A DNA stretch of 64,000 nt from Streptomyces durocortorensis (GTDB lineage Bacteria; Actinomycetota; Actinomycetes; Streptomycetales; Streptomycetaceae), in the NCBI RefSeq assembly GCF_031760065.1, contig NZ_CP134500.1, positions 6,076,001 to 6,140,000 on the forward strand, written 5' to 3'. Below are positions 1-64,000 of the stretch, one piece after another. The notes beneath the pieces were generated by a model. That model worked only from the letters and a program-made list of their open reading frames with translations, did not search any database and was not told where the DNA came from. Each line of letters begins with the position of its first letter. Position 1 is the first letter of the stretch. Made by a program: the position numbers and the translations under genes.

Positions 1-52
1 CAGTGAGCTGCTCTTCGACGAACTGGACGAACAGCTCACCGACGGGAAATGA
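1..52 (+). CDS. C-terminal 16 residues of an upstream gene (cut by window edge)
   Basis: An open frame enters from the left edge and ends at TGA 50-52, encoding an acidic tail rich in Leu, Asp and Glu (ends LTDGK). Too little is visible to name it. It is followed at 102 by the next plus-strand gene. Confidence 0.5.
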   Translation, partial: SELLFDELDEQLTDGK

Positions 53-101
53 CCGGGCCCGCATGCAATGATGCGGGCACATGCCGGACGCTGGGGGGCG
101 T

Positions 102-839
102 ATGGGAAGCACGGGCACGGTGCTGCGCGAATTGCGCGGCGCACAGAAGAGCGCCAAGGGCGTTTCGCTGTACTCGCGGTACGTGAACCGCCCGGCCGGG
201 CGGGTGCTGGCGGCCGGGGCGTATCGCATGGGGCTGACACCCAATCAAGTTACGCTGGTCAGCGCCTTGTTCACCTATTCCGCCCTCGCCGCGGTCGCGC
301 TCGCCGAGCCGTCGTGGACGCTCGCGGTCACCGTCTACGCGGCCCTGGCGGTCGGCTTCGCCTTCGACTCCGCCGACGGGCAGCTCGCCCGGCTCACCGG
401 CAAGGGCGGGCCCGACGGGGAGTGGCTGGACCATGTCGTGGACTGCGGGAAGCTGCTCCTCGTCCACACCGCGGTCCTGATCTCGTTCTACCGCTTCGGT
501 GAACTACCCTCTGATGCCTGGCTGTTGCTGCCACTGGGCTTCCAGCTGGCCGCCGTGCTCACCTTCTGCGCCGGGCTGCTGCGCGAACAGCTCGGCAAGG
601 CGGCGGCGAGCGCCCGCGGGCCGGCCTGGGCGGCACCGGCGGCGGCGCCGGTCTCCCGGGGGCGGGCCGTGGCGCTGCTGCCCGCCGACTACGGGGTGTT
701 CTGCCTGGTGTTCCTCCTGCTCGGCGCACCCGGAGCCTTCCGCGCCGGGTACGCCGTGCTGGCGGTGGTGCACACCCTGTTCCTCGCGGCCTTCCTGGCC
801 AAGTGGTTCAGGGAGCTGAAAGCGCTCCGGGCGGGCTGA
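102..839 (+). CDS. CDP-alcohol phosphatidyltransferase family membrane protein
   Basis: Integral membrane enzyme that would transfer a phospho-alcohol group from a CDP-alcohol to an acceptor alcohol. The family signature D-x2-DG-x2-AR-x8-G-x3-D-x3-D is complete: it starts at DSADGQLAR and its last two Asp lie in WLDHVVD. Several hydrophobic segments surround it. I chose ATG 102 because a GGGGGG ribosome site lies just before it, while ATG 81 has none. The 3' end overlaps by 32 bp the convergent cytidylyltransferase gene, whose product could supply the activated substrate. The actual alcohol (inositol-, glycerol- or ribitol-like) cannot be told from the sequence. Confidence 0.85.
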   Translation: MGSTGTVLRELRGAQKSAKGVSLYSRYVNRPAGRVLAAGAYRMGLTPNQVTLVSALFTYSALAAVALAEPSWTLAVTVYAALAVGFAFDSADGQLARLTGKGGPDGEWLDHVVDCGKLLLVHTAVLISFYRFGELPSDAWLLLPLGFQLAAVLTFCAGLLREQLGKAAASARGPAWAAPAAAPVSRGRAVALLPADYGVFCLVFLLLGAPGAFRAGYAVLAVVHTLFLAAFLAKWFRELKALRAG

Positions 840-1257
840 CGAGCACGTCCAGCGCCCGCCGCAGCTGGGTGCTGGACGTGTGCACGGTGTACGGGAAGTA
901 GACGACCTCCACGCCCACTTCGGCGAAGTCGCGCTCCAGCTTCAGGCCCTTGTCCGTGCCCCGCCAGTCGTCGCCCTTGAAGATCACGTCGAACCGGACC
1001 TGCTGCCAGGTCTCGACCTTGTCCGGCACGGTCTCCACGAACGCGGCGTCCACGAACCGCACGCTGCGGACGATCTCCAGTCGTTCGCGCAACGGGATCA
1101 CGGGCCGGTGGCCCTTGGCGAGGGCGGCCATCTCGTCCGAGACGACCCCCGCGACCAGGTAGTCGCACTGACTGCGGGCATGCCGCAGGATGTTCAGGTG
1201 ACCGACATGGAACAGGTCGTACACCCCGGGCGCGTAACCCACCCTGTGCTGCACCAT
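808..1257 (-). CDS. TagD-like nucleotidyltransferase (cytidylyltransferase/adenylyltransferase family)
   Basis: Small cytosolic nucleotidyltransferase of 149 residues. It has the HxGH motif in GVYDLFHVGHLN near the N-terminus and the C-terminal TSST..L segment of glycerol-3-phosphate cytidylyltransferase-like enzymes; an FKGDDW segment sits mid-protein. ATG 1257 follows GGGGGGAGAG, so a longer in-frame extension to 1470 is unlikely. It is convergent with, and overlaps, the CDP-alcohol phosphatidyltransferase gene, so I infer they form a CDP-alcohol pathway. The activated molecule is unknown. Confidence 0.8.
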   Translation of the reverse strand: MVQHRVGYAPGVYDLFHVGHLNILRHARSQCDYLVAGVVSDEMAALAKGHRPVIPLRERLEIVRSVRFVDAAFVETVPDKVETWQQVRFDVIFKGDDWRGTDKGLKLERDFAEVGVEVVYFPYTVHTSSTQLRRALDVLVSPPGALSAP

Positions 1258-1408
1258 CCGTATCTCTCCCCCCACGGTGAACGTGATCCGGTGATGTTCC
1301 AACGACCTTACTGTGAAGAACACTTGAGCAAGCCGTGAACGGATAAGCTCGACAGGGGCTGTTCCTCGGTGGGGACAGCGGCTGTCATGGGGGGAAGGCG
1401 ATCGTCCG

Positions 1409-2671
1409 ATGAGTGATGGAGCCAGGCGCGGGCCGTTCCGGGACCGCCGCCTTCTGGTGGTGTCGACCAACTATGCCCCGGAGGTCACGGGCATCGGCCC
1501 GTACGCTACCCAACTGGCCGAGCACTGGGCCGCGTCGGGTGCCCGGGTCAGGGCGCTGACCGGTATGCCGCACTACCCCGCCTGGCAGCTAGAGGAGGGC
1601 TACCGGGGCGTGTGGCGGACCGTGGAGATACGCGGTGGCGTCGGCGTGCACCGGCGCAGGCACTATGTGCCGTCCCGTCAGACCGCCCTGCGCCGAGCCG
1701 CGTTCGAGGCGAGCATCCTCGCCACCGGGCTCACCGCCCCGCCGCCGGGACGCCCCGACGCCGTGATCGCCCAGATGCCCAGCCTCGCGGGCGGCGTCAT
1801 CGGGGCCCGCCTCGCCCGTCGCCACCGCGTGCCCTACCTCCCCGTTGTCCAGGACCTGATGGGCGCCGCCGCCGCGCAGAGCGGCATCCGGGGCGGGGGC
1901 CGGGCGGCCGCCGTCGCCGCGGCCGCCGAGCGGTACGCGTTGCGCGGGGCCGCCCTCGTCGGCGTCATCCACGAGAGCTTCGTCCCCGGGGTCACCGCCC
2001 TCGGCGTGGACCCCGGCCGCATCCGCCTCGTCCCCAACTGGACCCATGTGCAAGGCCCCACCGCCGACCGGGCCGCCACCCGGGCCCGGTTCGGCTGGGC
2101 CGCCACCACCCCCGTCCTGCTGCACTCCGGCAACATGGGCCTCAAGCAGGGCCTGGAGGTGCTCATCGACACCGCCCGGCTGGCCCCGGACATCCGTGTC
2201 GTCCTGATGGGCGACGGCAACCAGCGCGACGCCCTGCGCGCCCGCGCCGAGGGACTGCCCAACGTGGAGTTCCTGGAGCCCGCGAGCGCCGAGGAGTTCC
2301 CCGACGTCCTCGCCGCCGCCGATGTCCTCGCGGTCACCCAGCGGGCCTCGGTCCTCGACATGAGCGTCCCCTCCAAGCTCACCTCCTACTTCGTCTCCGG
2401 ACGCCCCGTGCTCGCCTCCGTCGCCGACGAGGGCGGCACCGCCGACGAGGTCCGCCGCTCCGGGGCCGGGGTCCTCGTCGCCCCTGAGGACCCCGCCGCC
2501 CTCCTGGAAGCCGTACGCAAGTTCGCCGCCGACCCGGCCCGCGCCGACGCCCTCGGAGCCGAGGGGCCGCGGTACGTGGCACGCCACCTGAGCCGGGAGG
2601 CGGGCCTCGCCCGCTTCGACGAACTGCTCGCCGAGGTCCTGCGGGACGGACAAGGGGGCCCTCGCCGATGA
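1409..2671 (+). CDS. Glycosyltransferase family 4 (WcaI-like)
   Basis: Cytosolic retaining glycosyltransferase of 420 residues. The N-terminal Rossmann domain begins VVSTNYAPEVTGIGPYATQLAEHW, typical of WcaI-like colanic acid enzymes. The C-terminal nucleotide-sugar domain has LHSGNMGLKQGLEVLI and VTQRASVLDMSVPSKL. The end overlaps the next gene as ATGA (2668-2671), indicating coupling with the chain-length regulator. It probably adds one sugar of the exopolysaccharide repeat; donor and acceptor are not readable. Confidence 0.85.
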   Translation: MSDGARRGPFRDRRLLVVSTNYAPEVTGIGPYATQLAEHWAASGARVRALTGMPHYPAWQLEEGYRGVWRTVEIRGGVGVHRRRHYVPSRQTALRRAAFEASILATGLTAPPPGRPDAVIAQMPSLAGGVIGARLARRHRVPYLPVVQDLMGAAAAQSGIRGGGRAAAVAAAAERYALRGAALVGVIHESFVPGVTALGVDPGRIRLVPNWTHVQGPTADRAATRARFGWAATTPVLLHSGNMGLKQGLEVLIDTARLAPDIRVVLMGDGNQRDALRARAEGLPNVEFLEPASAEEFPDVLAAADVLAVTQRASVLDMSVPSKLTSYFVSGRPVLASVADEGGTADEVRRSGAGVLVAPEDPAALLEAVRKFAADPARADALGAEGPRYVARHLSREAGLARFDELLAEVLRDGQGGPRR

Positions 2672-4362
2672 CAGCCGTGAACCGGGTCCCGGACGACCAG
2701 GACGAGCCGGCGCTCCTGCGCGACCAGTTCCGCCAACTCCTCCGCTACCGAAGCCTGCTGGCCGCCGGCGTCGCCGTCGGACTGCTCGGCGGAGGCTATC
2801 TCGCGCTCGGCGGCGAGGAGACCTACACCGCCACCGGCGAAGTACTCGTCCGTTCCGCGATCTCCGACCCCTTCGCCGCCGGAGCCTCCGCCGACAAGGG
2901 CATCAACATCGGCTCCGAGCGCCAGACCGCCGTCAGCGACACCGTCGGCACCCTGGCCGCGGGCACCCTCCTCAAGGCGGGCGACGACGTCGCCGCCCGT
3001 AAGCTGCTGGACGGACTCCAGGTCACCAACCCCCCCAACACCCTCACCCTCCGCTTCTCCTACACCGGTGCCACCCCCGAGCAGTCCCGCGCCCGCGCCG
3101 AAGCCCTGGCAGGCGCGTATCTCGCCCATCGCAAGGCACGCACCGAGGACAGCATCAAGAACATGTCCGACGGCTACCGGGCCCAGCTCGGCCCGCTGGA
3201 GGAGAAGCGCGACATGCTGGAGAAGCAGATCGGCGCGGGCGCCGCCGACGACGTCACCAGTGCCCGCGCCAACATCATCGTCTCCATCTCCGAACTGAGC
3301 CGGAAGATCTCCGAGCTCAAGGCCCTGGACACCACCCCCGGCTATCTCAACAAGAAGCCCGTCGCCCCCACCTCGCCCACCGGGGCCGGCCTGCCCCTGC
3401 TGCTCGGGCTCGGCGGTGTCGTCGGTCTGGCGCTGGGGCTGCTGCTGTCCTGGGTGCGCCTCGTCTTCGACCCCGCCGTACGCTCCACCCGCGAGCTGGT
3501 CCACTCGCTCGGCGCCCCGCTGCTCGGCACCCTGCCCCGGGAGCGCGCCGCCACGGGCGGACTGCTCGCCATCGGCCGCAGCGGCTCCCGGCTCGCCGAG
3601 GAGTACCGCGCGGTCGCCTTCCGGCTCGCCTACGACCCGTCGTTCGCCGAGAGCCGCCGCCTGCTCGTCACCGCTCCGCGCGACGACAACGCGGCCGCCG
3701 CCGCGGCCGCGGCCAACCTCGCCGCCGCCTTCGCCGAGATGGGCCGTGACGTCCTGCTGGTCGAGGCCGATCTGCGCACCCCCTCCCTCGCCCGGGACCT
3801 GGGCTCCGCCGCCCACAAGGTGCGCCCGCCGCGCTGGGCCGCCGAGGAGGGCGACGGCAGCTGGCCCACCGGCGGCCGCTCGGGCGTGGACGTCCCCGGC
3901 TCCGGGGCCTTCACCCTGATCCCCGGCACCACCGTCGACAACGTCCCGCGCGTCCTCACCTCCCCGCCCGTCGGCCGCGTCGTCGCCGAGGCCGACCGCC
4001 CCGGCACCGTCGTCATCGTGCTCGCCCCGCCCGTCCTCTCCTACGCGGACGCGGTCGCCCTCGTCGACCGGGTGGCGGGCGTCATGATCGTGTGCGACCC
4101 GCGCGAGGTGCACCGCAGCGACCTGGAACGCATCCGCGAGATCATCGTCGCCTCCGGGGGCTCCGTCCTCGGTTCCCTGCTCCACCCGCCCCGGGGGCGG
4201 CTGCGCCGCGCGGAGCGGCGAGCGAAGTCCACCCGGCGCAGGGGAAGCGGCGGTGGCGGCGGACCCACTCCCACCGCAGAGCCGGACGCCCCCGAGCTCA
4301 CCGGCGATCCGACCGAGACCCTCGGACTGCGCTCCTTGACGCTCCCGGCGGCGCGACGGTGA
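2668..4362 (+). CDS. Wzz/bacterial tyrosine kinase-like chain-length regulator with degenerate nucleotide-binding site
   Basis: A 564-residue inner-membrane protein with transmembrane helices at about 29-48 and 239-262. They bracket an extracytoplasmic Wzz-like domain with a helical segment around ELSRKISELKAL. A cytoplasmic BY-kinase/MinD-like fold follows. The expected Walker A (GxGKS/T) is replaced by RDDNAAAAAAAANLAAAF at about 336-353. Walker A' is kept (VLLVEADLRTP), and the Walker B Asp is Ala (VVIVLAPPVLSYADA). The C-terminal tail is Arg/Lys- and Gly-rich without a tyrosine cluster. It likely sets polymer length as a non-catalytic scaffold. ATGA and GTGA overlaps on both sides couple it to the GT4 and flippase genes. 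Confidence 0.8.
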   Translation: MTAVNRVPDDQDEPALLRDQFRQLLRYRSLLAAGVAVGLLGGGYLALGGEETYTATGEVLVRSAISDPFAAGASADKGINIGSERQTAVSDTVGTLAAGTLLKAGDDVAARKLLDGLQVTNPPNTLTLRFSYTGATPEQSRARAEALAGAYLAHRKARTEDSIKNMSDGYRAQLGPLEEKRDMLEKQIGAGAADDVTSARANIIVSISELSRKISELKALDTTPGYLNKKPVAPTSPTGAGLPLLLGLGGVVGLALGLLLSWVRLVFDPAVRSTRELVHSLGAPLLGTLPRERAATGGLLAIGRSGSRLAEEYRAVAFRLAYDPSFAESRRLLVTAPRDDNAAAAAAAANLAAAFAEMGRDVLLVEADLRTPSLARDLGSAAHKVRPPRWAAEEGDGSWPTGGRSGVDVPGSGAFTLIPGTTVDNVPRVLTSPPVGRVVAEADRPGTVVIVLAPPVLSYADAVALVDRVAGVMIVCDPREVHRSDLERIREIIVASGGSVLGSLLHPPRGRLRRAERRAKSTRRRGSGGGGGPTPTAEPDAPELTGDPTETLGLRSLTLPAARR

Positions 4363-5603
4363 GAGCCCGCACGGCCGTCCTCTGCTCGGTCGCGGACCAG
4401 GGCGTGGCGGCGCTCACCAACATCCTCGTGCTGGTGGCCGCCGCCCGGCTCTCCACCGTCGCCGACTTCGCCCGCTTCTCCGCGGTCTACCTGGCCTTCA
4501 CCGTGCTGCTCGGCGTCTCGGGGGCGTACACCGGGCAGCCCCTCGTCCTCAAGCGCGGCGCGGGCGAGGAGACCCGGGGCGCCTGCCGCTCGGCCGTGAC
4601 CTTCACCGTGCTCGCCGCCGCCGTGCTCGGCATGCTCCTGGCCGCCGTCTGCGCCCTCGTCCCCGGAGACACGGCCCGCGCCCTGCTGATGCTCGGCCTG
4701 GTCCTGCCCGTGGTGCTGGGCCAGGACGCCGTCCGCTACGCCTTCTCCACGCTCCAGCAGCCCCACCACGCCCTGATCTCGGACCTGTTGCGGCTGGTCT
4801 GCGTACTCGCGGCCCTCTCCGTACAGGACTACGGGGCGGCCCCGGCCCGGCTGATCGCGGTCTGGGGCCTGTCCGCCCTGCCCGCCCTGCTGCTCTCCGC
4901 CGTCCTGCTCCGCCGTGCCACCGACGGGGCCCCGACGGCACTGCGCCCGATGCTGCGGCGCGGCCACCTCGGGCAGCGCTTCACCGTCGAGTTCGGCGTG
5001 GGCAACGCCACCAGCCAGCTGTCCGTCCTCGGCCTCGGCGCGGTCGGCAACCCCCTCCTGGTCGGGGCGCTGCGCGGGGCGACCACCCTCTTCGGGCCGC
5101 TGAACGTGCTGTTCACCTCCGCCACCTCCTTCGGCCCTCCGATCCTCGGCCGCGTCGGCGACGAACGCCGCCGGGTCCGGGCCACCGCCGCGCTCGCCGC
5201 CGCTCTCGCCACCACGGCCGCGCTCTGGGCCACGGTCCTCGCCCTGCTGCCCGACAGCGCAGGACGCCAACTCCTCGGCGACACCTGGCCCGTTGCCGCC
5301 GCACTGCTCCCCGCGACCGGCAGCCAGTACGCGGCGATGGCCGTCGGCACCTGCGGCCTGCTCGCCCTGCGCATGCTCGACCCGCGCACCACGCTCCCCA
5401 TCCAGATCGTCTTCTCACTCACCGCCGTGGCGTTCCTCGCGGGCGGTTACGTCATCGGGGGCGTCCCGGGCGCCGCCTGGGGCCTCTTCCTGGGCTCGCT
5501 CTGCAAGGCCACCGCTACCTGGATCAGGGTGGCCCGGCTGCGCCGACGGAAGGCCGCGCCCCAGGAGCCCGTCAGCGCCGACGCGCTGCCCGCTGCTCCC
5601 TGA
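4359..5603 (+). CDS. Wzx-like polysaccharide flippase (MOP superfamily)
   Basis: A hydrophobic protein of 414 residues with about 12 predicted helices, starting at GTG 4359, which overlaps the upstream stop as GTGA. The first helix motif (DQGVAALTNILVLVAAAR) and the mid-protein FTVEFGVGNATSQLSVLGLG resemble O-antigen/teichuronic acid flippases. Its place between a Wzz-like and a Wzy-like gene supports export of lipid-linked repeat units across the membrane. The 3' end overlaps the convergent polymerase gene by 32 bp. Confidence 0.78.
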   Translation: MRARTAVLCSVADQGVAALTNILVLVAAARLSTVADFARFSAVYLAFTVLLGVSGAYTGQPLVLKRGAGEETRGACRSAVTFTVLAAAVLGMLLAAVCALVPGDTARALLMLGLVLPVVLGQDAVRYAFSTLQQPHHALISDLLRLVCVLAALSVQDYGAAPARLIAVWGLSALPALLLSAVLLRRATDGAPTALRPMLRRGHLGQRFTVEFGVGNATSQLSVLGLGAVGNPLLVGALRGATTLFGPLNVLFTSATSFGPPILGRVGDERRRVRATAALAAALATTAALWATVLALLPDSAGRQLLGDTWPVAAALLPATGSQYAAMAVGTCGLLALRMLDPRTTLPIQIVFSLTAVAFLAGGYVIGGVPGAAWGLFLGSLCKATATWIRVARLRRRKAAPQEPVSADALPAAP

Positions 5604-7086
5604 ACGTGGTGATCAGCGCCAGACAGAGCACCGCGATGGCGAGCTTGCCCACTGCCTGGAGCAGTGGGCCGCGCAGCAGGATGAAGGTGTACCCGGCGAT
5701 CAGCGGGGCCGCGATGGCCAGCACACTGCCGGAGCCCGGGCCCGCCCGGGTGACCGCGAGGGCGTAGCGGCGGTCCGTGCGGGCCGCCGCGTAGCCGATC
5801 AGCGCCAGGCCGCCGGCCATTCCGGCCGGGCCGAGGTCCACCCAGAGCTCGGTCCACAGCGGGGCCGAGAGGTTGGTCATCCGCATCCCCATCCACTGCC
5901 CGACCCGGACCCCGGTGTCCTCCGGCTTTCCGCTCCACACCGACCGGGGCACGAAGAACAGCGCGGAGCCCGCCAGTTGACGGCCATAGGTGTGGCCCCG
6001 GGTGTCCACCCAGGAGATGGTGTTGGCGAACATCACCGTCTGGTCGTAGTCCTTGGTGGCCAGCGGCTCGAAAGCCGAGGCGGACTGCACGGTCCGCTGC
6101 CCCTCCTCGTCGTAGCGGAACTTGTCCGCGTACGGGAACAGCACCAGCGCCCCCACCACGCCCGCCGCGAGCACCGAGCGGTACATCGCCGCACTGCGCG
6201 GGAACGCCGTGAACAGCAACGACACCAGCACCGTCAGGAACCAGTAACGCGCGTTGGAGATCGGGTTGTTCACCACCAGATTGAGCGCCGCCAGCGCCAC
6301 CCACGCCAGCACCGTCGACGGGGTCCTCCGGGCCCGCCGGGAGGTCACCAGGCGGCGGGTGCAGAAGAGCAGTGCCAGCAGCGCGGGGACCGTGCCGAAG
6401 CCCTTCAGGAACGCCGAGCCGACGTTCGACTCGCCCGAGGCGACCCCGCTCGCCGCCACCGTCTCGCTGATCTCCTGCCTGCTGGAGAAGAAGACCGCGG
6501 GCCCGCCCAGCTTCAGCACGTAGTACCCGCTGGCCGCGAACGCGAGCAGCACCAGCAGCCGCAGCCGCACCGGATGCGCCACGGCGGGCCCGCCCGTCCC
6601 GCGCGCGGTCGGCGTACGGCGGCGCAGCGGCCGCCGCGAGGCCAGCAGCGCCCCCAGGTCGAAGGCCGCACATCCCACCAGGATCATCGCGATCGCCGTC
6701 ACCAGGTCCGAGCGCGGCCCCACCATCGGCGTCGGCGTCTGGCCGATGACCACCTGCGCGAACGGCGCCACGCCCATCGCGATGTAGACGAACATCCAGA
6801 AGACGCCCTGGAGCAGCCGCCGCCGGGTGGAGAGGATCATCGTCGCCAGCCGGGCCCCCGCGTAGCAGGTCAGCACCAACTGGAGCCAGTACGCCGTGTC
6901 CCGCACCCCGCTGCCGGGCTGCGCGGCGATCACCGCGGGCAGGAAGCAGACCAGACCCAGGATCAGCGGGACCGCCAGCGCCCGCGAGAGCATGGCCCAG
7001 GCGATCGGCCGGGCGGGCGGTTCGAGGGCCGTCGGCCGCGTCGGCGAAGGCTTCGGCGTGCGCGTCGGCGTGTGCACGGACGTCAT
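5572..7086 (-). CDS. Wzy-like O-antigen/exopolysaccharide polymerase
   Basis: A polytopic membrane protein of 504 residues with about 12 helices. It has a large extracytoplasmic loop around residues 300-400 (containing TVMFANTISWVDTRGHTYGR and SVWSGKPEDTGVRVGQ), as in Wzy-type polymerases. ATG 7086 follows GGGGGGCGG; an upstream ATG at 7116 lacks such a site. It lies divergent from the GT4 gene at 7192 and convergent with the flippase gene. Wzy proteins are assigned by topology and context more than by motifs, so the call is moderate. Confidence 0.7.
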   Translation of the reverse strand: MTSVHTPTRTPKPSPTRPTALEPPARPIAWAMLSRALAVPLILGLVCFLPAVIAAQPGSGVRDTAYWLQLVLTCYAGARLATMILSTRRRLLQGVFWMFVYIAMGVAPFAQVVIGQTPTPMVGPRSDLVTAIAMILVGCAAFDLGALLASRRPLRRRTPTARGTGGPAVAHPVRLRLLVLLAFAASGYYVLKLGGPAVFFSSRQEISETVAASGVASGESNVGSAFLKGFGTVPALLALLFCTRRLVTSRRARRTPSTVLAWVALAALNLVVNNPISNARYWFLTVLVSLLFTAFPRSAAMYRSVLAAGVVGALVLFPYADKFRYDEEGQRTVQSASAFEPLATKDYDQTVMFANTISWVDTRGHTYGRQLAGSALFFVPRSVWSGKPEDTGVRVGQWMGMRMTNLSAPLWTELWVDLGPAGMAGGLALIGYAAARTDRRYALAVTRAGPGSGSVLAIAAPLIAGYTFILLRGPLLQAVGKLAIAVLCLALITTFREQRAARRR

Positions 7087-7191
7087 CCGCCCCCCGTTCC
7101 GTGGACCGCTGAACACTCTAACGAATCAACCCACTTGGAGGGACGCAATGGCTACGCTGTGAACAGTCGGCCGAGGTTGAGGGGAACCCTG

Positions 7192-8355
7192 GTGAAAATC
7201 CTGCACGTTGTCACGCTCCACACCCCGGACCACGCGTTCGGCGGTCCGACCCGGGTGGCGCTCAACCTGTCCAAGGTCCAGCGGTCCGCCGGTGACGACG
7301 CCCGCATCATGGCCCTGGGCGACGGCTTCCCGGACGGTGAACTGCCCAGCAGTGTGGAGGGAGTTCCGGTCCACCTCTTCCAGGCCCGGCATCTGCTCCC
7401 GATGTTCGAGGTCAGCGGCATCACCTCCGCCGCCCTGCTGAGCACCGCCCGCCGCATGATGCGCGGCGCCGACCTCGTCCACGTCCACCTCATGCGGGAC
7501 CTGGTGACCCTGCCCGCCGCGCTGATCGCCCTCGCGACCCGTACCCCCCTGGTCGTGCAGACCCACGGCATGGTCGACCCGACCGAGAAGCGCGTCGCCC
7601 AGCTCACCGATCTGCTCGGAGTCCGCAAGGTGCTGCGGGAGGCGGACGCCGTCCTGCATCTGACCGAGATGGAACGGCTCGATGTGAACGCCGTCGCCGC
7701 ACCCGTCCCGCTCAGCCGTACCGTACGGCTGGTCAACGGGGTGCGCCCGCAGGAGCGCAAGCCCGCCCGCGACCCCGGCCGCCCGCCCACCGTGCTCTTC
7801 CTTGCCCGCATCCAGGAGCGCAAGCGGCCCGAGGACTTCGTCGCCGCGATGCCGCACGTCCTCGCCCGCCACCCGGACGCCCGCTTCGTGCTGGCCGGGC
7901 CCGACACCGGGGCCCTTCCCGAAACCCTCGCGCTGGCGGCCAGGTTGGGCGTTGCCGACTCCCTGGACCATGTCGGGCCGCTGGACCACGACGAGGTGCT
8001 CGCCGCCGGACGCGAGGCCGACGTGTACGTCCTCCCCTCCATCGAGGAGCCGCTCGGGGTCTCCGTCCTGGAGGCGATGTCGGTCGGCACCCCGGTCGTC
8101 ATCACCCGCACCTGCGGCCTGGGGCCCGATGTGGCCGAGACGGGCGCGGGACGGGTCATCGACAGCCGGGTCGGCGCGGACGCCGCCAACGCGCGCAAGG
8201 TCGCCGACGCCGTCCTGGAGCTGCTGGAGCCGGAGGCCGCCGAGCAGGCGGGCAAGGCCGCCTGGGAGCTGGTCAACGAGCGCTTCACCATCGAGGTGGT
8301 CACCACCACCCTCCGGCGGACCTACGAGGACGTGGTCCGCCGGAGGCGAGGGTGA
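7192..8355 (+). CDS. Glycosyltransferase family 4
   Basis: A 387-residue GT-B enzyme. The N-terminus (VKILHVVTLHTPDHAFGGPTR) is the acceptor domain. The C-terminus has VLFLARIQERKRPEDFVAAM and the E-x7-E signature in EEPLGVSVLEAMSVGTPVV, which binds the nucleotide sugar. GTG 7192 has GAGGGGA seven bases upstream. It is divergent from the polymerase gene and convergent with the GT2 gene 12 bp away. It is probably one of the repeat-unit transferases of this locus. Confidence 0.85.
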   Translation: MKILHVVTLHTPDHAFGGPTRVALNLSKVQRSAGDDARIMALGDGFPDGELPSSVEGVPVHLFQARHLLPMFEVSGITSAALLSTARRMMRGADLVHVHLMRDLVTLPAALIALATRTPLVVQTHGMVDPTEKRVAQLTDLLGVRKVLREADAVLHLTEMERLDVNAVAAPVPLSRTVRLVNGVRPQERKPARDPGRPPTVLFLARIQERKRPEDFVAAMPHVLARHPDARFVLAGPDTGALPETLALAARLGVADSLDHVGPLDHDEVLAAGREADVYVLPSIEEPLGVSVLEAMSVGTPVVITRTCGLGPDVAETGAGRVIDSRVGADAANARKVADAVLELLEPEAAEQAGKAAWELVNERFTIEVVTTTLRRTYEDVVRRRRG

Positions 8356-8367
8356 CCGGCTGACTCG

Positions 8368-9207
8368 TCAACGTACGGGCTTCTCACGGGATTTGAGAGC
8401 GATCTGCCAGCGGTAGAAGCTCATCGCCAGCGCGAAGTCGAACCCCGCCCGGCCGTCCAGGAAGCCCCGCCGGTAGAGGTACATGTACGCGAACGACACC
8501 ACCGGCTTGAACGGCGCCTTGTGGAACAACTGCCCCTGCCGCGACTTGACCTGACGCACCTGCTCCTTCACCTCGGGGTGGTGCTCCAGCCACGCCTCCC
8601 AGTCCGAGTAGCGGTTGTGCCGCTCGAACCAGGCGGTGACCGGGTCGAGGTCCTGGTGCTCGATCGGGTGCCTCAGCGTCCCCACGCTTGCCGCGACCGG
8701 CTGGTAGTGGCCCTCCACCTCCCCGATCCCCGGCGCGTCCAGATCCCCGCCCTCCGGGTAGTGGCAGCGGGTCCGGTCGGTCAACGACCGCTTGCGGATG
8801 GTGTATCCGTGGCGCAGCCGCTTCCCCGAGAACCAGTAGCCGAGGGGGATGTCGTACGCGGCGGGCTTCGGCGCCGCCGGGTTCCGGAAGGTCTGCCGCA
8901 GTTCGGCCAGCAGCCGCGGGCTGAGCCGCTCGTCCCCGTCGAGCAGCAGAATCCAGTCCAGGTCGGTGCGGACGTTCTCCAGGCACCACTGCTTCTTCCG
9001 GGGATGGCCCCCGTCCCAGGTGTACGTGACCACCTCGGCCCCGCACTCCTCGGCGATCTTCACGGTGTCGTCGGTGCTGTGCGAGTCCACCACCACGACC
9101 GCCTCGAAGTGGCCGAGCACCGACTTCACCGCCTCGGCGATGTTCAGTCCCTCGTTCTTGGTGGGGATCGCCACCGCTATCGGGAGCTTCGTCTTACCTG
9201 CGGTCAT
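8368..9207 (-). CDS. Glycosyltransferase family 2 (WaaE/KdtX-like)
   Basis: An inverting GT-A enzyme of 279 residues. It has the N-terminal IPTKNEGLNIAEAV, the UDP/metal-contacting VVDSHSTDDT, and the DxD-like LLLDGDERLSPRLL. The GKRLRHGY and Trp/His-rich C-terminal half are typical of the WaaE-like branch. It starts at ATG 9207, overlapping the lipoprotein stop as ATGA, and is the last gene of the operon that begins with gmd. It likely adds a sugar to the polymer; the specificity is unknown. Confidence 0.82.
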   Translation of the reverse strand: MTAGKTKLPIAVAIPTKNEGLNIAEAVKSVLGHFEAVVVVDSHSTDDTVKIAEECGAEVVTYTWDGGHPRKKQWCLENVRTDLDWILLLDGDERLSPRLLAELRQTFRNPAAPKPAAYDIPLGYWFSGKRLRHGYTIRKRSLTDRTRCHYPEGGDLDAPGIGEVEGHYQPVAASVGTLRHPIEHQDLDPVTAWFERHNRYSDWEAWLEHHPEVKEQVRQVKSRQGQLFHKAPFKPVVSFAYMYLYRRGFLDGRAGFDFALAMSFYRWQIALKSREKPVR

Positions 9208-9926
9208 CCCTTGGCTCCTTCGAGCAGCCAGGCGTAGCAGCCTGTGGAGGTGAACGTACGGGCGGACTCCGGGATCGTGATCTTGCGGGAGGTGCCGGTG
9301 TCGGAGGTGCCCGAGGACAGTTCCCTGCCCCCGGCCCCGGCGATCTGCCAGGAGCAGTTCGTGGTGGGGGAGGCCGAGCGGTAGACGCCCGGACGGAGCT
9401 TCTTCCCGGTGTGTGTGCCGTCCGGGTAGCCGACCGCCGCCTCGTCCACCAGGTCCCGGTGCTGGGAGCAGAGCCCGGCGACCGCGTCCGCCGCGCCCGG
9501 GATCTCGTCGGTCACGATCGTGCCGATGGCGGTGTCCCGGTCGACCTTGACCAGGTAGCGCAGCTTGTCGCAGGTCTCCTGCCCGGTCTGGAGCACGGCG
9601 GCCGGGTCCATGCCCTTGGGCACCCGGTCCTCCAGATACTCCTTCTGCTTCTTGGTGAACGTCCCGGTGGCCGGGGTGAGCTCGTCGGCGGGTGTCTTGG
9701 GGCCCTCGGCCGTGGCGGCCGGAGCGGACGGCACGGCGGTTGCCGGCTCCTCGGCCAAGGGCGTGGCGGGTGTGGTGGCGGAGGGGCCGGGGACGGCGGG
9801 CCCGGAGGCCACGGGGCGCTCGGCGCCCGCGGCCTCCGGGTCGTTCCCGTCCGCTGACGAGCCGCAGGCCGCCAGCGCCGCCGCCGTCATGACGACGGCG
9901 GCACCGGCCAGGAACGGATTCCTCAT
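9204..9926 (-). CDS. Secreted lipoprotein of unknown function
   Basis: A 240-residue protein with a lipoprotein signal peptide ending in the lipobox LAAC (residues about 18-21). A low-complexity Ala/Pro/Thr linker follows to about residue 95, then a compact domain with four Cys (QETCDKLRYL, LCSQHRDLV, TNCSWQI, STGCYAW). Two of these probably pair. The start ATG overlaps the previous stop by one base (TGATG), and its stop overlaps the GT2 start. I do not recognise the family. Its position between LamG proteins and a glycosyltransferase suggests a role at the cell surface. Confidence 0.75.
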   Translation of the reverse strand: MRNPFLAGAAVVMTAAALAACGSSADGNDPEAAGAERPVASGPAVPGPSATTPATPLAEEPATAVPSAPAATAEGPKTPADELTPATGTFTKKQKEYLEDRVPKGMDPAAVLQTGQETCDKLRYLVKVDRDTAIGTIVTDEIPGAADAVAGLCSQHRDLVDEAAVGYPDGTHTGKKLRPGVYRSASPTTNCSWQIAGAGGRELSSGTSDTGTSRKITIPESARTFTSTGCYAWLLEGAKG

Positions 9927-12181
9927 CAGCCGTTCCTCAGGGCGTAGTGCGCGCTGATCTGGGAAGCGCTCAGCGCGGTCGGATAGATGGCGGTCTCGTC
10001 GATCTGGCCGGCGAAGAAGTTGCTGCTGGGCCGGCTGGGCCAGCCCGACAGGTTGTCCCCGCCGACCCGCCAGTAGCCGGGGTAGTCCTCGTTGGCGGTG
10101 TACAGGAAGTTCGACGTGCGCCGCTGTCCGTCGACGTACAGCGCCATGCCGCCGGGGCCCTGGGTGGCGACGACGTGGTGCCACTGGCCGTCGTTGTACG
10201 TTCCCGGGGTGGTGATGGTCCGGGTGCCGCCCCTGTACACGCCGAACGTGAGCCGCCCGTCGTTGCGCATGTAGACGTGCTTGTCGTGACGGGTGCTGTT
10301 CTGCTGGGTCAGATTGCCGAAGCCGATGATCTTTCCACCCCGGTTGGTGGTGGTCTTGATCCAGGTCTCGATGGTGAACCGGGTCGGCTGCGGGTGCTGC
10401 CGGTTGCTGTACAGGTACTCGTCGGTGCCGTTGAGCCCGATCGCTGTCGAGGGCCCGGCCACTGCGGCCGGGGTCTGCCGGTAGGCGGGGGCGTTGCGCA
10501 TGAACCCGTTGTTCAGGTTGCGGCTGCTGTCGTGCGCGAAGGTGGAGATGCCCTCGTCGTAGCGCCAGTAGAGGCTCGCCCCGTCCGCCCGGACCCGGTC
10601 GGCATAGGCCTCCGTGGTGCTCGCCACGGTGGCGGAGTGGGGCGGGGACTTGGCGCTGGTGTTGATGCCGTCGCTGGCGGTGATCCGGTACGAGTGGGTC
10701 TCGCCCGGGGCGACGTCGGTGTCCGTCCAGGTCAGCTGCGGCCGGTCCCAGAAGACGGAGTAGCCGGTCGTGGTGTGGACCGGGGTGTCGGAGCCGTTCT
10801 TGTAGATCCGGTAGGTCAGCTCACCGTCGTCGGTGTCGAAGCTGGTCTGCCAGTTCACGTCGATCTGCCCCGGAGTCAGCGTCGACAGGCTGACGTTGGG
10901 CACCCAGGGCGCCCCGGTGTCCGGTCCGTCCGCGAACCGGGTCAGGCCCTGCTGGGGCTTTCGGTTGACCGTGGTGAACTCGCCGCCCACCCACAGGTAG
11001 TGGCGGTCGCCGCTGCTCGTCTGCGCCATCACGCGGGGGCCGACCGGCTCCCCGATGCCGTCGTTGGTGTCCGGGAACCACGGCAGCAGCTTCGGGTCGT
11101 CGACCGACTGGGCCAGCAGGTGCTTGCGCGGCTGGTCGGGGAACGCGCCCATGCTGGCGCAGTCGTGGGCGTGGCTGCCGCTGTAGAGCACCCCGGAGTG
11201 CACCAGCACCGACTGGGTCGCGCCGAGGCAGGTGTCCCGCCAGCGCTGCTGGAAGTCGCTCAGGTTCAGGGCGATGCGGCCGTCGAACACCCCTCCGCCG
11301 CTGCCCTCGTTGGCGGTGTAGAAGCCGGTGGCGTCGGTGGTGATGTCCTGGACGGTGGACCGGTCGTGGATGAACCCCGGGTAGGACTTGGTGAGTTGCC
11401 CGGTGGTGGCGTCCACCACGGCCAGGGCGTGCGTGCTGGTGCCGTTGATCCGGAAGAAGTCCCCGCCGAGCAGCACGTTCTGCCCGTCCGGGGTCACCTC
11501 GATGGCCCGGGCCACCTCGTCCGCGTTCGCCGTGAAGGGCAGCAGTGAGGCCCCGGCCGTGGTCACTGCGGCGAACTTGTTCCTGGTCTGACCGCCGACG
11601 CTGTTGAAGTCGCCGCCGAGATAGACCGTGTCGCCGGTGGCGGCGAGCGCTCGCACGGTCGCCGTCACGGCGATCTTGAAGTCGTCGCGGACGGTGCAGG
11701 TCTCGGTGTCGATCGCCGCGATGTTACTCACCCCGACCCCGTTCACCGCCCCGAACTGACCGCCCGCGTAGAGGGTTTCGCCGTCCGGGGACAGGGCCAG
11801 GGACCGGACGGTAGCGGTCCCGGAGGAGACCGTGAACGACAGCGAGCAGTCGGTGGGGGCCCCGGTCGCCGCATCGAACGCCGCGAAGTTCACCGCGGGC
11901 TCTTCGCCGGTGCCGGGCGCGGCCGTGGGGGGTCGCAGGGTGGAGAAGGTGCCGCCCGCGTACACGACGCCGTCGCCGGCGGCCATCGCCCAGACGATGC
12001 CGTTGGTCTGCCAGGTGGTGAGGTCGTCCGCGGTGATCGCGACCGGTGGTGTCAGTGCCGCCGCCGGGGATGCCCCGACCGCGGTCGCGGACAGGGCTCC
12101 GGCCAGCAGGCCGAGAGCGGCGGTGGCGGCCCGCACACGGCCGCGCCCCCCGGTTCTCTGCCCCGTACTTCCGTTCATCAT
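9926..12181 (-). CDS. Secreted beta-propeller / fibronectin III / LamG protein
   Basis: A 751-residue exported protein with a signal peptide at about 1-40 ending AAALT. Residues about 45-420 hold propeller-type repeats ([59 protein letters not shown]). About 425-525 is an FnIII domain. About 535-751 is a LamG/concanavalin-like jelly roll ([57 protein letters not shown]). LamG domains of this type often bind carbohydrate. It is about 60-70% alike by eye to the next gene upstream but lacks that protein's C-terminal domain, so the two look like a tandem duplication. Confidence 0.82.
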   Translation of the reverse strand: MMNGSTGQRTGGRGRVRAATAALGLLAGALSATAVGASPAAALTPPVAITADDLTTWQTNGIVWAMAAGDGVVYAGGTFSTLRPPTAAPGTGEEPAVNFAAFDAATGAPTDCSLSFTVSSGTATVRSLALSPDGETLYAGGQFGAVNGVGVSNIAAIDTETCTVRDDFKIAVTATVRALAATGDTVYLGGDFNSVGGQTRNKFAAVTTAGASLLPFTANADEVARAIEVTPDGQNVLLGGDFFRINGTSTHALAVVDATTGQLTKSYPGFIHDRSTVQDITTDATGFYTANEGSGGGVFDGRIALNLSDFQQRWRDTCLGATQSVLVHSGVLYSGSHAHDCASMGAFPDQPRKHLLAQSVDDPKLLPWFPDTNDGIGEPVGPRVMAQTSSGDRHYLWVGGEFTTVNRKPQQGLTRFADGPDTGAPWVPNVSLSTLTPGQIDVNWQTSFDTDDGELTYRIYKNGSDTPVHTTTGYSVFWDRPQLTWTDTDVAPGETHSYRITASDGINTSAKSPPHSATVASTTEAYADRVRADGASLYWRYDEGISTFAHDSSRNLNNGFMRNAPAYRQTPAAVAGPSTAIGLNGTDEYLYSNRQHPQPTRFTIETWIKTTTNRGGKIIGFGNLTQQNSTRHDKHVYMRNDGRLTFGVYRGGTRTITTPGTYNDGQWHHVVATQGPGGMALYVDGQRRTSNFLYTANEDYPGYWRVGGDNLSGWPSRPSSNFFAGQIDETAIYPTALSASQISAHYALRNG

Positions 12182-14958
12182 TCAGCTCCGAAGGTGAGAA
12201 CGAGCTGCGGCCGGGAGGCCGCGGATCCTGCCTCGCTCGACCAGATGCGCAGACTGTCCGTCCCGCTGCTGGTCAGGGCGAGTGAGTAGGAGGAGCCCAG
12301 GGCCCCGCCCAGTGCCGGCGCGGTGAGCTCCACCGCGTAGTCGGTGGAGACGGCGGTTGCGCCGGTGATGGTCCCCAGCGCGGTCGCGGCGAGCGCCGGC
12401 CGGGAGTTGTAGGTGACCGCCGACTCGGTCCAGGCGCCGGTGACCGGCACCACGCTGTGGCTGTCGGTGGAGCCCGCCGTCGGGTCCGAGGACGTACGGA
12501 ACTGGAGGCGGGCCGCTTTGAGGACCTGCTCGGCCGGGGCGTCGGGCAGGGTGAAGCGCAGATAGCTCAGATAGGCCGTCGTCCCCCGCGAGGCCAACTG
12601 CTGGTGGTCGTAGTTGGTGTTGGCCGCCACGCTGTTGATGTAGGCGTCCTCGTCGGGCAGGACGCTCACCGTGGTGTCGACGGGCGGGGCGGGGGCTTGG
12701 GCCAGCTCGTGGTGGGCGGCCACCTGGGCCGGGGTCAGCGCCGAGCGGTAGATCGCCGTCTCGTCGACCTGACCGGCGAAGTAGGTGCTGGAAGGGCGGT
12801 TCGGCCAGGCGTTGCTCATCGCGTCCCCGCCGACCCGCCAGTACCCGTTGTACGAGCGGTTGCCCGCGGTCGTGTTGGAGGCGACCCGCACCCCGTCGAC
12901 GTACAGCGTCATCCCGCCGGGTCCCTGGGTGGCGACGGCGTGGTGCCACTGGCCGTCGTGGTAACTGGCCGAACTGGTGAGGGTGGGGCGGCTGTTGGTG
13001 CTGCCCACCTGGACGCCGAAGGCTAGCCGGCCGTTGTCCGTGAGGTAGAGAAGCTTGTCGGAGATCGAGCTCGTCCGGCCTTGTGCCGTACCGATGTTGT
13101 TGCCGAAGCCGACGAGCCGCCCGCCGCTCGTCGACGTCGTACGGAACCACGTCTCGATGGAGTACGGGGTGGGGGAGGTGTAGTGGTGCAGCCGGTCGCT
13201 GTACACGTACTCGTCGCTGCCGTTCAGCGCGAGCGCCGCCGAGCCCGCGACGGCCGAGGGAGTACTGCGGTAGGTCGGGGCGTTCACGTACACGCCGCCG
13301 TTGTCGCTGTCCGAGGCGTCCGCGGCGAATGCTCCGCCGGGCTCGTCGTAGCGCCAGTACAGATCGGCACCGTCGGCCAGCACCCGTTCCTGGTACGGGG
13401 AGGCCCAGGAGGCGGCGGTCACGGAGGCGGCGGGGGAGAGTGCGCTGGTGTTGCCCGCGCCGTCGGTCGCCGTGATCCGGTAGGAGTACGTCTGTCCGGC
13501 CGCCACGCTCCGGTCGGTGAAGCTGAGCTGGGGACGGCTGAAGAAGAGCGACGAGCCGGTCGTGGTGTGCACCGGGGACGAGCCCCCGTTGCGGTACACC
13601 CGGTACGTCAGCAGGCTGTCGTCCAGGTCCAGCGAGGTCCGCCAGCTCACCCGCACCTCACCGGCCCGGGGCGCGGACACACTGGCCGCGGGCACGCTCG
13701 GAGCACCGGTGTCCGGGGTGTTCGCGAACCGGGTGAGCGCCTGCTGCGGACCCCCGTTGACCGTGGTGAACTCCCCGCCCACCCAGAGGAAGTCGCGGCC
13801 GTCGCGCGAGGCGATCGTCAGCGCGCGCGGCCCGACCGGCTCCCCGATCCCGTCGTTCGTGTCCGGCAGCCAGCCCAGCAGCGCCGGGTCGTCGACGCTC
13901 TGCGCGGTGAGGTGCTTGCGAGTCTGGTTGGGGAAGCCGCCCATCGTCGAGCAGTCGTGGACGTGGCTGGCGGCGTAGAGCACCGACTTGTAGACCCGCA
14001 GTGCCTGGGTCGCCCCCTGGCAGGTGTCCCGCCAGCGCTGGTCGAAGCCGTCCAGCTCCATCGCGAGGCGGCCGTCGAAGGAGCGGCCGCCGCGGCCCTC
14101 ACCGGCGGCGTACCAGCCGCCCGATGCGGAGTCCGTGACGATGTCCTTGATGACGGCGGTGGAGGGGATGAAGCCGTCGGGATACGCGCGGGTGAGCGCT
14201 CCGGTGGTGGCGCTGGTCACCGCGATCGCATGGGAGTCGGCGCCGCCCACGGTGAAGAAGTCGCCGCCGAGCAGCACCGAGGCCCCGTCCGGCGTCACCT
14301 TCAGCGTCCGGCCCGGGTCGTCCGCGTCCGGATTCCACCCGGTCACCGCACCCGCCGGGGTCACCGCGCCGAAGAACCGCCGCGTCTGCCCGTTGACGGA
14401 CTGGAAGTCCCCGCCCGCGTAGACCGTGCCGTCGGCCGCGACGTCCAGCGCGCGGACCGTCGCCGAGAAGTTCGGCGAGAACCCGGCCCGTCGGGTGCAG
14501 GTGGCGGTGTCGACGGCGACCAGGCCGTTGGCGCCCGACCCGTTGACCGCGTTGAAGTAACCACCCACGTACAGCGTCGACTTGTCCGGGGAGACGGCGA
14601 GCGCCCGTACGGTCGCGGTGCCGCTGGTCCGGGTGAAGGAGAGCGCGCAGCCGGTCGGTGCCCCGGTCGCCGCGTCGAACGCCGCGAAGTTGACGGCGGG
14701 TGCGGAGCCGCCGCCCGACGGGGTTCCCGCCGGGCGGACGGAGGAGAACGTGCCGCCGGCGTAGACGACCCCGTGCGCCTCCGCCAGCGACCACACGATG
14801 CCGTTGGTCTGGTACGTGGGCAGATGGTCGGCGGTGAAGCCGACCGGTGCGGTCAGGGCGGCCGCCGGGGGAGCGGCGGCCACCGGGGCGAGCACCCCGG
14901 CGGCCAGCGCGAGGGCGACGACGGGCGCCGTGCGCCCGCGACCGCCCGGCGCCTTCAT
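12178..14958 (-). CDS. Secreted beta-propeller / FnIII / LamG protein with C-terminal DNRLRE-type domain
   Basis: A 926-residue paralogue of the downstream gene, with a signal peptide at 1-35. Propeller repeats run about 36-400 ([46 protein letters not shown]), FnIII about 405-500 and LamG about 540-735. The extra C-terminal module (about 745-926) reads [29 protein letters not shown] and [20 protein letters not shown], as in DNRLRE/CBM96-like domains. Overlaps with gmd (14955-14958) and with the next gene (12178-12181) indicate translational coupling. It is probably a wall- or polymer-binding surface protein. Confidence 0.83.
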
Positions 14959-15968
14959 CTGTCCACCCGAACGGCGGCCCCGGTCAGCTGGTCGTCCAGC
15001 CGGCGGATGTCCGCGTCGACCATGATCCGGGCCAGCTCACGCGACTTCACCTCGGGCTTCCAGCCCAGCAGCTCCTCGGCCTTGGACGCGTCGCCGATCA
15101 ACGCGTCGACCTCGCTGGGCCGTTCGTACTTCGGGTCGTAGCGGACGTGCTCGCGCCAGTCCAGGCCGGCGTGCTCGAAGGCGAACTCCAGGAACTGCCG
15201 GACGCTGACCCCCTCGCCGGTGGCGACCACGTAGTCGTCGGGGGTGTCGCACTGGAGCATCCGCCACATGGCGTCCACGTACTCCGGGGCGTACCCCCAG
15301 TCCCGGACCGCGTCCAGGTTGCCCAGGTGCAGCCGGTCCTGGAGCCCAGCCTTGATCCGGGCGACGCCACGGGTGATCTTGCGGGTCACGAAGGTCTCGC
15401 CCCGGCGCGGCGACTCGTGGTTGAACAGAATCCCGTTCACCGCGAACATGCCGTACGCCTCGCGGTAGTTGACCGTCGCCCAGTACGAGTAGACCTTTGC
15501 CACGCTGTACGGGCTGCGCGGGTGGAACGCGGTCTTCTCGTTCTGCGGCGGCGGGCTGGCGCCGAACATCTCGGAGGACGAGGCCTGGTAGATCCGGGTC
15601 TGGATGCCGCTGGCCCGGACCGCCTCAAGGAGCCGGATGGTACCGAGCCCGGTGACGTCACCGGTGTACAGCGGGGCGTCGAAGGACACCCGCACATGCG
15701 ACTGCGCGCCCAGGTTGTAGACCTCGTCGGGCTGGATGTCGCGCAACAGGTTCACCAGCGCGACCCCGTCGGACAGGTCGGCGTGGTGCAGGACGAAGGA
15801 GCGCTCCGGCTCCTCGGGACCCTGGTAGATGTGGTCGATCCGCTCGGTGTTGAAGCTTGAGGAACGACGTATGAGCCCGTGCACCGTGTAGCCCTTGTCG
15901 AGCAGCAGCTCGGCCAGATACGAGCCGTCCTGCCCGGTCACTCCGGTGATGAGCGCGGTCTTCGCCAC
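14955..15968 (-). CDS. gmd: GDP-mannose 4,6-dehydratase
   Basis: Cytosolic short-chain dehydrogenase/reductase of 337 residues that converts GDP-mannose to GDP-4-keto-6-deoxymannose with bound NADP. The N-terminus has [19 protein letters not shown] (GxxGxxG). The catalytic Thr/Ser-Tyr-Lys set is visible in QASSSEMFG and [12 protein letters not shown], and [12 protein letters not shown] is characteristic of the family. It is divergent from GDP-fucose synthase (16084), which uses its product. It is the first gene of the five-gene minus-strand operon. Confidence 0.95.
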
Positions 15969-16083
15969 GATTCCCCCTTCTCTGCGATCGCCTGAGCGGC
16001 GAACGGTTCACCGACATATCGGAATTGGGACGTTCTGCGGCAAAGCATCACCGCCGTCCCCTTCTGCTGGCACAATCCGAGCC

Positions 16084-17067
16084 ATGACGACCGAACTCCC
16101 CGTCCCACCGCAGGAATCCGCCCGCCCCCTACTGCGCCCCGGCTCCCGCATATTCGTCGCGGGACACCGCGGCCTGGTCGGCTCGGCGGTGGCCCGCCGC
16201 CTGGCCGAGGACGGCCACGAGGTGCTCACCCGTGGCCGGGGCCACCTCGATCTGCGCGATGCCGCGCGGACCGAGACGTATCTGAAGGAGGTCCGCCCGG
16301 ACGCCGTGGTGCTGGCCGCCGCCAAGGTCGGCGGGATCATGGCCAACAGCACCTATCCGGTGCAGTTCCTGGAGGACAACCTGCGCATCCAGCTCAGCGT
16401 GATCGCCGGTGCGCACGCGGCCGGGACGAAGCGGCTGCTCTTCCTCGGCTCGTCGTGCATCTATCCCCGGCTCGCCCCCCAGCCGATCCGCGAGGAGTCG
16501 CTGCTCACCGGCGAGCTGGAGCCCACCAACGAGGCGTACGCCCTCGCCAAGATCGCCGGGATCGTCCAGGTCCAGTCCTATCGGCGGCAGTACGGCGCCT
16601 CCTACATCAGCGCCATGCCCACCAATCTCTACGGGCCCGGCGACAACTTCGACCTGGAGACCTCGCACGTCCTGCCCGCGCTGATCCGCCGCTTCCACGA
16701 GGCGCAGCGGGACGGGGCGAGCGAGGTGACCCTGTGGGGCTCCGGCTCCCCGCGCCGCGAGTTCCTCCATGTCGACGACCTCGCCGCCGCCTGCGTACGC
16801 CTCCTGGAGGCCTACGACGGCGACGAACCCGTCAACATCGGCTGCGGCGAAGACCTCACCATCCGTGAACTCGCCGAGACCGTCGCCGAGGTGACGGACT
16901 ACCGGGGGAAGATCGGCTGGGACATCTCGAAGCCCGACGGGACGCCCCGCAAGCTGCTCGACGTGACCCGTCTGACCTCCCTCGGCTTCACGCCGCGGAT
17001 TCCGCTGCGTGACGGCATCGCCCGTACCTACGCCTGGTGGCTCGGGCAACTCCCGCCCACTATCTGA
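16084..17067 (+). CDS. fcl: GDP-L-fucose synthase
   Basis: A 327-residue NADPH-dependent epimerase/reductase that turns GDP-4-keto-6-deoxymannose into GDP-L-fucose. Motifs: IFVAGHRGLVGSAVARRL (nucleotide binding), AAAKVGGIMANSTYP, FLGSSCIYP and the catalytic YALAKIAGI; SGSPRREFLHVDDLA is also typical. It is divergent from gmd over 115 bp, so both enzymes of the GDP-fucose branch are present. The product probably feeds the glycosyltransferases of this locus. Confidence 0.95.
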   Translation: MTTELPVPPQESARPLLRPGSRIFVAGHRGLVGSAVARRLAEDGHEVLTRGRGHLDLRDAARTETYLKEVRPDAVVLAAAKVGGIMANSTYPVQFLEDNLRIQLSVIAGAHAAGTKRLLFLGSSCIYPRLAPQPIREESLLTGELEPTNEAYALAKIAGIVQVQSYRRQYGASYISAMPTNLYGPGDNFDLETSHVLPALIRRFHEAQRDGASEVTLWGSGSPRREFLHVDDLAAACVRLLEAYDGDEPVNIGCGEDLTIRELAETVAEVTDYRGKIGWDISKPDGTPRKLLDVTRLTSLGFTPRIPLRDGIARTYAWWLGQLPPTI

Positions 17068-17069
17068 CC

Positions 17070-17097
17070 GTTCACCGCCGCGGGCGCGGCGGTGAAC
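17070..17097. terminator. Bidirectional hairpin between fcl and the sugar-phosphate transferase
   Basis: Perfect inverted repeat with 13-bp arms GTTCACCGCCGCG / CGCGGCGGTGAAC and a 2-base centre, just after the fcl stop and before the convergent gene's end at 17126. It is likely an intrinsic terminator for both directions; no clear U-tract is present, as is usual in Streptomyces. Confidence 0.7.
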
Positions 17098-17125
17098 CGG
17101 GGCTCCTCGCATCCGCACACCGTCC

Positions 17126-18679
17126 TCAGTAGGCCCCGCGGCCGTCGGTGACGGCGCGCACCGTACGGGCGAGGAGCCCCATGTCCGTGGCCACCGACCA
17201 GTTGTCCACGTACCAGAGGTCCAGCGAGACGGTCTCCTGCCAGGACAGGTCCGAGCGCCCGCTCACCTGCCACAGCCCGGTGAGCCCCGGTTTCACGGCC
17301 AGCCGGCGGCACTCCCGCTCGTCGTAGCGCGAGGCCTCCTCGGGCAGCGGCGGGCGCGGGCCCACCAGTGACATATGACCCATCAACACATTGACCAACT
17401 GCGGTAGTTCATCGACCGACGTCCGGCGCAGCGCCCGGCCGATCCGGGTCACCCGAGGGTCGCTGCGCATCTTGAAGAGCGGGCCGTCGACCTCGTTGGC
17501 CGCGGCGAGCCGGGCCTTGCGGTGCTCCGCGTCCGCCACCATCGTCCGGAACTTCCACATGGTGAACGGCCGGTTGTGCTGCCCCTGCCGGACCTGCCGG
17601 TGGAAGACCGGACCCCGCGAGGACAGCCGTACGCTCAGAGCCACGGCCAGTAACAGCGGAGCCAGGAACGCGAGCCCGAACAGTGCCCCCGTGCGGTCCA
17701 GCACGGCCTTGGCCACCACCTGCGGACCACCGCGCAACGGCGGTGCCACGTGCAGCAGGGTGAGACCGGCCAGGGTGTCGGGACGCACCCGCTCCGGCGC
17801 GACCCCGGAGAGCTCGGAGAGCACGCACAGGGCGACGCCCCCGTCGTGGAGCCCCCAGCCGAGCCGCCGCAGCCGGTCACCGGTCAGCTGGGGCCCAGGA
17901 GCCACCAGCACCAGGTCAGCGGCGTGCGCGTAGGCCCCGCCGAGCACCGTCATCACGTCGTCGTCGGCCGGGCGGGACGCGAGATGCCCCGGTACGTGCA
18001 CACCGTCGTGCCGCGGCGCGTCCGCGCCCACCGGAATCGCCGCGACCAGTTGATAGTCGTGGTCCGTACGGGAGTTGAGCAGCTCTGCCGCCCGGTCCAG
18101 GCCCGACGCCTCGCCGACCAGCAGCACCCTGCGGACCCTTCGGCCGCGCCGTGCGGAGCGCGGCCAGTGCCGCAGTCCCGCCGCCGCGGTGGCGACGAGC
18201 AGCCCCGGCGCGACGGCCACGACGGCCGTCGCCGGGTCCACCGGGCTGCCCGCCGCCGTGTGCAGCACGGCCAGCACCCCGATGAGCAGCAGCCAGTCGC
18301 CGATCGTGCCCAGGGCACCTCCCGGAGTGGTCCGCGGCGGTTCGGCGTACCGTCCGCGCGCGCCGCGCAGTCCCGCCCACACCAGCCCGGCCACGGCGGC
18401 GGCCGCCAGCGGACGGGGCTGGTCGCCCGCCCGCAGCAGCAGCAGCCAGGCCGGCCCGGCCAGCCCCAGCAGATCCGTCAGCGCGGCGAGCGTCGGGCCG
18501 CGCCCCGGCCACCGCCGGGCCGGAGCCCGGTCGGCCGGGTCGCGCTGTGCTGTCGGGGCCCTCCACAGCTGTTCCAGGGCCGCCGTGCGGTTCCGGGAGG
18601 CGGCGGTGCGGGGACGCGGCGCGCCCCGGAGCCCCACCGGCCCGGATATGTCGGTCTCCGGTATTTCGACATGCCCCAT
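17126..18679 (-). CDS. Polyprenyl-phosphate sugar-1-phosphate transferase (WbaP/CpsE-like initiating transferase)
   Basis: A 517-residue membrane enzyme that transfers a sugar-1-phosphate to undecaprenyl phosphate, the first step of repeat-unit synthesis. N-terminal helices (about 65-170) and a Rossmann-like CoA-binding-type segment (VLLVGEASGLDRAAELL) precede the C-terminal sugar transferase domain. That domain shows MWKFRTMVADAE, FKMRSDPRVTRIGRALRRT, SVDELPQLVNVL, MSLVGPRPPLPEE and VKPGLTGLWQVSGRSD. ATG 18679 follows GGGGGG; a longer in-frame start at 18787 is not supported. It probably initiates the polymer built by this locus. Confidence 0.9.
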   Translation of the reverse strand: MGHVEIPETDISGPVGLRGAPRPRTAASRNRTAALEQLWRAPTAQRDPADRAPARRWPGRGPTLAALTDLLGLAGPAWLLLLRAGDQPRPLAAAAVAGLVWAGLRGARGRYAEPPRTTPGGALGTIGDWLLLIGVLAVLHTAAGSPVDPATAVVAVAPGLLVATAAAGLRHWPRSARRGRRVRRVLLVGEASGLDRAAELLNSRTDHDYQLVAAIPVGADAPRHDGVHVPGHLASRPADDDVMTVLGGAYAHAADLVLVAPGPQLTGDRLRRLGWGLHDGGVALCVLSELSGVAPERVRPDTLAGLTLLHVAPPLRGGPQVVAKAVLDRTGALFGLAFLAPLLLAVALSVRLSSRGPVFHRQVRQGQHNRPFTMWKFRTMVADAEHRKARLAAANEVDGPLFKMRSDPRVTRIGRALRRTSVDELPQLVNVLMGHMSLVGPRPPLPEEASRYDERECRRLAVKPGLTGLWQVSGRSDLSWQETVSLDLWYVDNWSVATDMGLLARTVRAVTDGRGAY

Positions 18680-19013
18680 GAACCCCCCAGTCACAGTCGG
18701 GCACCCCCACAAACGGGACGCATCCGTCGATCCCATGGACTGACGGATGCGGCCTCGCCCGGTGCACGATATCCACACACGTGCCATTTCGCTGGAGTTC
18801 TCGTGAAGTTCAGACGGCTCGGTTTCCAGGCCTCCGATTCACCGTGACCATCCGATGTCGCTTGACGCATACGGATGTTGAGGGGGCGACAGATGGGCAA
18901 GCGCTTGTGCCGTACGACCGGGAACGCGCGAACCCCCTGGCGGGAGGCGTGCCCGGGCAGGGGGTTCGGTGTCGCCGCGGCGTACCGGGCGGGGAGGAGG
19001 AACAGCTGCGAGA
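18680..19013. other. 334-bp intergenic leader with a 9-bp inverted repeat
   Basis: Noncoding stretch upstream of the sugar-phosphate transferase. An inverted repeat GCATCCGTC / GACGGATGC lies at 18720-18728 and 18742-18750 with a 13-base spacer, about 41 bases upstream of the start at 18679. It may be an operator or leader hairpin. No gene or terminator for the gene ending at 19014 is convincing here. Confidence 0.4.
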
Positions 19014-21260
<2,247 letters not shown>

Positions 21261-21285
21261 GTGATTCCTCGTCACAACGCGGGGA

Positions 21286-21318
21286 GCCCGGCCCCGGAGC
21301 GAACCTCCGGGGCCGGGC
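21286..21318 (-). terminator. Strong intercistronic hairpin between the two iron-box genes
   Basis: Perfect 14-bp stem (GCCCGGCCCCGGAG / CTCCGGGGCCGGGC) with a 5-base loop in the 73-bp gap between the small secreted protein (stop 21334) and the LAATG protein (start 21260). It could terminate most transcripts and let a minority read through, giving more of the small protein than of the anchored one. Confidence 0.7.
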
Positions 21319-21333
21319 GTATGGCCGGGGGTG

Positions 21334-21873
21334 TTACACGAAGTCGATCGGGGTGTGGACGTCGTACTTGCGGTCGTTGGTGTCGGTGTGGTCGGCGCGG
21401 GTCACGATGGCGCACTCGACGGTGTCGCCGCAGACGTTGCCGCCGCCGAGATCGGCCTTGACGTGTATCTGGACGCTGAAGGTGCCGCCCGCGCCGAAGG
21501 TCGAGCTGTTGGGCAGGATGCCGCCGCCCAGGTTGGACACCCAGTGCGAGGCGCCGGTGGTGCCGGACTCGTCCTGGCCGCCGAGGCACGGCGAGGGCTT
21601 GCTGGAGCCCTGTGTCCCGTCCACCACGCACAGGCTGACGTAGACGCCCTGGCCGGTGTTGTAACCGCTGCCGGAGACGGTGACGTTGGCACCCGAGGCG
21701 GCCGCGGTGTCCGGGGCCGTGAGCGACAGGTCGTAGGTCGTGCCCCCGTCGGTGATCGTGCGGGTACCGGTCGCGGCGGCGGCCGGGGAGGCGAGGGTCA
21801 GCGCCAGCGCGGCTGCGGCGAAGGCGGCGAGGCCCGCGCGGGCGACGGTACGGGTGGAGGGGACAGCACTCAT
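21334..21873 (-). CDS. Small secreted protein with neocarzinostatin-like Ig domain, behind an iron box
   Basis: A 179-residue exported protein. The signal peptide (ARAGLAAFAAAALALTLASPAAAA) is followed by one domain of about 140 residues with four Cys (YVSLCVVDG, KPSPCLGGQ, NVCGDTVECAIVTRADH). The same order and wording (PSPCLGG, IVTRADH, ending IDF/VTF) occurs in the N-terminal domain of the next gene, so they are paralogous modules. ATG 21873 was preferred over a start at 21918 because the signal peptide then begins normally. The near-consensus iron-repressor box 51 bp upstream implies induction in low iron. The ligand is unknown. Confidence 0.75.
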   Translation of the reverse strand: MSAVPSTRTVARAGLAAFAAAALALTLASPAAAATGTRTITDGGTTYDLSLTAPDTAAASGANVTVSGSGYNTGQGVYVSLCVVDGTQGSSKPSPCLGGQDESGTTGASHWVSNLGGGILPNSSTFGAGGTFSVQIHVKADLGGGNVCGDTVECAIVTRADHTDTNDRKYDVHTPIDFV

Positions 21874-21923
21874 TCGATGAGCACCTTTCTCAACATTGTT
21901 GACCAGAACCACGGACACCCAGT

Positions 21924-21950
21924 CGACTTAGGTAAGGCATACCTAAGTCG
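21924..21950. promoter_or_regulatory. DmdR/IdeR-type iron box
   Basis: 27-bp palindrome with 11-bp perfect arms CGACTTAGGTA / TACCTAAGTCG around AGGCA. Its core TTAGGTAAGGCATACCTAA matches the classic DtxR-family operator TTAGGTAAGGCTTACCTAA at 18 of 19 bases. It lies 51 bp before the start at 21873, so the iron-loaded repressor should block this two-gene unit. Confidence 0.85.
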
Positions 21951-21956
21951 ATGTCT

Positions 21957-22126
21957 GTTGGGATGTCAACAACGTCGGGATGTCAACAACGTCGGGACGT
22001 CTCCGGCGTTGGGAGGTCAACAGGGTTGGAAGGTCACCGGAGTTGGGAGGTCGGCAGAGTGGGAAGTCACGGGAGCCGGGGAGGCCGACAGGGTTGGAAG
22101 GTCACCGGAGTGGAGAGGTCACCGCA
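21957..22126. repeat. Array of ten 17-bp tandem repeats
   Basis: Ten degenerate copies of a unit close to GTTGGGAGGTCAACAGG run head to tail (starts near 21957, 21974, 21991, 22008, 22025, 22042, 22059, 22075, 22093, 22110). Eight are exactly 17 bp, one 16 and one 18. Two copies (22025 and 22093) are identical. The last copy overlaps the stop codon of the phosphatase gene at 22119-22121. There are no spacers, so this is not a CRISPR array. Confidence 0.85.
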
Positions 22127-24692
22127 GGGGAAGGGCCTGCTCCGTCCAGATGGTCTTTCCGGTCCGGGTGTACCGCGTGCCCCATCGCTGGACGAGCTGC
22201 GCGACGATGAACAGGCCGCGTCCGCCCTCGTCGTCCTCCGCACTGTGCCGCAGGTGCGGCGAGGTGTGACCGGTGTCCGCGACCTCGCACAGCAGGGTGC
22301 TGTCACGGATGAGGCGCAGCCGCAGCGGCCCGCCCGCGTACCGGACCGCGTTGGTGACCAGTTCGCTGACGACCAGTTCGGTCGAGAACGACAGCTCCGC
22401 CAGGCCCCAGGCCTCCAGCTGCCCGGTGGCCAGTTCGCGGGCCCGGCCCACCGACACCGGCTCCGCCGACAGCTCCCACTCGGCCACCCGCCCCTCGGCG
22501 AGTTCGCGGGTACGGACCAGGAGCAGGGCCGTGTCGTCGGCGCTCGTGCCGCCGGGCACCAGCTCGGCGACCGCCCGGTCGCACAGCTCGTCCAGCGTGG
22601 CCGAGGGGTCGGCCAGTACCCGGCCCAGCGCGTCGAGGCCCCGGCTGATGTCGTGGTCCCGGGCCTCGACCAGCCCGTCGGTGAACAGCGCCAGGAGGCT
22701 GCCCACCGGCAGGTCGATCTCCATCGACTCGAACGGCAGGCCGCCCAGGCCCAGCGGCGGACCGGCGGGCAGGTCCGGGAACGACACCCGGCCCCCGGGT
22801 TCCACGATCGCCGGAGGCAGGTGCCCGGCCCGGGCCATGACACAGTGTCGGGAGACCGGGTCGTAGACCGCGTACAGGCAGGTCGCCCCGGTCGTCACGT
22901 CGTCGTACGCGTGGGAAGCCGCCCCGCCGCCGTCGCCGGTGGCGTCCGTGGCCGTCCCGTACGCGTCGTACTGCTCCTCGGCGGGCTGCCCCACGAGGTC
23001 GTCCAGCCGGGTCAGCAGCTCGTCGGGGGCCATGTCCAGCTGGGCGAAGGCCCGTACGGAGGTGCGCAGTCGGCCCATGGTGGCGGCGGCCTGGAGGCCG
23101 TGCCCGACCACGTCGCCGACCACCAGACCGACCCGGGTCCCGGACAGCGGGATCACGTCGAACCAGTCCCCGCCGACCCCGGTCACATCGTCGGCGGGCA
23201 GATAGCGGTAGGCGGTCTCCACAGCGGACCGCGGCGGCAGATGGTGGGGGAGCAGCTGCCGCTGGAGGGCGAGCGAGGCGGTGCGCTCGCGGGTGTAGCG
23301 GCGGGCGTTGTCGATGCAGACGGCCGTCCGGGCCGCCAGCTCGTCGGCCAGCGCGACCTCGCCGCCGTCGAAGGTGGTCACCGGGGCGGGCGCGCGGCCC
23401 GGGGCGTCGGTGTGCACGGTCCGGTCGAAGGTGACGAGCCCCAGGATGCCGCCGCCGGCCCGGAGCGGGACGACCAGGGTGCTCTCGTCGAGGACGAGCC
23501 CGCCGGAGGACAGGCTGCGGTTCTGGGGCGATCCGGGCGGATAGGCGACGGGCGGGTACCGGCGCCGGGGGTCGGCGGGGTCCGTGACGTCCGCGCTCCC
23601 GTTCGCCGTGGCCGAACGGCCCGGGTCCGGGGCCGCCGGGCCCGTGGCCGACCGCTCGGCGACCCGCAGCAGGGTCATGTCCGCCGTGCTCCCGGCGGCC
23701 GCCGTCTCGCCGGTCACCGCGGCGCTCGTCACGTCGACCCGTACCGCCCGGGCGAAGTCCGGCACCGCGACCTCCGCGACCTCCTCGGCGGTGGTCACCA
23801 CGTCCAGGACGGTGCCGATACTGCGTCCGGCCTCGACGAGGAGGGTCAGCCGCTCCTGCGCCCGGTAGCGGTCGGAGATGTCGAACGCGTCCTCGCACAC
23901 ACCGAAGACATGCCCGTGGGCGTCCTCCAGCCGGTAGTAGGAGCAGGACCACAGATGGTCCCTGCCCGGGTCGCTGGGCGGCTGCCCCCGGAAGTGCAGA
24001 TCGAGGATCGGCTCTCCGGTGGCCAGGACGTGGTGCATGACGGCGTCGAGGGTCTGCGGGTAGCCCTGGGTCACGAAGGAGCCCCCGGAGTACAGTTCGT
24101 CGGCCCGTTTGCCCCGGTAGGTGTCGAGCGGCTGCCCGATCTCCCGCTCGTACGCGGTGTTGCTCCAGGTCAGCCGTAGATCGGTGTCGTAGATGGCCAG
24201 GCCCACGGGCGACTGCGTGGCCAGCCCCTGGAGCAGGGCCAGCCGCGATTCCCAGTGCCGCAGCTCCCCGACCTCCGCGGCCACCAGGACCCGGTCCGGG
24301 GTGCCGGGGCCGCCGGGGGCGCCCGGCAGGGGGCAGGTCGCGGTGGCCACCAGCAGCTCACGGCCGTCCCGGGTGCGCGCCACATGGAAGTCGTTCCCCG
24401 CGAGGGGCGGTGGGCCCGGTACGTCGGGCACCGGGGGCCCCTCGACCGGCCGCGCCGACAGGAAGGCGCTGAGCGGCCGCCCCAGGGCGTCGGACGGCCG
24501 GTGCCCGAGCAGCTCGACCGCCGCGGGGCTCCAGCCGATGACGGTGTCTTCGGCGTCCAGAACCACCGTGGCCGCCCTGGTGATGTCCAGGGGGCCACGG
24601 AAATCGGCGCTCTCCGCCGTGTTCGCTGCGCTCACCGCACCACACCGGCCTGGTTCATTACCTTCAGAATCCGCCCTGCCCGGGACCGGCAC
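22119..24692 (-). CDS. PAS/GAF sensor PP2C (SpoIIE-type) phosphatase with anti-sigma-factor-like ATPase domain
   Basis: An 857-residue cytosolic signalling protein. PAS-like domains occupy about 30-145 and 150-270 (PVGLAIYDTDLRLTWSNTAYE) and a GAF domain about 280-475. A SpoIIE/PP2C domain spans about 490-720 (DVTGVGGDWFDVIPL, GLVVGDVVGHGLQAAATMGRLR, LALFTDGLVEARDHD). A HATPase_c2 domain fills about 735-857 (ELVVSELVTNAVRYA, DEGGRGLFIVAQLVQRWG). It would both dephosphorylate an anti-anti-sigma factor and act as a switch kinase. GTG 24692 is the longest start; GTG 24635 (before SAANTAES) is an alternative. It appears monocistronic. Confidence 0.88.
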   Translation of the reverse strand: MPVPGRADSEGNEPGRCGAVSAANTAESADFRGPLDITRAATVVLDAEDTVIGWSPAAVELLGHRPSDALGRPLSAFLSARPVEGPPVPDVPGPPPLAGNDFHVARTRDGRELLVATATCPLPGAPGGPGTPDRVLVAAEVGELRHWESRLALLQGLATQSPVGLAIYDTDLRLTWSNTAYEREIGQPLDTYRGKRADELYSGGSFVTQGYPQTLDAVMHHVLATGEPILDLHFRGQPPSDPGRDHLWSCSYYRLEDAHGHVFGVCEDAFDISDRYRAQERLTLLVEAGRSIGTVLDVVTTAEEVAEVAVPDFARAVRVDVTSAAVTGETAAAGSTADMTLLRVAERSATGPAAPDPGRSATANGSADVTDPADPRRRYPPVAYPPGSPQNRSLSSGGLVLDESTLVVPLRAGGGILGLVTFDRTVHTDAPGRAPAPVTTFDGGEVALADELAARTAVCIDNARRYTRERTASLALQRQLLPHHLPPRSAVETAYRYLPADDVTGVGGDWFDVIPLSGTRVGLVVGDVVGHGLQAAATMGRLRTSVRAFAQLDMAPDELLTRLDDLVGQPAEEQYDAYGTATDATGDGGGAASHAYDDVTTGATCLYAVYDPVSRHCVMARAGHLPPAIVEPGGRVSFPDLPAGPPLGLGGLPFESMEIDLPVGSLLALFTDGLVEARDHDISRGLDALGRVLADPSATLDELCDRAVAELVPGGTSADDTALLLVRTRELAEGRVAEWELSAEPVSVGRARELATGQLEAWGLAELSFSTELVVSELVTNAVRYAGGPLRLRLIRDSTLLCEVADTGHTSPHLRHSAEDDEGGRGLFIVAQLVQRWGTRYTRTGKTIWTEQALPLR

Positions 24693-24759
24693 AACCGCGC
24701 CCGGCGGGAGGACGCCCTACGATTCGAGTACGTGTGCGAATCTGTGCCCGGTGTGCCGC

Positions 24760-26334
24760 TCACCCCTTCCCGGCGGCGTCGGCCTTGATCAGGTCGGCGC
24801 ACTTCTCGCCGATCATCATCGTGGTGATGCACGGATTGACCGTCGAGAGGACCGGCATGACGGACGCGTCGGCCACCCGCAGCCCCGTGACCCCCTTGAC
24901 CCGCAGCCGAGGGTCGAGGGGTGACTCCCGGTCGTCCGCCGGGCCCATCCGTACGGTCCCGGCCGGGTGGTAGACGGTGTTGTGGGTCTCACGGATGTAG
25001 TCGAGCAGCTCGGCGTCCGTGGCCGCACCCGGGCCCGGGGCCAGCTCGGCGCCCGCCCAGTCCGCCATCGGCGGCTGCCCGACGATCTCCCGCGCCAGCC
25101 GCAGCCCGTAGGTCATGACCCGTACGTCGTGCTCGTCGGTGAAGTAGCGGGGATCGACCCGGGGCTTGTCGCGGAAGTCCCGGCTCCGCAGCCGGACCGT
25201 GCCCCTGGACCGGGCGCGGGTGACGTTGGGGGTCAGACAGAACGCGTTGTCCGAGGTCGGGTAGCCGCGCCGGTAGGTGTTCATGTCGAAGGGCACCGAG
25301 CCGTAGTGGAACATCAGGTCCGGCCGGTCCAGCCCCTCCTCGGTATCCGCGAAGATGCCGATCTCCCACCACTGGGTCGAGGTGGTGGCCATGGGGCGCT
25401 TCGCCTCCCACATGATCACGCCCTCCGGGTGGTCCTGGAGGTGTGAGCCGACACCGGGGGAGTCCACCCGCACGTCCACCCCGGTGTCCCGCAGATGCCC
25501 GGCCGGGCCGATGCCGGACAGCATCAGCAGCTTCGGGGAGTCGATCGCGCCGCAGGCGACGACCACCTCGCGCCGGGCGTGCACCGCCCCGCTGTGCACG
25601 GTGTCGGGCTCCAGGTACTCCACGCCGGCGCACCGGTCGCCCTCGAACAGCAGCCGCTTCGCCTGGAGCCCCGTGCGTACGTCCAGGTTGGGCCGCTTCC
25701 CCAGCACCGGATGCAGATACGAGACCGAGGCGGAGGAGCGGGTGCCGTCCTCCCGGGCGTTGATCTGGAACCAGTGCGCACCCCGGATCACCGTGCTGCC
25801 CGTGTTGAAGGGGACGGTGGGGATGCCCGCCGCCGCACAGGCCTCCAGCAGGGCCGCCCCGCACGGGTCGCGGGGCGGCACGGTGCGGATGGTGACGGGG
25901 CCGGAGCGCCCGTGGTGGTCGCCGGGCGCGTCGTTCGTCTCCAGCCGTTGGTAGAGGGGGAAGCAGTCCGCCGCGCTCCACCCCGTACAGCCCAGCGCGC
26001 CCCACTCGTCGAGGTCCTCGGCCGGGGCCCAGAAGGCGATGCACGAGTTGTGCGAGGAACAGCCGCCGAGCACCTTGGCACGGGCGTGCCGCATGAAGCT
26101 GTTGCCGTTCTCCTGCGGCTCGACCGGGTAGTCCCAGTCGTAACCCGACTCCAGCAGCGCCATCCACCGCTCCAGCCGCAGGACGCTGTCGTCCCCGACG
26201 TCGGATGGCCCCGCCTCCAGGACGCAGACGGTGACGGCGGGGTCCTCGGTGAGCCGGGCCGCGACGACGGCTCCGGCCGTACCGCCGCCGACCACGACGT
26301 AGTCGTACGTGGGCACAGACTTCTCTTCGGGCAT
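24760..26334 (-). CDS. betA: GMC-family FAD oxidoreductase (choline dehydrogenase-like)
   Basis: A 524-residue flavoenzyme of the glucose-methanol-choline family. It has the FAD-binding VVGGGTAGAVVAARL at about 12-26, ARAKVLGGCSSHNSCIAFWA, the second GMC signature GAIDSPKLLMLSGIGP, and catalytic His in NTVYHPAGTVRMG with Asn in STVNPCITTMMIG. ATG 26334 follows GGAG; a longer upstream frame has no family similarity. With betaine-aldehyde dehydrogenase 376 bp upstream on the same strand, choline to glycine betaine is the likely pathway. GMC specificity is hard to read, so the substrate is inferred from context. Confidence 0.82.
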   Translation of the reverse strand: MPEEKSVPTYDYVVVGGGTAGAVVAARLTEDPAVTVCVLEAGPSDVGDDSVLRLERWMALLESGYDWDYPVEPQENGNSFMRHARAKVLGGCSSHNSCIAFWAPAEDLDEWGALGCTGWSAADCFPLYQRLETNDAPGDHHGRSGPVTIRTVPPRDPCGAALLEACAAAGIPTVPFNTGSTVIRGAHWFQINAREDGTRSSASVSYLHPVLGKRPNLDVRTGLQAKRLLFEGDRCAGVEYLEPDTVHSGAVHARREVVVACGAIDSPKLLMLSGIGPAGHLRDTGVDVRVDSPGVGSHLQDHPEGVIMWEAKRPMATTSTQWWEIGIFADTEEGLDRPDLMFHYGSVPFDMNTYRRGYPTSDNAFCLTPNVTRARSRGTVRLRSRDFRDKPRVDPRYFTDEHDVRVMTYGLRLAREIVGQPPMADWAGAELAPGPGAATDAELLDYIRETHNTVYHPAGTVRMGPADDRESPLDPRLRVKGVTGLRVADASVMPVLSTVNPCITTMMIGEKCADLIKADAAGKG

Positions 26335-26710
26335 CGCGTCTCCAGGATTCAGAGGGTCGGCGGGGGAGCGGCGGGCGGCTCCGCCTCGAAGCGGTGCTCG
26401 GCGAGCACCCGTGCGGTGCCGCTGGGCGGACCAGCGGTGGGCGAAGCCGCCGAACGCGACGACCCCGTTGAACAGAAACACCGCACCGCGGCTATCCGTA
26501 CCGCGGACCCGGCGCGCTTCGGACCTCGGCGCGCGGCCAGGCCCGGTTGAGGGACATCGCCGTGCCCCACAGCACCGCGAGCCGGTCCACCGGCGGCCCC
26601 CACCGCCCCGGCGGGAACGCGGGCGGACCGCCGTCCCGCGCCATGGCGGACACCGGCCGGATTCCGGCGGCCCGCACAGCCAGGACGCAGCCCGGTGACC
26701 TCGGTGCCGT
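26335..26710. other. 376-bp gap without a convincing gene
   Basis: Open frames run through it because of high GC, but none has a ribosome site or recognisable motifs. I see no strong hairpin. It may carry the promoter of the GMC gene. Confidence 0.3.
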
Positions 26711-28180
26711 TCACTCGAACCATCGCTGGGGAACCGCCGCGACATTGCGCCAGATGTGCTTGGCCTCCTGGTACTCGGCGAGCCCGGCGGGCCCCAGTTC
26801 CCGGCCGAAACCGGACTGCTTCATGCCGCCCCACTCCGCCTGCGGTACGTAGGGGTGGAAGTCGTTGATCCACACGGTGCCCGCCCGCAGCCGGGACGCC
26901 ACCCGGTGGGCGCGCTCGCCGTCCCGCGTCCAAACAGCCCCCGCCAGCCCGTACACGGTGTCGTTGGCCAGCCGCAGAGCCTCGTCCTCGTCCCGGAACC
27001 GCTCCACGGTGAGCACCGGCCCGAACGACTCGTCCCGCACCACGGACATCCCGGCCGTGCACTCGTCCAGCACGGTCGGCGGGTAGTAGAAGCCGTTCGC
27101 CAACGCCGGATCGTCGGGCCGCGCACCCCCGCAGCGCAGCACCGCGCCCTCGGCCACACCTTCCGCCACATACGCCTCGACCTTGTCGCGGTGCTCGGCG
27201 GAGATCAGCGGACCGCTGCGGGCCTCTTCGTCGAAGGGCCCGCCGAGCCTGATCCGCCCGGCCCGCGCCACCAGCTCGTCCACGAACCGGTCGTGCAGCT
27301 CGTCCTGCACCAGGAGCCGGGCCCCGGCGGAACAGACCTGGCCGGAGTGCAGGAACACCGCCATCAGCGCGTAGTCGACGGCGGTGTCGAAGTCGGCGTC
27401 GGCGAAGACGATGTTGGGGTTCTTGCCGCCCAGCTCCAGGGCCACCTTCTTCACGGTGGGCGCGGCGGCCGCCATGATGCTCCGCCCGGTCGCGAGCCCC
27501 CCGGTGAACGACACCATGTCCACCCGGGGGTCCTCGGTGAGCGGCGCGCCCACCACGCCCCCCGCCCCGAGCAACAGATTCGCGACCCCGTCCGGCAGCC
27601 CGGCCTCGGCCAGCAGCCCCATGAGCAGAACGGCGGTGTGCGGGGTCAGCTCGCTCGGTTTCAGCACGAACGTGTTACCGGCCCCGAGCGCCGGAGCGAC
27701 CTTCCAGGCGGTCTGGAGCAGCGGATAGTTCCACGGGGTGATGAGCGCGCACACCCCGACGGGTTCGTGCACGATCCGGCTGTCGACGTCCGCGACCCCG
27801 GTCTCCACGACCCGGCCCCCGTCCCCGGCCGCGACGAGGTTGCCGAAGTACCGGAAGCAGTTCGCGATGTCGTCCATGTCGTACGCGCTTTCGGCCAGCC
27901 GCTTCCCGGTGTCCAGCGACTCGGCCCGCGCGAAGACGTCCTTGTCCCGCTCCAGCAGCTCCGCGACCCGCAGCAGCAGCCGCCCCCGCTCGCCGGCCGG
28001 CGTCCCCGGCCAGGGCCCGTCGTCGAACGCCCGCCGGGCCGCGCGAACGGCCGCGTCGGCGTCCCGCGCCCCGCCCTCGTCCACGACGGCCACCAGACTC
28101 CCGTCGGCGGGACAGCGGATCTCCCGCGTCCGCCCGTCGAGGGCAGCGGTCCACTGCCCTTCGATGAACAGCTCCGGCAT
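26711..28180 (-). CDS. betB: Betaine-aldehyde dehydrogenase family protein
   Basis: NAD(P)-dependent aldehyde dehydrogenase of 489 residues that would oxidise betaine aldehyde to glycine betaine, an osmoprotectant. The motifs are ITPWNYPLLQTAWKVAPALG, the cofactor-binding SFTGGLATGRSI, catalytic Glu in KVALELGGKNPNIV, and catalytic Cys in SGQVCSAGARLL. ATG 28180 has GGAGGAG upstream; the longer frame to 28324 is not needed. The paired GMC oxidoreductase downstream supports the call, but other aldehydes are possible. Confidence 0.85.
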   Translation of the reverse strand: MPELFIEGQWTAALDGRTREIRCPADGSLVAVVDEGGARDADAAVRAARRAFDDGPWPGTPAGERGRLLLRVAELLERDKDVFARAESLDTGKRLAESAYDMDDIANCFRYFGNLVAAGDGGRVVETGVADVDSRIVHEPVGVCALITPWNYPLLQTAWKVAPALGAGNTFVLKPSELTPHTAVLLMGLLAEAGLPDGVANLLLGAGGVVGAPLTEDPRVDMVSFTGGLATGRSIMAAAAPTVKKVALELGGKNPNIVFADADFDTAVDYALMAVFLHSGQVCSAGARLLVQDELHDRFVDELVARAGRIRLGGPFDEEARSGPLISAEHRDKVEAYVAEGVAEGAVLRCGGARPDDPALANGFYYPPTVLDECTAGMSVVRDESFGPVLTVERFRDEDEALRLANDTVYGLAGAVWTRDGERAHRVASRLRAGTVWINDFHPYVPQAEWGGMKQSGFGRELGPAGLAEYQEAKHIWRNVAAVPQRWFE

Positions 28181-28480
28181 GGGCTCCTCCAAGTGCGGCT
28201 GGACCGGTCGCCCGGCCGTACGCCGTCCCTGCGGCATCCCGGTGGCGATCCATGACCGACGGTAAGCGCGGCGGCCCGGGCGCGCAGCACGAGCGCGGCC
28301 GAACCGAGGAACCCGCCCCGGCACCCAGCCCCCCCCCCGGGCGGGACTCAGGGCTCCTTCGCGTACGTCACGATCGAGCCGACCGTGACGTACGAGGCGG
28401 GGACACCGGTCGGACTACGGAGGTGGCGTCGGCGGTCCGGGGCGTTGTGGCCCCCACCCCTCCGGACCCGGCCTCGCTGC
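28181..28480. other. 300-bp gap with an 11-bp inverted repeat
   Basis: Noncoding region between the end of the polysaccharide operon (28481) and the aldehyde dehydrogenase start. It contains CGTACGTCACG / CGTGACGTACG at 28362-28372 and 28384-28394 (perfect arms, 11-base spacer). This may terminate the long operon or serve as an operator for the dehydrogenase gene. A run of C near 28331 is also present. Confidence 0.45.
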
Positions 28481-29308
28481 TCAGCAGGCCCTGCGCCAGG
28501 TTCCCAGTTCCCACTTCTTCCGCATGGAGGAGAGGCCCAGCCTGCGGGACTCGGGGCAGAAGCGGTCGGTCGGCTCGGTGTACTCGACATGGAAGACAGC
28601 CTTGCCCGCCTCGATGAACGGTGTGAGCCTCGCGCACTCGCCGTACTGCGCGCACTGTTCGTTGACCGCGAAGTCGAAGGCGTCCACCAGCTGCGGGATC
28701 TGGGAGAGGTCATTCTTCAGGCCCACAGCCAGGCCGCGTTCGTGGGCGATGCGAGCGATCATGCGGTTGTAGCGCAGCTGGTCCTGCGCGGTGAGCGGGA
28801 AGCCCGTGTCCTCGGCGTACCCCTCCACGAGGTCGGGCTCCACCGCGTCGAATCCCTTCTTCCGGCACATGTCGAACCGCCGCTCCATGATCGGCCGAAG
28901 CAGGGAGATCCGCCGGATGTCGAGCCAGCGCTCACCGTGCCAGCCGTTCGGCCCGCCCAGCACCGAGCGGGGGAACGCGTCCTTGTCGGGCCGGTAGTCC
29001 TCCCAGGCGCCCACGTTGATGTAGCAGATCACCTTGCGGCCGGCGCGGTGGAGCCGGGCGACGTCCTCGGCGTCGTTCTCGAAGCCGTCGATGTCATAGA
29101 CCGGCACGTCGGCAGCCGAGGCGTCGACCTTGCCGTCGAGCTGCCACTGCCAGGCCAGCCCCGGACGAGGCTGCCACCGGCTCTTGCCCGGCCCGCCCGA
29201 CGCAGTGTCCCGGCTGCCGCCCGTACCGGAACAACCGGACAGCAGGGTGGTCACCGCGACCGTCAGCACAGCCAGCAGGGTGGCCCACGGCCGGGCTCCG
29301 GGTTTCAC
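28481..29308 (-). CDS. GH114-like endo-alpha-1,4-galactosaminidase lipoprotein (Ega3-like)
   Basis: A 275-residue exported lipoprotein; the lipobox LLSGC lies at about 21-25. The TIM-barrel domain shows WQWQLDGKVD, VPVYDIDGFEND, KVICYINVGAWEDYRPD, the catalytic-type GFDAVEPDLVEGY, and FDFAVNEQCAQYGEC. These match the GH114 family, which includes fungal Ega3, a hydrolase of alpha-1,4-galactosamine polymers. GTG 29308 overlaps the previous stop as GTGA. As the last gene of the operon, it probably trims or processes the polymer outside the membrane. Confidence 0.85.
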   Translation of the reverse strand: MKPGARPWATLLAVLTVAVTTLLSGCSGTGGSRDTASGGPGKSRWQPRPGLAWQWQLDGKVDASAADVPVYDIDGFENDAEDVARLHRAGRKVICYINVGAWEDYRPDKDAFPRSVLGGPNGWHGERWLDIRRISLLRPIMERRFDMCRKKGFDAVEPDLVEGYAEDTGFPLTAQDQLRYNRMIARIAHERGLAVGLKNDLSQIPQLVDAFDFAVNEQCAQYGECARLTPFIEAGKAVFHVEYTEPTDRFCPESRRLGLSSMRKKWELGTWRRAC

Positions 29309-29967
29309 CGCCCCGCTCCGGACAGTACCGGTGTCAGCCGGGCCCACGGGTTGGGCGGCTTCCCGGTCACCGGGCCCGACACCGCGGCGCCACGCTCGTG
29401 GGCGGTGCGCACGGCCAGCGGGGCCAGCGCCTCGGGCACGCCGTACACCAGGTGACAGAAGCGGTCGGGCGGACAGCGCGTCGTCCAGTCGGGTCTGCTG
29501 AACGCCGACACATAGGTGGACCAGGGACCCTCGAACGTGACGAGGAGATCGGCGATCCTGGCGTAGCCGGGAGCAGGGTGCACGCCCGGGTTGAGGACCA
29601 CGGGCGACGCGCCCTGCCGACGCAGCGCGCGTACCAGCTTCCGGTAGGCGGACAGCGCGTCCCCGGCGGCGCTCACCCGGTCCAGGAAACAGCCGTCGGT
29701 GGCGTACCACTCCCGGTGCCGGGCGGCATCGGCGGTGACATCGACGGCAGGCCGGGTGCCGTAGTCGGTGTCCACATAGCCGAGCACGCGGGCGCCCGCT
29801 CCGCGCAGCGCGCCCGCCGCGGAGACGAAGGCGGGATCGGCCGCGCCGCCCGGCCCGTCCGCGGGATTGAGCACGACCGCGTAGGTACGGTCTGCCGCTT
29901 CGATGAGCCGGTGCCAGGCGGCTGGGTCCACAGCCGGGTGGACGTACAGCGGGATCAGAAGGCTCAC
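29305..29967 (-). CDS. Spherulin-4 family hydrolase (GH135/Sph3-like)
   Basis: A 220-residue protein of the spherulin-4 family, whose fungal member Sph3 cleaves galactosaminogalactan. It starts VSLLIPLYVHPAVDPAAW (strand 1 of a barrel) and has VLGYVDTDYGTRP, WYATDGCFLDRVS and LLVTFEGPWSTYV. In the family the DGxFFDE segment and a later FEG supply acidic residues; here the segment reads DGCFLDR, so the expected second acidic residue is Arg. No signal peptide is visible, which is odd for an exported hydrolase. GTG 29967 overlaps the previous stop. Confidence 0.78.
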   Translation of the reverse strand: MSLLIPLYVHPAVDPAAWHRLIEAADRTYAVVLNPADGPGGAADPAFVSAAGALRGAGARVLGYVDTDYGTRPAVDVTADAARHREWYATDGCFLDRVSAAGDALSAYRKLVRALRRQGASPVVLNPGVHPAPGYARIADLLVTFEGPWSTYVSAFSRPDWTTRCPPDRFCHLVYGVPEALAPLAVRTAHERGAAVSGPVTGKPPNPWARLTPVLSGAGR

Positions 29968-30890
29968 GATGACGGTTCGCCTTCCTCGTGCGGGGCCGGG
30001 GGGTGGGCACCGGCGGACCACATTGCGGTCAGGGACTCCCGGAGCACATACGAGGGACGCCAGCCAAGGACTGTCCCGGCGGCAGAGATGTCGGAACACT
30101 GCCAGGACACCTGATCCGAACGGGCGGAGCCGGCGCCCTGTTCCTCGATGCGTCCGCCGAAGCCCGCGATCTCCGCGAGGGTACGCACCAGGTCGCGCAC
30201 CGGTACGGCGTCGCCGCCGCCGATGTTGAGCACGCGCGGCAAGGGCCCAGGCGCGGTCACCGCCTGCTCCACCGCCCGCGCCACGTCTCGTGCGTCGACG
30301 AAGTCGCGGTACGCCGACAGGTCCCCGAGGCGGAGCACCGCGTCCGTGTCCGAACCCGCCTCGCGCAGGAGCCGGGTGACCCGGCCGGGCAGTCCGCCGG
30401 GTGGCGCCCCGGGCCCCACCGGGTTACCGACCCGGAGGACGAGTGCGTCCAGAGCAGAGGTCGAGACGGTGGCCGTGCCGGCCAGTTTCGTGGCCCCGTA
30501 GGCGCTGAGCGGGCGGGTGGCCGCAGACTCCGCCGTCGGGACCCTGCCGGTGCCCGGGCCGTACTCGGCGGCCGAACCGAGGTGGACCAGCCGGGCCGAG
30601 GGGCAGGCCAGAACCATTGCCTCGCACAGGACGGCGGGCCCCCGGGCATTGGCCTCCGCCAGCGTCACCGGGTTCCCGCCGGTCGCCCCGGCGCAGTTGA
30701 CCACGGCGTCCGGCGCCGCCGACGCCAGGGTCTTCGCGAGCCGGTCGGGGGAGTCGGTGGCGAGGTCGATGGGAACGTCGGCGGCGGGGGACCGCCCGCC
30801 GGCGAGGACCCGCGCGCCCTTGAGAGCACCGAGCCGCTCGGCGACGTGGGCCCCCAGGTAACCGGTGGAGCCGAGGACGAGAACGCGCAT
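29964..30890 (-). CDS. NAD(P)-dependent epimerase/reductase acting on a nucleotide sugar
   Basis: Extended short-chain dehydrogenase of 308 residues with RVLVLGSTGYLGAHVAERLG (GxxGxxG), VHLGSAAEYGP (catalytic Ser) and LSAYGATKLAGTA (YxxxK). It sits 5 bp downstream of a sugar nucleotidyltransferase and a LegB-like 4,6-dehydratase, so a 4-ketoreductase or epimerase finishing an NDP-6-deoxyhexose is the best inference. The GTGA overlap links it to the Sph3-like gene. The exact sugar cannot be deduced. Confidence 0.8.
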   Translation of the reverse strand: MRVLVLGSTGYLGAHVAERLGALKGARVLAGGRSPAADVPIDLATDSPDRLAKTLASAAPDAVVNCAGATGGNPVTLAEANARGPAVLCEAMVLACPSARLVHLGSAAEYGPGTGRVPTAESAATRPLSAYGATKLAGTATVSTSALDALVLRVGNPVGPGAPPGGLPGRVTRLLREAGSDTDAVLRLGDLSAYRDFVDARDVARAVEQAVTAPGPLPRVLNIGGGDAVPVRDLVRTLAEIAGFGGRIEEQGAGSARSDQVSWQCSDISAAGTVLGWRPSYVLRESLTAMWSAGAHPPAPHEEGEPSS

Positions 30891-30895
30891 ACTGC

Positions 30896-31609
30896 TCAGG
30901 CCCCCTTGAGCAGCAGGGACTTGCGGCTGGTGAACTCAGCGTTGGCCCGGTCGTAGTCGTCGGGACGGCCGATGTCCAGCCAGTAGCCGTCGAAGTCGTA
31001 GGCGAGCGGCGGGTTGCCGGAACCCAGCAGGTCCAGCACCAACTCGTCGAAGCCCAGCGGCAGCCCGGCGGTGTACCCGTCGAGCGTGGCCCGGGTCAAC
31101 CCGTACACCCCCATGGAAACGCGGTAGTCCAGGCTCGGCTTCTCCGTGAAGCCGACGACCTTGCTCGCGTCGGTGGTCAGCACACCGAAGTCGATGCGCA
31201 CCTGGCGCGCGTACGTGGCAATGGTCAGAGGCGCTCCGGAGCTCTGGTGGCTGTGGAGGACGTCGGCGTAGTCGAGGTCGGTGAGGATGTCCCCGTTCAT
31301 CACCAGGAAGTGCTCCGGAAGCCGTTCACGCATCGTCAGGAGCGGCCCCATGGTCCCCAGCGGGGATTCCTCGGTGGAGTAGTCGACTCGCAGGCCCCAC
31401 TGGGAGCCGTCGCCGACGTAGGCCCGGATGATCTCGCCGAGATGGCCGATGGCGATGGTGCAGCCGGTGAAGCCGGCCGAGGCGAGCTGGCGCAGGACGA
31501 TTTCGAGGATGGCGTGCTGGTCTCCGATGGGCACCAGCGGCTTGGGCAGGGTCGTGGTGTAGGGCCGCAGCCGGACACCCTTGCCACCGGCCATGATCAC
31601 TGCGTACAT
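30896..31609 (-). CDS. Sugar-1-phosphate nucleotidyltransferase
   Basis: A 237-residue GT-A-like nucleotidyltransferase. The signature AVIMAGGKGVRLRPYTTTLPKPL binds the NTP and pyrophosphate. FLVMNGDILTDLDY holds a metal-binding Asp, and VGFTEKPSLDYRVSMGVY and WLDIGRPDDYDRA are typical of RfbA/RmlA/GlmU-N-like and guanylyl-transferring enzymes. Start ATG 31609 has AAGGGAAG upstream. It should activate the sugar used by the adjacent dehydratase; whether UDP, GDP or dTDP is the carrier is not readable. Confidence 0.85.
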   Translation of the reverse strand: MYAVIMAGGKGVRLRPYTTTLPKPLVPIGDQHAILEIVLRQLASAGFTGCTIAIGHLGEIIRAYVGDGSQWGLRVDYSTEESPLGTMGPLLTMRERLPEHFLVMNGDILTDLDYADVLHSHQSSGAPLTIATYARQVRIDFGVLTTDASKVVGFTEKPSLDYRVSMGVYGLTRATLDGYTAGLPLGFDELVLDLLGSGNPPLAYDFDGYWLDIGRPDDYDRANAEFTSRKSLLLKGA

Positions 31610-31641
31610 GGTCTTCCCTTTGCTCGAAGTGCCGGGTGCGG

Positions 31642-32643
31642 TCAGATGTTGTAGATGCCGGTCTTGTAGCGGGCGAGGTTGCCCGGCTCGCGGAAGAACT
31701 CCACCGTCTGCGCGAGGCCCTCCTCCAGGCTGTGCGCCGGGCTCCAGCCGGTCGCCGCGCGCAGTCGCCCGGCATCCGCGACCAGTCGCATGACCTCGGA
31801 GTTCGCGGGCCGCAGCCGCTGCGTGTCCTCGCGGACGTCGAGCGCGGTGTCCATCACCTTGCCGATGAGGGCGACCAGGTCGCCGACGGAGATCTCGCCG
31901 CCCGTACCGGCGTTGAAAGTGCGGCCCACGACCCGCTCGGCGGGCGCGGAGCCCACCGCCAGGAACGCCTGCGCGGTGTCCTTGACGAAGGTGAAGTCCC
32001 GGGTGGGGCGCAGGTCGCCGAGGGTGATGGTCCGCTCCCCGGCCGCTACCTGGCCGATGACGGTAGGGATCACGGCCCGCATGGACTGCCGCGGCCCGAA
32101 GGTGTTGAACGGCCGCAGCGTCACCACCGGGGTGTCGAAGCTGGCGTGATAGCTGTCGGCCAGCCGGTCCCCGCCCGCCTTCGAAGCCGCATAGGGGGAC
32201 TGGGTGTTGACGGGGTGGTCCTCGGTGATCGGCACGGTCTGCGCGGTGCCGTAGGTCTCGCTTGTAGAGGTGTGCACCAGCCGCGGTGTGCCCGCGGCCC
32301 GTACCGCCTCCAGCACGTTCAGTGTGCCGGTGACGTTGGTGTCCACGTAGCTGTGGGGTGCCCGGTAGGAGTAGGGGATGGCGATGAGCGCGGCCAGGTG
32401 GTAGACGCTGTCGGCCCCTTCGACGAGATGGCGGACCGAACCCGGGTCCCGGACGTCACCGAGGACGATCTCGACCTGGTCCAGGACGGCGGGGGGGAGG
32501 GTTTCGAGCCAGCCGTACGAGGAGAAGGAGTTGTACTGCGCCATGGCCCTCACCCGGTGCCCGGCGGCGACGAGCGCCTCGGTGAGGTGGGAACCGATGA
32601 AGCCCTCGGCTCCGGTGACGGCGGCGAGCGATGGGGCGTTCAA
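31642..32643 (-). CDS. LegB-like NDP-sugar 4,6-dehydratase
   Basis: A 333-residue NAD-dependent dehydratase. Motifs: AAVTGAEGFIGSHLTEALV, the branch-specific YNSFSSYGWLETLP found in LegB-type GDP-HexNAc dehydratases, VHTSTSETYGTAQ and SPYAASKAGGDRLA. It would form a 4-keto-6-deoxy nucleotide sugar. The start is TTG 32643, preceded by GGAAGG; no better start fits, so initiation may be deliberately weak. It sits between the nucleotidyltransferase (32 bp away) and the membrane protein (69 bp away). Confidence 0.82.
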   Translation of the reverse strand: MNAPSLAAVTGAEGFIGSHLTEALVAAGHRVRAMAQYNSFSSYGWLETLPPAVLDQVEIVLGDVRDPGSVRHLVEGADSVYHLAALIAIPYSYRAPHSYVDTNVTGTLNVLEAVRAAGTPRLVHTSTSETYGTAQTVPITEDHPVNTQSPYAASKAGGDRLADSYHASFDTPVVTLRPFNTFGPRQSMRAVIPTVIGQVAAGERTITLGDLRPTRDFTFVKDTAQAFLAVGSAPAERVVGRTFNAGTGGEISVGDLVALIGKVMDTALDVREDTQRLRPANSEVMRLVADAGRLRAATGWSPAHSLEEGLAQTVEFFREPGNLARYKTGIYNI

Positions 32644-32660
32644 GGTGGTTTCCTTCCGGT

Positions 32661-32688
32661 GGTCGGTGGTCGGTGGTCGGTGGTCGGC
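32661..32688. repeat. Four tandem 7-bp repeats before the TTG-started dehydratase
   Basis: Units GGTCGGT x3 and GGTCGGC in direct tandem, with related partial copies on both sides (about 32654-32704). They fill the short gap between the membrane-protein stop and the dehydratase start. Copy-number slippage here could alter expression of the downstream half of the operon. Confidence 0.75.
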
Positions 32689-32712
32689 TGGTAGTCGGTC
32701 GGTGGAGTCCCG

Positions 32713-34119
32713 TCAGCCGTGTGCGGTGGGTCGGCCCAGCCGCCGTAGGGTCACGGCTGTGAGACAGAGCACGGCAGCAGCGCAGCTCAGCGGCAGCGCC
32801 GCGGTGCCCGGCGGGGCGCCGGTCAGCATCCCCGTGCCGGAGAACGCCGCCGCGGTCAGACCCACGGCGGCCGGCGGCCAGGCGGTGCCGAACGCCTGAA
32901 GCAGCAGGGAGATCCACAGAGTTGCGGCGAGCAGCAGCAGGGTGGCGGGCTCGGCGTCCACGAGCAGCGCCGCCGGTAGGAGAGGGCCGAGGTACACCAG
33001 CAGGCAGCCGGCGAGAACGGCTGCGGAGCGGGCCCGGAACCCGCCGAGCGTCCTCGTGGACCGCAGTGCCGCAACGGACAGTCCGCGGTAGCGGTAGAGC
33101 AGCCACTCGGCCGGCCCCATGCTCAGAGTCAGCACGATCACGGCCCAGGGATGGTCCCGGCCCGCCAGGAACACGAGTGATCCGGCGGCCAGCCCGAACA
33201 GGCCGTACGGCAGGGACGGCCACAGCCCCGGACGCGCGGTGCCGGGCGCGGTCGGGACCGCGCGGGTGGCGCGCAACGCCCAGACGGCCGCGGCGACAGC
33301 ACCGAGGAGTGACAGCAGCGGCAGCCCGGCGCGGAGCACGTTCCCGGGTTCCCACCACAGCAGCGACGTCCCGCAGGCGGTGACCGGCACGAGGACCGCC
33401 AGCAGTAGCCGTTCGCGGCCCAGCACGAGCAGCACACCGGCCGCCGCGAGGTATGCCGACTGGGCCGTGACGGCCAGGGCCGTCACGGCCGACCCCGAGA
33501 GAGCGGCACCGGCGGTGACGGCCGTGGCAGCCCCCAGCGGTGCCCCCTTCGCCAGGGTGCGGCCCGCCTCCGGCCGCCCGGCCGCCAGGCGCAGGTAGGC
33601 CCGGTGGCCCAGTGCCTGGTTCCAGGCCCAGGAGATGAGCCCGGCCACCACCAGTGCCCGCACCGCGCCGTCAGGAGGCAACAGCCGCCCGGCGAGTGCG
33701 TACGCGAGGCCGGGGAGCGCGAACAGCAGCCCTCGCAAGGCGCAGCGCAGATGGTCAGGTCGCCAAGGGTCGGTGGGGCGGGGCGGCTCGGGGAACGTCC
33801 GCGGTACGCGCCGGTACAACGCCGTCGCCAGCGAGAACAGGTCGGTGTGCCCGTACTTCTCCCGGATCACGTCACCGGTGAGGCCCTCGGATTCCAGTAG
33901 CGCGGCGACCTCATAGGGGTGGACCGCGGGCGCGATACGTTCGGCCAGTGCGGCGGCCAGTCCGTCCACCGCGTCGGCTCGTGCCCCGTGGCCGGGAAGG
34001 ACCGGGCCAGGCGGGCAGGGGCCGGCGAGGCGCAGGGCGAGGGTGCGGTCGTCGGCGAGGCGCAGTGCCAGCGTGTCCTGCTCCGCGCCGCCCGGTTCCA
34101 GCGACATGGGTCCACTCAT
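32713..34119 (-). CDS. Polytopic membrane protein of the PelF-linked operon
   Basis: A 468-residue protein. The first about 135 residues look cytosolic and include two near-repeats (TLALRLADDRTLALRLA) and a helical stretch ending LFSLATALYRRVPRTF. About 11-12 hydrophobic helices follow (e.g. GAVRALVVAGLISWAW, LLLAVLVPVTACGTSLLWW, LLLLAATLWISLLLQAF). It overlaps the PelF-like gene as ATGA. Size and position resemble PelG of Pel loci, but I do not see PelG-specific sequence, so I leave it unnamed. It is the best candidate in the operon for polymer export. Confidence 0.72.
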   Translation of the reverse strand: MSGPMSLEPGGAEQDTLALRLADDRTLALRLAGPCPPGPVLPGHGARADAVDGLAAALAERIAPAVHPYEVAALLESEGLTGDVIREKYGHTDLFSLATALYRRVPRTFPEPPRPTDPWRPDHLRCALRGLLFALPGLAYALAGRLLPPDGAVRALVVAGLISWAWNQALGHRAYLRLAAGRPEAGRTLAKGAPLGAATAVTAGAALSGSAVTALAVTAQSAYLAAAGVLLVLGRERLLLAVLVPVTACGTSLLWWEPGNVLRAGLPLLSLLGAVAAAVWALRATRAVPTAPGTARPGLWPSLPYGLFGLAAGSLVFLAGRDHPWAVIVLTLSMGPAEWLLYRYRGLSVAALRSTRTLGGFRARSAAVLAGCLLVYLGPLLPAALLVDAEPATLLLLAATLWISLLLQAFGTAWPPAAVGLTAAAFSGTGMLTGAPPGTAALPLSCAAAVLCLTAVTLRRLGRPTAHG

Positions 34120-35639
34120 CCGGCCGCGCTCCTCACCGGTGACCTGCCCACCGTCGTCGGCACGTGTTCCTCGACGGCCGAGGGCGCTCTGCGGCCGCCG
34201 GACCCGGACAGCTCCTGGTAGATGGAACGGAAGGTGTCGATGGTCTGCCGGAGGGTGAACTGCTCGATCACCCTGAGCCGGGCCCCCTCGCCCATCCTCC
34301 GGCGCCGCTCGGCGTCGGCCAGCAACTCCAGTGCCGCGGCGGCCATCGCGGCCGGATCGCGGGGCGGCACGACGAGACCGGTGTCTCCTACTGCCTCCCG
34401 GACGCCGCCCACGTCCGTGGAGACGGTCGCCCGCCCGCACGACATGGCTTCGATCAGAGTGAAGGGGAAGCCCTCGCTGATACTGGAGAGCATCACGACG
34501 TTCCCCGCCGCGTAGGCGTCCCTGATGTCCTCGACCCGGCCCTCGAAGGTGACCGCGGCGGCATGGCCCAGCTCCGCGGCCAGTGCCTCGCACCGGTCCC
34601 GGTAGGCCTCCCCGCCGCGCGGCGTGCCGCCGAACAGGCGCAGCCGCGCGGTCGGCATCCGCGCCCGTACGAGGGCGAACGCGCGGATCAGGGTCTCCAG
34701 GTCCTTGATCGGGTCGACACGGCCGGCCCAGCTGAGCACGGGGTCGGCAGGTTCCGGGCCGGCGGGCGGAAACGCGGCGGGGTCCACGCCGTTGTAGACC
34801 GTCCGGATCGAATCGGGCGCGGCACCTCCGTGCTCCTCCCAGAGCCGGTTGTAGCGGTTGCCCGGGGTGATCAGGGCGGCCCGCCGGTACGTCTCCTCCG
34901 CCAGCAGCCGGAAGAAGCCCAGTACGAGCGCCTTCACCGGCCACCGGTAGGGAGCGGTGCGGTATCCGAGGTAGCGCTCGCGCAGATACACGCCGTGCTC
35001 GGTGAGCAGCAGCGGCACACCGTGCCGTTCCAGCGCGGCGAGGCCCGGCAGGACCGCCACGCCTCCGCTGACCGCGTGCGCCACTCCCGCCTCCGGGTAC
35101 GGCGCGGCCAGCGGCCGCAGGGCGTGCTCCAGCAGCGCGGTCGCGGTCACCGCGTCCTGCAGGGTCGGCCGGGCCTCGCGCACCGCGAGCCCGGACCGGT
35201 TCCAGAGGGCCGTCAGGATGCCGATGGCCTGGTCCCCGCGCAGGAACGGACCGAGTCTGCCGTCCTCGGCGGCCCGCGCCAGCGCGTACAGAGCCGGGCC
35301 GAAGCCGTCCTCCGCGCGCGGGTCGAGCAGCGCGGTCACGAACCGCTCGTAGGACTCGGCGAGCCGCCGGCGGTGGTGCCCGCGCGGCGCCCGTCCCTCG
35401 GGGGCGGGGCCCCACATGGGGACGGAGACGATGCGGCCGACGTGGTCGGGAACGTCCCAGACGACCGGCTCGCGACCGGTTCCGGTGACGGCGATCACGT
35501 CGAACGCGATGTCCGGCATGCCGGTGACGAGTTGGTCGCACCAGACGCTCACGCCACCATGACCGTGCGGGTAGGTGCCTTCGGTGAGCAGGGTGACGCG
35601 CGACGCGCCGGAGTGTCGCGCGCCGTGGGGAAAGTACAT
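34116..35639 (-). CDS. PelF-like family 4 glycosyltransferase
   Basis: A 507-residue enzyme, the same length as Pseudomonas PelF. The N-terminus has the PelF/DUF3492 signature VTLLTEGTYPHGHGGVSVW at about 15-33. Mid-protein AVSGGVAVLPGLAAL and LLTEHGVYLRER follow. The GT-B C-domain shows VLSWAGRVDPIKDLETLI, TVYNGVDPAAF and the E-x7-E in SEGFPFTLIEAMSCGRATV. It would polymerise UDP-GalNAc/GlcNAc or a related sugar in the cytosol. ATG 35639 follows GGAG. An upstream 100-bp gap separates it from the Agd3-like gene. Fungal Gtb3 carries a similar domain. Confidence 0.88.
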   Translation of the reverse strand: MYFPHGARHSGASRVTLLTEGTYPHGHGGVSVWCDQLVTGMPDIAFDVIAVTGTGREPVVWDVPDHVGRIVSVPMWGPAPEGRAPRGHHRRRLAESYERFVTALLDPRAEDGFGPALYALARAAEDGRLGPFLRGDQAIGILTALWNRSGLAVREARPTLQDAVTATALLEHALRPLAAPYPEAGVAHAVSGGVAVLPGLAALERHGVPLLLTEHGVYLRERYLGYRTAPYRWPVKALVLGFFRLLAEETYRRAALITPGNRYNRLWEEHGGAAPDSIRTVYNGVDPAAFPPAGPEPADPVLSWAGRVDPIKDLETLIRAFALVRARMPTARLRLFGGTPRGGEAYRDRCEALAAELGHAAAVTFEGRVEDIRDAYAAGNVVMLSSISEGFPFTLIEAMSCGRATVSTDVGGVREAVGDTGLVVPPRDPAAMAAAALELLADAERRRRMGEGARLRVIEQFTLRQTIDTFRSIYQELSGSGGRRAPSAVEEHVPTTVGRSPVRSAAG

Positions 35640-35740
35640 CGATCTGCTCCACGGCCGGGAAGTGAGGTTGTCGGGCCAGGGGGGGGGCGGGCCCGCCCCG
35701 GCCGCCGCACCGGCGACCGGGACAGGGGGGCGTACGCCTG

Positions 35741-37888
35741 TCAGCGTTCCGCGCCGTGGGGGACCCGCTCCACCACGCCGGAGGGCACCTCGGTCCGGGG
35801 TGCGGAGCCCGTCGGCGCACCGGTCACGGCGGGTGCTTCGTACGGCGTGTCCGTCGCGGCCGCCGCACCCGCGGACATGGGCAGGTCCAGGGTGTAGGGC
35901 CGGCCTTCGGCCGAGCCCCAGCCGGAGACCTTGCCCGCGTAGGGAGCCCCGAAGCCGGTGCCGCCGTGCCGGGTACCGGCGGGCATGGTGGCCGCGATCG
36001 CCACACCCCCGGGCGCATGCACGGTCACACTGTCGCCGATCCGGTAGGCGGTGACCTGGCCCGCGTCGATGGCGGCCCGCCAGGCTGCCCGGCGCCGCAT
36101 CTCGACGCCGATGTCCTTCATGCGGAGATTCACCACGGGGGTGTCGGCGGTGAACAGGTCGTCGTAGGAGCCGAGCACACCGTCGAGCACCGGATAGGCG
36201 ATGCGGTCCTCGGCGAGGTTCGACTGGTGGATGAAGTGGGGCTTGGGGTCGTTGGAGAGGACGTGCCCCAGTGCGATCCGGGTCTCCAGCGGGACGATGT
36301 GCTCGGTGTAGCCGGTGGCGATGTCCAGCGGAGCGGCCAGGCAGGTGGAGGTGGCGGGGTTGTCCTCGCAGATTCCGCTGCCGCCCTGGGCGCGGCCGGT
36401 GTAGATCCAGTTGTACTCGTCGACCTGTTCGGCTTCCCGCCCGGCGTTGTAGAAGACGTTCATCGGGTAGCGGGAGATGGTCGTGGCGCTGCCGACCCGG
36501 CGCTGCACGGGGTCCCGGGAGTTGTCCGAGCCCAGCCACTCGATGCCCGTGTCGGTGAGGGCGAGCCCCAGGTTGGGGTTGTCCTCCGGCTGCTGAGGGG
36601 TGACCTTCAGACCGGAGTGCTCGCCGGTCACCAACTCCTCGCGCCTGAGAGGGAGTCCGGCCGCCACCCCCCACGCCTCGTTGGTCGCGATCTCGTCGGC
36701 GATCGCGTTCCGGCCGACCCACCGGGTGGATCCGTCCGCGTTCGTCGCGCACTTCCACGGCACCACGCCTGTGTCCTGCACACAGCCCAGGAAGGCGTGG
36801 GTGTAGGTGTGGTTGATCCAGCGGAACCGGTCGCGATCGGCCAGGAGCTTGTCGGCGAGGGCGTCCTGACCGCCGTTGTCCTCGCGGTGGTCGACGGTGC
36901 CGGAGGCGTTGTAGGCGAAGTCGAGTGTGAAGTCCCGGACGTTCTGCCAGGCGGTGGCGTGATCGACGTCGGCCGGGACCATGCGTATCGGGTTCGGAGT
37001 GCCCTCGCCCGGCTGGCAGTCCACGTCTCCGGGCGTGCAGTTGAGCACGGTGTCCCAGCGGTCGTCAGCGGCGAAGACGTCGTCGACGTGGACCGCGAAG
37101 TAGTTGCGGTCGGCGCCGAGGTGCACCCCGCCGGTCATCCACTCCACGATGCCCCTGGCCAGCAGCCGGTACTGCTGCTGGTACCGGTTGTAGACGAAGG
37201 TGACGACAAGCTGACGTCGCCCGTTGTGCCGGTACTCGCCCACCAGGGAGCCCATCGTCGGTCTGCCCGGGATGGCGGCCTGGACGTAAGGGGTGAAGTC
37301 GGCGCCCGCTGCCGGTGTCGAGAGGTAGGCGTAGGACTCGCTCACGGTGGGGGAGTTGTCCTCGAAGGGGACAGTGCCCTCCAGGTAGCCGAAGGGCCCG
37401 GCCTTGCCGGCCTGCGTCACCTCGGCGCGCACCCCGTCGATGCTGCCGGCGTAGCCCGTGCCGACCGCCGCGTTGAGCCCCACCTGTGGACGCGCGTAGG
37501 TGTAGGCGTCGACCTGTGGAATCGAGTACGCCCGCTCGTAGGCCACGATGGCCGCCATCTCGGCGGAGCCCGTCGGGAACGGGTTGTCGTTGGGCAGGAC
37601 GACGGCCTGGTACTTCGCGCGCGGTCGGCCGTCGACGGTGTCGGCGAGGAAGCCCGCGTCGATCACGGGCCGGTCGGCGTCCTCCAGTTCGACCTCGGTG
37701 TACGGCGTTCCGGCGTTCTCCAGTTCGGCGGCGATGGCGTCGGTGGACGGTCCCCCGTCGCTCACGACGAGCACGCGCAGATCGACGCGCGGTGCCGGAT
37801 CGCCCGCCTGGGCGGTGGCAGCCGGTAACCCGATCGCTGCCATCAGTGTGCCCACTATGAGCGCGGTGGTGCGAATGGTCCGCTTCAT
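35741..37888 (-). CDS. Secreted polysaccharide deacetylase, CE18/Agd3-like
   Basis: A 715-residue exported protein with a signal peptide at 1-28 (ends TAQA). An N-terminal beta-rich/CBM-like part (DLRVLVVSDGGPSTDAI) precedes a metal-dependent deacetylase barrel. The barrel has NYFAVHVDDVFAADDRW (metal Asp) and RWINHTYTHAFLGCVQD (metal His pair), and later PHFIHQSNLAED. This layout is that of fungal Agd3, which removes N-acetyl groups from galactosaminogalactan. The first gene of the minus-strand operon, it should make the polymer cationic and adhesive. Confidence 0.85.
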   Translation of the reverse strand: MKRTIRTTALIVGTLMAAIGLPAATAQAGDPAPRVDLRVLVVSDGGPSTDAIAAELENAGTPYTEVELEDADRPVIDAGFLADTVDGRPRAKYQAVVLPNDNPFPTGSAEMAAIVAYERAYSIPQVDAYTYARPQVGLNAAVGTGYAGSIDGVRAEVTQAGKAGPFGYLEGTVPFEDNSPTVSESYAYLSTPAAGADFTPYVQAAIPGRPTMGSLVGEYRHNGRRQLVVTFVYNRYQQQYRLLARGIVEWMTGGVHLGADRNYFAVHVDDVFAADDRWDTVLNCTPGDVDCQPGEGTPNPIRMVPADVDHATAWQNVRDFTLDFAYNASGTVDHREDNGGQDALADKLLADRDRFRWINHTYTHAFLGCVQDTGVVPWKCATNADGSTRWVGRNAIADEIATNEAWGVAAGLPLRREELVTGEHSGLKVTPQQPEDNPNLGLALTDTGIEWLGSDNSRDPVQRRVGSATTISRYPMNVFYNAGREAEQVDEYNWIYTGRAQGGSGICEDNPATSTCLAAPLDIATGYTEHIVPLETRIALGHVLSNDPKPHFIHQSNLAEDRIAYPVLDGVLGSYDDLFTADTPVVNLRMKDIGVEMRRRAAWRAAIDAGQVTAYRIGDSVTVHAPGGVAIAATMPAGTRHGGTGFGAPYAGKVSGWGSAEGRPYTLDLPMSAGAAAATDTPYEAPAVTGAPTGSAPRTEVPSGVVERVPHGAER

Positions 37889-38373
37889 GCGGTGGAAATC
37901 CCTCCCCAGGGCGGGGGAGGTCGGGCTCCTGTCAGAGCCTGTCCCACCCCAAGACCACGCCGCTGCCTCTCTGAGGCGCCGGTCGTCGACGCATCCGTCG
38001 AGTCACATGGTGAGGTCTGTGTGAAGTTTTTATGTGGCCGCTGGGGAACTTGACGGAAAAGCATATGTGACGATCAATCCGACAAGGTGGTCGTCTTCGG
38101 TGGCTGCGGCGCCTGCGGTCCTGGCCGTGGGAGTCACTCGCAGGCCTGTGTGCTGCTGCGGAAGGCGGGCTGCGGGCTGCGGGCCACGGGACATCGAGGG
38201 CGAGAAGCATCGGTGGACCAGACCAAGATTCCGGTCGCTGTGGAGCTGGATCAAGTCACTCCTGGGGTGGCATGCCGACGGCGGCCGGTGTGAAGCAGGG
38301 GCCGGCCGCCGCCTTCGTCCATGAGGTCCCGCTCAGCGGGGATGCGTGCCCCTCGGGGGGAGTGGGGGTGCGG
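37889..38373. other. 485-bp regulatory gap upstream of the polysaccharide operon
   Basis: Noncoding and locally less GC-rich near 38010-38080 (TTTTTATG and GGAAAAGCATATG stretches), so the operon promoter is probably here. I cannot fix -35/-10 boxes. No large inverted repeat is evident. Confidence 0.4.
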
Positions 38374-38895
38374 TCACGCGCACAGCACGCGGGTCTCGGG
38401 CGTGTAGGCCGGGCCGCCACTGTGGCTGCTGCTGTCGCTGAACTCCGCGTAGAAGTAGGAGTAGAAGCCGATGTTGCCGTTGCAGCCGGAGTCGGCGGCG
38501 ACCTGCAAGGTCAGGGTGACGGTACGACTCTGGCCGGGCGGGATGGTGGTGCCGTAGTTGCCGCCGAGGTTCGCCGGCCCGGTGCCGGAACACGGGACGG
38601 CCCCGGCGTCCGTCGCCAGGCTGCAGCCGACGAAGCTGTACTTGAGGTCGGGGCGCTGGGTGGTCAGCCAGGTCGGGTCGATGGACTGGTGGATGAACCA
38701 GATGTCGTACGTCTGATTGTTCTTGATCGTCATCGACAGGTTCACCGCACCGCCGGGCGTGGTGGTGGCGGCGTCGGTCGTGAACGACAGTTCGGCCGGG
38801 GCCGGGTCGGCGGCGCTCGCGGAGGGCGCCAGGCCGAAGAGCGCGAGGGCGATGACCGTGGCGAGACCGAGGCGTCTCGTGCGAGTGGATCTCAT
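38374..38895 (-). CDS. Small secreted protein of unknown function
   Basis: A 173-residue protein with a clear signal peptide (RLGLATVIALALFGLAPSASA). A beta-sandwich-like domain follows, rich in Thr/Ser and Gly (PGGAVNLSMTIKNNQTYDIW, IPPGQSRTVTLTLQVAAD). Four Cys lie in SFVGCSLATDAGAVPCSG, SGCNGN and the C-terminal VLCA. The Thr/Val-rich spacing resembles CARDB- or DUF11-like exported domains but is not diagnostic. It lies 485 bp upstream of the deacetylase gene on the same strand; membership in that operon is uncertain. Confidence 0.65.
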   Translation of the reverse strand: MRSTRTRRLGLATVIALALFGLAPSASAADPAPAELSFTTDAATTTPGGAVNLSMTIKNNQTYDIWFIHQSIDPTWLTTQRPDLKYSFVGCSLATDAGAVPCSGTGPANLGGNYGTTIPPGQSRTVTLTLQVAADSGCNGNIGFYSYFYAEFSDSSSHSGGPAYTPETRVLCA

Positions 38896-39735
38896 GGCCG
38901 GGGAGAGTAGGCGCGGTCCACGCGCACCGTCTGCACCCGGAGCCGCACCGTGGGCACGGTGCGGCTGAAAGCGATTGGACGGTGAAGGTCTTGTGCGGCC
39001 GTCTTCGCGCGGTGGTGCGGAGGGCTGTTCCCGCACGACAACGCCATGATGTTGTGCGGATACGGAGAGTCGCCACGCGCTGCCCTGCCGGATGACACGG
39101 GTCGCGAGGTCAATGGCGAATTCCGAGGGCTCGCGATCCGTGCGGGGGTGTGGACCGGCACCCGCCGCACCCGCCTTCGGGCACCACATCCGGGGCCTTC
39201 CCGGGCGGGCCTTGACCCTGGCCGCGTTCATCGGCGCGTCGCTCGTCATCCGGGTGCCCGCTGCACTCTCCTGGCGGATTCGTTCCTGGGGATCTGCGCC
39301 ATCGGCCTGAACGTTCTGATCGGCATCATCGCCTCCCTCCCCGCGAGTGCGGTGCGTACCGGGGCGAGACCTGTGCACGGGAGGCGTCAGCCCGGCGTTG
39401 CTCATGTTGGCGGTGGGCCTCGTCCTCGACGCGGTCGGCGTGAGTGAGCGCTTCGGTGTCCGACATGGCGGTGCTCCTGCCAGGTTGACGAAGGCCCAGG
39501 CCGCGACCGCAGTAGACGAGTGCCTTGTAGCGGTCGGGAAGTTCGGCACGGACCTTCTCGGTGTCTTCCCATGCCAGGGTTGAGCTCGACCACCTCGGCT
39601 CAGCACCCCCGCGTCACCGCAGACGCGCCCGAGACTGGGGACCGGCCGTCGGTCACAGGCCGCAGTAGTTGACTCCTCCCCTTGCAACTACCACTGCATG
39701 ACAGCGACTTCACGTCGCACTGAAAGCGCGAGGCC
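38896..39735. other. About 840-bp region without an intact gene
   Basis: Several short overlapping frames occur on both strands, but none has a ribosome site plus a recognisable domain. Minus-strand pieces around 39400-39600 (e.g. a frame reading WEDTEKVRAELPDRYKALVYC) look like decayed coding sequence. It borders the left inverted repeat of the 3.27-kb element, consistent with an eroded insertion zone. Confidence 0.35.
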
Positions 39736-39756
39736 AGGAGCGTGGGTCAGTAACGG
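39736..39756 (+). repeat. Left terminal inverted repeat
   Basis: Core GAGCGTGGGTCAGTAACGG, matching the right repeat with a single G/C difference. It reads inward toward the regulator gene. Confidence 0.65.
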
Positions 39757-39817
39757 AAGACGGGCTGTGTCGCCTGAAACGCGGGTAGCCGTAGTGTCCG
39801 GCCCAGGGGGCTGGTGT

Positions 39818-40540
39818 TCACCTGACCGGAGTCTGCGTCTCGTCAACCAGACCGAGGTGGTCCTTGAGCGCGCGCTTGCCGGTGTCGGTGAGAGCGACGG
39901 CGCGGCTTGTGCCGATCCGAGTGATCCAGCCAGCGTCGAAGGTGTGACGGCATAGGGCGGCGCCGACGGCGCCAGCCAGGTGGGGGCGGCGTTCTGTCCA
40001 GTCCAGGCACGAGCGAACCGGCGGGCGTCGCGTGGCGGGCGGTTGTGCGATGCCGAGTTCAGCAAGCCAGGTGGTCCCGTCGCTCGTGAGAGTCAGTCCC
40101 TGCTCCCAGTCCAGCAGCCCCCGATCGGTCATCGCCTCGGTGATCGCGACCCCGAGAGCGCCGGCGAGATGGTCGTAGCACGTGCGGGCGCGGGCCAGCG
40201 CCCGGCTGCGGTTGACAGCGGGCAGCGAGCGGGGCGGATCGGCGCGTCGAGGCGCCATCGAGGCAAGCTTCTCGATCAGTTCGGCCGTGTCGGGGTCGGC
40301 CAGGCGAACGTAGCGATGGCGGCCTTGGCGCTCCTGTGTGAGCAGTCCTCCGCTGACCAGGAGGTTCAAGTGCCCGGTCGCCGTCGAGGCGGCCACTCCG
40401 GCATAGCGCGCCAACTCGATCGCGGTCCATGCACGGCCGTCCAGAAGGGCCAGGCAGAAGTTGGCCCGGGTGCCGTCGGCCAGCAGTGCGGCCAGGGCGG
40501 CCAGGTCGGGGCCCTCGACGTGAGCGTCATGGCTGTTCAT
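39818..40540 (-). CDS. ArsR-like winged-helix transcriptional regulator
   Basis: A 240-residue cytosolic regulator. The N-terminal HTH (about 12-75) reads LAALLADGTRANFCLALL, IELARYAGVAASTATGHLNLLV and GLLTQERQGRHRYVRL, as in ArsR-type repressors. The C-terminal half (about 100-240) has CYDHLAGALGVAITEAM and later a Cys/His-bearing SCLDWTERRPHLAGAVGAALCRHTF, as in long ArsR-family members. ATG 40540 faces the divergent flavin-reductase gene across 67 bp that hold a perfect 38-bp palindrome, the probable operator. The signal sensed is unknown. Confidence 0.8.
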   Translation of the reverse strand: MNSHDAHVEGPDLAALAALLADGTRANFCLALLDGRAWTAIELARYAGVAASTATGHLNLLVSGGLLTQERQGRHRYVRLADPDTAELIEKLASMAPRRADPPRSLPAVNRSRALARARTCYDHLAGALGVAITEAMTDRGLLDWEQGLTLTSDGTTWLAELGIAQPPATRRPPVRSCLDWTERRPHLAGAVGAALCRHTFDAGWITRIGTSRAVALTDTGKRALKDHLGLVDETQTPVR

Positions 40541-40555
40541 CGCTGTCCATTGTCT

Positions 40556-40593
40556 ACCTGCGATCCTTCGGCGGCCGCCGAAGGATCGCAGGT
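40556..40593. promoter_or_regulatory. Perfect 38-bp palindrome between divergent regulator and reductase genes
   Basis: Uninterrupted palindrome with 19-base halves ACCTGCGATCCTTCGGCGG / CCGCCGAAGGATCGCAGGT. It fills more than half of the 67-bp intergenic space and is probably the binding site of the adjacent ArsR-like regulator, controlling both genes. Confidence 0.8.
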
Positions 40594-40607
40594 CTACGGT
40601 CGGCCCC

Positions 40608-41249
40608 ATGAACACCGCTACGCCCAGCAGCGTGCCCACCGACCTGTCCTCCGAACACGTGACCGTCACGCCGAGCATCCTGTACTTCGGAACGCCGGTC
40701 GTGCTGCTCTCCACAGAGAACGAGAACGGCTCCTTCAACCTTGCGCCGATGTCCTCGGCCTGGGCTCTGGGCCACGTGATCGTCCTCGGTCTTGGCGCTG
40801 ATGGACAGACCGCACATAATCTCCGCAGCCGCCGTGATCTGGTGGTTAACCTCCCCGCGCCCACACAGTGGCCGGCGGTAGAACGATTGGCGCCGCTGAC
40901 CGGGCGCACCCCGGTACCCGTGGGCAAACGTGGTTCCTTCCGTTTCGAGCCGGACAAGTTCGCCGCCGCCGGCTTGCGGCCTCAGCCCTCCGAGCTGGTT
41001 CGGCCGCCTCGCGTCGCCGAATGCCCGATGCAGTTGGAAGCCCGCGTTGCCCGGGCCCAACCCGATGTCTCTGGAGAGTTCCTCATCGTCGAAGCCCGTG
41101 TGCTCAAGGTGCACGCTGATCCCCGGATCGTCGTTTCCGGTTCCCAGCACATCGACCCAGCCGCGTGGAGCCCGCTGATCTACAACTTTCGCCACTACTA
41201 CGGACTCGGCCCCGAACTGGGCCACAGCTTCCGCTCCCAGACAGTCTGA
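40608..41249 (+). CDS. Flavin reductase-like domain protein
   Basis: A 213-residue protein with a split-barrel FMN-binding fold: VTPSILYFGTPVVLLSTENENGSFNLAPMSS, then DLVVNLPAPTQWPAVERLA and a C-terminal IDPAAWSPLIYNFRHYYGLG. Such proteins bind FMN and act as NAD(P)H:flavin or disulfide-type reductases. It is divergent from and probably repressed by the winged-helix regulator. No monooxygenase partner gene lies nearby, so it may act alone. Confidence 0.75.
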   Translation: MNTATPSSVPTDLSSEHVTVTPSILYFGTPVVLLSTENENGSFNLAPMSSAWALGHVIVLGLGADGQTAHNLRSRRDLVVNLPAPTQWPAVERLAPLTGRTPVPVGKRGSFRFEPDKFAAAGLRPQPSELVRPPRVAECPMQLEARVARAQPDVSGEFLIVEARVLKVHADPRIVVSGSQHIDPAAWSPLIYNFRHYYGLGPELGHSFRSQTV

Positions 41250-41362
41250 CTAAGTCAGTGGTCCACCGCGAAGAGCCATGGGACAAGCGAGGAGATTGAG
41301 CGCGGACCATCACCCGGCGGCTCACCCTCGGTTCGCGGGCATTCATACTGAATAATGCCGGT

Positions 41363-42865
41363 ATGCGTGGTGGGGATGGGCTGTTCGAGGTCGAGCCGGT
41401 CGAGAAGCAGCAGCCGCGGGGTGGTCCGGCGGCGGTGGACAAGCGGTTCCGGGCGTTCGACCCGCATCAGGCGCTGCTGCTGCCGCCGTCGCTGGACGAC
41501 TGGCTGCCCGAGGGGCACCTGGCCCGGTTCGTCGCCGACCTGGTCGATGACGTGCTCGATCTGGGGCCGATCCTGGCCGGCTACACCGAGAAGCGCGGCT
41601 TCCCGCCCCACGATCCGCGCCTGATGGTGCGCCTGCTGATCTACGGCTACACCACCGGCGTCCGACCCTCCCGGGCGATCGAGCGCAAGTGCGCCGACGA
41701 CGTCGCGTTCCGGTTCCTGGCCGTCGGCCAAGCCCCGGACTTCCGCTCCGTCTCCCGCTTCCGCCGCCGCCACCTGGACGCACTCGCCGACCTGTTCACC
41801 CGGTCCCTGCACCTGGCCCAGAAGCTGGGCATGGACAAGATGGGCCGCGTCGCCCTGGACGGCACGAAGCTCCAGGCAAGCGCCTCCAGGCACAAGGCGA
41901 TGAGCTACGGCCGACTGGTCGACAAGGAGGAACGCGTCGAGGCCGAGATCGCCGAACTGGAATCGATGGCAGCCGCGTTGCTGGCCGACGCCGAATCGAG
42001 CGACGCGGCCGAGGACCGGCTCTTCGGCATCGACGGCAAGGAGACCGACCTGCCCGCCGAGCTGGACCGCCGCGAGAAGCGCCTCGCGCGGATGCAGGCC
42101 GCCCGCGCCCAGATCGAGGCCGAGGCCGCCGATAAAGCACGCGCGCACGCCGAGGAGAAGGAACGCCGCCGTCAAGAACGCGGCGGCGGCGCCGACGACG
42201 AGCCGGCCGTCACCGAGGCCGGGCACAAGGCCGCAGCGAAGGCCCGTCCCAAACCGAAGGCACAGGCCAACTTCACCGACCCCGACTCCCGGATCATGAA
42301 GAACGGCGCCGGCGCCTACAGCCAGGCCTACAACGCCCAGGCCGTCGTCGGCGAGGCCCACCAGGTCATCACCACCGCCAACGTGACCACGAACGCCTCG
42401 GACGCCCTGAACTACACCACGATGCTCGACCAGTGCGCGGCGAACACCGGTATCCACCCGAGGCAGGCACTGGTCGACGCCGGATACTGCTCCGAGACGA
42501 ATCTCGAAGCCGCAAAAGAGCGCCAACTCACCTGCGGTATCGACACGTTCATGGCAAACGGCAGACTCGCCCACGACGAGCAGGTCCCGCCCGCACCACG
42601 CGGACGCATCCCCAAGAACGCCACCCTGAAGGAACGCATGGCCCGCAAGCTGCGGACCAAACCCGGCCGCAACGCATACAGCCGCCGCAAGGCCATCGTC
42701 GAACCCGTCTTCGGACAGATCATGACCTGCGAGAACGGCCGCCGGCTCATGCTCCGCGGCGAAGACGGCGCCCGAGGAGAGTGGCGACTACTGGCCGCCT
42801 GCCACAACCTCCTCAAGATCTTCCGACACACCGCAACCACCGGACTCGCCGCAGCGACCGGGTGA
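41363..42865 (+). CDS. IS1182-type transposase
   Basis: A DDE transposase of 500 residues, apparently intact. The N-terminal DUF772 region reads WLPEGHLARFVADLVDDV and MVRLLIYGYTTGVRPSRAIE; PDFRSVSRFRRRHLDALADL and the catalytic Asp region VALDGTKLQASAS follow. A charged coiled segment (about 190-310) precedes AYNAQAVVGEAHQVITTANV, VDAGYCSETN and the C-terminal YSRRKAIVEPVFGQIMTCENGRR with the catalytic Glu. It lies inside inverted repeats at 39736 and 42988. The nearby end abuts the stop of the peptidase gene. Confidence 0.9.
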   Translation: MRGGDGLFEVEPVEKQQPRGGPAAVDKRFRAFDPHQALLLPPSLDDWLPEGHLARFVADLVDDVLDLGPILAGYTEKRGFPPHDPRLMVRLLIYGYTTGVRPSRAIERKCADDVAFRFLAVGQAPDFRSVSRFRRRHLDALADLFTRSLHLAQKLGMDKMGRVALDGTKLQASASRHKAMSYGRLVDKEERVEAEIAELESMAAALLADAESSDAAEDRLFGIDGKETDLPAELDRREKRLARMQAARAQIEAEAADKARAHAEEKERRRQERGGGADDEPAVTEAGHKAAAKARPKPKAQANFTDPDSRIMKNGAGAYSQAYNAQAVVGEAHQVITTANVTTNASDALNYTTMLDQCAANTGIHPRQALVDAGYCSETNLEAAKERQLTCGIDTFMANGRLAHDEQVPPAPRGRIPKNATLKERMARKLRTKPGRNAYSRRKAIVEPVFGQIMTCENGRRLMLRGEDGARGEWRLLAACHNLLKIFRHTATTGLAAATG

Positions 42866-42987
42866 CCGGCCCGCCCAGGCCCCCTCTGAACCATCCAGGG
42901 GCCCAGGAGGCCCCGGGCTCAGGTCAGCAGGCCGCCGGGCGGGCAACCGTGACCGATCCCGCCGACCCTGACCACCCGGCCATTTGC

Positions 42988-43008
42988 CCGTTACTGACCC
43001 AGGCTCCT
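42988..43008 (-). repeat. Right terminal inverted repeat
   Basis: On the minus strand the core reads GAGCCTGGGTCAGTAACGG. It overlaps the TAG stop (43007-43009) of the peptidase gene by two bases. Confidence 0.65.
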
Positions 43009-44449
43009 AGCCCGCGACGCGGGCCATCCAGGATTCGACCTCGGCCGAGGAGCGGGGGAGGCCCGCCGACAGGTTCTCGTGGCCGTCCTCCGTGACGACC
43101 AGGTCGTCCTCGATCCGGACGCCAATGCCTCGCCACTCCTGCGGCACGGTCAGGTCGTCGGGCTGGAAGTACAGTCCCGGCTCGACCGTGAGCACCATGC
43201 CCGGCGCGAGGATGCCGTCGACGTACTCCCCCGAGCGGGCCTGCGCGCAGTCGTGGACGTCCAGGCCGAGCATGTGCCCGGTGCCGGCCATCGTGAAGCG
43301 ACGCTGCAGACCCAGGGCGTACGCACGGTCGACGGGGCCCTTGATGAAGCCCCACTCGACGAGTCGCGCCGTCAGGTGACGCTGGGCCGCCTCGTGGAAG
43401 TCGCGGTACGGTGCACCCGGCGTGACCGTGGCCATGCCGGCCTCCTGCGCCTCGTACACCGCGTCGTACACCTGGCGCTGGACCGGGGCGAACGTGCCGC
43501 CGATCGGGAGTGTGCGGGCGACGTCGGCGGTGTAGAGGGAGCGGGTCTCCACGCCGGCGTCGAGCAGCAGCAGCTCGCCGGGCCGGACCGGGCCGTCGTT
43601 CTCCGTCCAGTGCATGATCGTGGCATGGTCACCGGCGGCGCAGATGGAGCCGTATCCGACAGCATTGCCCTCCAGGCGCGCCCGGCGGAAGAAGGTGCCC
43701 TCGATCCACCGCTCGGAGGACGCGACGGCCCGCGACAGCTCGCCGACGCAGTCGGTGAACCCGCGGACGGTCGAGTCGACAGCCTTGCGCATCTCGCCGA
43801 TCTCCCACGCGTCCTTGATGAGCCGGAGTTCGGAGAGCGCCTCCTCCAGCTCGTCGTCGCGCTCCTGGTCCGTGGTGACCGCGGCCTCGAAGGCCGGGTC
43901 GATGCCACGGACGATCCGGGTGGGGACGCCGGTGGTGGCAGCCAGGTCGTCGACCGCCGTGCGTACGTCGCGACAGGGCAGCCCGAGGACGACCTCGGCC
44001 TCCGCGAGCGAGCGGCGCCGGCCCATCCAGAGCTCGGCCGTGTAGCCGATCCAGAACTCGTCGTTGGCGCGGCTGTCGCGCGGCAGCCGGTAGCAGTAGG
44101 CGTCGTGGCCGCCGCCCGCGCGGGGTTCGAGCACGAGGGCGCCGTCGCGTGCCTGGTCGCCGGTCATGTGCACGTATCCCGTGTACGGGCGGAAGGGGTA
44201 CGTGTCGTCGTTGGAGCGGGTCTTGAGGTAGCCGGAGGGGATCACGAGGCGCTCGCCGGGGAAGCGCGCGGAGAGCACGGCGCGGCGGCGGGCTGCGTAC
44301 GGGGCCTGCTCGTCGGGCTGCAGCCCGTGCCGCTCGGTGTCCGCCCACCCCGACCTCATCAGGGTGGAGAGCTCCTCGGAGACGTCTTGGTAGAGGCTGT
44401 TCTTGCGACCCTTCGCCACGTCCTGCACCTTCTTCCGGATGAGTTCCAC
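43007..44449 (-). CDS. pepP: Xaa-Pro aminopeptidase (M24B)
   Basis: A 480-residue dinuclear metallopeptidase that removes N-terminal residues preceding proline. The N-terminal creatinase-like domain has AARRRAVLSARFPGERLVIP and RSNDDTYPFRPYTGYVHMTG. Metal ligands of the pita-bread domain are visible in LLLLDAGVETRSLYTADVAR (two Asp), GTGHMLGLDVHD (His), VLTVEPGLYF (Glu) and GIGVRIEDDLVV (Glu). The likely start is a GTG at 44449; its ribosome site is weak. A divergent TrmB/LuxR regulator lies 194 bp away, an arrangement that suggests local control. Confidence 0.9.
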   Translation of the reverse strand: MELIRKKVQDVAKGRKNSLYQDVSEELSTLMRSGWADTERHGLQPDEQAPYAARRRAVLSARFPGERLVIPSGYLKTRSNDDTYPFRPYTGYVHMTGDQARDGALVLEPRAGGGHDAYCYRLPRDSRANDEFWIGYTAELWMGRRRSLAEAEVVLGLPCRDVRTAVDDLAATTGVPTRIVRGIDPAFEAAVTTDQERDDELEEALSELRLIKDAWEIGEMRKAVDSTVRGFTDCVGELSRAVASSERWIEGTFFRRARLEGNAVGYGSICAAGDHATIMHWTENDGPVRPGELLLLDAGVETRSLYTADVARTLPIGGTFAPVQRQVYDAVYEAQEAGMATVTPGAPYRDFHEAAQRHLTARLVEWGFIKGPVDRAYALGLQRRFTMAGTGHMLGLDVHDCAQARSGEYVDGILAPGMVLTVEPGLYFQPDDLTVPQEWRGIGVRIEDDLVVTEDGHENLSAGLPRSSAEVESWMARVAG

Positions 44450-44643
44450 GACCGCCGCGGGCCGGCGACCACCGGAAGGTACTCCGCGACGTGGGCGCCG
44501 GTTGCCGAAGTCCGCCAGTGGCACGGATCGGCCACTCCGGTATCTGGCGTGGCGGCCAGGCGGAGTTCGGCCCTCAGGCCCGTCACGGCACACGAGCGGG
44601 CGGGACCGGCGGCCCCCGAATCGAAGACGTCGATAATCGGTGT

Positions 44644-45627
44644 ATGGCGAATGAGAAACTCGGCGAGGCACTCCGGTATCTGGGCATAAGTCGGGAGGGC
44701 GCCCGGACCTACCGGACGCTCCTGGAGTGCGGGCCAGCGCCGCTGAGTTCGATCGGTGCCGCGGCCGGGCTCGGGGACGAGGCGCTGGCGGAGGCGTACC
44801 GCGAGCTGGTCGACTGCGGTCTGGCGAGCACCGCGGAGGAGGGTTCCGCCGTCGTGGCGCCGGTGCCACCGGCCGTGGGCCTGGAGATCCTCGGGCGGCG
44901 CCGGGCGGCCGAACTCGACGAGTCCCGGATCACAGTCGGGGGCGCGTTCGAGTCGTTCCGGCGGCAGCGGCTCGCCGGGTATCACGATCCTCTGGTGGAG
45001 GTCGTGACCGGTGACGCCATCGGGCTCCGGATGCGTCAGGCGTGGATGAGCGCCCGGGAGCAGATCCGGCAGTTCGACTCACCGCCGTACTTTCCGGTCG
45101 TGGGCGCCATGGACGACGCACTGGCCACGCTCGCGCGCAGAGTGACCCAGCGGGTTGTGTACTCGCGGGAGTCCCTGGAGCATCCAGGGCAGCTGGAGAA
45201 TTCGATCGAGCCGTGCATCGAGGCCGGCGAGCAGGCGCGGGTCCTTCCGTCGGTGCCGGTCAAGCTCGTGATCATCGACGACGCGTACGCCCTGGTCGCC
45301 CTGTCGATCAAGGAGACGGATGTGTACAACACGATGCTGGTCGTGCAGCCGTGCGGCCTGCTCTCCGCGCTCGTGGCGCTGTTCGAGCAGTCCTGGCAGA
45401 ACGCGCTGCCGTTCCACGGCCGTTCGGCCCGGCCTGCGGGGCTGCTGCCCGCCGACCGACGTCTGCTCCGGCTGCTCGCGGCCGGCGCGAGCGACGATGT
45501 GATCGCCCGGGAGATCGGCGTCAGCCGTCGTACGCTCTTCCGTAGGGTGCAGGTCCTGATGGCCCAGCTCGGGGCTACGAGCCGGTTCCAGCTGGCGCTG
45601 CAGGCGCAGCGGTCGGGGTGGCTGTGA
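44644..45627 (+). CDS. TrmB-like/LuxR-type transcriptional regulator
   Basis: A 327-residue regulator with two DNA-binding regions. The N-terminal TrmB-like winged helix is LRYLGISREGARTYRTLLE with AAAGLGDEALAEAYRELVDCGL. The middle has a sensor-like segment (about 115-240), and the C-terminal LuxR HTH (about 265-325) reads LPADRRLLRLLAAGASDDVIAREIGVSRRTLFRR. It is divergent from pepP and may control it. ATG 44644 is preferred over an in-frame start at 44491. Confidence 0.82.
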   Translation: MANEKLGEALRYLGISREGARTYRTLLECGPAPLSSIGAAAGLGDEALAEAYRELVDCGLASTAEEGSAVVAPVPPAVGLEILGRRRAAELDESRITVGGAFESFRRQRLAGYHDPLVEVVTGDAIGLRMRQAWMSAREQIRQFDSPPYFPVVGAMDDALATLARRVTQRVVYSRESLEHPGQLENSIEPCIEAGEQARVLPSVPVKLVIIDDAYALVALSIKETDVYNTMLVVQPCGLLSALVALFEQSWQNALPFHGRSARPAGLLPADRRLLRLLAAGASDDVIAREIGVSRRTLFRRVQVLMAQLGATSRFQLALQAQRSGWL

Positions 45628-45640
45628 GTCCGAGGAGTGG

Positions 45641-45761
45641 TCGACGCCTCCGCTCCCGTGAGCCGCTGCCACAGATAGGTGTGCGCGAGCGCGCTGTTGT
45701 GGGCGACCTGCTCGTTGTCGCCCCCGCGCCCGCCGCCGGTGTTTTCGTGGAAGGGGTGTAG
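45641..45761 (-). pseudogene. 3' remnant of an unidentified gene
   Basis: On the minus strand one frame reads PFHENTGGGRGGDNEQ followed by VAHNSALAHTYLWQRLTG, which looks like the conserved C-terminal end of a real protein rather than a chance frame. No 5' part is present; upstream it is replaced by transposase-derived sequence. I do not recognise the family. Confidence 0.4.
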
Positions 45762-45837
45762 TTCCTGCCCCCTCTGGCCCTGTTTCCCGCGCTGGGCTAC
45801 GCGCGGGCGTGGGACAAACTGACGGCGGGACCGGGGC

Positions 45838-45965
45838 CGCGGCGCGGGTGAGGTTGTAGGCGGTGGCGCCAGTGTGAGCCGGGCGGCGTTCGCGGTGAAC
45901 GTGCCCGAGGCCAGGTGGGCCAGGGCGGAGCCCTCCAGGTCGGCGAAGTGGTCGGCTGGGGTTGT
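45838..45965 (-). pseudogene. Remnant of an IS1380-type transposase C-terminus
   Basis: The minus strand encodes DHFADLEGSALAHLASGTF and TANAARLTLA, then after a one-base shift TAYNLTRAA. This resembles the SALAHLPSG...AWLVLAxxAFNLTRAA segment of IS1380 transposases. Only this short part remains. With the adjacent gene end, it marks an old insertion/deletion. Confidence 0.5.
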
Positions 45966-46163
45966 GTCTCAGTGTGGTGGGGCTGAGCAGTGGTCGGGGG
46001 CGGTGAGGAGGCGGCGTCGGGGTCGGAAATGGGGTGAGATGCCGCCTGCTGCGCCACAACACGCAGTCCTCTTGGGATCTTGTGGGTGTGTACAACTATT
46101 CGGGTGGGGTGTGTGTCATATCTCTCGAGAGTGCAGGGTTCCGAAGGACTACGAGGGAGATGC

Positions 46164-46613
46164 ATGCGTTTCATTCGTTCTGTTCTGGCCGGTACCGCGG
46201 TGGTGGCTCTGGCTGCTGGGGGTGTGACTGCTCTGGCGGTCCCAGCCTCGGCCGCGCCGAACACCACACCGCAGGAGGTCTGCGGGAGCGGCTACCGGAC
46301 CGTCAACTCGGCTCCTGTCGGCTCGTACGGCACGGTCTACCTGACGTACAACCCGACCAGCGGCAAGAACTGCGTCACGACGATCCGCTCCAACCCGGGC
46401 ACCGCGCTGGAGACGGGCGCATGGATCTACGTCGACGACACCACCGAGTACGCCGAGGACGAAGGACTGTTCACGTCGTACGCCGGCCCGGTCTCCGTCT
46501 ACGGCAAGGGCCACTGCGTCGACTGGGGCGGCCGCATCGCCAACGTGCATGTGCGGGTGACCGGCTCCAACTGCGCCTCCCTGAAGGAGCACAAGGTCAC
46601 CACCATCCGCTGA
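46164..46613 (+). CDS. sapA: Spore-associated protein A-like secreted protein
   Basis: A 149-residue exported protein; the signal peptide is RFIRSVLAGTAVVALAAGGV...PASAA. The mature part has four Cys (EVCGSGYRTVNSAPVGSYG, GKNCVTTIRSN, GKGHCVDWGGRI, GSNCASLKEH) that would form two disulfides, in a compact beta domain. The wording matches what I recall of Streptomyces spore-associated proteins. ATG 46164 has GAGGGAG upstream. A 12-bp-stem hairpin 72 bp downstream ends the transcript. Confidence 0.65.
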   Translation: MRFIRSVLAGTAVVALAAGGVTALAVPASAAPNTTPQEVCGSGYRTVNSAPVGSYGTVYLTYNPTSGKNCVTTIRSNPGTALETGAWIYVDDTTEYAEDEGLFTSYAGPVSVYGKGHCVDWGGRIANVHVRVTGSNCASLKEHKVTTIR

Positions 46614-46685
46614 CCAGCCTGTCCCGGTCGTGAGGGGCGGGGTGCCTGCAACCCCACGCACTGCAATCCCGCAGCGTGTCTGCCT

Positions 46686-46719
46686 GCCCTGCCAGGACCC
46701 GGCTGGATCCTGGCAGGGC
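46686..46719 (+). terminator. Hairpin after the SapA-like gene
   Basis: Perfect 12-bp stem GCCCTGCCAGGA / TCCTGGCAGGGC with a 10-base loop, in the 308-bp gap before the next plus-strand gene. Nothing else is evident in that gap apart from the next gene's leader. Confidence 0.75.
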
Positions 46720-46921
46720 GAGACGGAGGACACGGCGATGGTGCTTCAAAGTCTCTCCGGTGCCATGGAGCAACACGTTCCCACGCGGGGCACTGCCGCG
46801 AAGGCACGCTGCAGTCGAGCGGATCACGAACAACCGAGGAAGCTCGGACCTGGCGCCCACTGACCACCCTCGGCATCACATGCGATCAACGACGACCAGG
46901 CGCGATCGAAGGGGAAGACAG

Positions 46922-47497
46922 ATGCGGCGTATCGGAGCGACTGTGGCGGTGCTCGTACTGGCGGGTGCCACGCTGGGAATGACGGCGGGCACCGCGAGCG
47001 CGGCCCCGTCGGAGGGAGCGCGCGCGGTTGCGGCTTGTCCGACGGGCTGGGGCAGCGGGGCCAAGGGCGGTTCGGCCATGGGGGTCGATCACCTGGAGAA
47101 CATCAGGACCGGACAGCATGAGTGCTATGACCGCATCGTGTTCGACGTGCCCGGCGGCGGCGATCAGATCGACTACCAGGTCCAGTACGTAGACCGGCTC
47201 TACGCGCGCCCCTCAGGGGAGTACATACCGGTCGACGGCGGAGCGATCCTCGATATCCGTGTCGGCGGGTGGAGCTACGACGTGGAGGCCGGCGTGTGGA
47301 CCTACCCGGGCAAGGCCGGTGAGCCCCTGCCCGGTGTGAACGTCAGTGGGTACAGCACCTTCCGGGACACACGGTTCGGCAGCACCTTCGAAGGCGAGAC
47401 ACAGGTCGGTGTCGGCGTGCGTGCCCGACTGCCTTTCCGCGTGATCCAGTTGGAGGACCGCGTTGTGGTCGACGTGGCCCACAGCTGGACGAGATAG
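46922..47497 (+). CDS. Secreted protein with AMIN-like domain
   Basis: A 191-residue exported protein: signal peptide RRIGATVAVLVLAGATLGMTAGTASA, then one domain. It starts with a Cys pair (AACPTGWGSGAKG, GQHECYDRIVFDVPGG) and continues YQVQYVDRLYARPSGEYI and DTRFGSTFEGETQVGVGVRARLPFRV. This layout matches the AMIN-like beta domain common in actinobacterial secreted proteins, possibly a wall or glycan binder. ATG 46922 follows AAGGGGAAG. No operon partner is evident. Confidence 0.7.
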   Translation: MRRIGATVAVLVLAGATLGMTAGTASAAPSEGARAVAACPTGWGSGAKGGSAMGVDHLENIRTGQHECYDRIVFDVPGGGDQIDYQVQYVDRLYARPSGEYIPVDGGAILDIRVGGWSYDVEAGVWTYPGKAGEPLPGVNVSGYSTFRDTRFGSTFEGETQVGVGVRARLPFRVIQLEDRVVVDVAHSWTR

Positions 47498-47565
47498 CTA
47501 CTGAGGCTGAACTCGTGGTGTCGTAGGGGTGACGGCTGGCAGGTGGCTGCGGTATCACCGGAGTC

Positions 47566-48580
47566 ATGCGGTATCCACAAGGGGGCGGGCTGACCGCCGA
47601 ACGGCAGCTGTTCCGCGAAGGGTTACGGCTCCAGGCGGCCGAGCGGTTCGCCCGGGGCGAGGGCAGTACCGCGATCGCCAGAGATCTGCTGGTCAGTGTC
47701 CGCTCGGTCCAGCGATGGCGTCACGCGTGAGCCGAGGGCGGCCCGCGATCCCTGCGGTCGCAGGGGTCGGCGTCCCTGCCAAGGCTGAGCGATCAGCAGT
47801 TCACGCAGCTGGAGGCGGAGCCGGCCAAGGGGCCGACCGCGCATGGTTGGGAGGACCAGCGCTGGACGCCGGCCCGGGTCAAGACGGTGATCGGCCGGCG
47901 CTTCCACCTCACGTACACGGTCCAGGGTGTGCGCAAGCTGTTGGTGCGCAACGGCTGGTCCTGCCAGGTCCCGGCCCGTCGTGCCATGGAGCGGAACGAT
48001 GGTGAAGTCGCGGGGTGGGTCAAGGAGGTGTGGCCCCGCGCGGAAGGCTCGCGGCGGCCCGTGGAGCCTGGCTCGTCTTCGAGGACGAGGCCGGATTCTC
48101 CATGACGCCGCCGCAGGCGAAGACCTGGTCGCAGCGCGGCCGGACCCCGGTGGTGCGGGTCCGTGGCCGTTCCCGTAGACGGATACCCATCGCCGCGCTG
48201 ACCTGCTACAAACCTGGCCACCGGTCCCGGCTGATCTACCGGCCGCGCCGGGACGACGGCCAACGTGACGGGCGCAAGAGCTTCTCCTGGCGCGACTACC
48301 GGGACCTGCTGATCGCCGCCCACCAACAGCTCGACGGCCCCATCGTGCTCGTCTGGGGCAACCTCAACGTCCACAAGGCCGCCGGTCTGCGGGAGTTCAC
48401 CGAAACCCGGGACTGGCTCACCACCTACTACCTGCCGCCCTACGCACCCGACCTCAACCCAGTCGAAGGAATCTGGTCCCTCCTGCGACGCGGCTGGCTC
48501 TCCAACGTCGCCTTCAGCACCCCCGAACACCTCGTCCAGCGCATCCGGCGCGGCCTGCGGCACATCCAGTACCACAGCAC
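47566..48580 (+). pseudogene. Inactivated IS630-type transposase
   Basis: The N-terminal HTH (ERQLFREGLRLQAAERFARG, STAIARDLLVSVRSVQRW) runs into an in-frame TGA at 47728-47730 where Trp is expected. The frame continues to RFHLTYTVQGVRKLLVRNG, shifts near 48060, and resumes as WLVFEDEAGFSMTPPQAKTW and YLPPYAPDLNPVEGIW. The second catalytic Asp of the family (VWDN) reads VWGN. The normal C-terminal end after HIQYHS is missing. Stop, frameshift and lost catalytic residue together make it dead. Confidence 0.85.
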
Positions 48581-48673
48581 TTCTCAATGCCCTTGGCGCC
48601 TGGGAGGTGTGGACACATGTGCGCCCTTACGAGGACCCGGAATCAGGCCCGGTTCGATGGTGGGCGTGGGTCG

Positions 48674-49165
48674 TTACCTGGACGTCCTGATCTCGACGAG
48701 CATGTGCTCGCGACCCTGTTCGTCGGCGCTCTCGCCCACCGGGGTCCACTGCCCCTTGGCCACATCGAAGGACTTCTCCTCGGCGTCGACCGTCATGTCG
48801 ACCTGCGCCTCGTGCTCGGCGCTGCCCTTGATCAAGTAGACGGAGGGGATCTCCAGGGTCAGCCAGCCGGAGTTGCCGGTGACCCGGAAGCAGACCTTCC
48901 CCTTGTCTCGCGCGAGGATCTCCAGGAGGCCGGTCTCGCTCGCGCAGTCGGCGTAGATGATGTGGCCGTCGCCGCGCTTCAGGACGATGCCCTTCTCGGC
49001 CAGGATCTTGTCGGCCCCGGGGTAGTTGAAGTCCTCCACGGCAACCGGCGGAGCTTCGCTCGCAACAAGTGCGGACGCGACCTCCTGGTGTGCGCCGACC
49101 GCCCAGATGGTGGCGCCGGTCGCGGCGGCACAGGCCGTCGCAACGAGTCGAGTAATGAACTTCAC
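48674..49165 (-). CDS. Small secreted protein divergent from the ALF-repeat gene
   Basis: A 163-residue protein starting at GTG 49165 after GGAGGAG. The N-terminus (FITRLVATACAAATGATIWAVGAH) looks like a signal peptide or anchor. The rest is a charged beta-rich domain with two Cys (IIYADCASETGLLEIL, GKVCFRVTGNSGWLTLEIPSVYLI). I do not recognise the family. It is divergent across 464 bp from the large ALF-repeat protein and might be co-regulated with it. Confidence 0.7.
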   Translation of the reverse strand: MKFITRLVATACAAATGATIWAVGAHQEVASALVASEAPPVAVEDFNYPGADKILAEKGIVLKRGDGHIIYADCASETGLLEILARDKGKVCFRVTGNSGWLTLEIPSVYLIKGSAEHEAQVDMTVDAEEKSFDVAKGQWTPVGESADEQGREHMLVEIRTSR

Positions 49166-49629
49166 AGGTGTTCTCCTCCACGTGACCTAATGCCGGACGG
49201 CATGACTGAAAGTGTGCCCGAGGGAGCTCCGCACGCGCTCCGGGAGCCTCCTCGGCGTCGCAATCAAAGCCTGCTAGTTGATCTTTGTCCACCCCTCCTC
49301 GCAAATCCCCCTGGAATAAATGAAGTTGCAAGTTGGGCAGCCTGGTGCAGGTCAGGCCCGGCCTGACGATCCCGCCATGAACGACCGAGGTCATTCCCTG
49401 AGAAATCGGAATGGCGACAACGGGTGAAACCGGAGTGAAGCGCCCCGTATTGTTCGCCAATTGACGTGTGAGCAAATGGATGTTGGAATCATGCCGCCTC
49501 AACGCCACTGCAGTGCAGACGAGGTATTTGTGGATCTGTCTGGGCGACACGGCAGGTGCGCGGCACTGTGTCGCACCATCGGGGCGAGCGCAGGCCGGAT
49601 GGAAACAGTCAGAGTGGAAAGGAGTCGTG
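49166..49629. other. 464-bp divergent promoter region
   Basis: Intergenic DNA of lower GC than its surroundings (stretches such as GGAATAAATGAAGTTGC near 49312). A possible plus-strand promoter is TTGACG (49461-49466), 17 bases, TGGAAT (49484-49489). No gene is seen. It should hold the promoters of both the small secreted protein and the ALF-repeat gene. Confidence 0.4.
49461..49489 (+). promoter_or_regulatory. Putative promoter of the ALF-repeat gene
   Basis: TTGACG and TGGAAT separated by 17 bases, about 140 bases upstream of the ATG at 49630. The -35 is strong but the -10 is imperfect. Confidence 0.35.
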
Positions 49630-52600
49630 ATGCCGCAGCATTCACGGCGAGTGTTCAGCAGGCGTCAGACGCTAGCCATCTTCACAGGGGTGGCGGCCGG
49701 CAGCGTGCTGTCCGCTGGTGTGTTCGGCACGCGCAAGGCGTACGCGGCAAGCGGTTCCGGTGTCACGGCGGCGGTGCCTGAGGGGGCCGGTCTTCCGGAT
49801 ACCGACCGGGGCAAGGTGGTCTGGGCGTACAGATCGGGACGCCGGGCCGTCCGCACCGCGGCGGTCGCTGCGCTGACGGGCTCCGGCGCGGACATAACCG
49901 AGTTCCTCGACCAGAAGGCACCTGTGGCCTGGGCCGAGGACAACAGGTTCGCGCTCGCGGAGTCCCTGGTCACAGCGGGCCCGGCGACGCGCAACGCCAT
50001 TGGTGCGGCGTTGTCCAGCGGGGACGCAGCGGTCGAGGCCCTCCTCCAGGGCGGTTTTCAGACCGCAGTGGACGAGGATCTCAGGGTGGCCGTAGGTACG
50101 GTCCAGGCCCATGGTTCCAAGGCTGTGAAGCGTGCGGGATCCGCCGCACTGGACACCGATTCCTCCTTCGCGTTGCGCGCCTTCCTCAGTGACGGGCGGT
50201 ACACCGCACAGGAGGAGGACGATCGTGTGCAGGTGGCGACCATTCTCGCCTCAGCGTCACCACAGGTGAGTGAGTACGCGAGTCGGGCCCTGGACGACGG
50301 ATCGGCCAGGGCCATCCGGTGGTTCCTGGAGACGGGTCAGTACATCGCCCGGGCACGCGACGAGGAAGCGGCCACGATCCAGCAGCTGGTCGACGTCGTG
50401 GAGAAGGAAGGGCGCCGCGCCGGTCTGATGACCGACGAGGCTGTCGAGCTGTCCCATCAGGCAGTCAATGCTTCCGAGAAGGCGAAAGCCTCGGCATTGG
50501 AGGCCAAGGCCGAGGCCTTGGCCGCCGAGCAGGATGTCGCACGCTCGGCCAAGGCGGCAGGGAAGGCCGCGCAGGCGGCCAAGGGCGCGGCCGCGGCCGC
50601 GTCGACCGCGGTGTCGGCCTCACGGACGGCACAGTCCGCCGCACAGCGTGCGGTGTCTGCCGCCAATGCCGCTGCCGCGGCAGCGGCACTGGCGGGACGC
50701 GCTGCGGCGAACGCGTATCGTGCGGCGATCGCCGCTTCCAAGGACAGGGCGATGGCGGGCGTGGCCAGCGCGGCGGCGGACGTCGCGCTGAAGCTGGTGA
50801 AATTCGTACGCACGGTGGCCGCCAAGGCAGACCTCGCGGCCTTGGCCGGCGACGCGGCGGTGCGGGCGGGCGACGCCGCCCGCAGCGCGGCGGTCAACGC
50901 GGCCGCGGCCGCCGGCGCGGCGGCCGACGCAGCCGTGGCCTCTGGAGCAGCCCAGTCCGAGGCCAATGCCGCGAAGCGGGCCGCCGCCGAGGCGGATGCC
51001 GCCGCGGCCAGGGCGACCCAGGCGGCGGGCAGGGCGCGGAACCTGGCCGGGCAGGCGGCCGCCGCTGCCCGCACGGCGCGTGACGCGGCCAACAGCGCCG
51101 CCGATCACGCCGAGAAGGCCGCGGCCGCGGCCAAGGAAGCGGCCGCCCACGCCGGTGAGGCGGTCGACTACGCCAACCGGTCCACGCTGGCCGCCAACGC
51201 CGCTGTCGAGGCGGCGAATGCCGCCGCCGCCGCGGTCGTCAAGGCGCGGGATGTCGAAGCGGCGGCCCGCCAGGCCGAAGCCGAGAGTCTGGCCGAGGAG
51301 ACCAGCGAGGCGATCGAGCAGGCACGACTCGCGGCGCAAGCGGAGTCGAACGAGCTCGAACGGTTCAACCGGGAGCGGACCCAGGAAGCACGCCTCTCCG
51401 AAGAGCTCCGGGCAGTCATCAGCTCTGCGGAATCAGCACTGCAGAACGGAACCATCGAGCAGGCCGCGGCGGCCGGGCGCAAGGCGGCGGTCCGCCTCTT
51501 GGACGGCCCGGGGACCTGGACCCGTCAGGCGGCGGAGTACGCGCTGTCCGGTTCGGACCAGGACGTCGTCAACTGGATCTCGACCGACCGCGTCCTCGCG
51601 GAGCAGCAGGACAACGTCGAAAACGTCGCGGCGCTCGCCGCAATGTCGACGCAGGCCGTGGCCACGGCGGCCGCGGAGGTTCTGAAGACCGAAGACCACG
51701 CCAAGATCAAGGCATTCCTGGAGACCGGAGCGGTCGAGGCAGCCGCTGATGACAACCGGGTCGAGGTGGCCAGGATCCTGGCCGATCCCAGCAGCGGCAC
51801 GAGGGTGCGAAGCGAGGCATCGGCCGCACTGGACGCGGGGACCGCCGAGGCCGTGCACACCTTCCTGTGGGTCGGCCGCGAGGCGGCCGTACGCGAGGAC
51901 GACCAGGTGGCCGCGTCGACGCTCCTCGCAACCGGAGGCCCTTACACCAAGGCGGCGGCGCAGATCGCGCTCGAGGGCGACACCTTCATGCTCCGCCAGT
52001 TCATCGCCACCACTCAGTACGACTTCGCGCGGATCGACCACGATCGCGCCACGCACATCAGCGCGGTACGTGCGTCGATCGCACGCGCGGCCAAGATCGC
52101 GGCGAATGCGCAGGAGGACGCGGCCCGCGCCTCCGAGGCTGCCGCCATCGCACGCCAGGCCGCTGAGAAAGCGACTGAGTGGGCCAACCTCGCCAAGGGG
52201 TATGCCAAGGATGCGGCGAAGTCTGCACAGGAAGCACGTGACAACGCCGATGCCGCCGAGCGGTCCGCGGCCGAAGCGGCGAAGTCCGCCCAGATCGCGA
52301 GCAACGCAGCCGCCGCGGCACTCAAGGCAAGCCGCGTGGCACGCCAGGCCGCGACTCGAGCCGTGCGGTCCGCCGAGACCGCCGCGCGCTACGCCACGGA
52401 CGCCGCGATCTCGGCAACGACAGCCCGCAAGCAGGCAATCGAAGCCGGCAAGGACGCAGTCTCCGCCGCGCAGGCCGCAACCCAGGCCTACGTTCTTGTG
52501 ATCCAGGCCGCGGTGCGCCAGGCGATCCAGAACGCCATCGACAATGCGAGCGTTCCCATCGGCGACGACGACGGCGAACTTCCGCCCGGAGCCGAGAGCT

Positions 52601-53190
52601 GTCTGACGCCGTTCGGCAAGCCCATCCCGTCCGGAAACGGCGCTACACCGTGGGAGCTGGGGTGGAGCTGGCTCACGGGAGGCGGCGATCGGTCCCAGTG
52701 TTTCGGCCCGAACGACGAGTTCACCAGCCTCTACCGCGCACACCCGCACACGCAGGAGACGCTCGAGTTCTTCCTCACGGACTGGGTGCGCACCGGGAAG
52801 TACGAGCTGGGCCACACGTACATGTACGACTACAGTCTCGGCGGCGTCCAGGGCCTGAAGTGGCTCAGGGACATGGGGGTCACGCAACCAGGAGACGAAT
52901 GGCTGACCGGGTACACCGGAAACCACGCGTACGCGTTCATGGGCTCACAGAAGATCCGGATGACCCCCATCCGGGAGAACGCGGACGGCAGCGTGGTGTG
53001 GCGGTACACGGCGTACAGCGAGCAGAGCGCGGAGTCCGCAACCCGCCCGCCGATCATCGGGTACCAGGACTGGTACAAAGAGTCCGCCGGCAAGGCCATC
53101 AATGGTCTGATCGACTGGGTCAGCGGCGATTCAGGACCAGGGTCAACCATGACCGTGCTGGTCGAGTTCAACGTCACGCTGGGGCCGTAG
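49630..53190 (+). CDS. Tat-exported ALF-repeat protein with a unique C-terminal domain
   Basis: A 1186-residue secreted protein. The twin-arginine signal reads SRRVFSRRQTLAIF. Two sets of about four ALF repeats lie at about 65-260 and 615-820 (e.g. ALDDGSARAIRWFLETGQYIA, ALDAGTAEAVHTFLWVGREA). Each is followed by a long Ala-rich helical, probably coiled-coil, stretch. The last about 205 residues form a different domain with two Cys (ESCLTPFGKP, DRSQCFGPN), YRAHPHTQETLEFFL, YMYDYSLGGVQGLKWL and WRYTAYSEQ. ATG 49630 has GGAG five bases before. A lipoprotein gene overlaps its stop. It may be an exported effector or structural surface protein; I do not recognise the C-terminal domain. Confidence 0.8.
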   Translation: MPQHSRRVFSRRQTLAIFTGVAAGSVLSAGVFGTRKAYAASGSGVTAAVPEGAGLPDTDRGKVVWAYRSGRRAVRTAAVAALTGSGADITEFLDQKAPVAWAEDNRFALAESLVTAGPATRNAIGAALSSGDAAVEALLQGGFQTAVDEDLRVAVGTVQAHGSKAVKRAGSAALDTDSSFALRAFLSDGRYTAQEEDDRVQVATILASASPQVSEYASRALDDGSARAIRWFLETGQYIARARDEEAATIQQLVDVVEKEGRRAGLMTDEAVELSHQAVNASEKAKASALEAKAEALAAEQDVARSAKAAGKAAQAAKGAAAAASTAVSASRTAQSAAQRAVSAANAAAAAAALAGRAAANAYRAAIAASKDRAMAGVASAAADVALKLVKFVRTVAAKADLAALAGDAAVRAGDAARSAAVNAAAAAGAAADAAVASGAAQSEANAAKRAAAEADAAAARATQAAGRARNLAGQAAAAARTARDAANSAADHAEKAAAAAKEAAAHAGEAVDYANRSTLAANAAVEAANAAAAAVVKARDVEAAARQAEAESLAEETSEAIEQARLAAQAESNELERFNRERTQEARLSEELRAVISSAESALQNGTIEQAAAAGRKAAVRLLDGPGTWTRQAAEYALSGSDQDVVNWISTDRVLAEQQDNVENVAALAAMSTQAVATAAAEVLKTEDHAKIKAFLETGAVEAAADDNRVEVARILADPSSGTRVRSEASAALDAGTAEAVHTFLWVGREAAVREDDQVAASTLLATGGPYTKAAAQIALEGDTFMLRQFIATTQYDFARIDHDRATHISAVRASIARAAKIAANAQEDAARASEAAAIARQAAEKATEWANLAKGYAKDAAKSAQEARDNADAAERSAAEAAKSAQIASNAAAAALKASRVARQAATRAVRSAETAARYATDAAISATTARKQAIEAGKDAVSAAQAATQAYVLVIQAAVRQAIQNAIDNASVPIGDDDGELPPGAESCLTPFGKPIPSGNGATPWELGWSWLTGGGDRSQCFGPNDEFTSLYRAHPHTQETLEFFLTDWVRTGKYELGHTYMYDYSLGGVQGLKWLRDMGVTQPGDEWLTGYTGNHAYAFMGSQKIRMTPIRENADGSVVWRYTAYSEQSAESATRPPIIGYQDWYKESAGKAINGLIDWVSGDSGPGSTMTVLVEFNVTLGP

Positions 53191-53582
53191 TGCGCAAGCT
53201 GACAGGAGGACGTTGGTTCGCCGCCGCGCTGGCCGCTTCCGCAGTACTCACCGCGGGCTGCACGGCTCGGGTCGACGCCGAAGACCTGCCCGGTCTGTAC
53301 CGCAACGATGAGACCGGCGGTGAGATCCGGCTTGAATCCGACGGCACGTTCACCGCCACTGATCTGTCGACGGCCCCGCACGGCGACCCCGCCGATTTCC
53401 ACGGCGATTGGAACTTCGTGGACAGAGGCGACTTCCTCAGCGAGGACTTCGTCTACCTGAACATCGCTGAGCGCGGCATCGGTGAGGTCTCCGGTGTTCA
53501 GCTCTACGCGCGCGGCGGGGGGAAGGTAGCGTTCAGCGAGCCGGATGGGTCGTGGTCCCTGGTGCTCACCAAGAGCACCTAG
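53190..53582 (+). CDS. Small lipoprotein coupled to the ALF-repeat gene (possible immunity protein)
   Basis: A 130-residue lipoprotein starting at GTG 53190, overlapping the previous stop by one base (TAGTG). The signal peptide ends in the lipobox LTAGC. The mature part is a calycin-like beta-rich domain (LPGLYRNDETGGEIRLESDGTF, WSLVLTKST). One-base coupling to a large exported protein with a unique C-terminal domain suggests either an immunity protein held at the membrane or an accessory factor. No family recognised. Confidence 0.72.
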   Translation: MRKLTGGRWFAAALAASAVLTAGCTARVDAEDLPGLYRNDETGGEIRLESDGTFTATDLSTAPHGDPADFHGDWNFVDRGDFLSEDFVYLNIAERGIGEVSGVQLYARGGGKVAFSEPDGSWSLVLTKST

Positions 53583-53597
53583 CCTCGGGCTTTCGTG

Positions 53598-53626
53598 ACG
53601 GCCCGTCGGATTCTCCGGCGGGCCGT
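53598..53626 (+). terminator. Hairpin after the ALF/lipoprotein pair
   Basis: Stem ACGGCCCGTCGG / CCGGCGGGCCGT (11 of 12 pairs plus one G-T) with a 5-base loop followed by TTTCGG, 16 bp after the lipoprotein stop. Confidence 0.75.
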
Positions 53627-53649
53627 TTCGGTCGTCCGGGCTGATCACG

Positions 53650-53900
53650 GGGAGGTCGGTGGCCCGGCTGTCGCGAAGGCGCCGGGTTCCACAGTTCCGG
53701 TCGGGGCCAGTGCTGCTCGTAGGGACGGGACCCTGCTGGGCAGCCGGGGCTCGGCAGGGCCGCGAGCCGTTGCAGGGCGCCTGTGATCGCATCGGTCCAG
53801 GGCCAGTGCCCGGCGAGGCGGAGGATTCGGGTCCGTTCCCAAAGGATCTGGATCGAGGAGGTGTCTCTGAGCTGGGCCTTGTCAGTTCTGCTGACCGCAG
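53650..53900 (-). pseudogene. Probable transposase remnant
   Basis: On the minus strand a frame reads RTRILRLAGHWPWTDAI and LQRLAALPSPG, which resembles the C-terminal part of a family of Streptomyces transposases. No intact start or catalytic region remains. The rest of 53627-54188 contains no gene I can support. Confidence 0.35.
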
Positions 53901-54188
53901 CGGAACGGGAGTGGATCACACAGCTGACCGCGCGGATCGAGGAACTCGGCCGACCCGTCAAAGAAGAGGTGCCTGTCAAGATCTGTGTGCCGCGACGCAA
54001 CCGACAGGGGGCGCTACGAGGCCGCTTCGGCGACAACGCTCCGTGGAGGCTGATGGCTGCTCAGGTCTTCTGACGCACCGTCAATCATTCAGATCATCTT
54101 GCACGTGCGTTGTACAACGTACTGAAAACCAACAGTGATCAGTGAAGAGCCTTGAAGGTGAGTATTGTCAGGTCAGGTGGCTTGCTGC

Positions 54189-54225
54189 GGTGTTGTGCTC
54201 CCTGGGCTCAAGGGGGCACAACACC
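54189..54225 (-). terminator. Terminator of the murA-like gene
   Basis: Inverted repeat GGTGTTGTGC / GCACAACACC with a 17-base loop that can pair further, immediately beyond the minus-strand stop at 54233. Confidence 0.65.
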
Positions 54226-54232
54226 CTGCCCG

Positions 54233-55762
54233 TCAGATGTCCCGGAAGATCTCGATCTGCGCGCCCACCGAGTTGAGCCGCTCCGCCAGCTCCTCGTAAC
54301 CGCGGTTGATGACATAGACGTTGCGGAGTACGGAGGTGCCTTCCGCCGCCATCATCGCCAGCAGCACCACCACGGCGGGCCGCAGGGCGGGCGGGCACAT
54401 CATCTCGGCGGCGCGCCAGCGGGTCGGGCCCTCGACCAGGACCCGGTGGGGGTCGAGCAGCTGGAGACGGCCGCCGAGGCGGTTGAGGTCGGTGAGGTAG
54501 ATCGCGCGGTTGTCGTAGACCCAGTCGTGGATCAGGGTCTGGCCGTGCGCGGCGGCCGCGATGGCCGCGAAGAACGGGACGTTGTCGATGTTGAGGCCCG
54601 GGAACGGCATCGGGTGGATCTTGTCGATCGGCGCCTCCAGCTTGGAGGGCCGGACGGTCAGGTCCACCAGCCGGGTGCGGGCGTTGTCGGCCGCGTACTC
54701 CGGGGTGCGGTCGCAGTCGACGCCCATCTCCTCCAGGACCGCGAGCTCGATCTCCAGGAACTCGATCGGCACCCGGCGGATGGTGAGTTCGGACTCGGTC
54801 ACCACGGCGGCGGCCAGCAGGCTCATCGCCTCGACCGGGTCCTCGGAGGGGGAGTAGTCCACGTCCACGTCGATCTGCGGGACCCCGTGCACGGTGAGCG
54901 TCGTCGTGCCGACCCCGTCGACCCGCACGCCCAGCGCCTCCAGGAAGAAGCACAGGTCCTGGACCATGTAGTTGGAGGAGGCGTTGCGGATGACGGTCGT
55001 CCCGTCGTGGCGGGCGGCGGCCAGCAGCGCGTTCTCGGTCACGGTGTCGCCGCGCTCGGTCAGCACGATGGGGCGGCCCGGGGCGACGGTGCGGTCGACC
55101 TGCGCGTGGTAGAGCCCTTCCGTGGCGGCGATCTCCAGGCCGAACCGGCGCAGCGCGATCATGTGCGGCTCGATCGTGCGGGTGCCGAGATCGCAGCCGC
55201 CCGCGTACGGCAGGGTGAACTGCTCCATCCGGTGCAGCAGCGGGCCCAGGAACATGATGATCGAGCGGGTGCGGCGCGCGGCGTCGGCGTCGATCGCCGC
55301 CATGTCCAGCTCCGCGGGCGGCACGATCTCCAGGTCCACACCGTCGTTGACCCAGCGGGTGCGCACCCCGATGGAGTTGAGCACCTCCAGGAGCCGGAAC
55401 ACCTCCTCGATCCTGGCAACCCGGCGCAGGACCGTGCGGCCCTTGTTGAGGAGCGAGGCGCACAGCAGCGCGACACAGGCGTTCTTGCTGGTCTTGACGT
55501 CGATGGCACCGGAGAGCCGGCGGCCGCCGACGACCCGCAGATGCATGGGCCCGGCGTAACCGAGCGACACGATCTCGCTGTCGAGGGCTTCACCGATGCG
55601 GGCGATCATCTCAAGGCTGATGTTCTGGTTGCCGCGCTCGATGCGGTTGACGGCGCTCTGGCTCGTGCCGAGCGCCTCGGCCAGCTGCGTCTGTGTCCAG
55701 CCCCGGTGCTGCCGGGCGTCACGGATGAGCTTGCCGATGCGTACGAGGTAGTCGTCTGACAT
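54233..55762 (-). CDS. murA: UDP-N-acetylglucosamine 1-carboxyvinyltransferase with N-terminal XRE HTH domain
   Basis: A 509-residue protein. Residues 1-68 form an XRE/Cro HTH (IGKLIRDARQHRGWTQTQLA, LGTSQSAVNRIERGNQNIS). Residues about 72-509 are the MurA fold that adds enolpyruvate from PEP to UDP-GlcNAc, the first committed peptidoglycan step. The catalytic Lys/Asn (VKTSKNACVALLCASLL) and Cys (PYAGGCDLGTR) are kept, so it may be active. The fusion suggests it also binds DNA, or that the HTH serves as a dimer module. S. coelicolor has a second MurA next to aconitase, and this seems to be its counterpart. Confidence 0.88.
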   Translation of the reverse strand: MSDDYLVRIGKLIRDARQHRGWTQTQLAEALGTSQSAVNRIERGNQNISLEMIARIGEALDSEIVSLGYAGPMHLRVVGGRRLSGAIDVKTSKNACVALLCASLLNKGRTVLRRVARIEEVFRLLEVLNSIGVRTRWVNDGVDLEIVPPAELDMAAIDADAARRTRSIIMFLGPLLHRMEQFTLPYAGGCDLGTRTIEPHMIALRRFGLEIAATEGLYHAQVDRTVAPGRPIVLTERGDTVTENALLAAARHDGTTVIRNASSNYMVQDLCFFLEALGVRVDGVGTTTLTVHGVPQIDVDVDYSPSEDPVEAMSLLAAAVVTESELTIRRVPIEFLEIELAVLEEMGVDCDRTPEYAADNARTRLVDLTVRPSKLEAPIDKIHPMPFPGLNIDNVPFFAAIAAAAHGQTLIHDWVYDNRAIYLTDLNRLGGRLQLLDPHRVLVEGPTRWRAAEMMCPPALRPAVVVLLAMMAAEGTSVLRNVYVINRGYEELAERLNSVGAQIEIFRDI

Positions 55763-55995
55763 GGCGGCAGGTTATCTCAGATATGAGATGAGGCTACTGT
55801 GGGGGTGTGCTGTTCGAGTGACGGCCGTGCACCGGTCCCGCGAGCGCCCTCGTACTCGCGGCCCATGCTCTCCCGGGGGCGCGCACGTGGCGCGGGCTGT
55901 GCATCCGTACGGGGCTGGAGTGCCCGTACGGCCGTGGTGGCCCCGTTCGGTTGTGGAGGCGGAGCTCTGCGCCGTCCCGCCGGTTCGCGGCGACC

Positions 55996-56614
55996 TCAGG
56001 GCAGCACGCGGTAGGTCACATGGGTGACCGCGTTCCCGGCCCGCGTCTCCACCTGCTCAAGGTCCAGCGACGGCACGCCGTCGAACAGTCGTGTGCCGGC
56101 ACCGAGGGTGACGGCAGGATGTGGAGCCGCAACTCGTCGATCAGGCCGGCGGCGAGGTACTGGTTGATGGTGGTAGCACCGCCGTGGATCGACACATCAC
56201 GCTCCCCGGCCGCCTCGCGAGCCCGCCGCAGAGCGGATTCGATGCCCTCGGTGACGAAGTGGAACGTGGTACCGCCTCCATCGGCTGCGGATCGCGCGGG
56301 TGGTGGCTCAGGACGAAGACCGGTGCGTGGTACGGCGGGTTGTCGCCCCACCAGCCCTTCCACGGCCGGTCCCACGCGCCGCGTACCGGGCCGAACATAT
56401 TGCGCCGCGTCACGAAGGCGCCGACCGTCGTCAGCAGGTCGAGCCCGGCCCGCCGCTGCTCCGGGGTCTCGAACATCCAGGAGTCCAGCCGGTCGCCCCA
56501 GCCGTCGCCGGCGTCGTCGCCGAACGGGCGCTCCTGGCTCTGGCCGAGCCCGGCCGAGTAGCCGTCGAGGGAGATCGAGAGCTCGCAGGTCGCCCTGCCC
56601 GAACGTCCGGCCAC
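55996..56614 (-). pseudogene. Dihydrofolate reductase-family protein broken by two frameshifts
   Basis: Three consecutive pieces in different frames make one RibD/DHFR-like protein: ATCELSISLDGYSAGLGQ ... RRAGLDLLTTVGAFVTRRNMF; then TTFHFVTEGIESALRRAREAAG ... NQYLAAGLIDELRLHI; then TLGAGTRLFDGVPSLDLEQV ... VTYRVLP and TGA at 55996. Shifts fall near 56280 and 56115. The parts are in the right order with almost no loss, so decay is recent, or the sequence has errors. Confidence 0.8.
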
Positions 56615-56801
56615 TGTGCCGCCCTCCTGGTGGCGACCTGCCGTGGCGCCTCAGGAGTGAACCGCCCGACGCGTTCACCGCGGGGTAGTCGCTCCGAGTC
56701 CCCGAACTCATCGCGCCTTCGTGAGCCGCGCTGCTGTGAGTCGTCGCACCGAACCCCCGGCGCGGACACTCAGGGTCTCAGGGGGTCGGGGCCGCAGGGT
56801 C

Positions 56802-57374
56802 TCAGGCCCCGTGCGCGGGCCTCGGTGCGCGGCGCAGTCGTTCCTCCAGTGCTTCGAGCAGGCCGGGCAGGTCGGGGGCGACGGCGAGGTCCTCCAGGGT
56901 GGAGGCGGCGAGGAAGCCCGCGTCGGTGAGGCTGTGCAGGGCACCGATCAGGGGTGTCCAGAAGCCCCCGGCGTCGAGGAAGCCGACGGGCTTGGCGTGC
57001 AGGCCGAGCTGACGCCAGGACCACACCTCGAAGATCTCCTCCAGGGTCCCCAGTCCGCCGGGCAGCGCGACGAAGGCGTCGGCGCGGTCGGCCATGACGG
57101 CCTTGCGTTCGTGCATCGAGTCGCAGATCACCAGCTCCGTGACCTCCTCGCGCGCCCACTCCCGCTCGATCATGCCGCGGGGCATGACGCCGATGACCTC
57201 GCCGCCCGCCTTCATCGCGGAGTCCGCGAGGATGCCCATGAGTCCGGTGCTGCCGCCGCCGTAGACGAGCCCGATCCCGCGGCGCGCCAGGTCGCCGCCC
57301 ACGTGCGCGGCCAGCTCGGCATGGGCGGGGTCGTGCCCGTCGGACGAGGCGAGGAAGACGGCGAGGCGGCGCAT
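56802..57374 (-). CDS. LOG-family protein (TIGR00730; nucleoside monophosphate phosphoribohydrolase)
   Basis: A 190-residue Rossmann-like cytosolic protein. Motifs: VYGGGSTGLMGILADSAM, VMPRGMIEREWAREEV, SMHERKAVMADRADAF and PGGLGTLEEIFEVWSW, the PGGxGTxxE phosphate-binding loop. Family members cleave AMP-type nucleotides and in plants release cytokinin. ATG 57374 follows GGGAG. There is no operon partner on this strand; a pseudogene lies 188 bp downstream. Confidence 0.88.
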   Translation of the reverse strand: MRRLAVFLASSDGHDPAHAELAAHVGGDLARRGIGLVYGGGSTGLMGILADSAMKAGGEVIGVMPRGMIEREWAREEVTELVICDSMHERKAVMADRADAFVALPGGLGTLEEIFEVWSWRQLGLHAKPVGFLDAGGFWTPLIGALHSLTDAGFLAASTLEDLAVAPDLPGLLEALEERLRRAPRPAHGA

Positions 57375-57909
57375 ACGGACTCCCGGGTACGGCTGCGGTG
57401 GACGGTCCGGTCTACCACGGTCGTGTCCACGACGGCCGGGCCCGAACCATCGACCAGGGGCGACCGGGCTCACGTAAGGCTGTGAGCGGGGCTTTCTCCC
57501 TGCTGGCCACTCCCATGGGCGAGCGAGGGGGTGCCCGCCATCACCGAACTCGGCCGCGTCGGCCGCGCCGTCAACCCGTCTCCCGTACGAACTGGGAGGG
57601 CGTCGGTGTGCAGCCGGACGTGCCTTGCGCCGCTGCTGACTCCCTCGACCGCGACCTGGCCCTGGCCCGGCTTGCAGGCTGGCCCGGTCCAGCTCCTCGA
57701 CAGCACTGCGCGCGGCGCCTCCTCCCGCCCACGCCGGTGACTGATCTCGCCGACGGAGGCCCCCGTCCCGGCGAACCCAGCCGTTTCGGCTTCCATGGCG
57801 GTGCATCTGGTCGTGAGTGGGCAGTCGGTGGCCTTGAGTCCCTACGCAGTCGAGGCCACCTGCTCTAAATTGGTCATCTCATCGACTCGGGTGACGCCAG
57901 GGGGATCGG
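57375..57909. other. 535-bp gap without a convincing gene
   Basis: It separates the divergent LOG and kinase genes. Short GC-rich frames run through both strands, without ribosome sites or motifs. The AT-rich stretch near 57865-57890 (CTAAATTGGTCATC) is the likely promoter of the kinase. Confidence 0.35.
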
Positions 57910-58707
57910 GTGCACGAGGGCATGGCCGTCGGGAGCCGCTACCGCGTGGAACGCCTCCTGGGCAGGGGCGGCTTGGGCGAGGTCTGGGAAGCGACGGACC
58001 GTGCCCTCGGCCGACGGGTCGCCATCAAGTTCGTCACCGGCGCCATGCAGTATCCAGAGGCGGCTCAGCGGTTCGCGCGTGAGGCCCGCACCCTCGCCTC
58101 GCTCCGCCACGGCAGCGTCGTGACCGTTCACGACGCCGGAACGGCCGACCATGACGGTCAGACTCTGCCCTACCTCGTGATGGAGTTACTGGACGGCGCC
58201 ACCTGGGAGTTCTCGCATGTGGACTCGATCGTGGAGACCGGGGCGCGCTTGGCGGACGTTCTCGCGCACGTCCACGCGGCGAAGGTTGTGCACCGGGACA
58301 TCAAGCCCGCCAACATCATGATCTGTGCCGACGGGCGCACCGTGCTGATGGACTTCGGTATAGCCCGGGACGACTCCTCGCTCACCCGCACAGCCACCAC
58401 CACCGGAAAATACTTCGGAACCCCCGGCTACATGGCCCCCGAACAGCTCCAAGGCCGTGCCGCTACACCTGCTTCGGACGTCTACGCGCTGGGGATCGTC
58501 CTGGTCGAGAAGCTCACCGGCCACCGGCTGCCCGTCACGCAGCTCATGCCCCAGGTCCGATCCTCCATCCGCGAGCCCGTACTGTCCCTGCTTACCCGGA
58601 TGACCGCTGCACGTCCCGAGCAGCGGCCTTCCGCCGCCGAGTGCGCTTCGCTGCTGCGCGCCTCCGAGACGCCCACGGCATCGCGGCACGTGCCGTCCAC
58701 GAGATAA
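57910..58707 (+). CDS. Soluble serine/threonine protein kinase
   Basis: A 265-residue kinase, almost only the catalytic domain. The Gly-rich loop is LLGRGGLGEVWEA, the Lys is in RRVAIKFVTG, and the catalytic loop is VVHRDIKPANIM. DFG is present (VLMDFGIARDD), with an activation-segment T-rich stretch (SSLTRTATTTGKYFGTPGYMAPEQL) and SDVYALGIVLVEKLTG. There is no transmembrane helix or PASTA region. The start is GTG 57910 with GGGGGAT just before it. The following membrane-protein gene may be its partner. Confidence 0.88.
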   Translation: MHEGMAVGSRYRVERLLGRGGLGEVWEATDRALGRRVAIKFVTGAMQYPEAAQRFAREARTLASLRHGSVVTVHDAGTADHDGQTLPYLVMELLDGATWEFSHVDSIVETGARLADVLAHVHAAKVVHRDIKPANIMICADGRTVLMDFGIARDDSSLTRTATTTGKYFGTPGYMAPEQLQGRAATPASDVYALGIVLVEKLTGHRLPVTQLMPQVRSSIREPVLSLLTRMTAARPEQRPSAAECASLLRASETPTASRHVPSTR

Positions 58708-58786
58708 GGAGTGGCGGCAACGGCTGGTTGCGCCGACGGTACTGCTGGCGCTGCACGCGATCGTCCTGTTCCTGCCCGCTTACAGG

Positions 58787-59188
58787 TTGCCTGCTTACAA
58801 GAGACGCTGGAACGACAGCGTCGTCATGTCGTTCGGCAAACGGCTCGTCTACGCGCAGGAAGAGGACTTCTTCGAGTGGAACTCACGAGCCTGGGGAGCC
58901 GTGACTACCGTCGGAGCCGGCGTCGGGGTGGCGACGCTGCTGGTGGTGGTCATTTTGCTCGTCCTGAACTCTCGGTTGCCGACGAGGCTGGCGGGCTATG
59001 GCGCGGCGGTGCTCGTCGTGGTGTGCCTCGGCTGGCAGGCCACGTCCAACCCGCCCTATTACTACAGCAGCGGCCGGGGCCTCCAGCCCGTCTATGGCCT
59101 GTGGCTCTTCTATCTGGTGACGGCGGTGACCATCGCTATGTACGTCTACCACGACGTCCGTGCCCGCCGGGTGGGCATGCAGCCATAG
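58787..59188 (+). CDS. Small membrane protein of unknown function
   Basis: At least 133 residues with helices around TLLVVVILLVLNSRLP, AAVLVVVCLGW and GLWLFYLVTAVTIAMYVY, after an acidic N-terminal part (VYAQEEDFFEW). The frame stays open upstream and encodes another hydrophobic helix (LVAPTVLLALHAIVLFLPAY, from about 58724), but no ATG, GTG or TTG precedes it. TTG 58787 is the first usable codon. AAGGAG at 58706-58711 fits a start just downstream, so the true start may be non-canonical, or the gene has lost its start. It lies within 80 bp of the kinase stop. Confidence 0.6.
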   Translation: MPAYKRRWNDSVVMSFGKRLVYAQEEDFFEWNSRAWGAVTTVGAGVGVATLLVVVILLVLNSRLPTRLAGYGAAVLVVVCLGWQATSNPPYYYSSGRGLQPVYGLWLFYLVTAVTIAMYVYHDVRARRVGMQP

Positions 59189-59327
59189 GTCATGGCCGTG
59201 CAGAGTCGGCCAGCGATGGACTCCGGGCAGCGGCCGCACCGGAACCGTGACCTCGAAACGCCTCGATTGGATGAGAGCGGTCACAAGGGCACCTGCGCAT
59301 GACCGCGCGGCGGCTATGTACTAGAGT

Positions 59328-59345
59328 TATCTCGACATCGAGATA
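59328..59345. promoter_or_regulatory. Palindrome upstream of aconitase
   Basis: TATCTCGA-CA-TCGAGATA: 8-bp perfect arms around CA, about 155 bases before the acnA start. It looks like a repressor site. I do not know which regulator uses it. Confidence 0.6.
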
Positions 59346-59386
59346 TCTGCCGAGGCGCACCACAGCCGCCGCCCGGTAAGGGTTAC

Positions 59387-62213
<2,827 letters not shown>

Positions 62214-62224
62214 CCTGAGGTGAA

Positions 62225-62267
62225 CGAGCGCCCTGCCCCTGCGTCTCCCGCGGGTGCAGGGCGCTCG
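62225..62267 (+). terminator. Terminator of acnA
   Basis: Stem CGAGCGCCCTGC / GCAGGGCGCTCG, 12 bp perfect, with a 19-base loop, beginning 12 bases after the acnA stop. Confidence 0.75.
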
Positions 62268-62351
62268 CGCGCGACGGGGCGGAAGGCGCGCCTGCGAGCA
62301 TGATCGGACGCGAGCTGCTCCCGGAGCGGAACTGCGCGTCCTGCGACGACG

Positions 62352-62387
62352 AAGAACCCCGTACCTGGTACCAGGTACGGGGTTCTT
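62352..62387. terminator. Perfect 36-bp palindrome, probable bidirectional terminator
   Basis: Halves AAGAACCCCGTACCTGGT / ACCAGGTACGGGGTTCTT without spacer. It is flanked by A-rich and T-rich edges, in the 337-bp gap between the convergent acnA and the ATPase gene. It fits a terminator working in both directions. Confidence 0.7.
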
Positions 62388-62550
62388 CCGTCCTGGCGAT
62401 CGTGCGGCAGACGAGCTCCGCCACAGGGGAAGACGTCAGTCGGTCGCAGGGTCCTCCAGCAGCTGTGGCCCATCGCCCCGACCTTTCCTCCTCGACGGCA
62501 CGGATGAACTCCTCGTGGGCCGGTCCGTGCCTGGGCGGGCTGCGCACCGG

Positions 62551-64000
62551 TCAGCGGTCATGCTGGGCGGCCAGGGCCGTCACGCCGCGTCGCAGGCGGC
62601 GGAAGTACGTGGCGCGGCTGAGGTGCAGGCTGTGGGCGACCTGCCAGTGGGTGCCCGACCGGTCGACGTAGTACGCCCGCAGGATTCTCCCGGCATCGGC
62701 GTCGGCCGCTACGGGGCTTGCCGCCAGGCTGTCCACGGCTTCGACGAGCCAGGCGCGCAGTGCCCGGGCCGTCGGTGTGTGCGCGGCGGTCAGGAGCGGA
62801 CTGCCGGCCAGCCCCTTGGGGGTGTGCAGGTCGCCCAGTGCCTCGGCCATGTGGGCCGCGGCGGGTTCGTCGGCGGTGTCCGGAGCGGTGGCGGTGACGC
62901 CCAGGCGGCGGAGCCAGGCGGGGAGTGCCGCGCCGGTGAAGTCGTTGCTGTAGACCTGCGGGGCGCGTCCGCAGCGGTAGATGTCCTCGCGGATTCCCCC
63001 GTGGCGGCGGAAGGCGAGACTGTCGAGAAGCTGGTGGTAGCCGGGGTCGGCGGTGGACACCAGGAGCCTTCCGCTCGTGACCGCCTGCCGCAGGATGTGG
63101 CGCAGCACCTGGGCGTGGACGGCCGGTTCGGGGCAGAACGCCGCCCCCAGGAACAGCCCGCCGCGGTCGCCCGCCGCGAGGCCCTCGGTGTGTTGCTGGA
63201 GCAGTGGCTCCATGCCCGCCAGGGTCTGCTCCCGGACGCCGATCAGGCTGATCAGCCCGATCGGCTGTCCGTCGATGTCACGGGCCAGGCGGAAGCCGGT
63301 GATGTCGTCGTCCAGCCACTGGGTGACCAGCCGTTCCGTCCTGCGCTGGTCGAACCCCTTGAGTGATGCCCAGCCGTGCATCAGGCGGCCGATGTCGTCG
63401 GCGTCGGAGCCTTGGGCTGTCACGATCGGGACCGGTGGGCGGCCGGGCGGGAAGAGTACCTCCCGTACGACCCGGTCACCGGCCAGGAGCATGGACTGCT
63501 CGGCCAGTTCGGCCCGCCGCTCGGGTGGGGCCGACCCGGTGAGCATCGCACCGCGGTAGCGCGCCGCGCGGGCGAGCAGCGCGCCGTGCTGGTCCGGGCG
63601 CCGCCACTGGTAGGTCATGTCGAGCAGGGCGCGGTACGGTTCGGCGACGGTCAGCCCCAGGGCGGTCCGGTGGACCAGACTGAGCCCGGCCAGGTCCGTA
63701 AACAAGTCCGGGCCCCTGGCCAGCAGCTTCTCGTCCGCCGCGCCGACGGCGGCGAGCAGCCGGAGCGCCTGGGCCCTGCGGCGGCCCGGCAGTTCGCGCT
63801 CCAGGCGCTGGAGGATCTCGGCGCTGACCTCGTCGGCCACCGCTGCGGGGGCGGTGGGCGCGGCCCCGGCGTGCACCGCCCGGCAGGCGGCGAGCGCCAC
63901 CAGGGGAATCCCGCCGGCCAGTCGGACGACGAGGTCCCGCGCGCCGGGGTCCGCGAGGCCGGCCCGGCTCGCGAGCGCCGCGATCTCGTCGTCGGGCAGA
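62551..64000 (-). CDS. Large ATPase/HTH regulatory protein, C-terminal part (cut at right edge)
   Basis: At least 482 residues are visible; the frame stays open to 64000, so the N-terminus (probably a P-loop ATPase) is missing. The visible start PDDEIAALASRAG and VVRLAGGIPLVALAAC looks like the end of a STAND/AAA NTPase domain. A helical region follows (LLAAVGAADEKLL, LAGLSLVHRTALGLTVAEPYRAL). A segment around residues 190-330 contains ADDIGRLMHGWASLKGFDQR and ISLIGVREQT. The C-terminus has a HTH (HWQVAHSLHLSRATYFRRLRRG). It is likely a transcriptional regulator; the signal is unknown. Confidence 0.7.
   Translation of the reverse strand, partial: LPDDEIAALASRAGLADPGARDLVVRLAGGIPLVALAACRAVHAGAAPTAPAAVADEVSAEILQRLERELPGRRRAQALRLLAAVGAADEKLLARGPDLFTDLAGLSLVHRTALGLTVAEPYRALLDMTYQWRRPDQHGALLARAARYRGAMLTGSAPPERRAELAEQSMLLAGDRVVREVLFPPGRPPVPIVTAQGSDADDIGRLMHGWASLKGFDQRRTERLVTQWLDDDITGFRLARDIDGQPIGLISLIGVREQTLAGMEPLLQQHTEGLAAGDRGGLFLGAAFCPEPAVHAQVLRHILRQAVTSGRLLVSTADPGYHQLLDSLAFRRHGGIREDIYRCGRAPQVYSNDFTGAALPAWLRRLGVTATAPDTADEPAAAHMAEALGDLHTPKGLAGSPLLTAAHTPTARALRAWLVEAVDSLAASPVAADADAGRILRAYYVDRSGTHWQVAHSLHLSRATYFRRLRRGVTALAAQHDR

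Follow-up and report, generated by a model that had tools for sequence, protein, structure and literature searches.

The window analysed here, a 64,000-nucleotide stretch of the Streptomyces durocortorensis genome, contains an operon of eight - strand genes that runs from position 37888 down to 28481, exactly the interval given in the preliminary description. Two of the encoded proteins are hydrolases, one GH114 and one GH135-type; the others are an Agd3-type (CE18) deacetylase, PelF, a membrane protein and three nucleotide-sugar enzymes. The features referred to below, from the upstream end, are as follows.

38047..38061, - strand: conserved upstream element CTTTTCCGTCAAGTT, found only in the long cluster type
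35741..37888, - strand: Agd3/CE18-type polysaccharide de-N-acetylase, 715 aa, with an apparent Sec signal peptide (profile match, invariant residues)
34116..35639, - strand: PelF-type GT4 glycosyltransferase, 507 aa, with a EGTYPHGHGGVSVW loop and residue V32 (NCBIfam PelF)
35544..35546, - strand: codon of PelF V32 in the GG loop, correlated with the cassette (column counts)
32713..34119, - strand: polytopic membrane protein, 468 aa, the presumed polymer translocation partner of PelF (hydropathy segments)
31642..32643, - strand: LegB-type nucleotide-sugar 4,6-dehydratase, 333 aa, with T127-S-E129 and Y151xxxK155 (TIGR04180)
30896..31609, - strand: sugar-1-phosphate nucleotidyltransferase, 237 aa (Pfam NTP_transferase, 134.8 bits)
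29964..30890, - strand: SDR2, Rmd/RmlD/GalE-like, 308 aa, with S106 and Y131xxxK135 (Pfam Epimerase, 126 bits)
29305..29967, - strand: GH135 (Sph3/spherulin-4)-type hydrolase, 220 aa (Spherulin4, Sph3 alignment)
28481..29308, - strand: GH114 endo-alpha-1,4-galactosaminidase-type lipoprotein, 275 aa, with an LSGC lipobox (Pfam, Ega3 match)
28829..28831, - strand: codon of GH114 L160, which adjoins the nucleophile and is correlated with the cassette (column counts)

Three adjacent pairs (PelF/membrane protein, SDR2/GH135 and GH135/GH114) overlap by 4 bp, and the remaining intergenic gaps are 101, 69, 32 and 5 bp; the earlier claims of eight same-strand genes with several 4-bp overlaps and of a 507-residue PelF-like transferase (507 aa from the ATG at 35639) were both borne out. 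Across species genomes, relatives of the deacetylase were confirmed at 321 places, of which the best 80, all Streptomyces loci, were retained. All eight genes were present in order at 50 of these 80, another 17 lacked a GH114 match only, with the rest of the order the same, and at 13 the order agreed up to the end of the stretch. The gene order in Streptomyces loci is conserved far beyond chance, and the expectation that relatives would keep it held at the retained loci up to their contig ends, apart from the 17 lacking GH114.

Allowing 3 mismatches, the upstream element CTTTTCCGTCAAGTT was detected in 84 of the 101 distinct upstream sequences from long-type clusters, where it lies 157-176 nt before the start codon, and in none of 40 short-type upstream sequences; with up to 1 mismatch allowed, the genome contains just one copy. 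The GC-rich sequence that separates the element from the start codon folds a little better than its shuffles (z -2.06), and any two-sided change was seen in 3 of the 25 pairs of the leader consensus structure; given almost no covariation, we do not claim an RNA leader. The only Rfam match in 28000-38600 lay outside the leader and below the gathering score (22.3 versus 37 bits).

Profile searches supported all four key family assignments of the preliminary description (GH114, GH135-type, Agd3/CE18-type and PelF). The GH114 protein scored 291.7 bits against its Pfam model (cut-off 27) and matched Ega3 (6OJ1) with an E value of 2.9e-57. Alignment with Ega3, in which D189 and E247 are the nucleophile and acid/base (PMC12054363), places the corresponding residues at D159 and E217, with L160 adjoining the nucleophile. 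The genome carries a second GH114 gene (L106), and no other cluster gene was found in its stretch. The GH135-type protein matched Pfam Spherulin4, the Sph3/GH135 family, with 115.8 bits (cut-off 30.2), and Sph3 (5C5G) with an E value of 2.1e-12; its catalytic residues are D96 and E146, with R97 in place of a further Sph3 Glu. The loss of this second Glu was considered as a marker of cluster type and dropped, as the variants listed are Arg or Gln in the long type and Gln in the short type. A simple hydropathy scan of the 220 residues revealed no hydrophobic segment that could serve as a signal peptide or membrane anchor.

The deacetylase alone scored below the Pfam Agd3_CE cut-off (12.5 versus 27.6 bits), and a PDB search with it alone or with a shallow alignment (A1) gave no match. 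When a profile of 50 relatives (A3) was used, Agd3 (6NWZ) was the sole significant PDB match (E 5.7e-9), and all four Agd3 catalytic motifs were collinear in the alignment. The Agd3 motifs are Asp-Asp (CM1), HxxxH (CM2), Arg (CM3) and His (CM4) (PMC7229062); D269/D270, H360/H364, R473 and H554 occupy these positions and are invariant in the 50 relatives, while the CM4 Met of Agd3 is replaced by Phe552. With a limit of E 0.01, Agd3_CE matched 31 of the 50 relatives, the strongest at 9.1e-7. CBM87_Agd3 was detected in 16 of them and, at E 0.01, not in the window protein itself; the N-terminal CBM87 is evident in the family profile only, where A3 positions 37-281 align with residues 23-262 of the Agd3 chain. 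The profile-sequence match to Agd3 settled the assignment.

The PelF protein exceeded the cut-off of the NCBIfam PelF equivalog (171.5 versus 100 bits), matched Pfam DUF3492 with 204 bits, and was the only transferase that Pfam and NCBIfam recognised in the operon. The membrane protein matched no Pfam or NCBIfam family, and its profile also finds matches in the short cluster type. No PelD-, PelE- or PelG-type protein was recognised among the eight by Pfam or NCBIfam.

The LegB-type SDR scored 452.4 bits against TIGR04180 (LegB), narrowly under the cut-off of 475, and fell far under the galE cut-off (138.6 versus 262.3 bits), which four other genes of the genome pass. Its best PDB match was 6WJB, an epimerase/dehydratase, which we take to be the 4-epimerase PelX. 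TSTSE and YAASK were present in 30 of 30 aligned LegB-type copies; in Table 1 of PMC8987622, [ST]SE is listed for GDP-mannose dehydratase and no acid/base residues are given for GalE. The LegB of C. jejuni dehydrates GDP-GlcNAc (PMC7439481). The best NCBIfam matches of the nucleotidyltransferase were man1P_GTase and MurU, all under cut-off, and no curated NCBIfam model fixes the reaction of SDR2, presumed to be an NADPH-dependent 4-ketoreductase. Judged by similarity, the three genes add a nucleotidyltransferase and a reductase to a LegB-type 4,6-dehydratase; they do not resemble the fungal 4-epimerase Uge3. The preliminary description was right that three nucleotide-sugar enzymes and a polytopic membrane protein accompany the core; no Uge3-like enzyme was found among the eight, and with three sugar enzymes of other types the operon does not support the view that it merely repeats the enzymes of the fungal galactosaminogalactan or Pel pathway.

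The cassette is portable. Relatives of the nucleotidyltransferase and SDR2 are fused in a locus of another family (L214), inside a cassette-bearing PelF-type cluster, and a homologous nucleotidyltransferase-LegB pair lies in a legionaminic-acid locus (L220) in the order NeuB-NeuC-NT-LegB-LegC, where LegB shares TSTSE. At L223, LegB, the nucleotidyltransferase and an SDR stand side by side with GT4-like ORFs and no PelF-type cluster, the third SDR, at 140 bits against LegB and 48 bits against SDR2, being closer to LegB. The genome encodes another LegB-like SDR (L213), which had no nucleotidyltransferase or SDR2 match next to it.

A sister (short) cluster of Streptomyces, with L102 among its loci, carries the GAG-like core without the three-gene cassette; none of the 41 short-cluster stretches fetched contained an SDR or nucleotidyltransferase ORF. 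Both types occur in 8 of 150 sampled genomes and separate on a joint CE18 and PelF tree; among single-gene trees, that of PelF separates both, those of CE18 and GH114 resolve the long clade only, and that of GH135 the short clade only. Beside the GH114 nucleophile, all 17 long clusters compared have Leu and 28 of 29 short clusters have Asn; at the PelF GG-loop position, all 29 long clusters compared have Val and 40 of 41 short clusters have Thr. A strict filter for type-specific residues yielded none in GH114 because one short cluster (L207) has Leu there. L214, which lies outside both types, has Leu and Val in its two GH114 proteins and Val in PelF. Since the long Streptomyces clusters form one lineage, the residue correlation rests on about two lineages.

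These observations lead us to favour, by a modest measure, the reading that the operon builds a Pel/GAG-type extracellular polymer of alpha-linked aminosugars, exports it and trims it, with the cassette supplying a special activated sugar. The exopolysaccharide product, probably partly de-N-acetylated, that the preliminary description predicted is supported, and on our best reading the polymer would be Pel/GAG-like, partly de-N-acetylated and at least partly made of 6-deoxy-N-acetylhexosamine, the cassette probably swapping in an unusual building-block sugar. The probable starting point is GlcNAc-1-P or GlcN-1-P, a hexosamine-1-phosphate that the nucleotidyltransferase would activate; the LegB-type enzyme would remove O6 to give a 4-keto intermediate, and SDR2 would reduce this to an NDP-6-deoxy-N-acetylhexosamine, either D-FucNAc (6-deoxy-GalNAc) or D-QuiNAc. 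PelF may then polymerise this sugar, either by itself or together with UDP-GalNAc, with the membrane protein as the route of export. Outside the cell, the CE18 enzyme would strip some N-acetyl groups, which would leave the polymer cationic and adhesive, and its de-acetylated stretches would be trimmed by the GH114 lipoprotein. We infer the substrates, nucleotide, C4 configuration and linkage in this scheme, as well as the adhesive role of the polymer.

A plain GAG/Pel-like polymer, poly-GalNAc/GalN with or without galactose, would need the SDRs to be UDP-GlcNAc/UDP-Gal 4-epimerases and the nucleotidyltransferase to boost UDP-sugar. The characterised relatives of CE18, GH114, GH135 and PelF do work on GalNAc/GalN polymers, and the first SDR has the presumed PelX as its best PDB match. 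Pel itself is a GalN-GalNAc repeat (PMC9135694). We nevertheless consider a plain polymer unlikely: the first SDR carries dehydratase acid/base residues (30/30) and fails the galE model that four other genome genes pass, so that UDP-GalNAc need not come from the cassette, and no such gene was found in the fetched stretches of the sister type (0/41), which shares the core. The cassette enzymes could instead feed a second sugar rather than the backbone, in which case PelF, or a transferase encoded elsewhere in the genome, would attach the 6-deoxy sugar to a Pel-like GalNAc backbone as a side group or insert it as a minor alternating unit. GAG is itself a two-sugar polymer (PMC4817252), GH114 and CE18 retain their catalytic residues, and PelF is the sole transferase recognised in the operon; yet the absence of a second transferase there counts against a side group, and the changed residue at the GH114 nucleophile suggests an altered backbone sugar, which makes a mixed polymer rather unlikely in our view. 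It is very improbable that the hydrolases and deacetylase form a degradation or antifungal locus attacking fungal galactosaminogalactan. A 1975 report of an endogalactosaminidase from Streptomyces griseus is cited in PMC7229062 and PMC12054363, and the second genomic GH114 has no other cluster gene beside it; against this, PelF, the membrane protein and the activated-sugar cassette stay together in the 80 loci within the sequence available at each, and Pfam recognised no importer or catabolic gene among the eight.

Operons of this kind are already known and ours is not a first, since Bamford et al. (2020, PMC7229062) described bacterial agd3 operons, including actinobacterial examples that contain spherulin-4 genes. 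They have in common with the present operon the CE18 deacetylase, a cytoplasmic glycosyltransferase, a multi-spanning membrane protein, GH114 and, in some Actinobacteria, spherulin-4; the terms "dehydratase", "nucleotide sugar" and "6-deoxy" are absent from the main text of that paper, and its main-text passages on these operons describe no split into two Streptomyces types. The fungal galactosaminogalactan cluster (uge3, gtb3, agd3, ega3, sph3) likewise brings Agd3-, Ega3- and Sph3-type enzymes together, with the 4-epimerase Uge3 as its one sugar enzyme (PMC4817252, PMC7229062). The operon in the window differs in having PelF and a separate membrane protein instead of Gtb3, a LegB-type dehydratase cassette instead of Uge3, and a GH135 without a visible signal peptide. 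It shares PelF, a deacetylase and single-membrane export with the Gram-positive pelDEA(DA)FG operons, but has a CE18-type deacetylase instead of PelA-DA, GH114 and GH135, and no recognised PelD, PelE or PelG (PMC7112168). CMP-legionaminic acid loci (nucleotidyltransferase-LegB-LegC, as at L220) also have the nucleotidyltransferase next to the LegB dehydratase; here, an SDR replaces the LegC aminotransferase, NeuB and NeuC are missing, and the setting is a PelF cluster. In Bacillus cereus, the Pdeg/Preq pair, a 4,6-dehydratase and an NADPH-dependent 4-reductase, makes UDP-D-QuiNAc (PMC4514872), a combination resembling ours except for the extra nucleotidyltransferase in the window cassette.

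The question of what bacterial Agd3-type operons make can thus be approached by comparison within one genus, between sister clusters that share a core, differ in the cassette and sometimes occupy one genome. We tentatively propose, as a possibility somewhat short of probable, that Streptomyces has two parallel Pel/GAG-type systems, in which the short type would make the usual galactosamine polymer and the long type a partly de-acetylated 6-deoxy analogue not reported before (poly-N-acetylfucosamine or quinovosamine); a single hydrophobic substitution in each of PelF and GH114 would have retuned them to the O6-less sugar. If the long type does use a 6-deoxy sugar, its GH114 would be an enzyme of new specificity against cationic matrices, and aggregation and attachment of Streptomyces may depend on a polymer that would escape both GalNAc lectins and the galactosaminidases known so far.

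The window, positions 6,076,001-6,140,000 of a 7.30 Mb single-contig genome, carries eight same-strand genes separated, in gene order, by 101, -4, 69, 32, 5, -4 and -4 bp, a spacing from which we conclude that they are likely to form one operon. Clusters with a cassette of three genes (LegB-like SDR, NT and SDR2) are called long, and those without it short. The cluster and its upstream features are:

28481-37888, minus strand: eight-gene cluster, in the order Agd3/CE18-type deacetylase, PelF, polytopic membrane protein (TM), LegB-like SDR, sugar-1-phosphate nucleotidyltransferase (NT), second, Rmd/RmlD/GalE-like SDR (SDR2), spherulin-4 (GH135-type), GH114
37889-38075: conserved leader preceding the deacetylase gene, seen in the long type only
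38047-38061, minus strand: conserved upstream element ahead of the deacetylase gene, seen in the long type only

The upstream element has one copy genome-wide at ≤1 mismatch. An aldehyde dehydrogenase gene lies on the same strand 156 bp from GH114; together with a GMC-type oxidoreductase gene (identified by eye) it comes next on that strand (window 24760-28324), and the pair, which perhaps converts choline to betaine, was treated as non-operon.

Scores below curated cut-offs (LegB, NeuB, LegC, Agd3_CE) were counted as misses. The GH114 protein matched its family profile at 291.7 bits and the fungal enzyme Ega3 at E 2.9e-57, with the two catalytic residues aligned, and by eye it has a signal with an LSGC lipobox. 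PelF scored 171.5 bits against a curated cut-off of 100, and TM (32713-34119) fell outside all Pfam and NCBIfam families. The GH135-type protein (29305-29967) matched Spherulin4 at 115.8 bits and fungal Sph3 at E 2.1e-12, and has Arg at the position of the second acidic residue of Sph3. No signal peptide or membrane segment was detected in the window copy, and ten N-termini drawn from both cluster types share the start position; the protein is possibly a cytoplasmic hydrolase. As a single query, the deacetylase gave no curated-level family match and no PDB chain match. All 25 members of the first Streptomyces deacetylase set matched Agd3_CE at E ≤0.1 (best 9.2e-7), and a profile of 50 diverse relatives retrieved Agd3 as the sole significant solved structure (E 5.7e-9; next, E 0.19). 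The catalytic motifs CM1 to CM4 are collinear between this profile and Agd3, and the six motif residues are invariant in 50/50 relatives. In the relative P0315 (972 aa), an Agd3-type deacetylase and a GH114 domain are fused in a single chain.

PMC7229062 already describes operons in which bacterial homologues of Agd3 accompany a glycosyltransferase, a membrane protein with multiple spans and, in most cases, GH114; some of the actinobacterial ones also contain spherulin-4. The terms "dehydratase", "nucleotide sugar" and "6-deoxy" are absent from its main text, and open-licence PubMed Central titles and abstract starts contained, among the matches listed, nothing on the cassette or on two Streptomyces types. 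We therefore count the cluster as a variant of the already known bacterial Agd3 operons, the cassette and the two types being without a report among those matches.

A search of one-genome-per-species bacterial contigs gave 330 pattern-matched stretches, 321 of them confirmed, and the best 80 of these 321 deacetylase loci, all from named Streptomyces, were retained. By tblastn, the full eight-gene order was found in 50 of the 80 (one with an extra distant SDR upstream); only the GH114 match was missing within the fetched stretch in 17 (L070 has ~1 kb beyond GH135), and the remaining 13 kept the same order up to the end of the stretch. The nearest named relative among those fetched was Streptomyces sp. 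WZ.A104, whose deacetylase is 98% identical. Across the named loci, identity to the window was 85-99% for LegB and 83-100% for NT, whereas PelF ranged over 80-98% and the deacetylase over 69-98%, which argues that the cassette is constrained at least as strongly as the core.

The deacetylase was present in at least 69 of 150 sampled Streptomyces genomes and, by profile search, in at least 11 of 396 genomes of the phylum, both lower bounds because the first-pass search was loose. We fetched 85 neighbourhoods and scored them with profiles of all eight genes; typed by content (long, at least two cassette genes; short, zero), 28 were long, 38 short (including the non-Streptomyces locus L102) and 19 untypable, counts that cover a single genus and a few outsiders. 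Later counts add seven loci (L137, L149, L156 and L158, long; L169, L178 and L196, short) that were assigned to a type from their place in the tree or their deacetylase identity, not from gene content. A joint CE18 and PelF tree rooted on L101, a non-Streptomyces locus, separated long from short with support of 1.0 and 0.85, as did PelF alone (0.63 and 0.96); the CE18 (0.99) and GH114 (0.92) trees gave a clade for the long type only, and the GH135 tree for the short type only (0.93). The 69 genomes comprise 31 with short only, 22 with long only, 8 with both (3 of which, G411, G472 and G488, depend on added loci), 3 with long plus an untyped copy, and 5 untyped. G182, tallied as short only, also holds a long cluster, L222, without a deacetylase match. 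No LegB-, SDR2- or NT-like ORF was found at E 1e-6 in the fetched stretches of the 41 short loci, L102 included. L101 has deacetylase, PelF, GH135 and GH114, with no cassette match, and between PelF and GH135 a hydrophobic ORF (by eye) without a TM-profile match. One long cluster, L211, is apparently decayed, with deacetylase, TM and GH135 fragmentary and LegB at full score.

The LegB-like SDR scored 452.4 bits with TIGR04180, below the cut-off of 475, followed by RmlB (166) and GalE (142). Its best PDB match was 6WJB (131.7 bits); the TDP-glucose dehydratase 1R66 scored 130.6, and the best UDP-xylose synthase reached 99.5. TSTSE and YAASK were found in 30/30 copies; UDP-xylose synthase also has a TSE motif. 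The residues of the LegB-like SDR indicate a dehydratase, since PMC8987622 assigns [ST]SE...Yx3K to GDP-mannose 4,6-dehydratase, [ST]DE to other retaining dehydratases and just [ST]...Yx3K to GalE. SDR2 has S106 and Yx3K, without the dehydratase-type acid pair, and a Gly-Arg following the second strand, from which we infer a preference for NADPH. A second LegB-like SDR of the same genome (L213:9008-10012; 52% identical) adjoins a gene with a MurG-like start (by eye), NT and SDR2 matches being absent.

Three further contexts of cassette-type genes bear on a single pathway. L214 is a cassette-bearing cluster from a different actinobacterial family, outside both Streptomyces groups in the L101-rooted PelF and CE18 trees; its identity to the window is 65% for NT, 64% for LegB, 51% for GH114, 48% for PelF, 45% for SDR2, 41% for the deacetylase and 35% for GH135. 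It encodes a fusion:

L214:5808-7592, minus strand: NT-SDR2 fusion protein (361 bits for the NT domain and 242 for the SDR2 domain)

L220, which looks like a legionaminic-acid locus, carries an NT-LegB pair homologous to the cassette, with NeuC above its cut-off (301 bits), and NeuB (361.5 bits; cut-off 399.65) and a LegC-family aminotransferase (391.9; cut-off 420) below theirs. In L223, LegB and NT are adjacent to an SDR that matches LegB (140 bits) better than SDR2 (48 bits), in a locus with GT4-like ORFs that lacks a PelF-type cluster. Given these three contexts, and that C. jejuni LegB dehydrates GDP-GlcNAc according to PMC7439481, the NT-LegB product is probably NDP-4-keto-6-deoxy-HexNAc.

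Two residues of the core correlate with the cassette. The residue after the GH114 nucleophile is Leu in 17/17 long loci, the window included, and in 39/39 of an overlapping named set (the window plus those 38 of the 50 GH114-bearing loci that passed filtering by length and score); it is Asn in 28/29 short loci, counting L102, with L207, which branches basally in the short clade, as the exception. L101, Ega3 and the second GH114 of the genome likewise have Asn, and the two GH114 copies of L214 have Leu and Val. The PelF residue following GGVS is Val in 29/29 long loci and 74/74 of the named set with the window, and Thr in 40/41 short loci, the remaining copy being truncated at the site; among outsiders it is Val in L214, Thr in L101, Gly in L103 and Ser in L104. 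Both substitutions are polar to hydrophobic, one at the GH114 catalytic Asp and the other in the N-terminal GG loop of PelF, a loop that in GT4 enzymes has a role near the donor. The changes would fit a sugar lacking O6, in a correlation that amounts to two lineages and is thin.

Four other genes of the genome exceed the galE cut-off, so that a polymer of the ordinary GAG-like kind could draw its UDP-GalNAc from outside the cluster. In the route that we propose for the long type, NT, the LegB-type dehydratase and SDR2 would produce an NDP-6-deoxy-HexNAc, with either the FucNAc or the QuiNAc configuration at C4, in the cytoplasm, with SDR2 occupying the place of LegC and reducing instead. PelF would then carry out polymerisation, perhaps using GalNAc as well, and TM translocation, and outside the cell the CE18 enzyme would de-acetylate the polymer and the GH114 lipoprotein would trim it.
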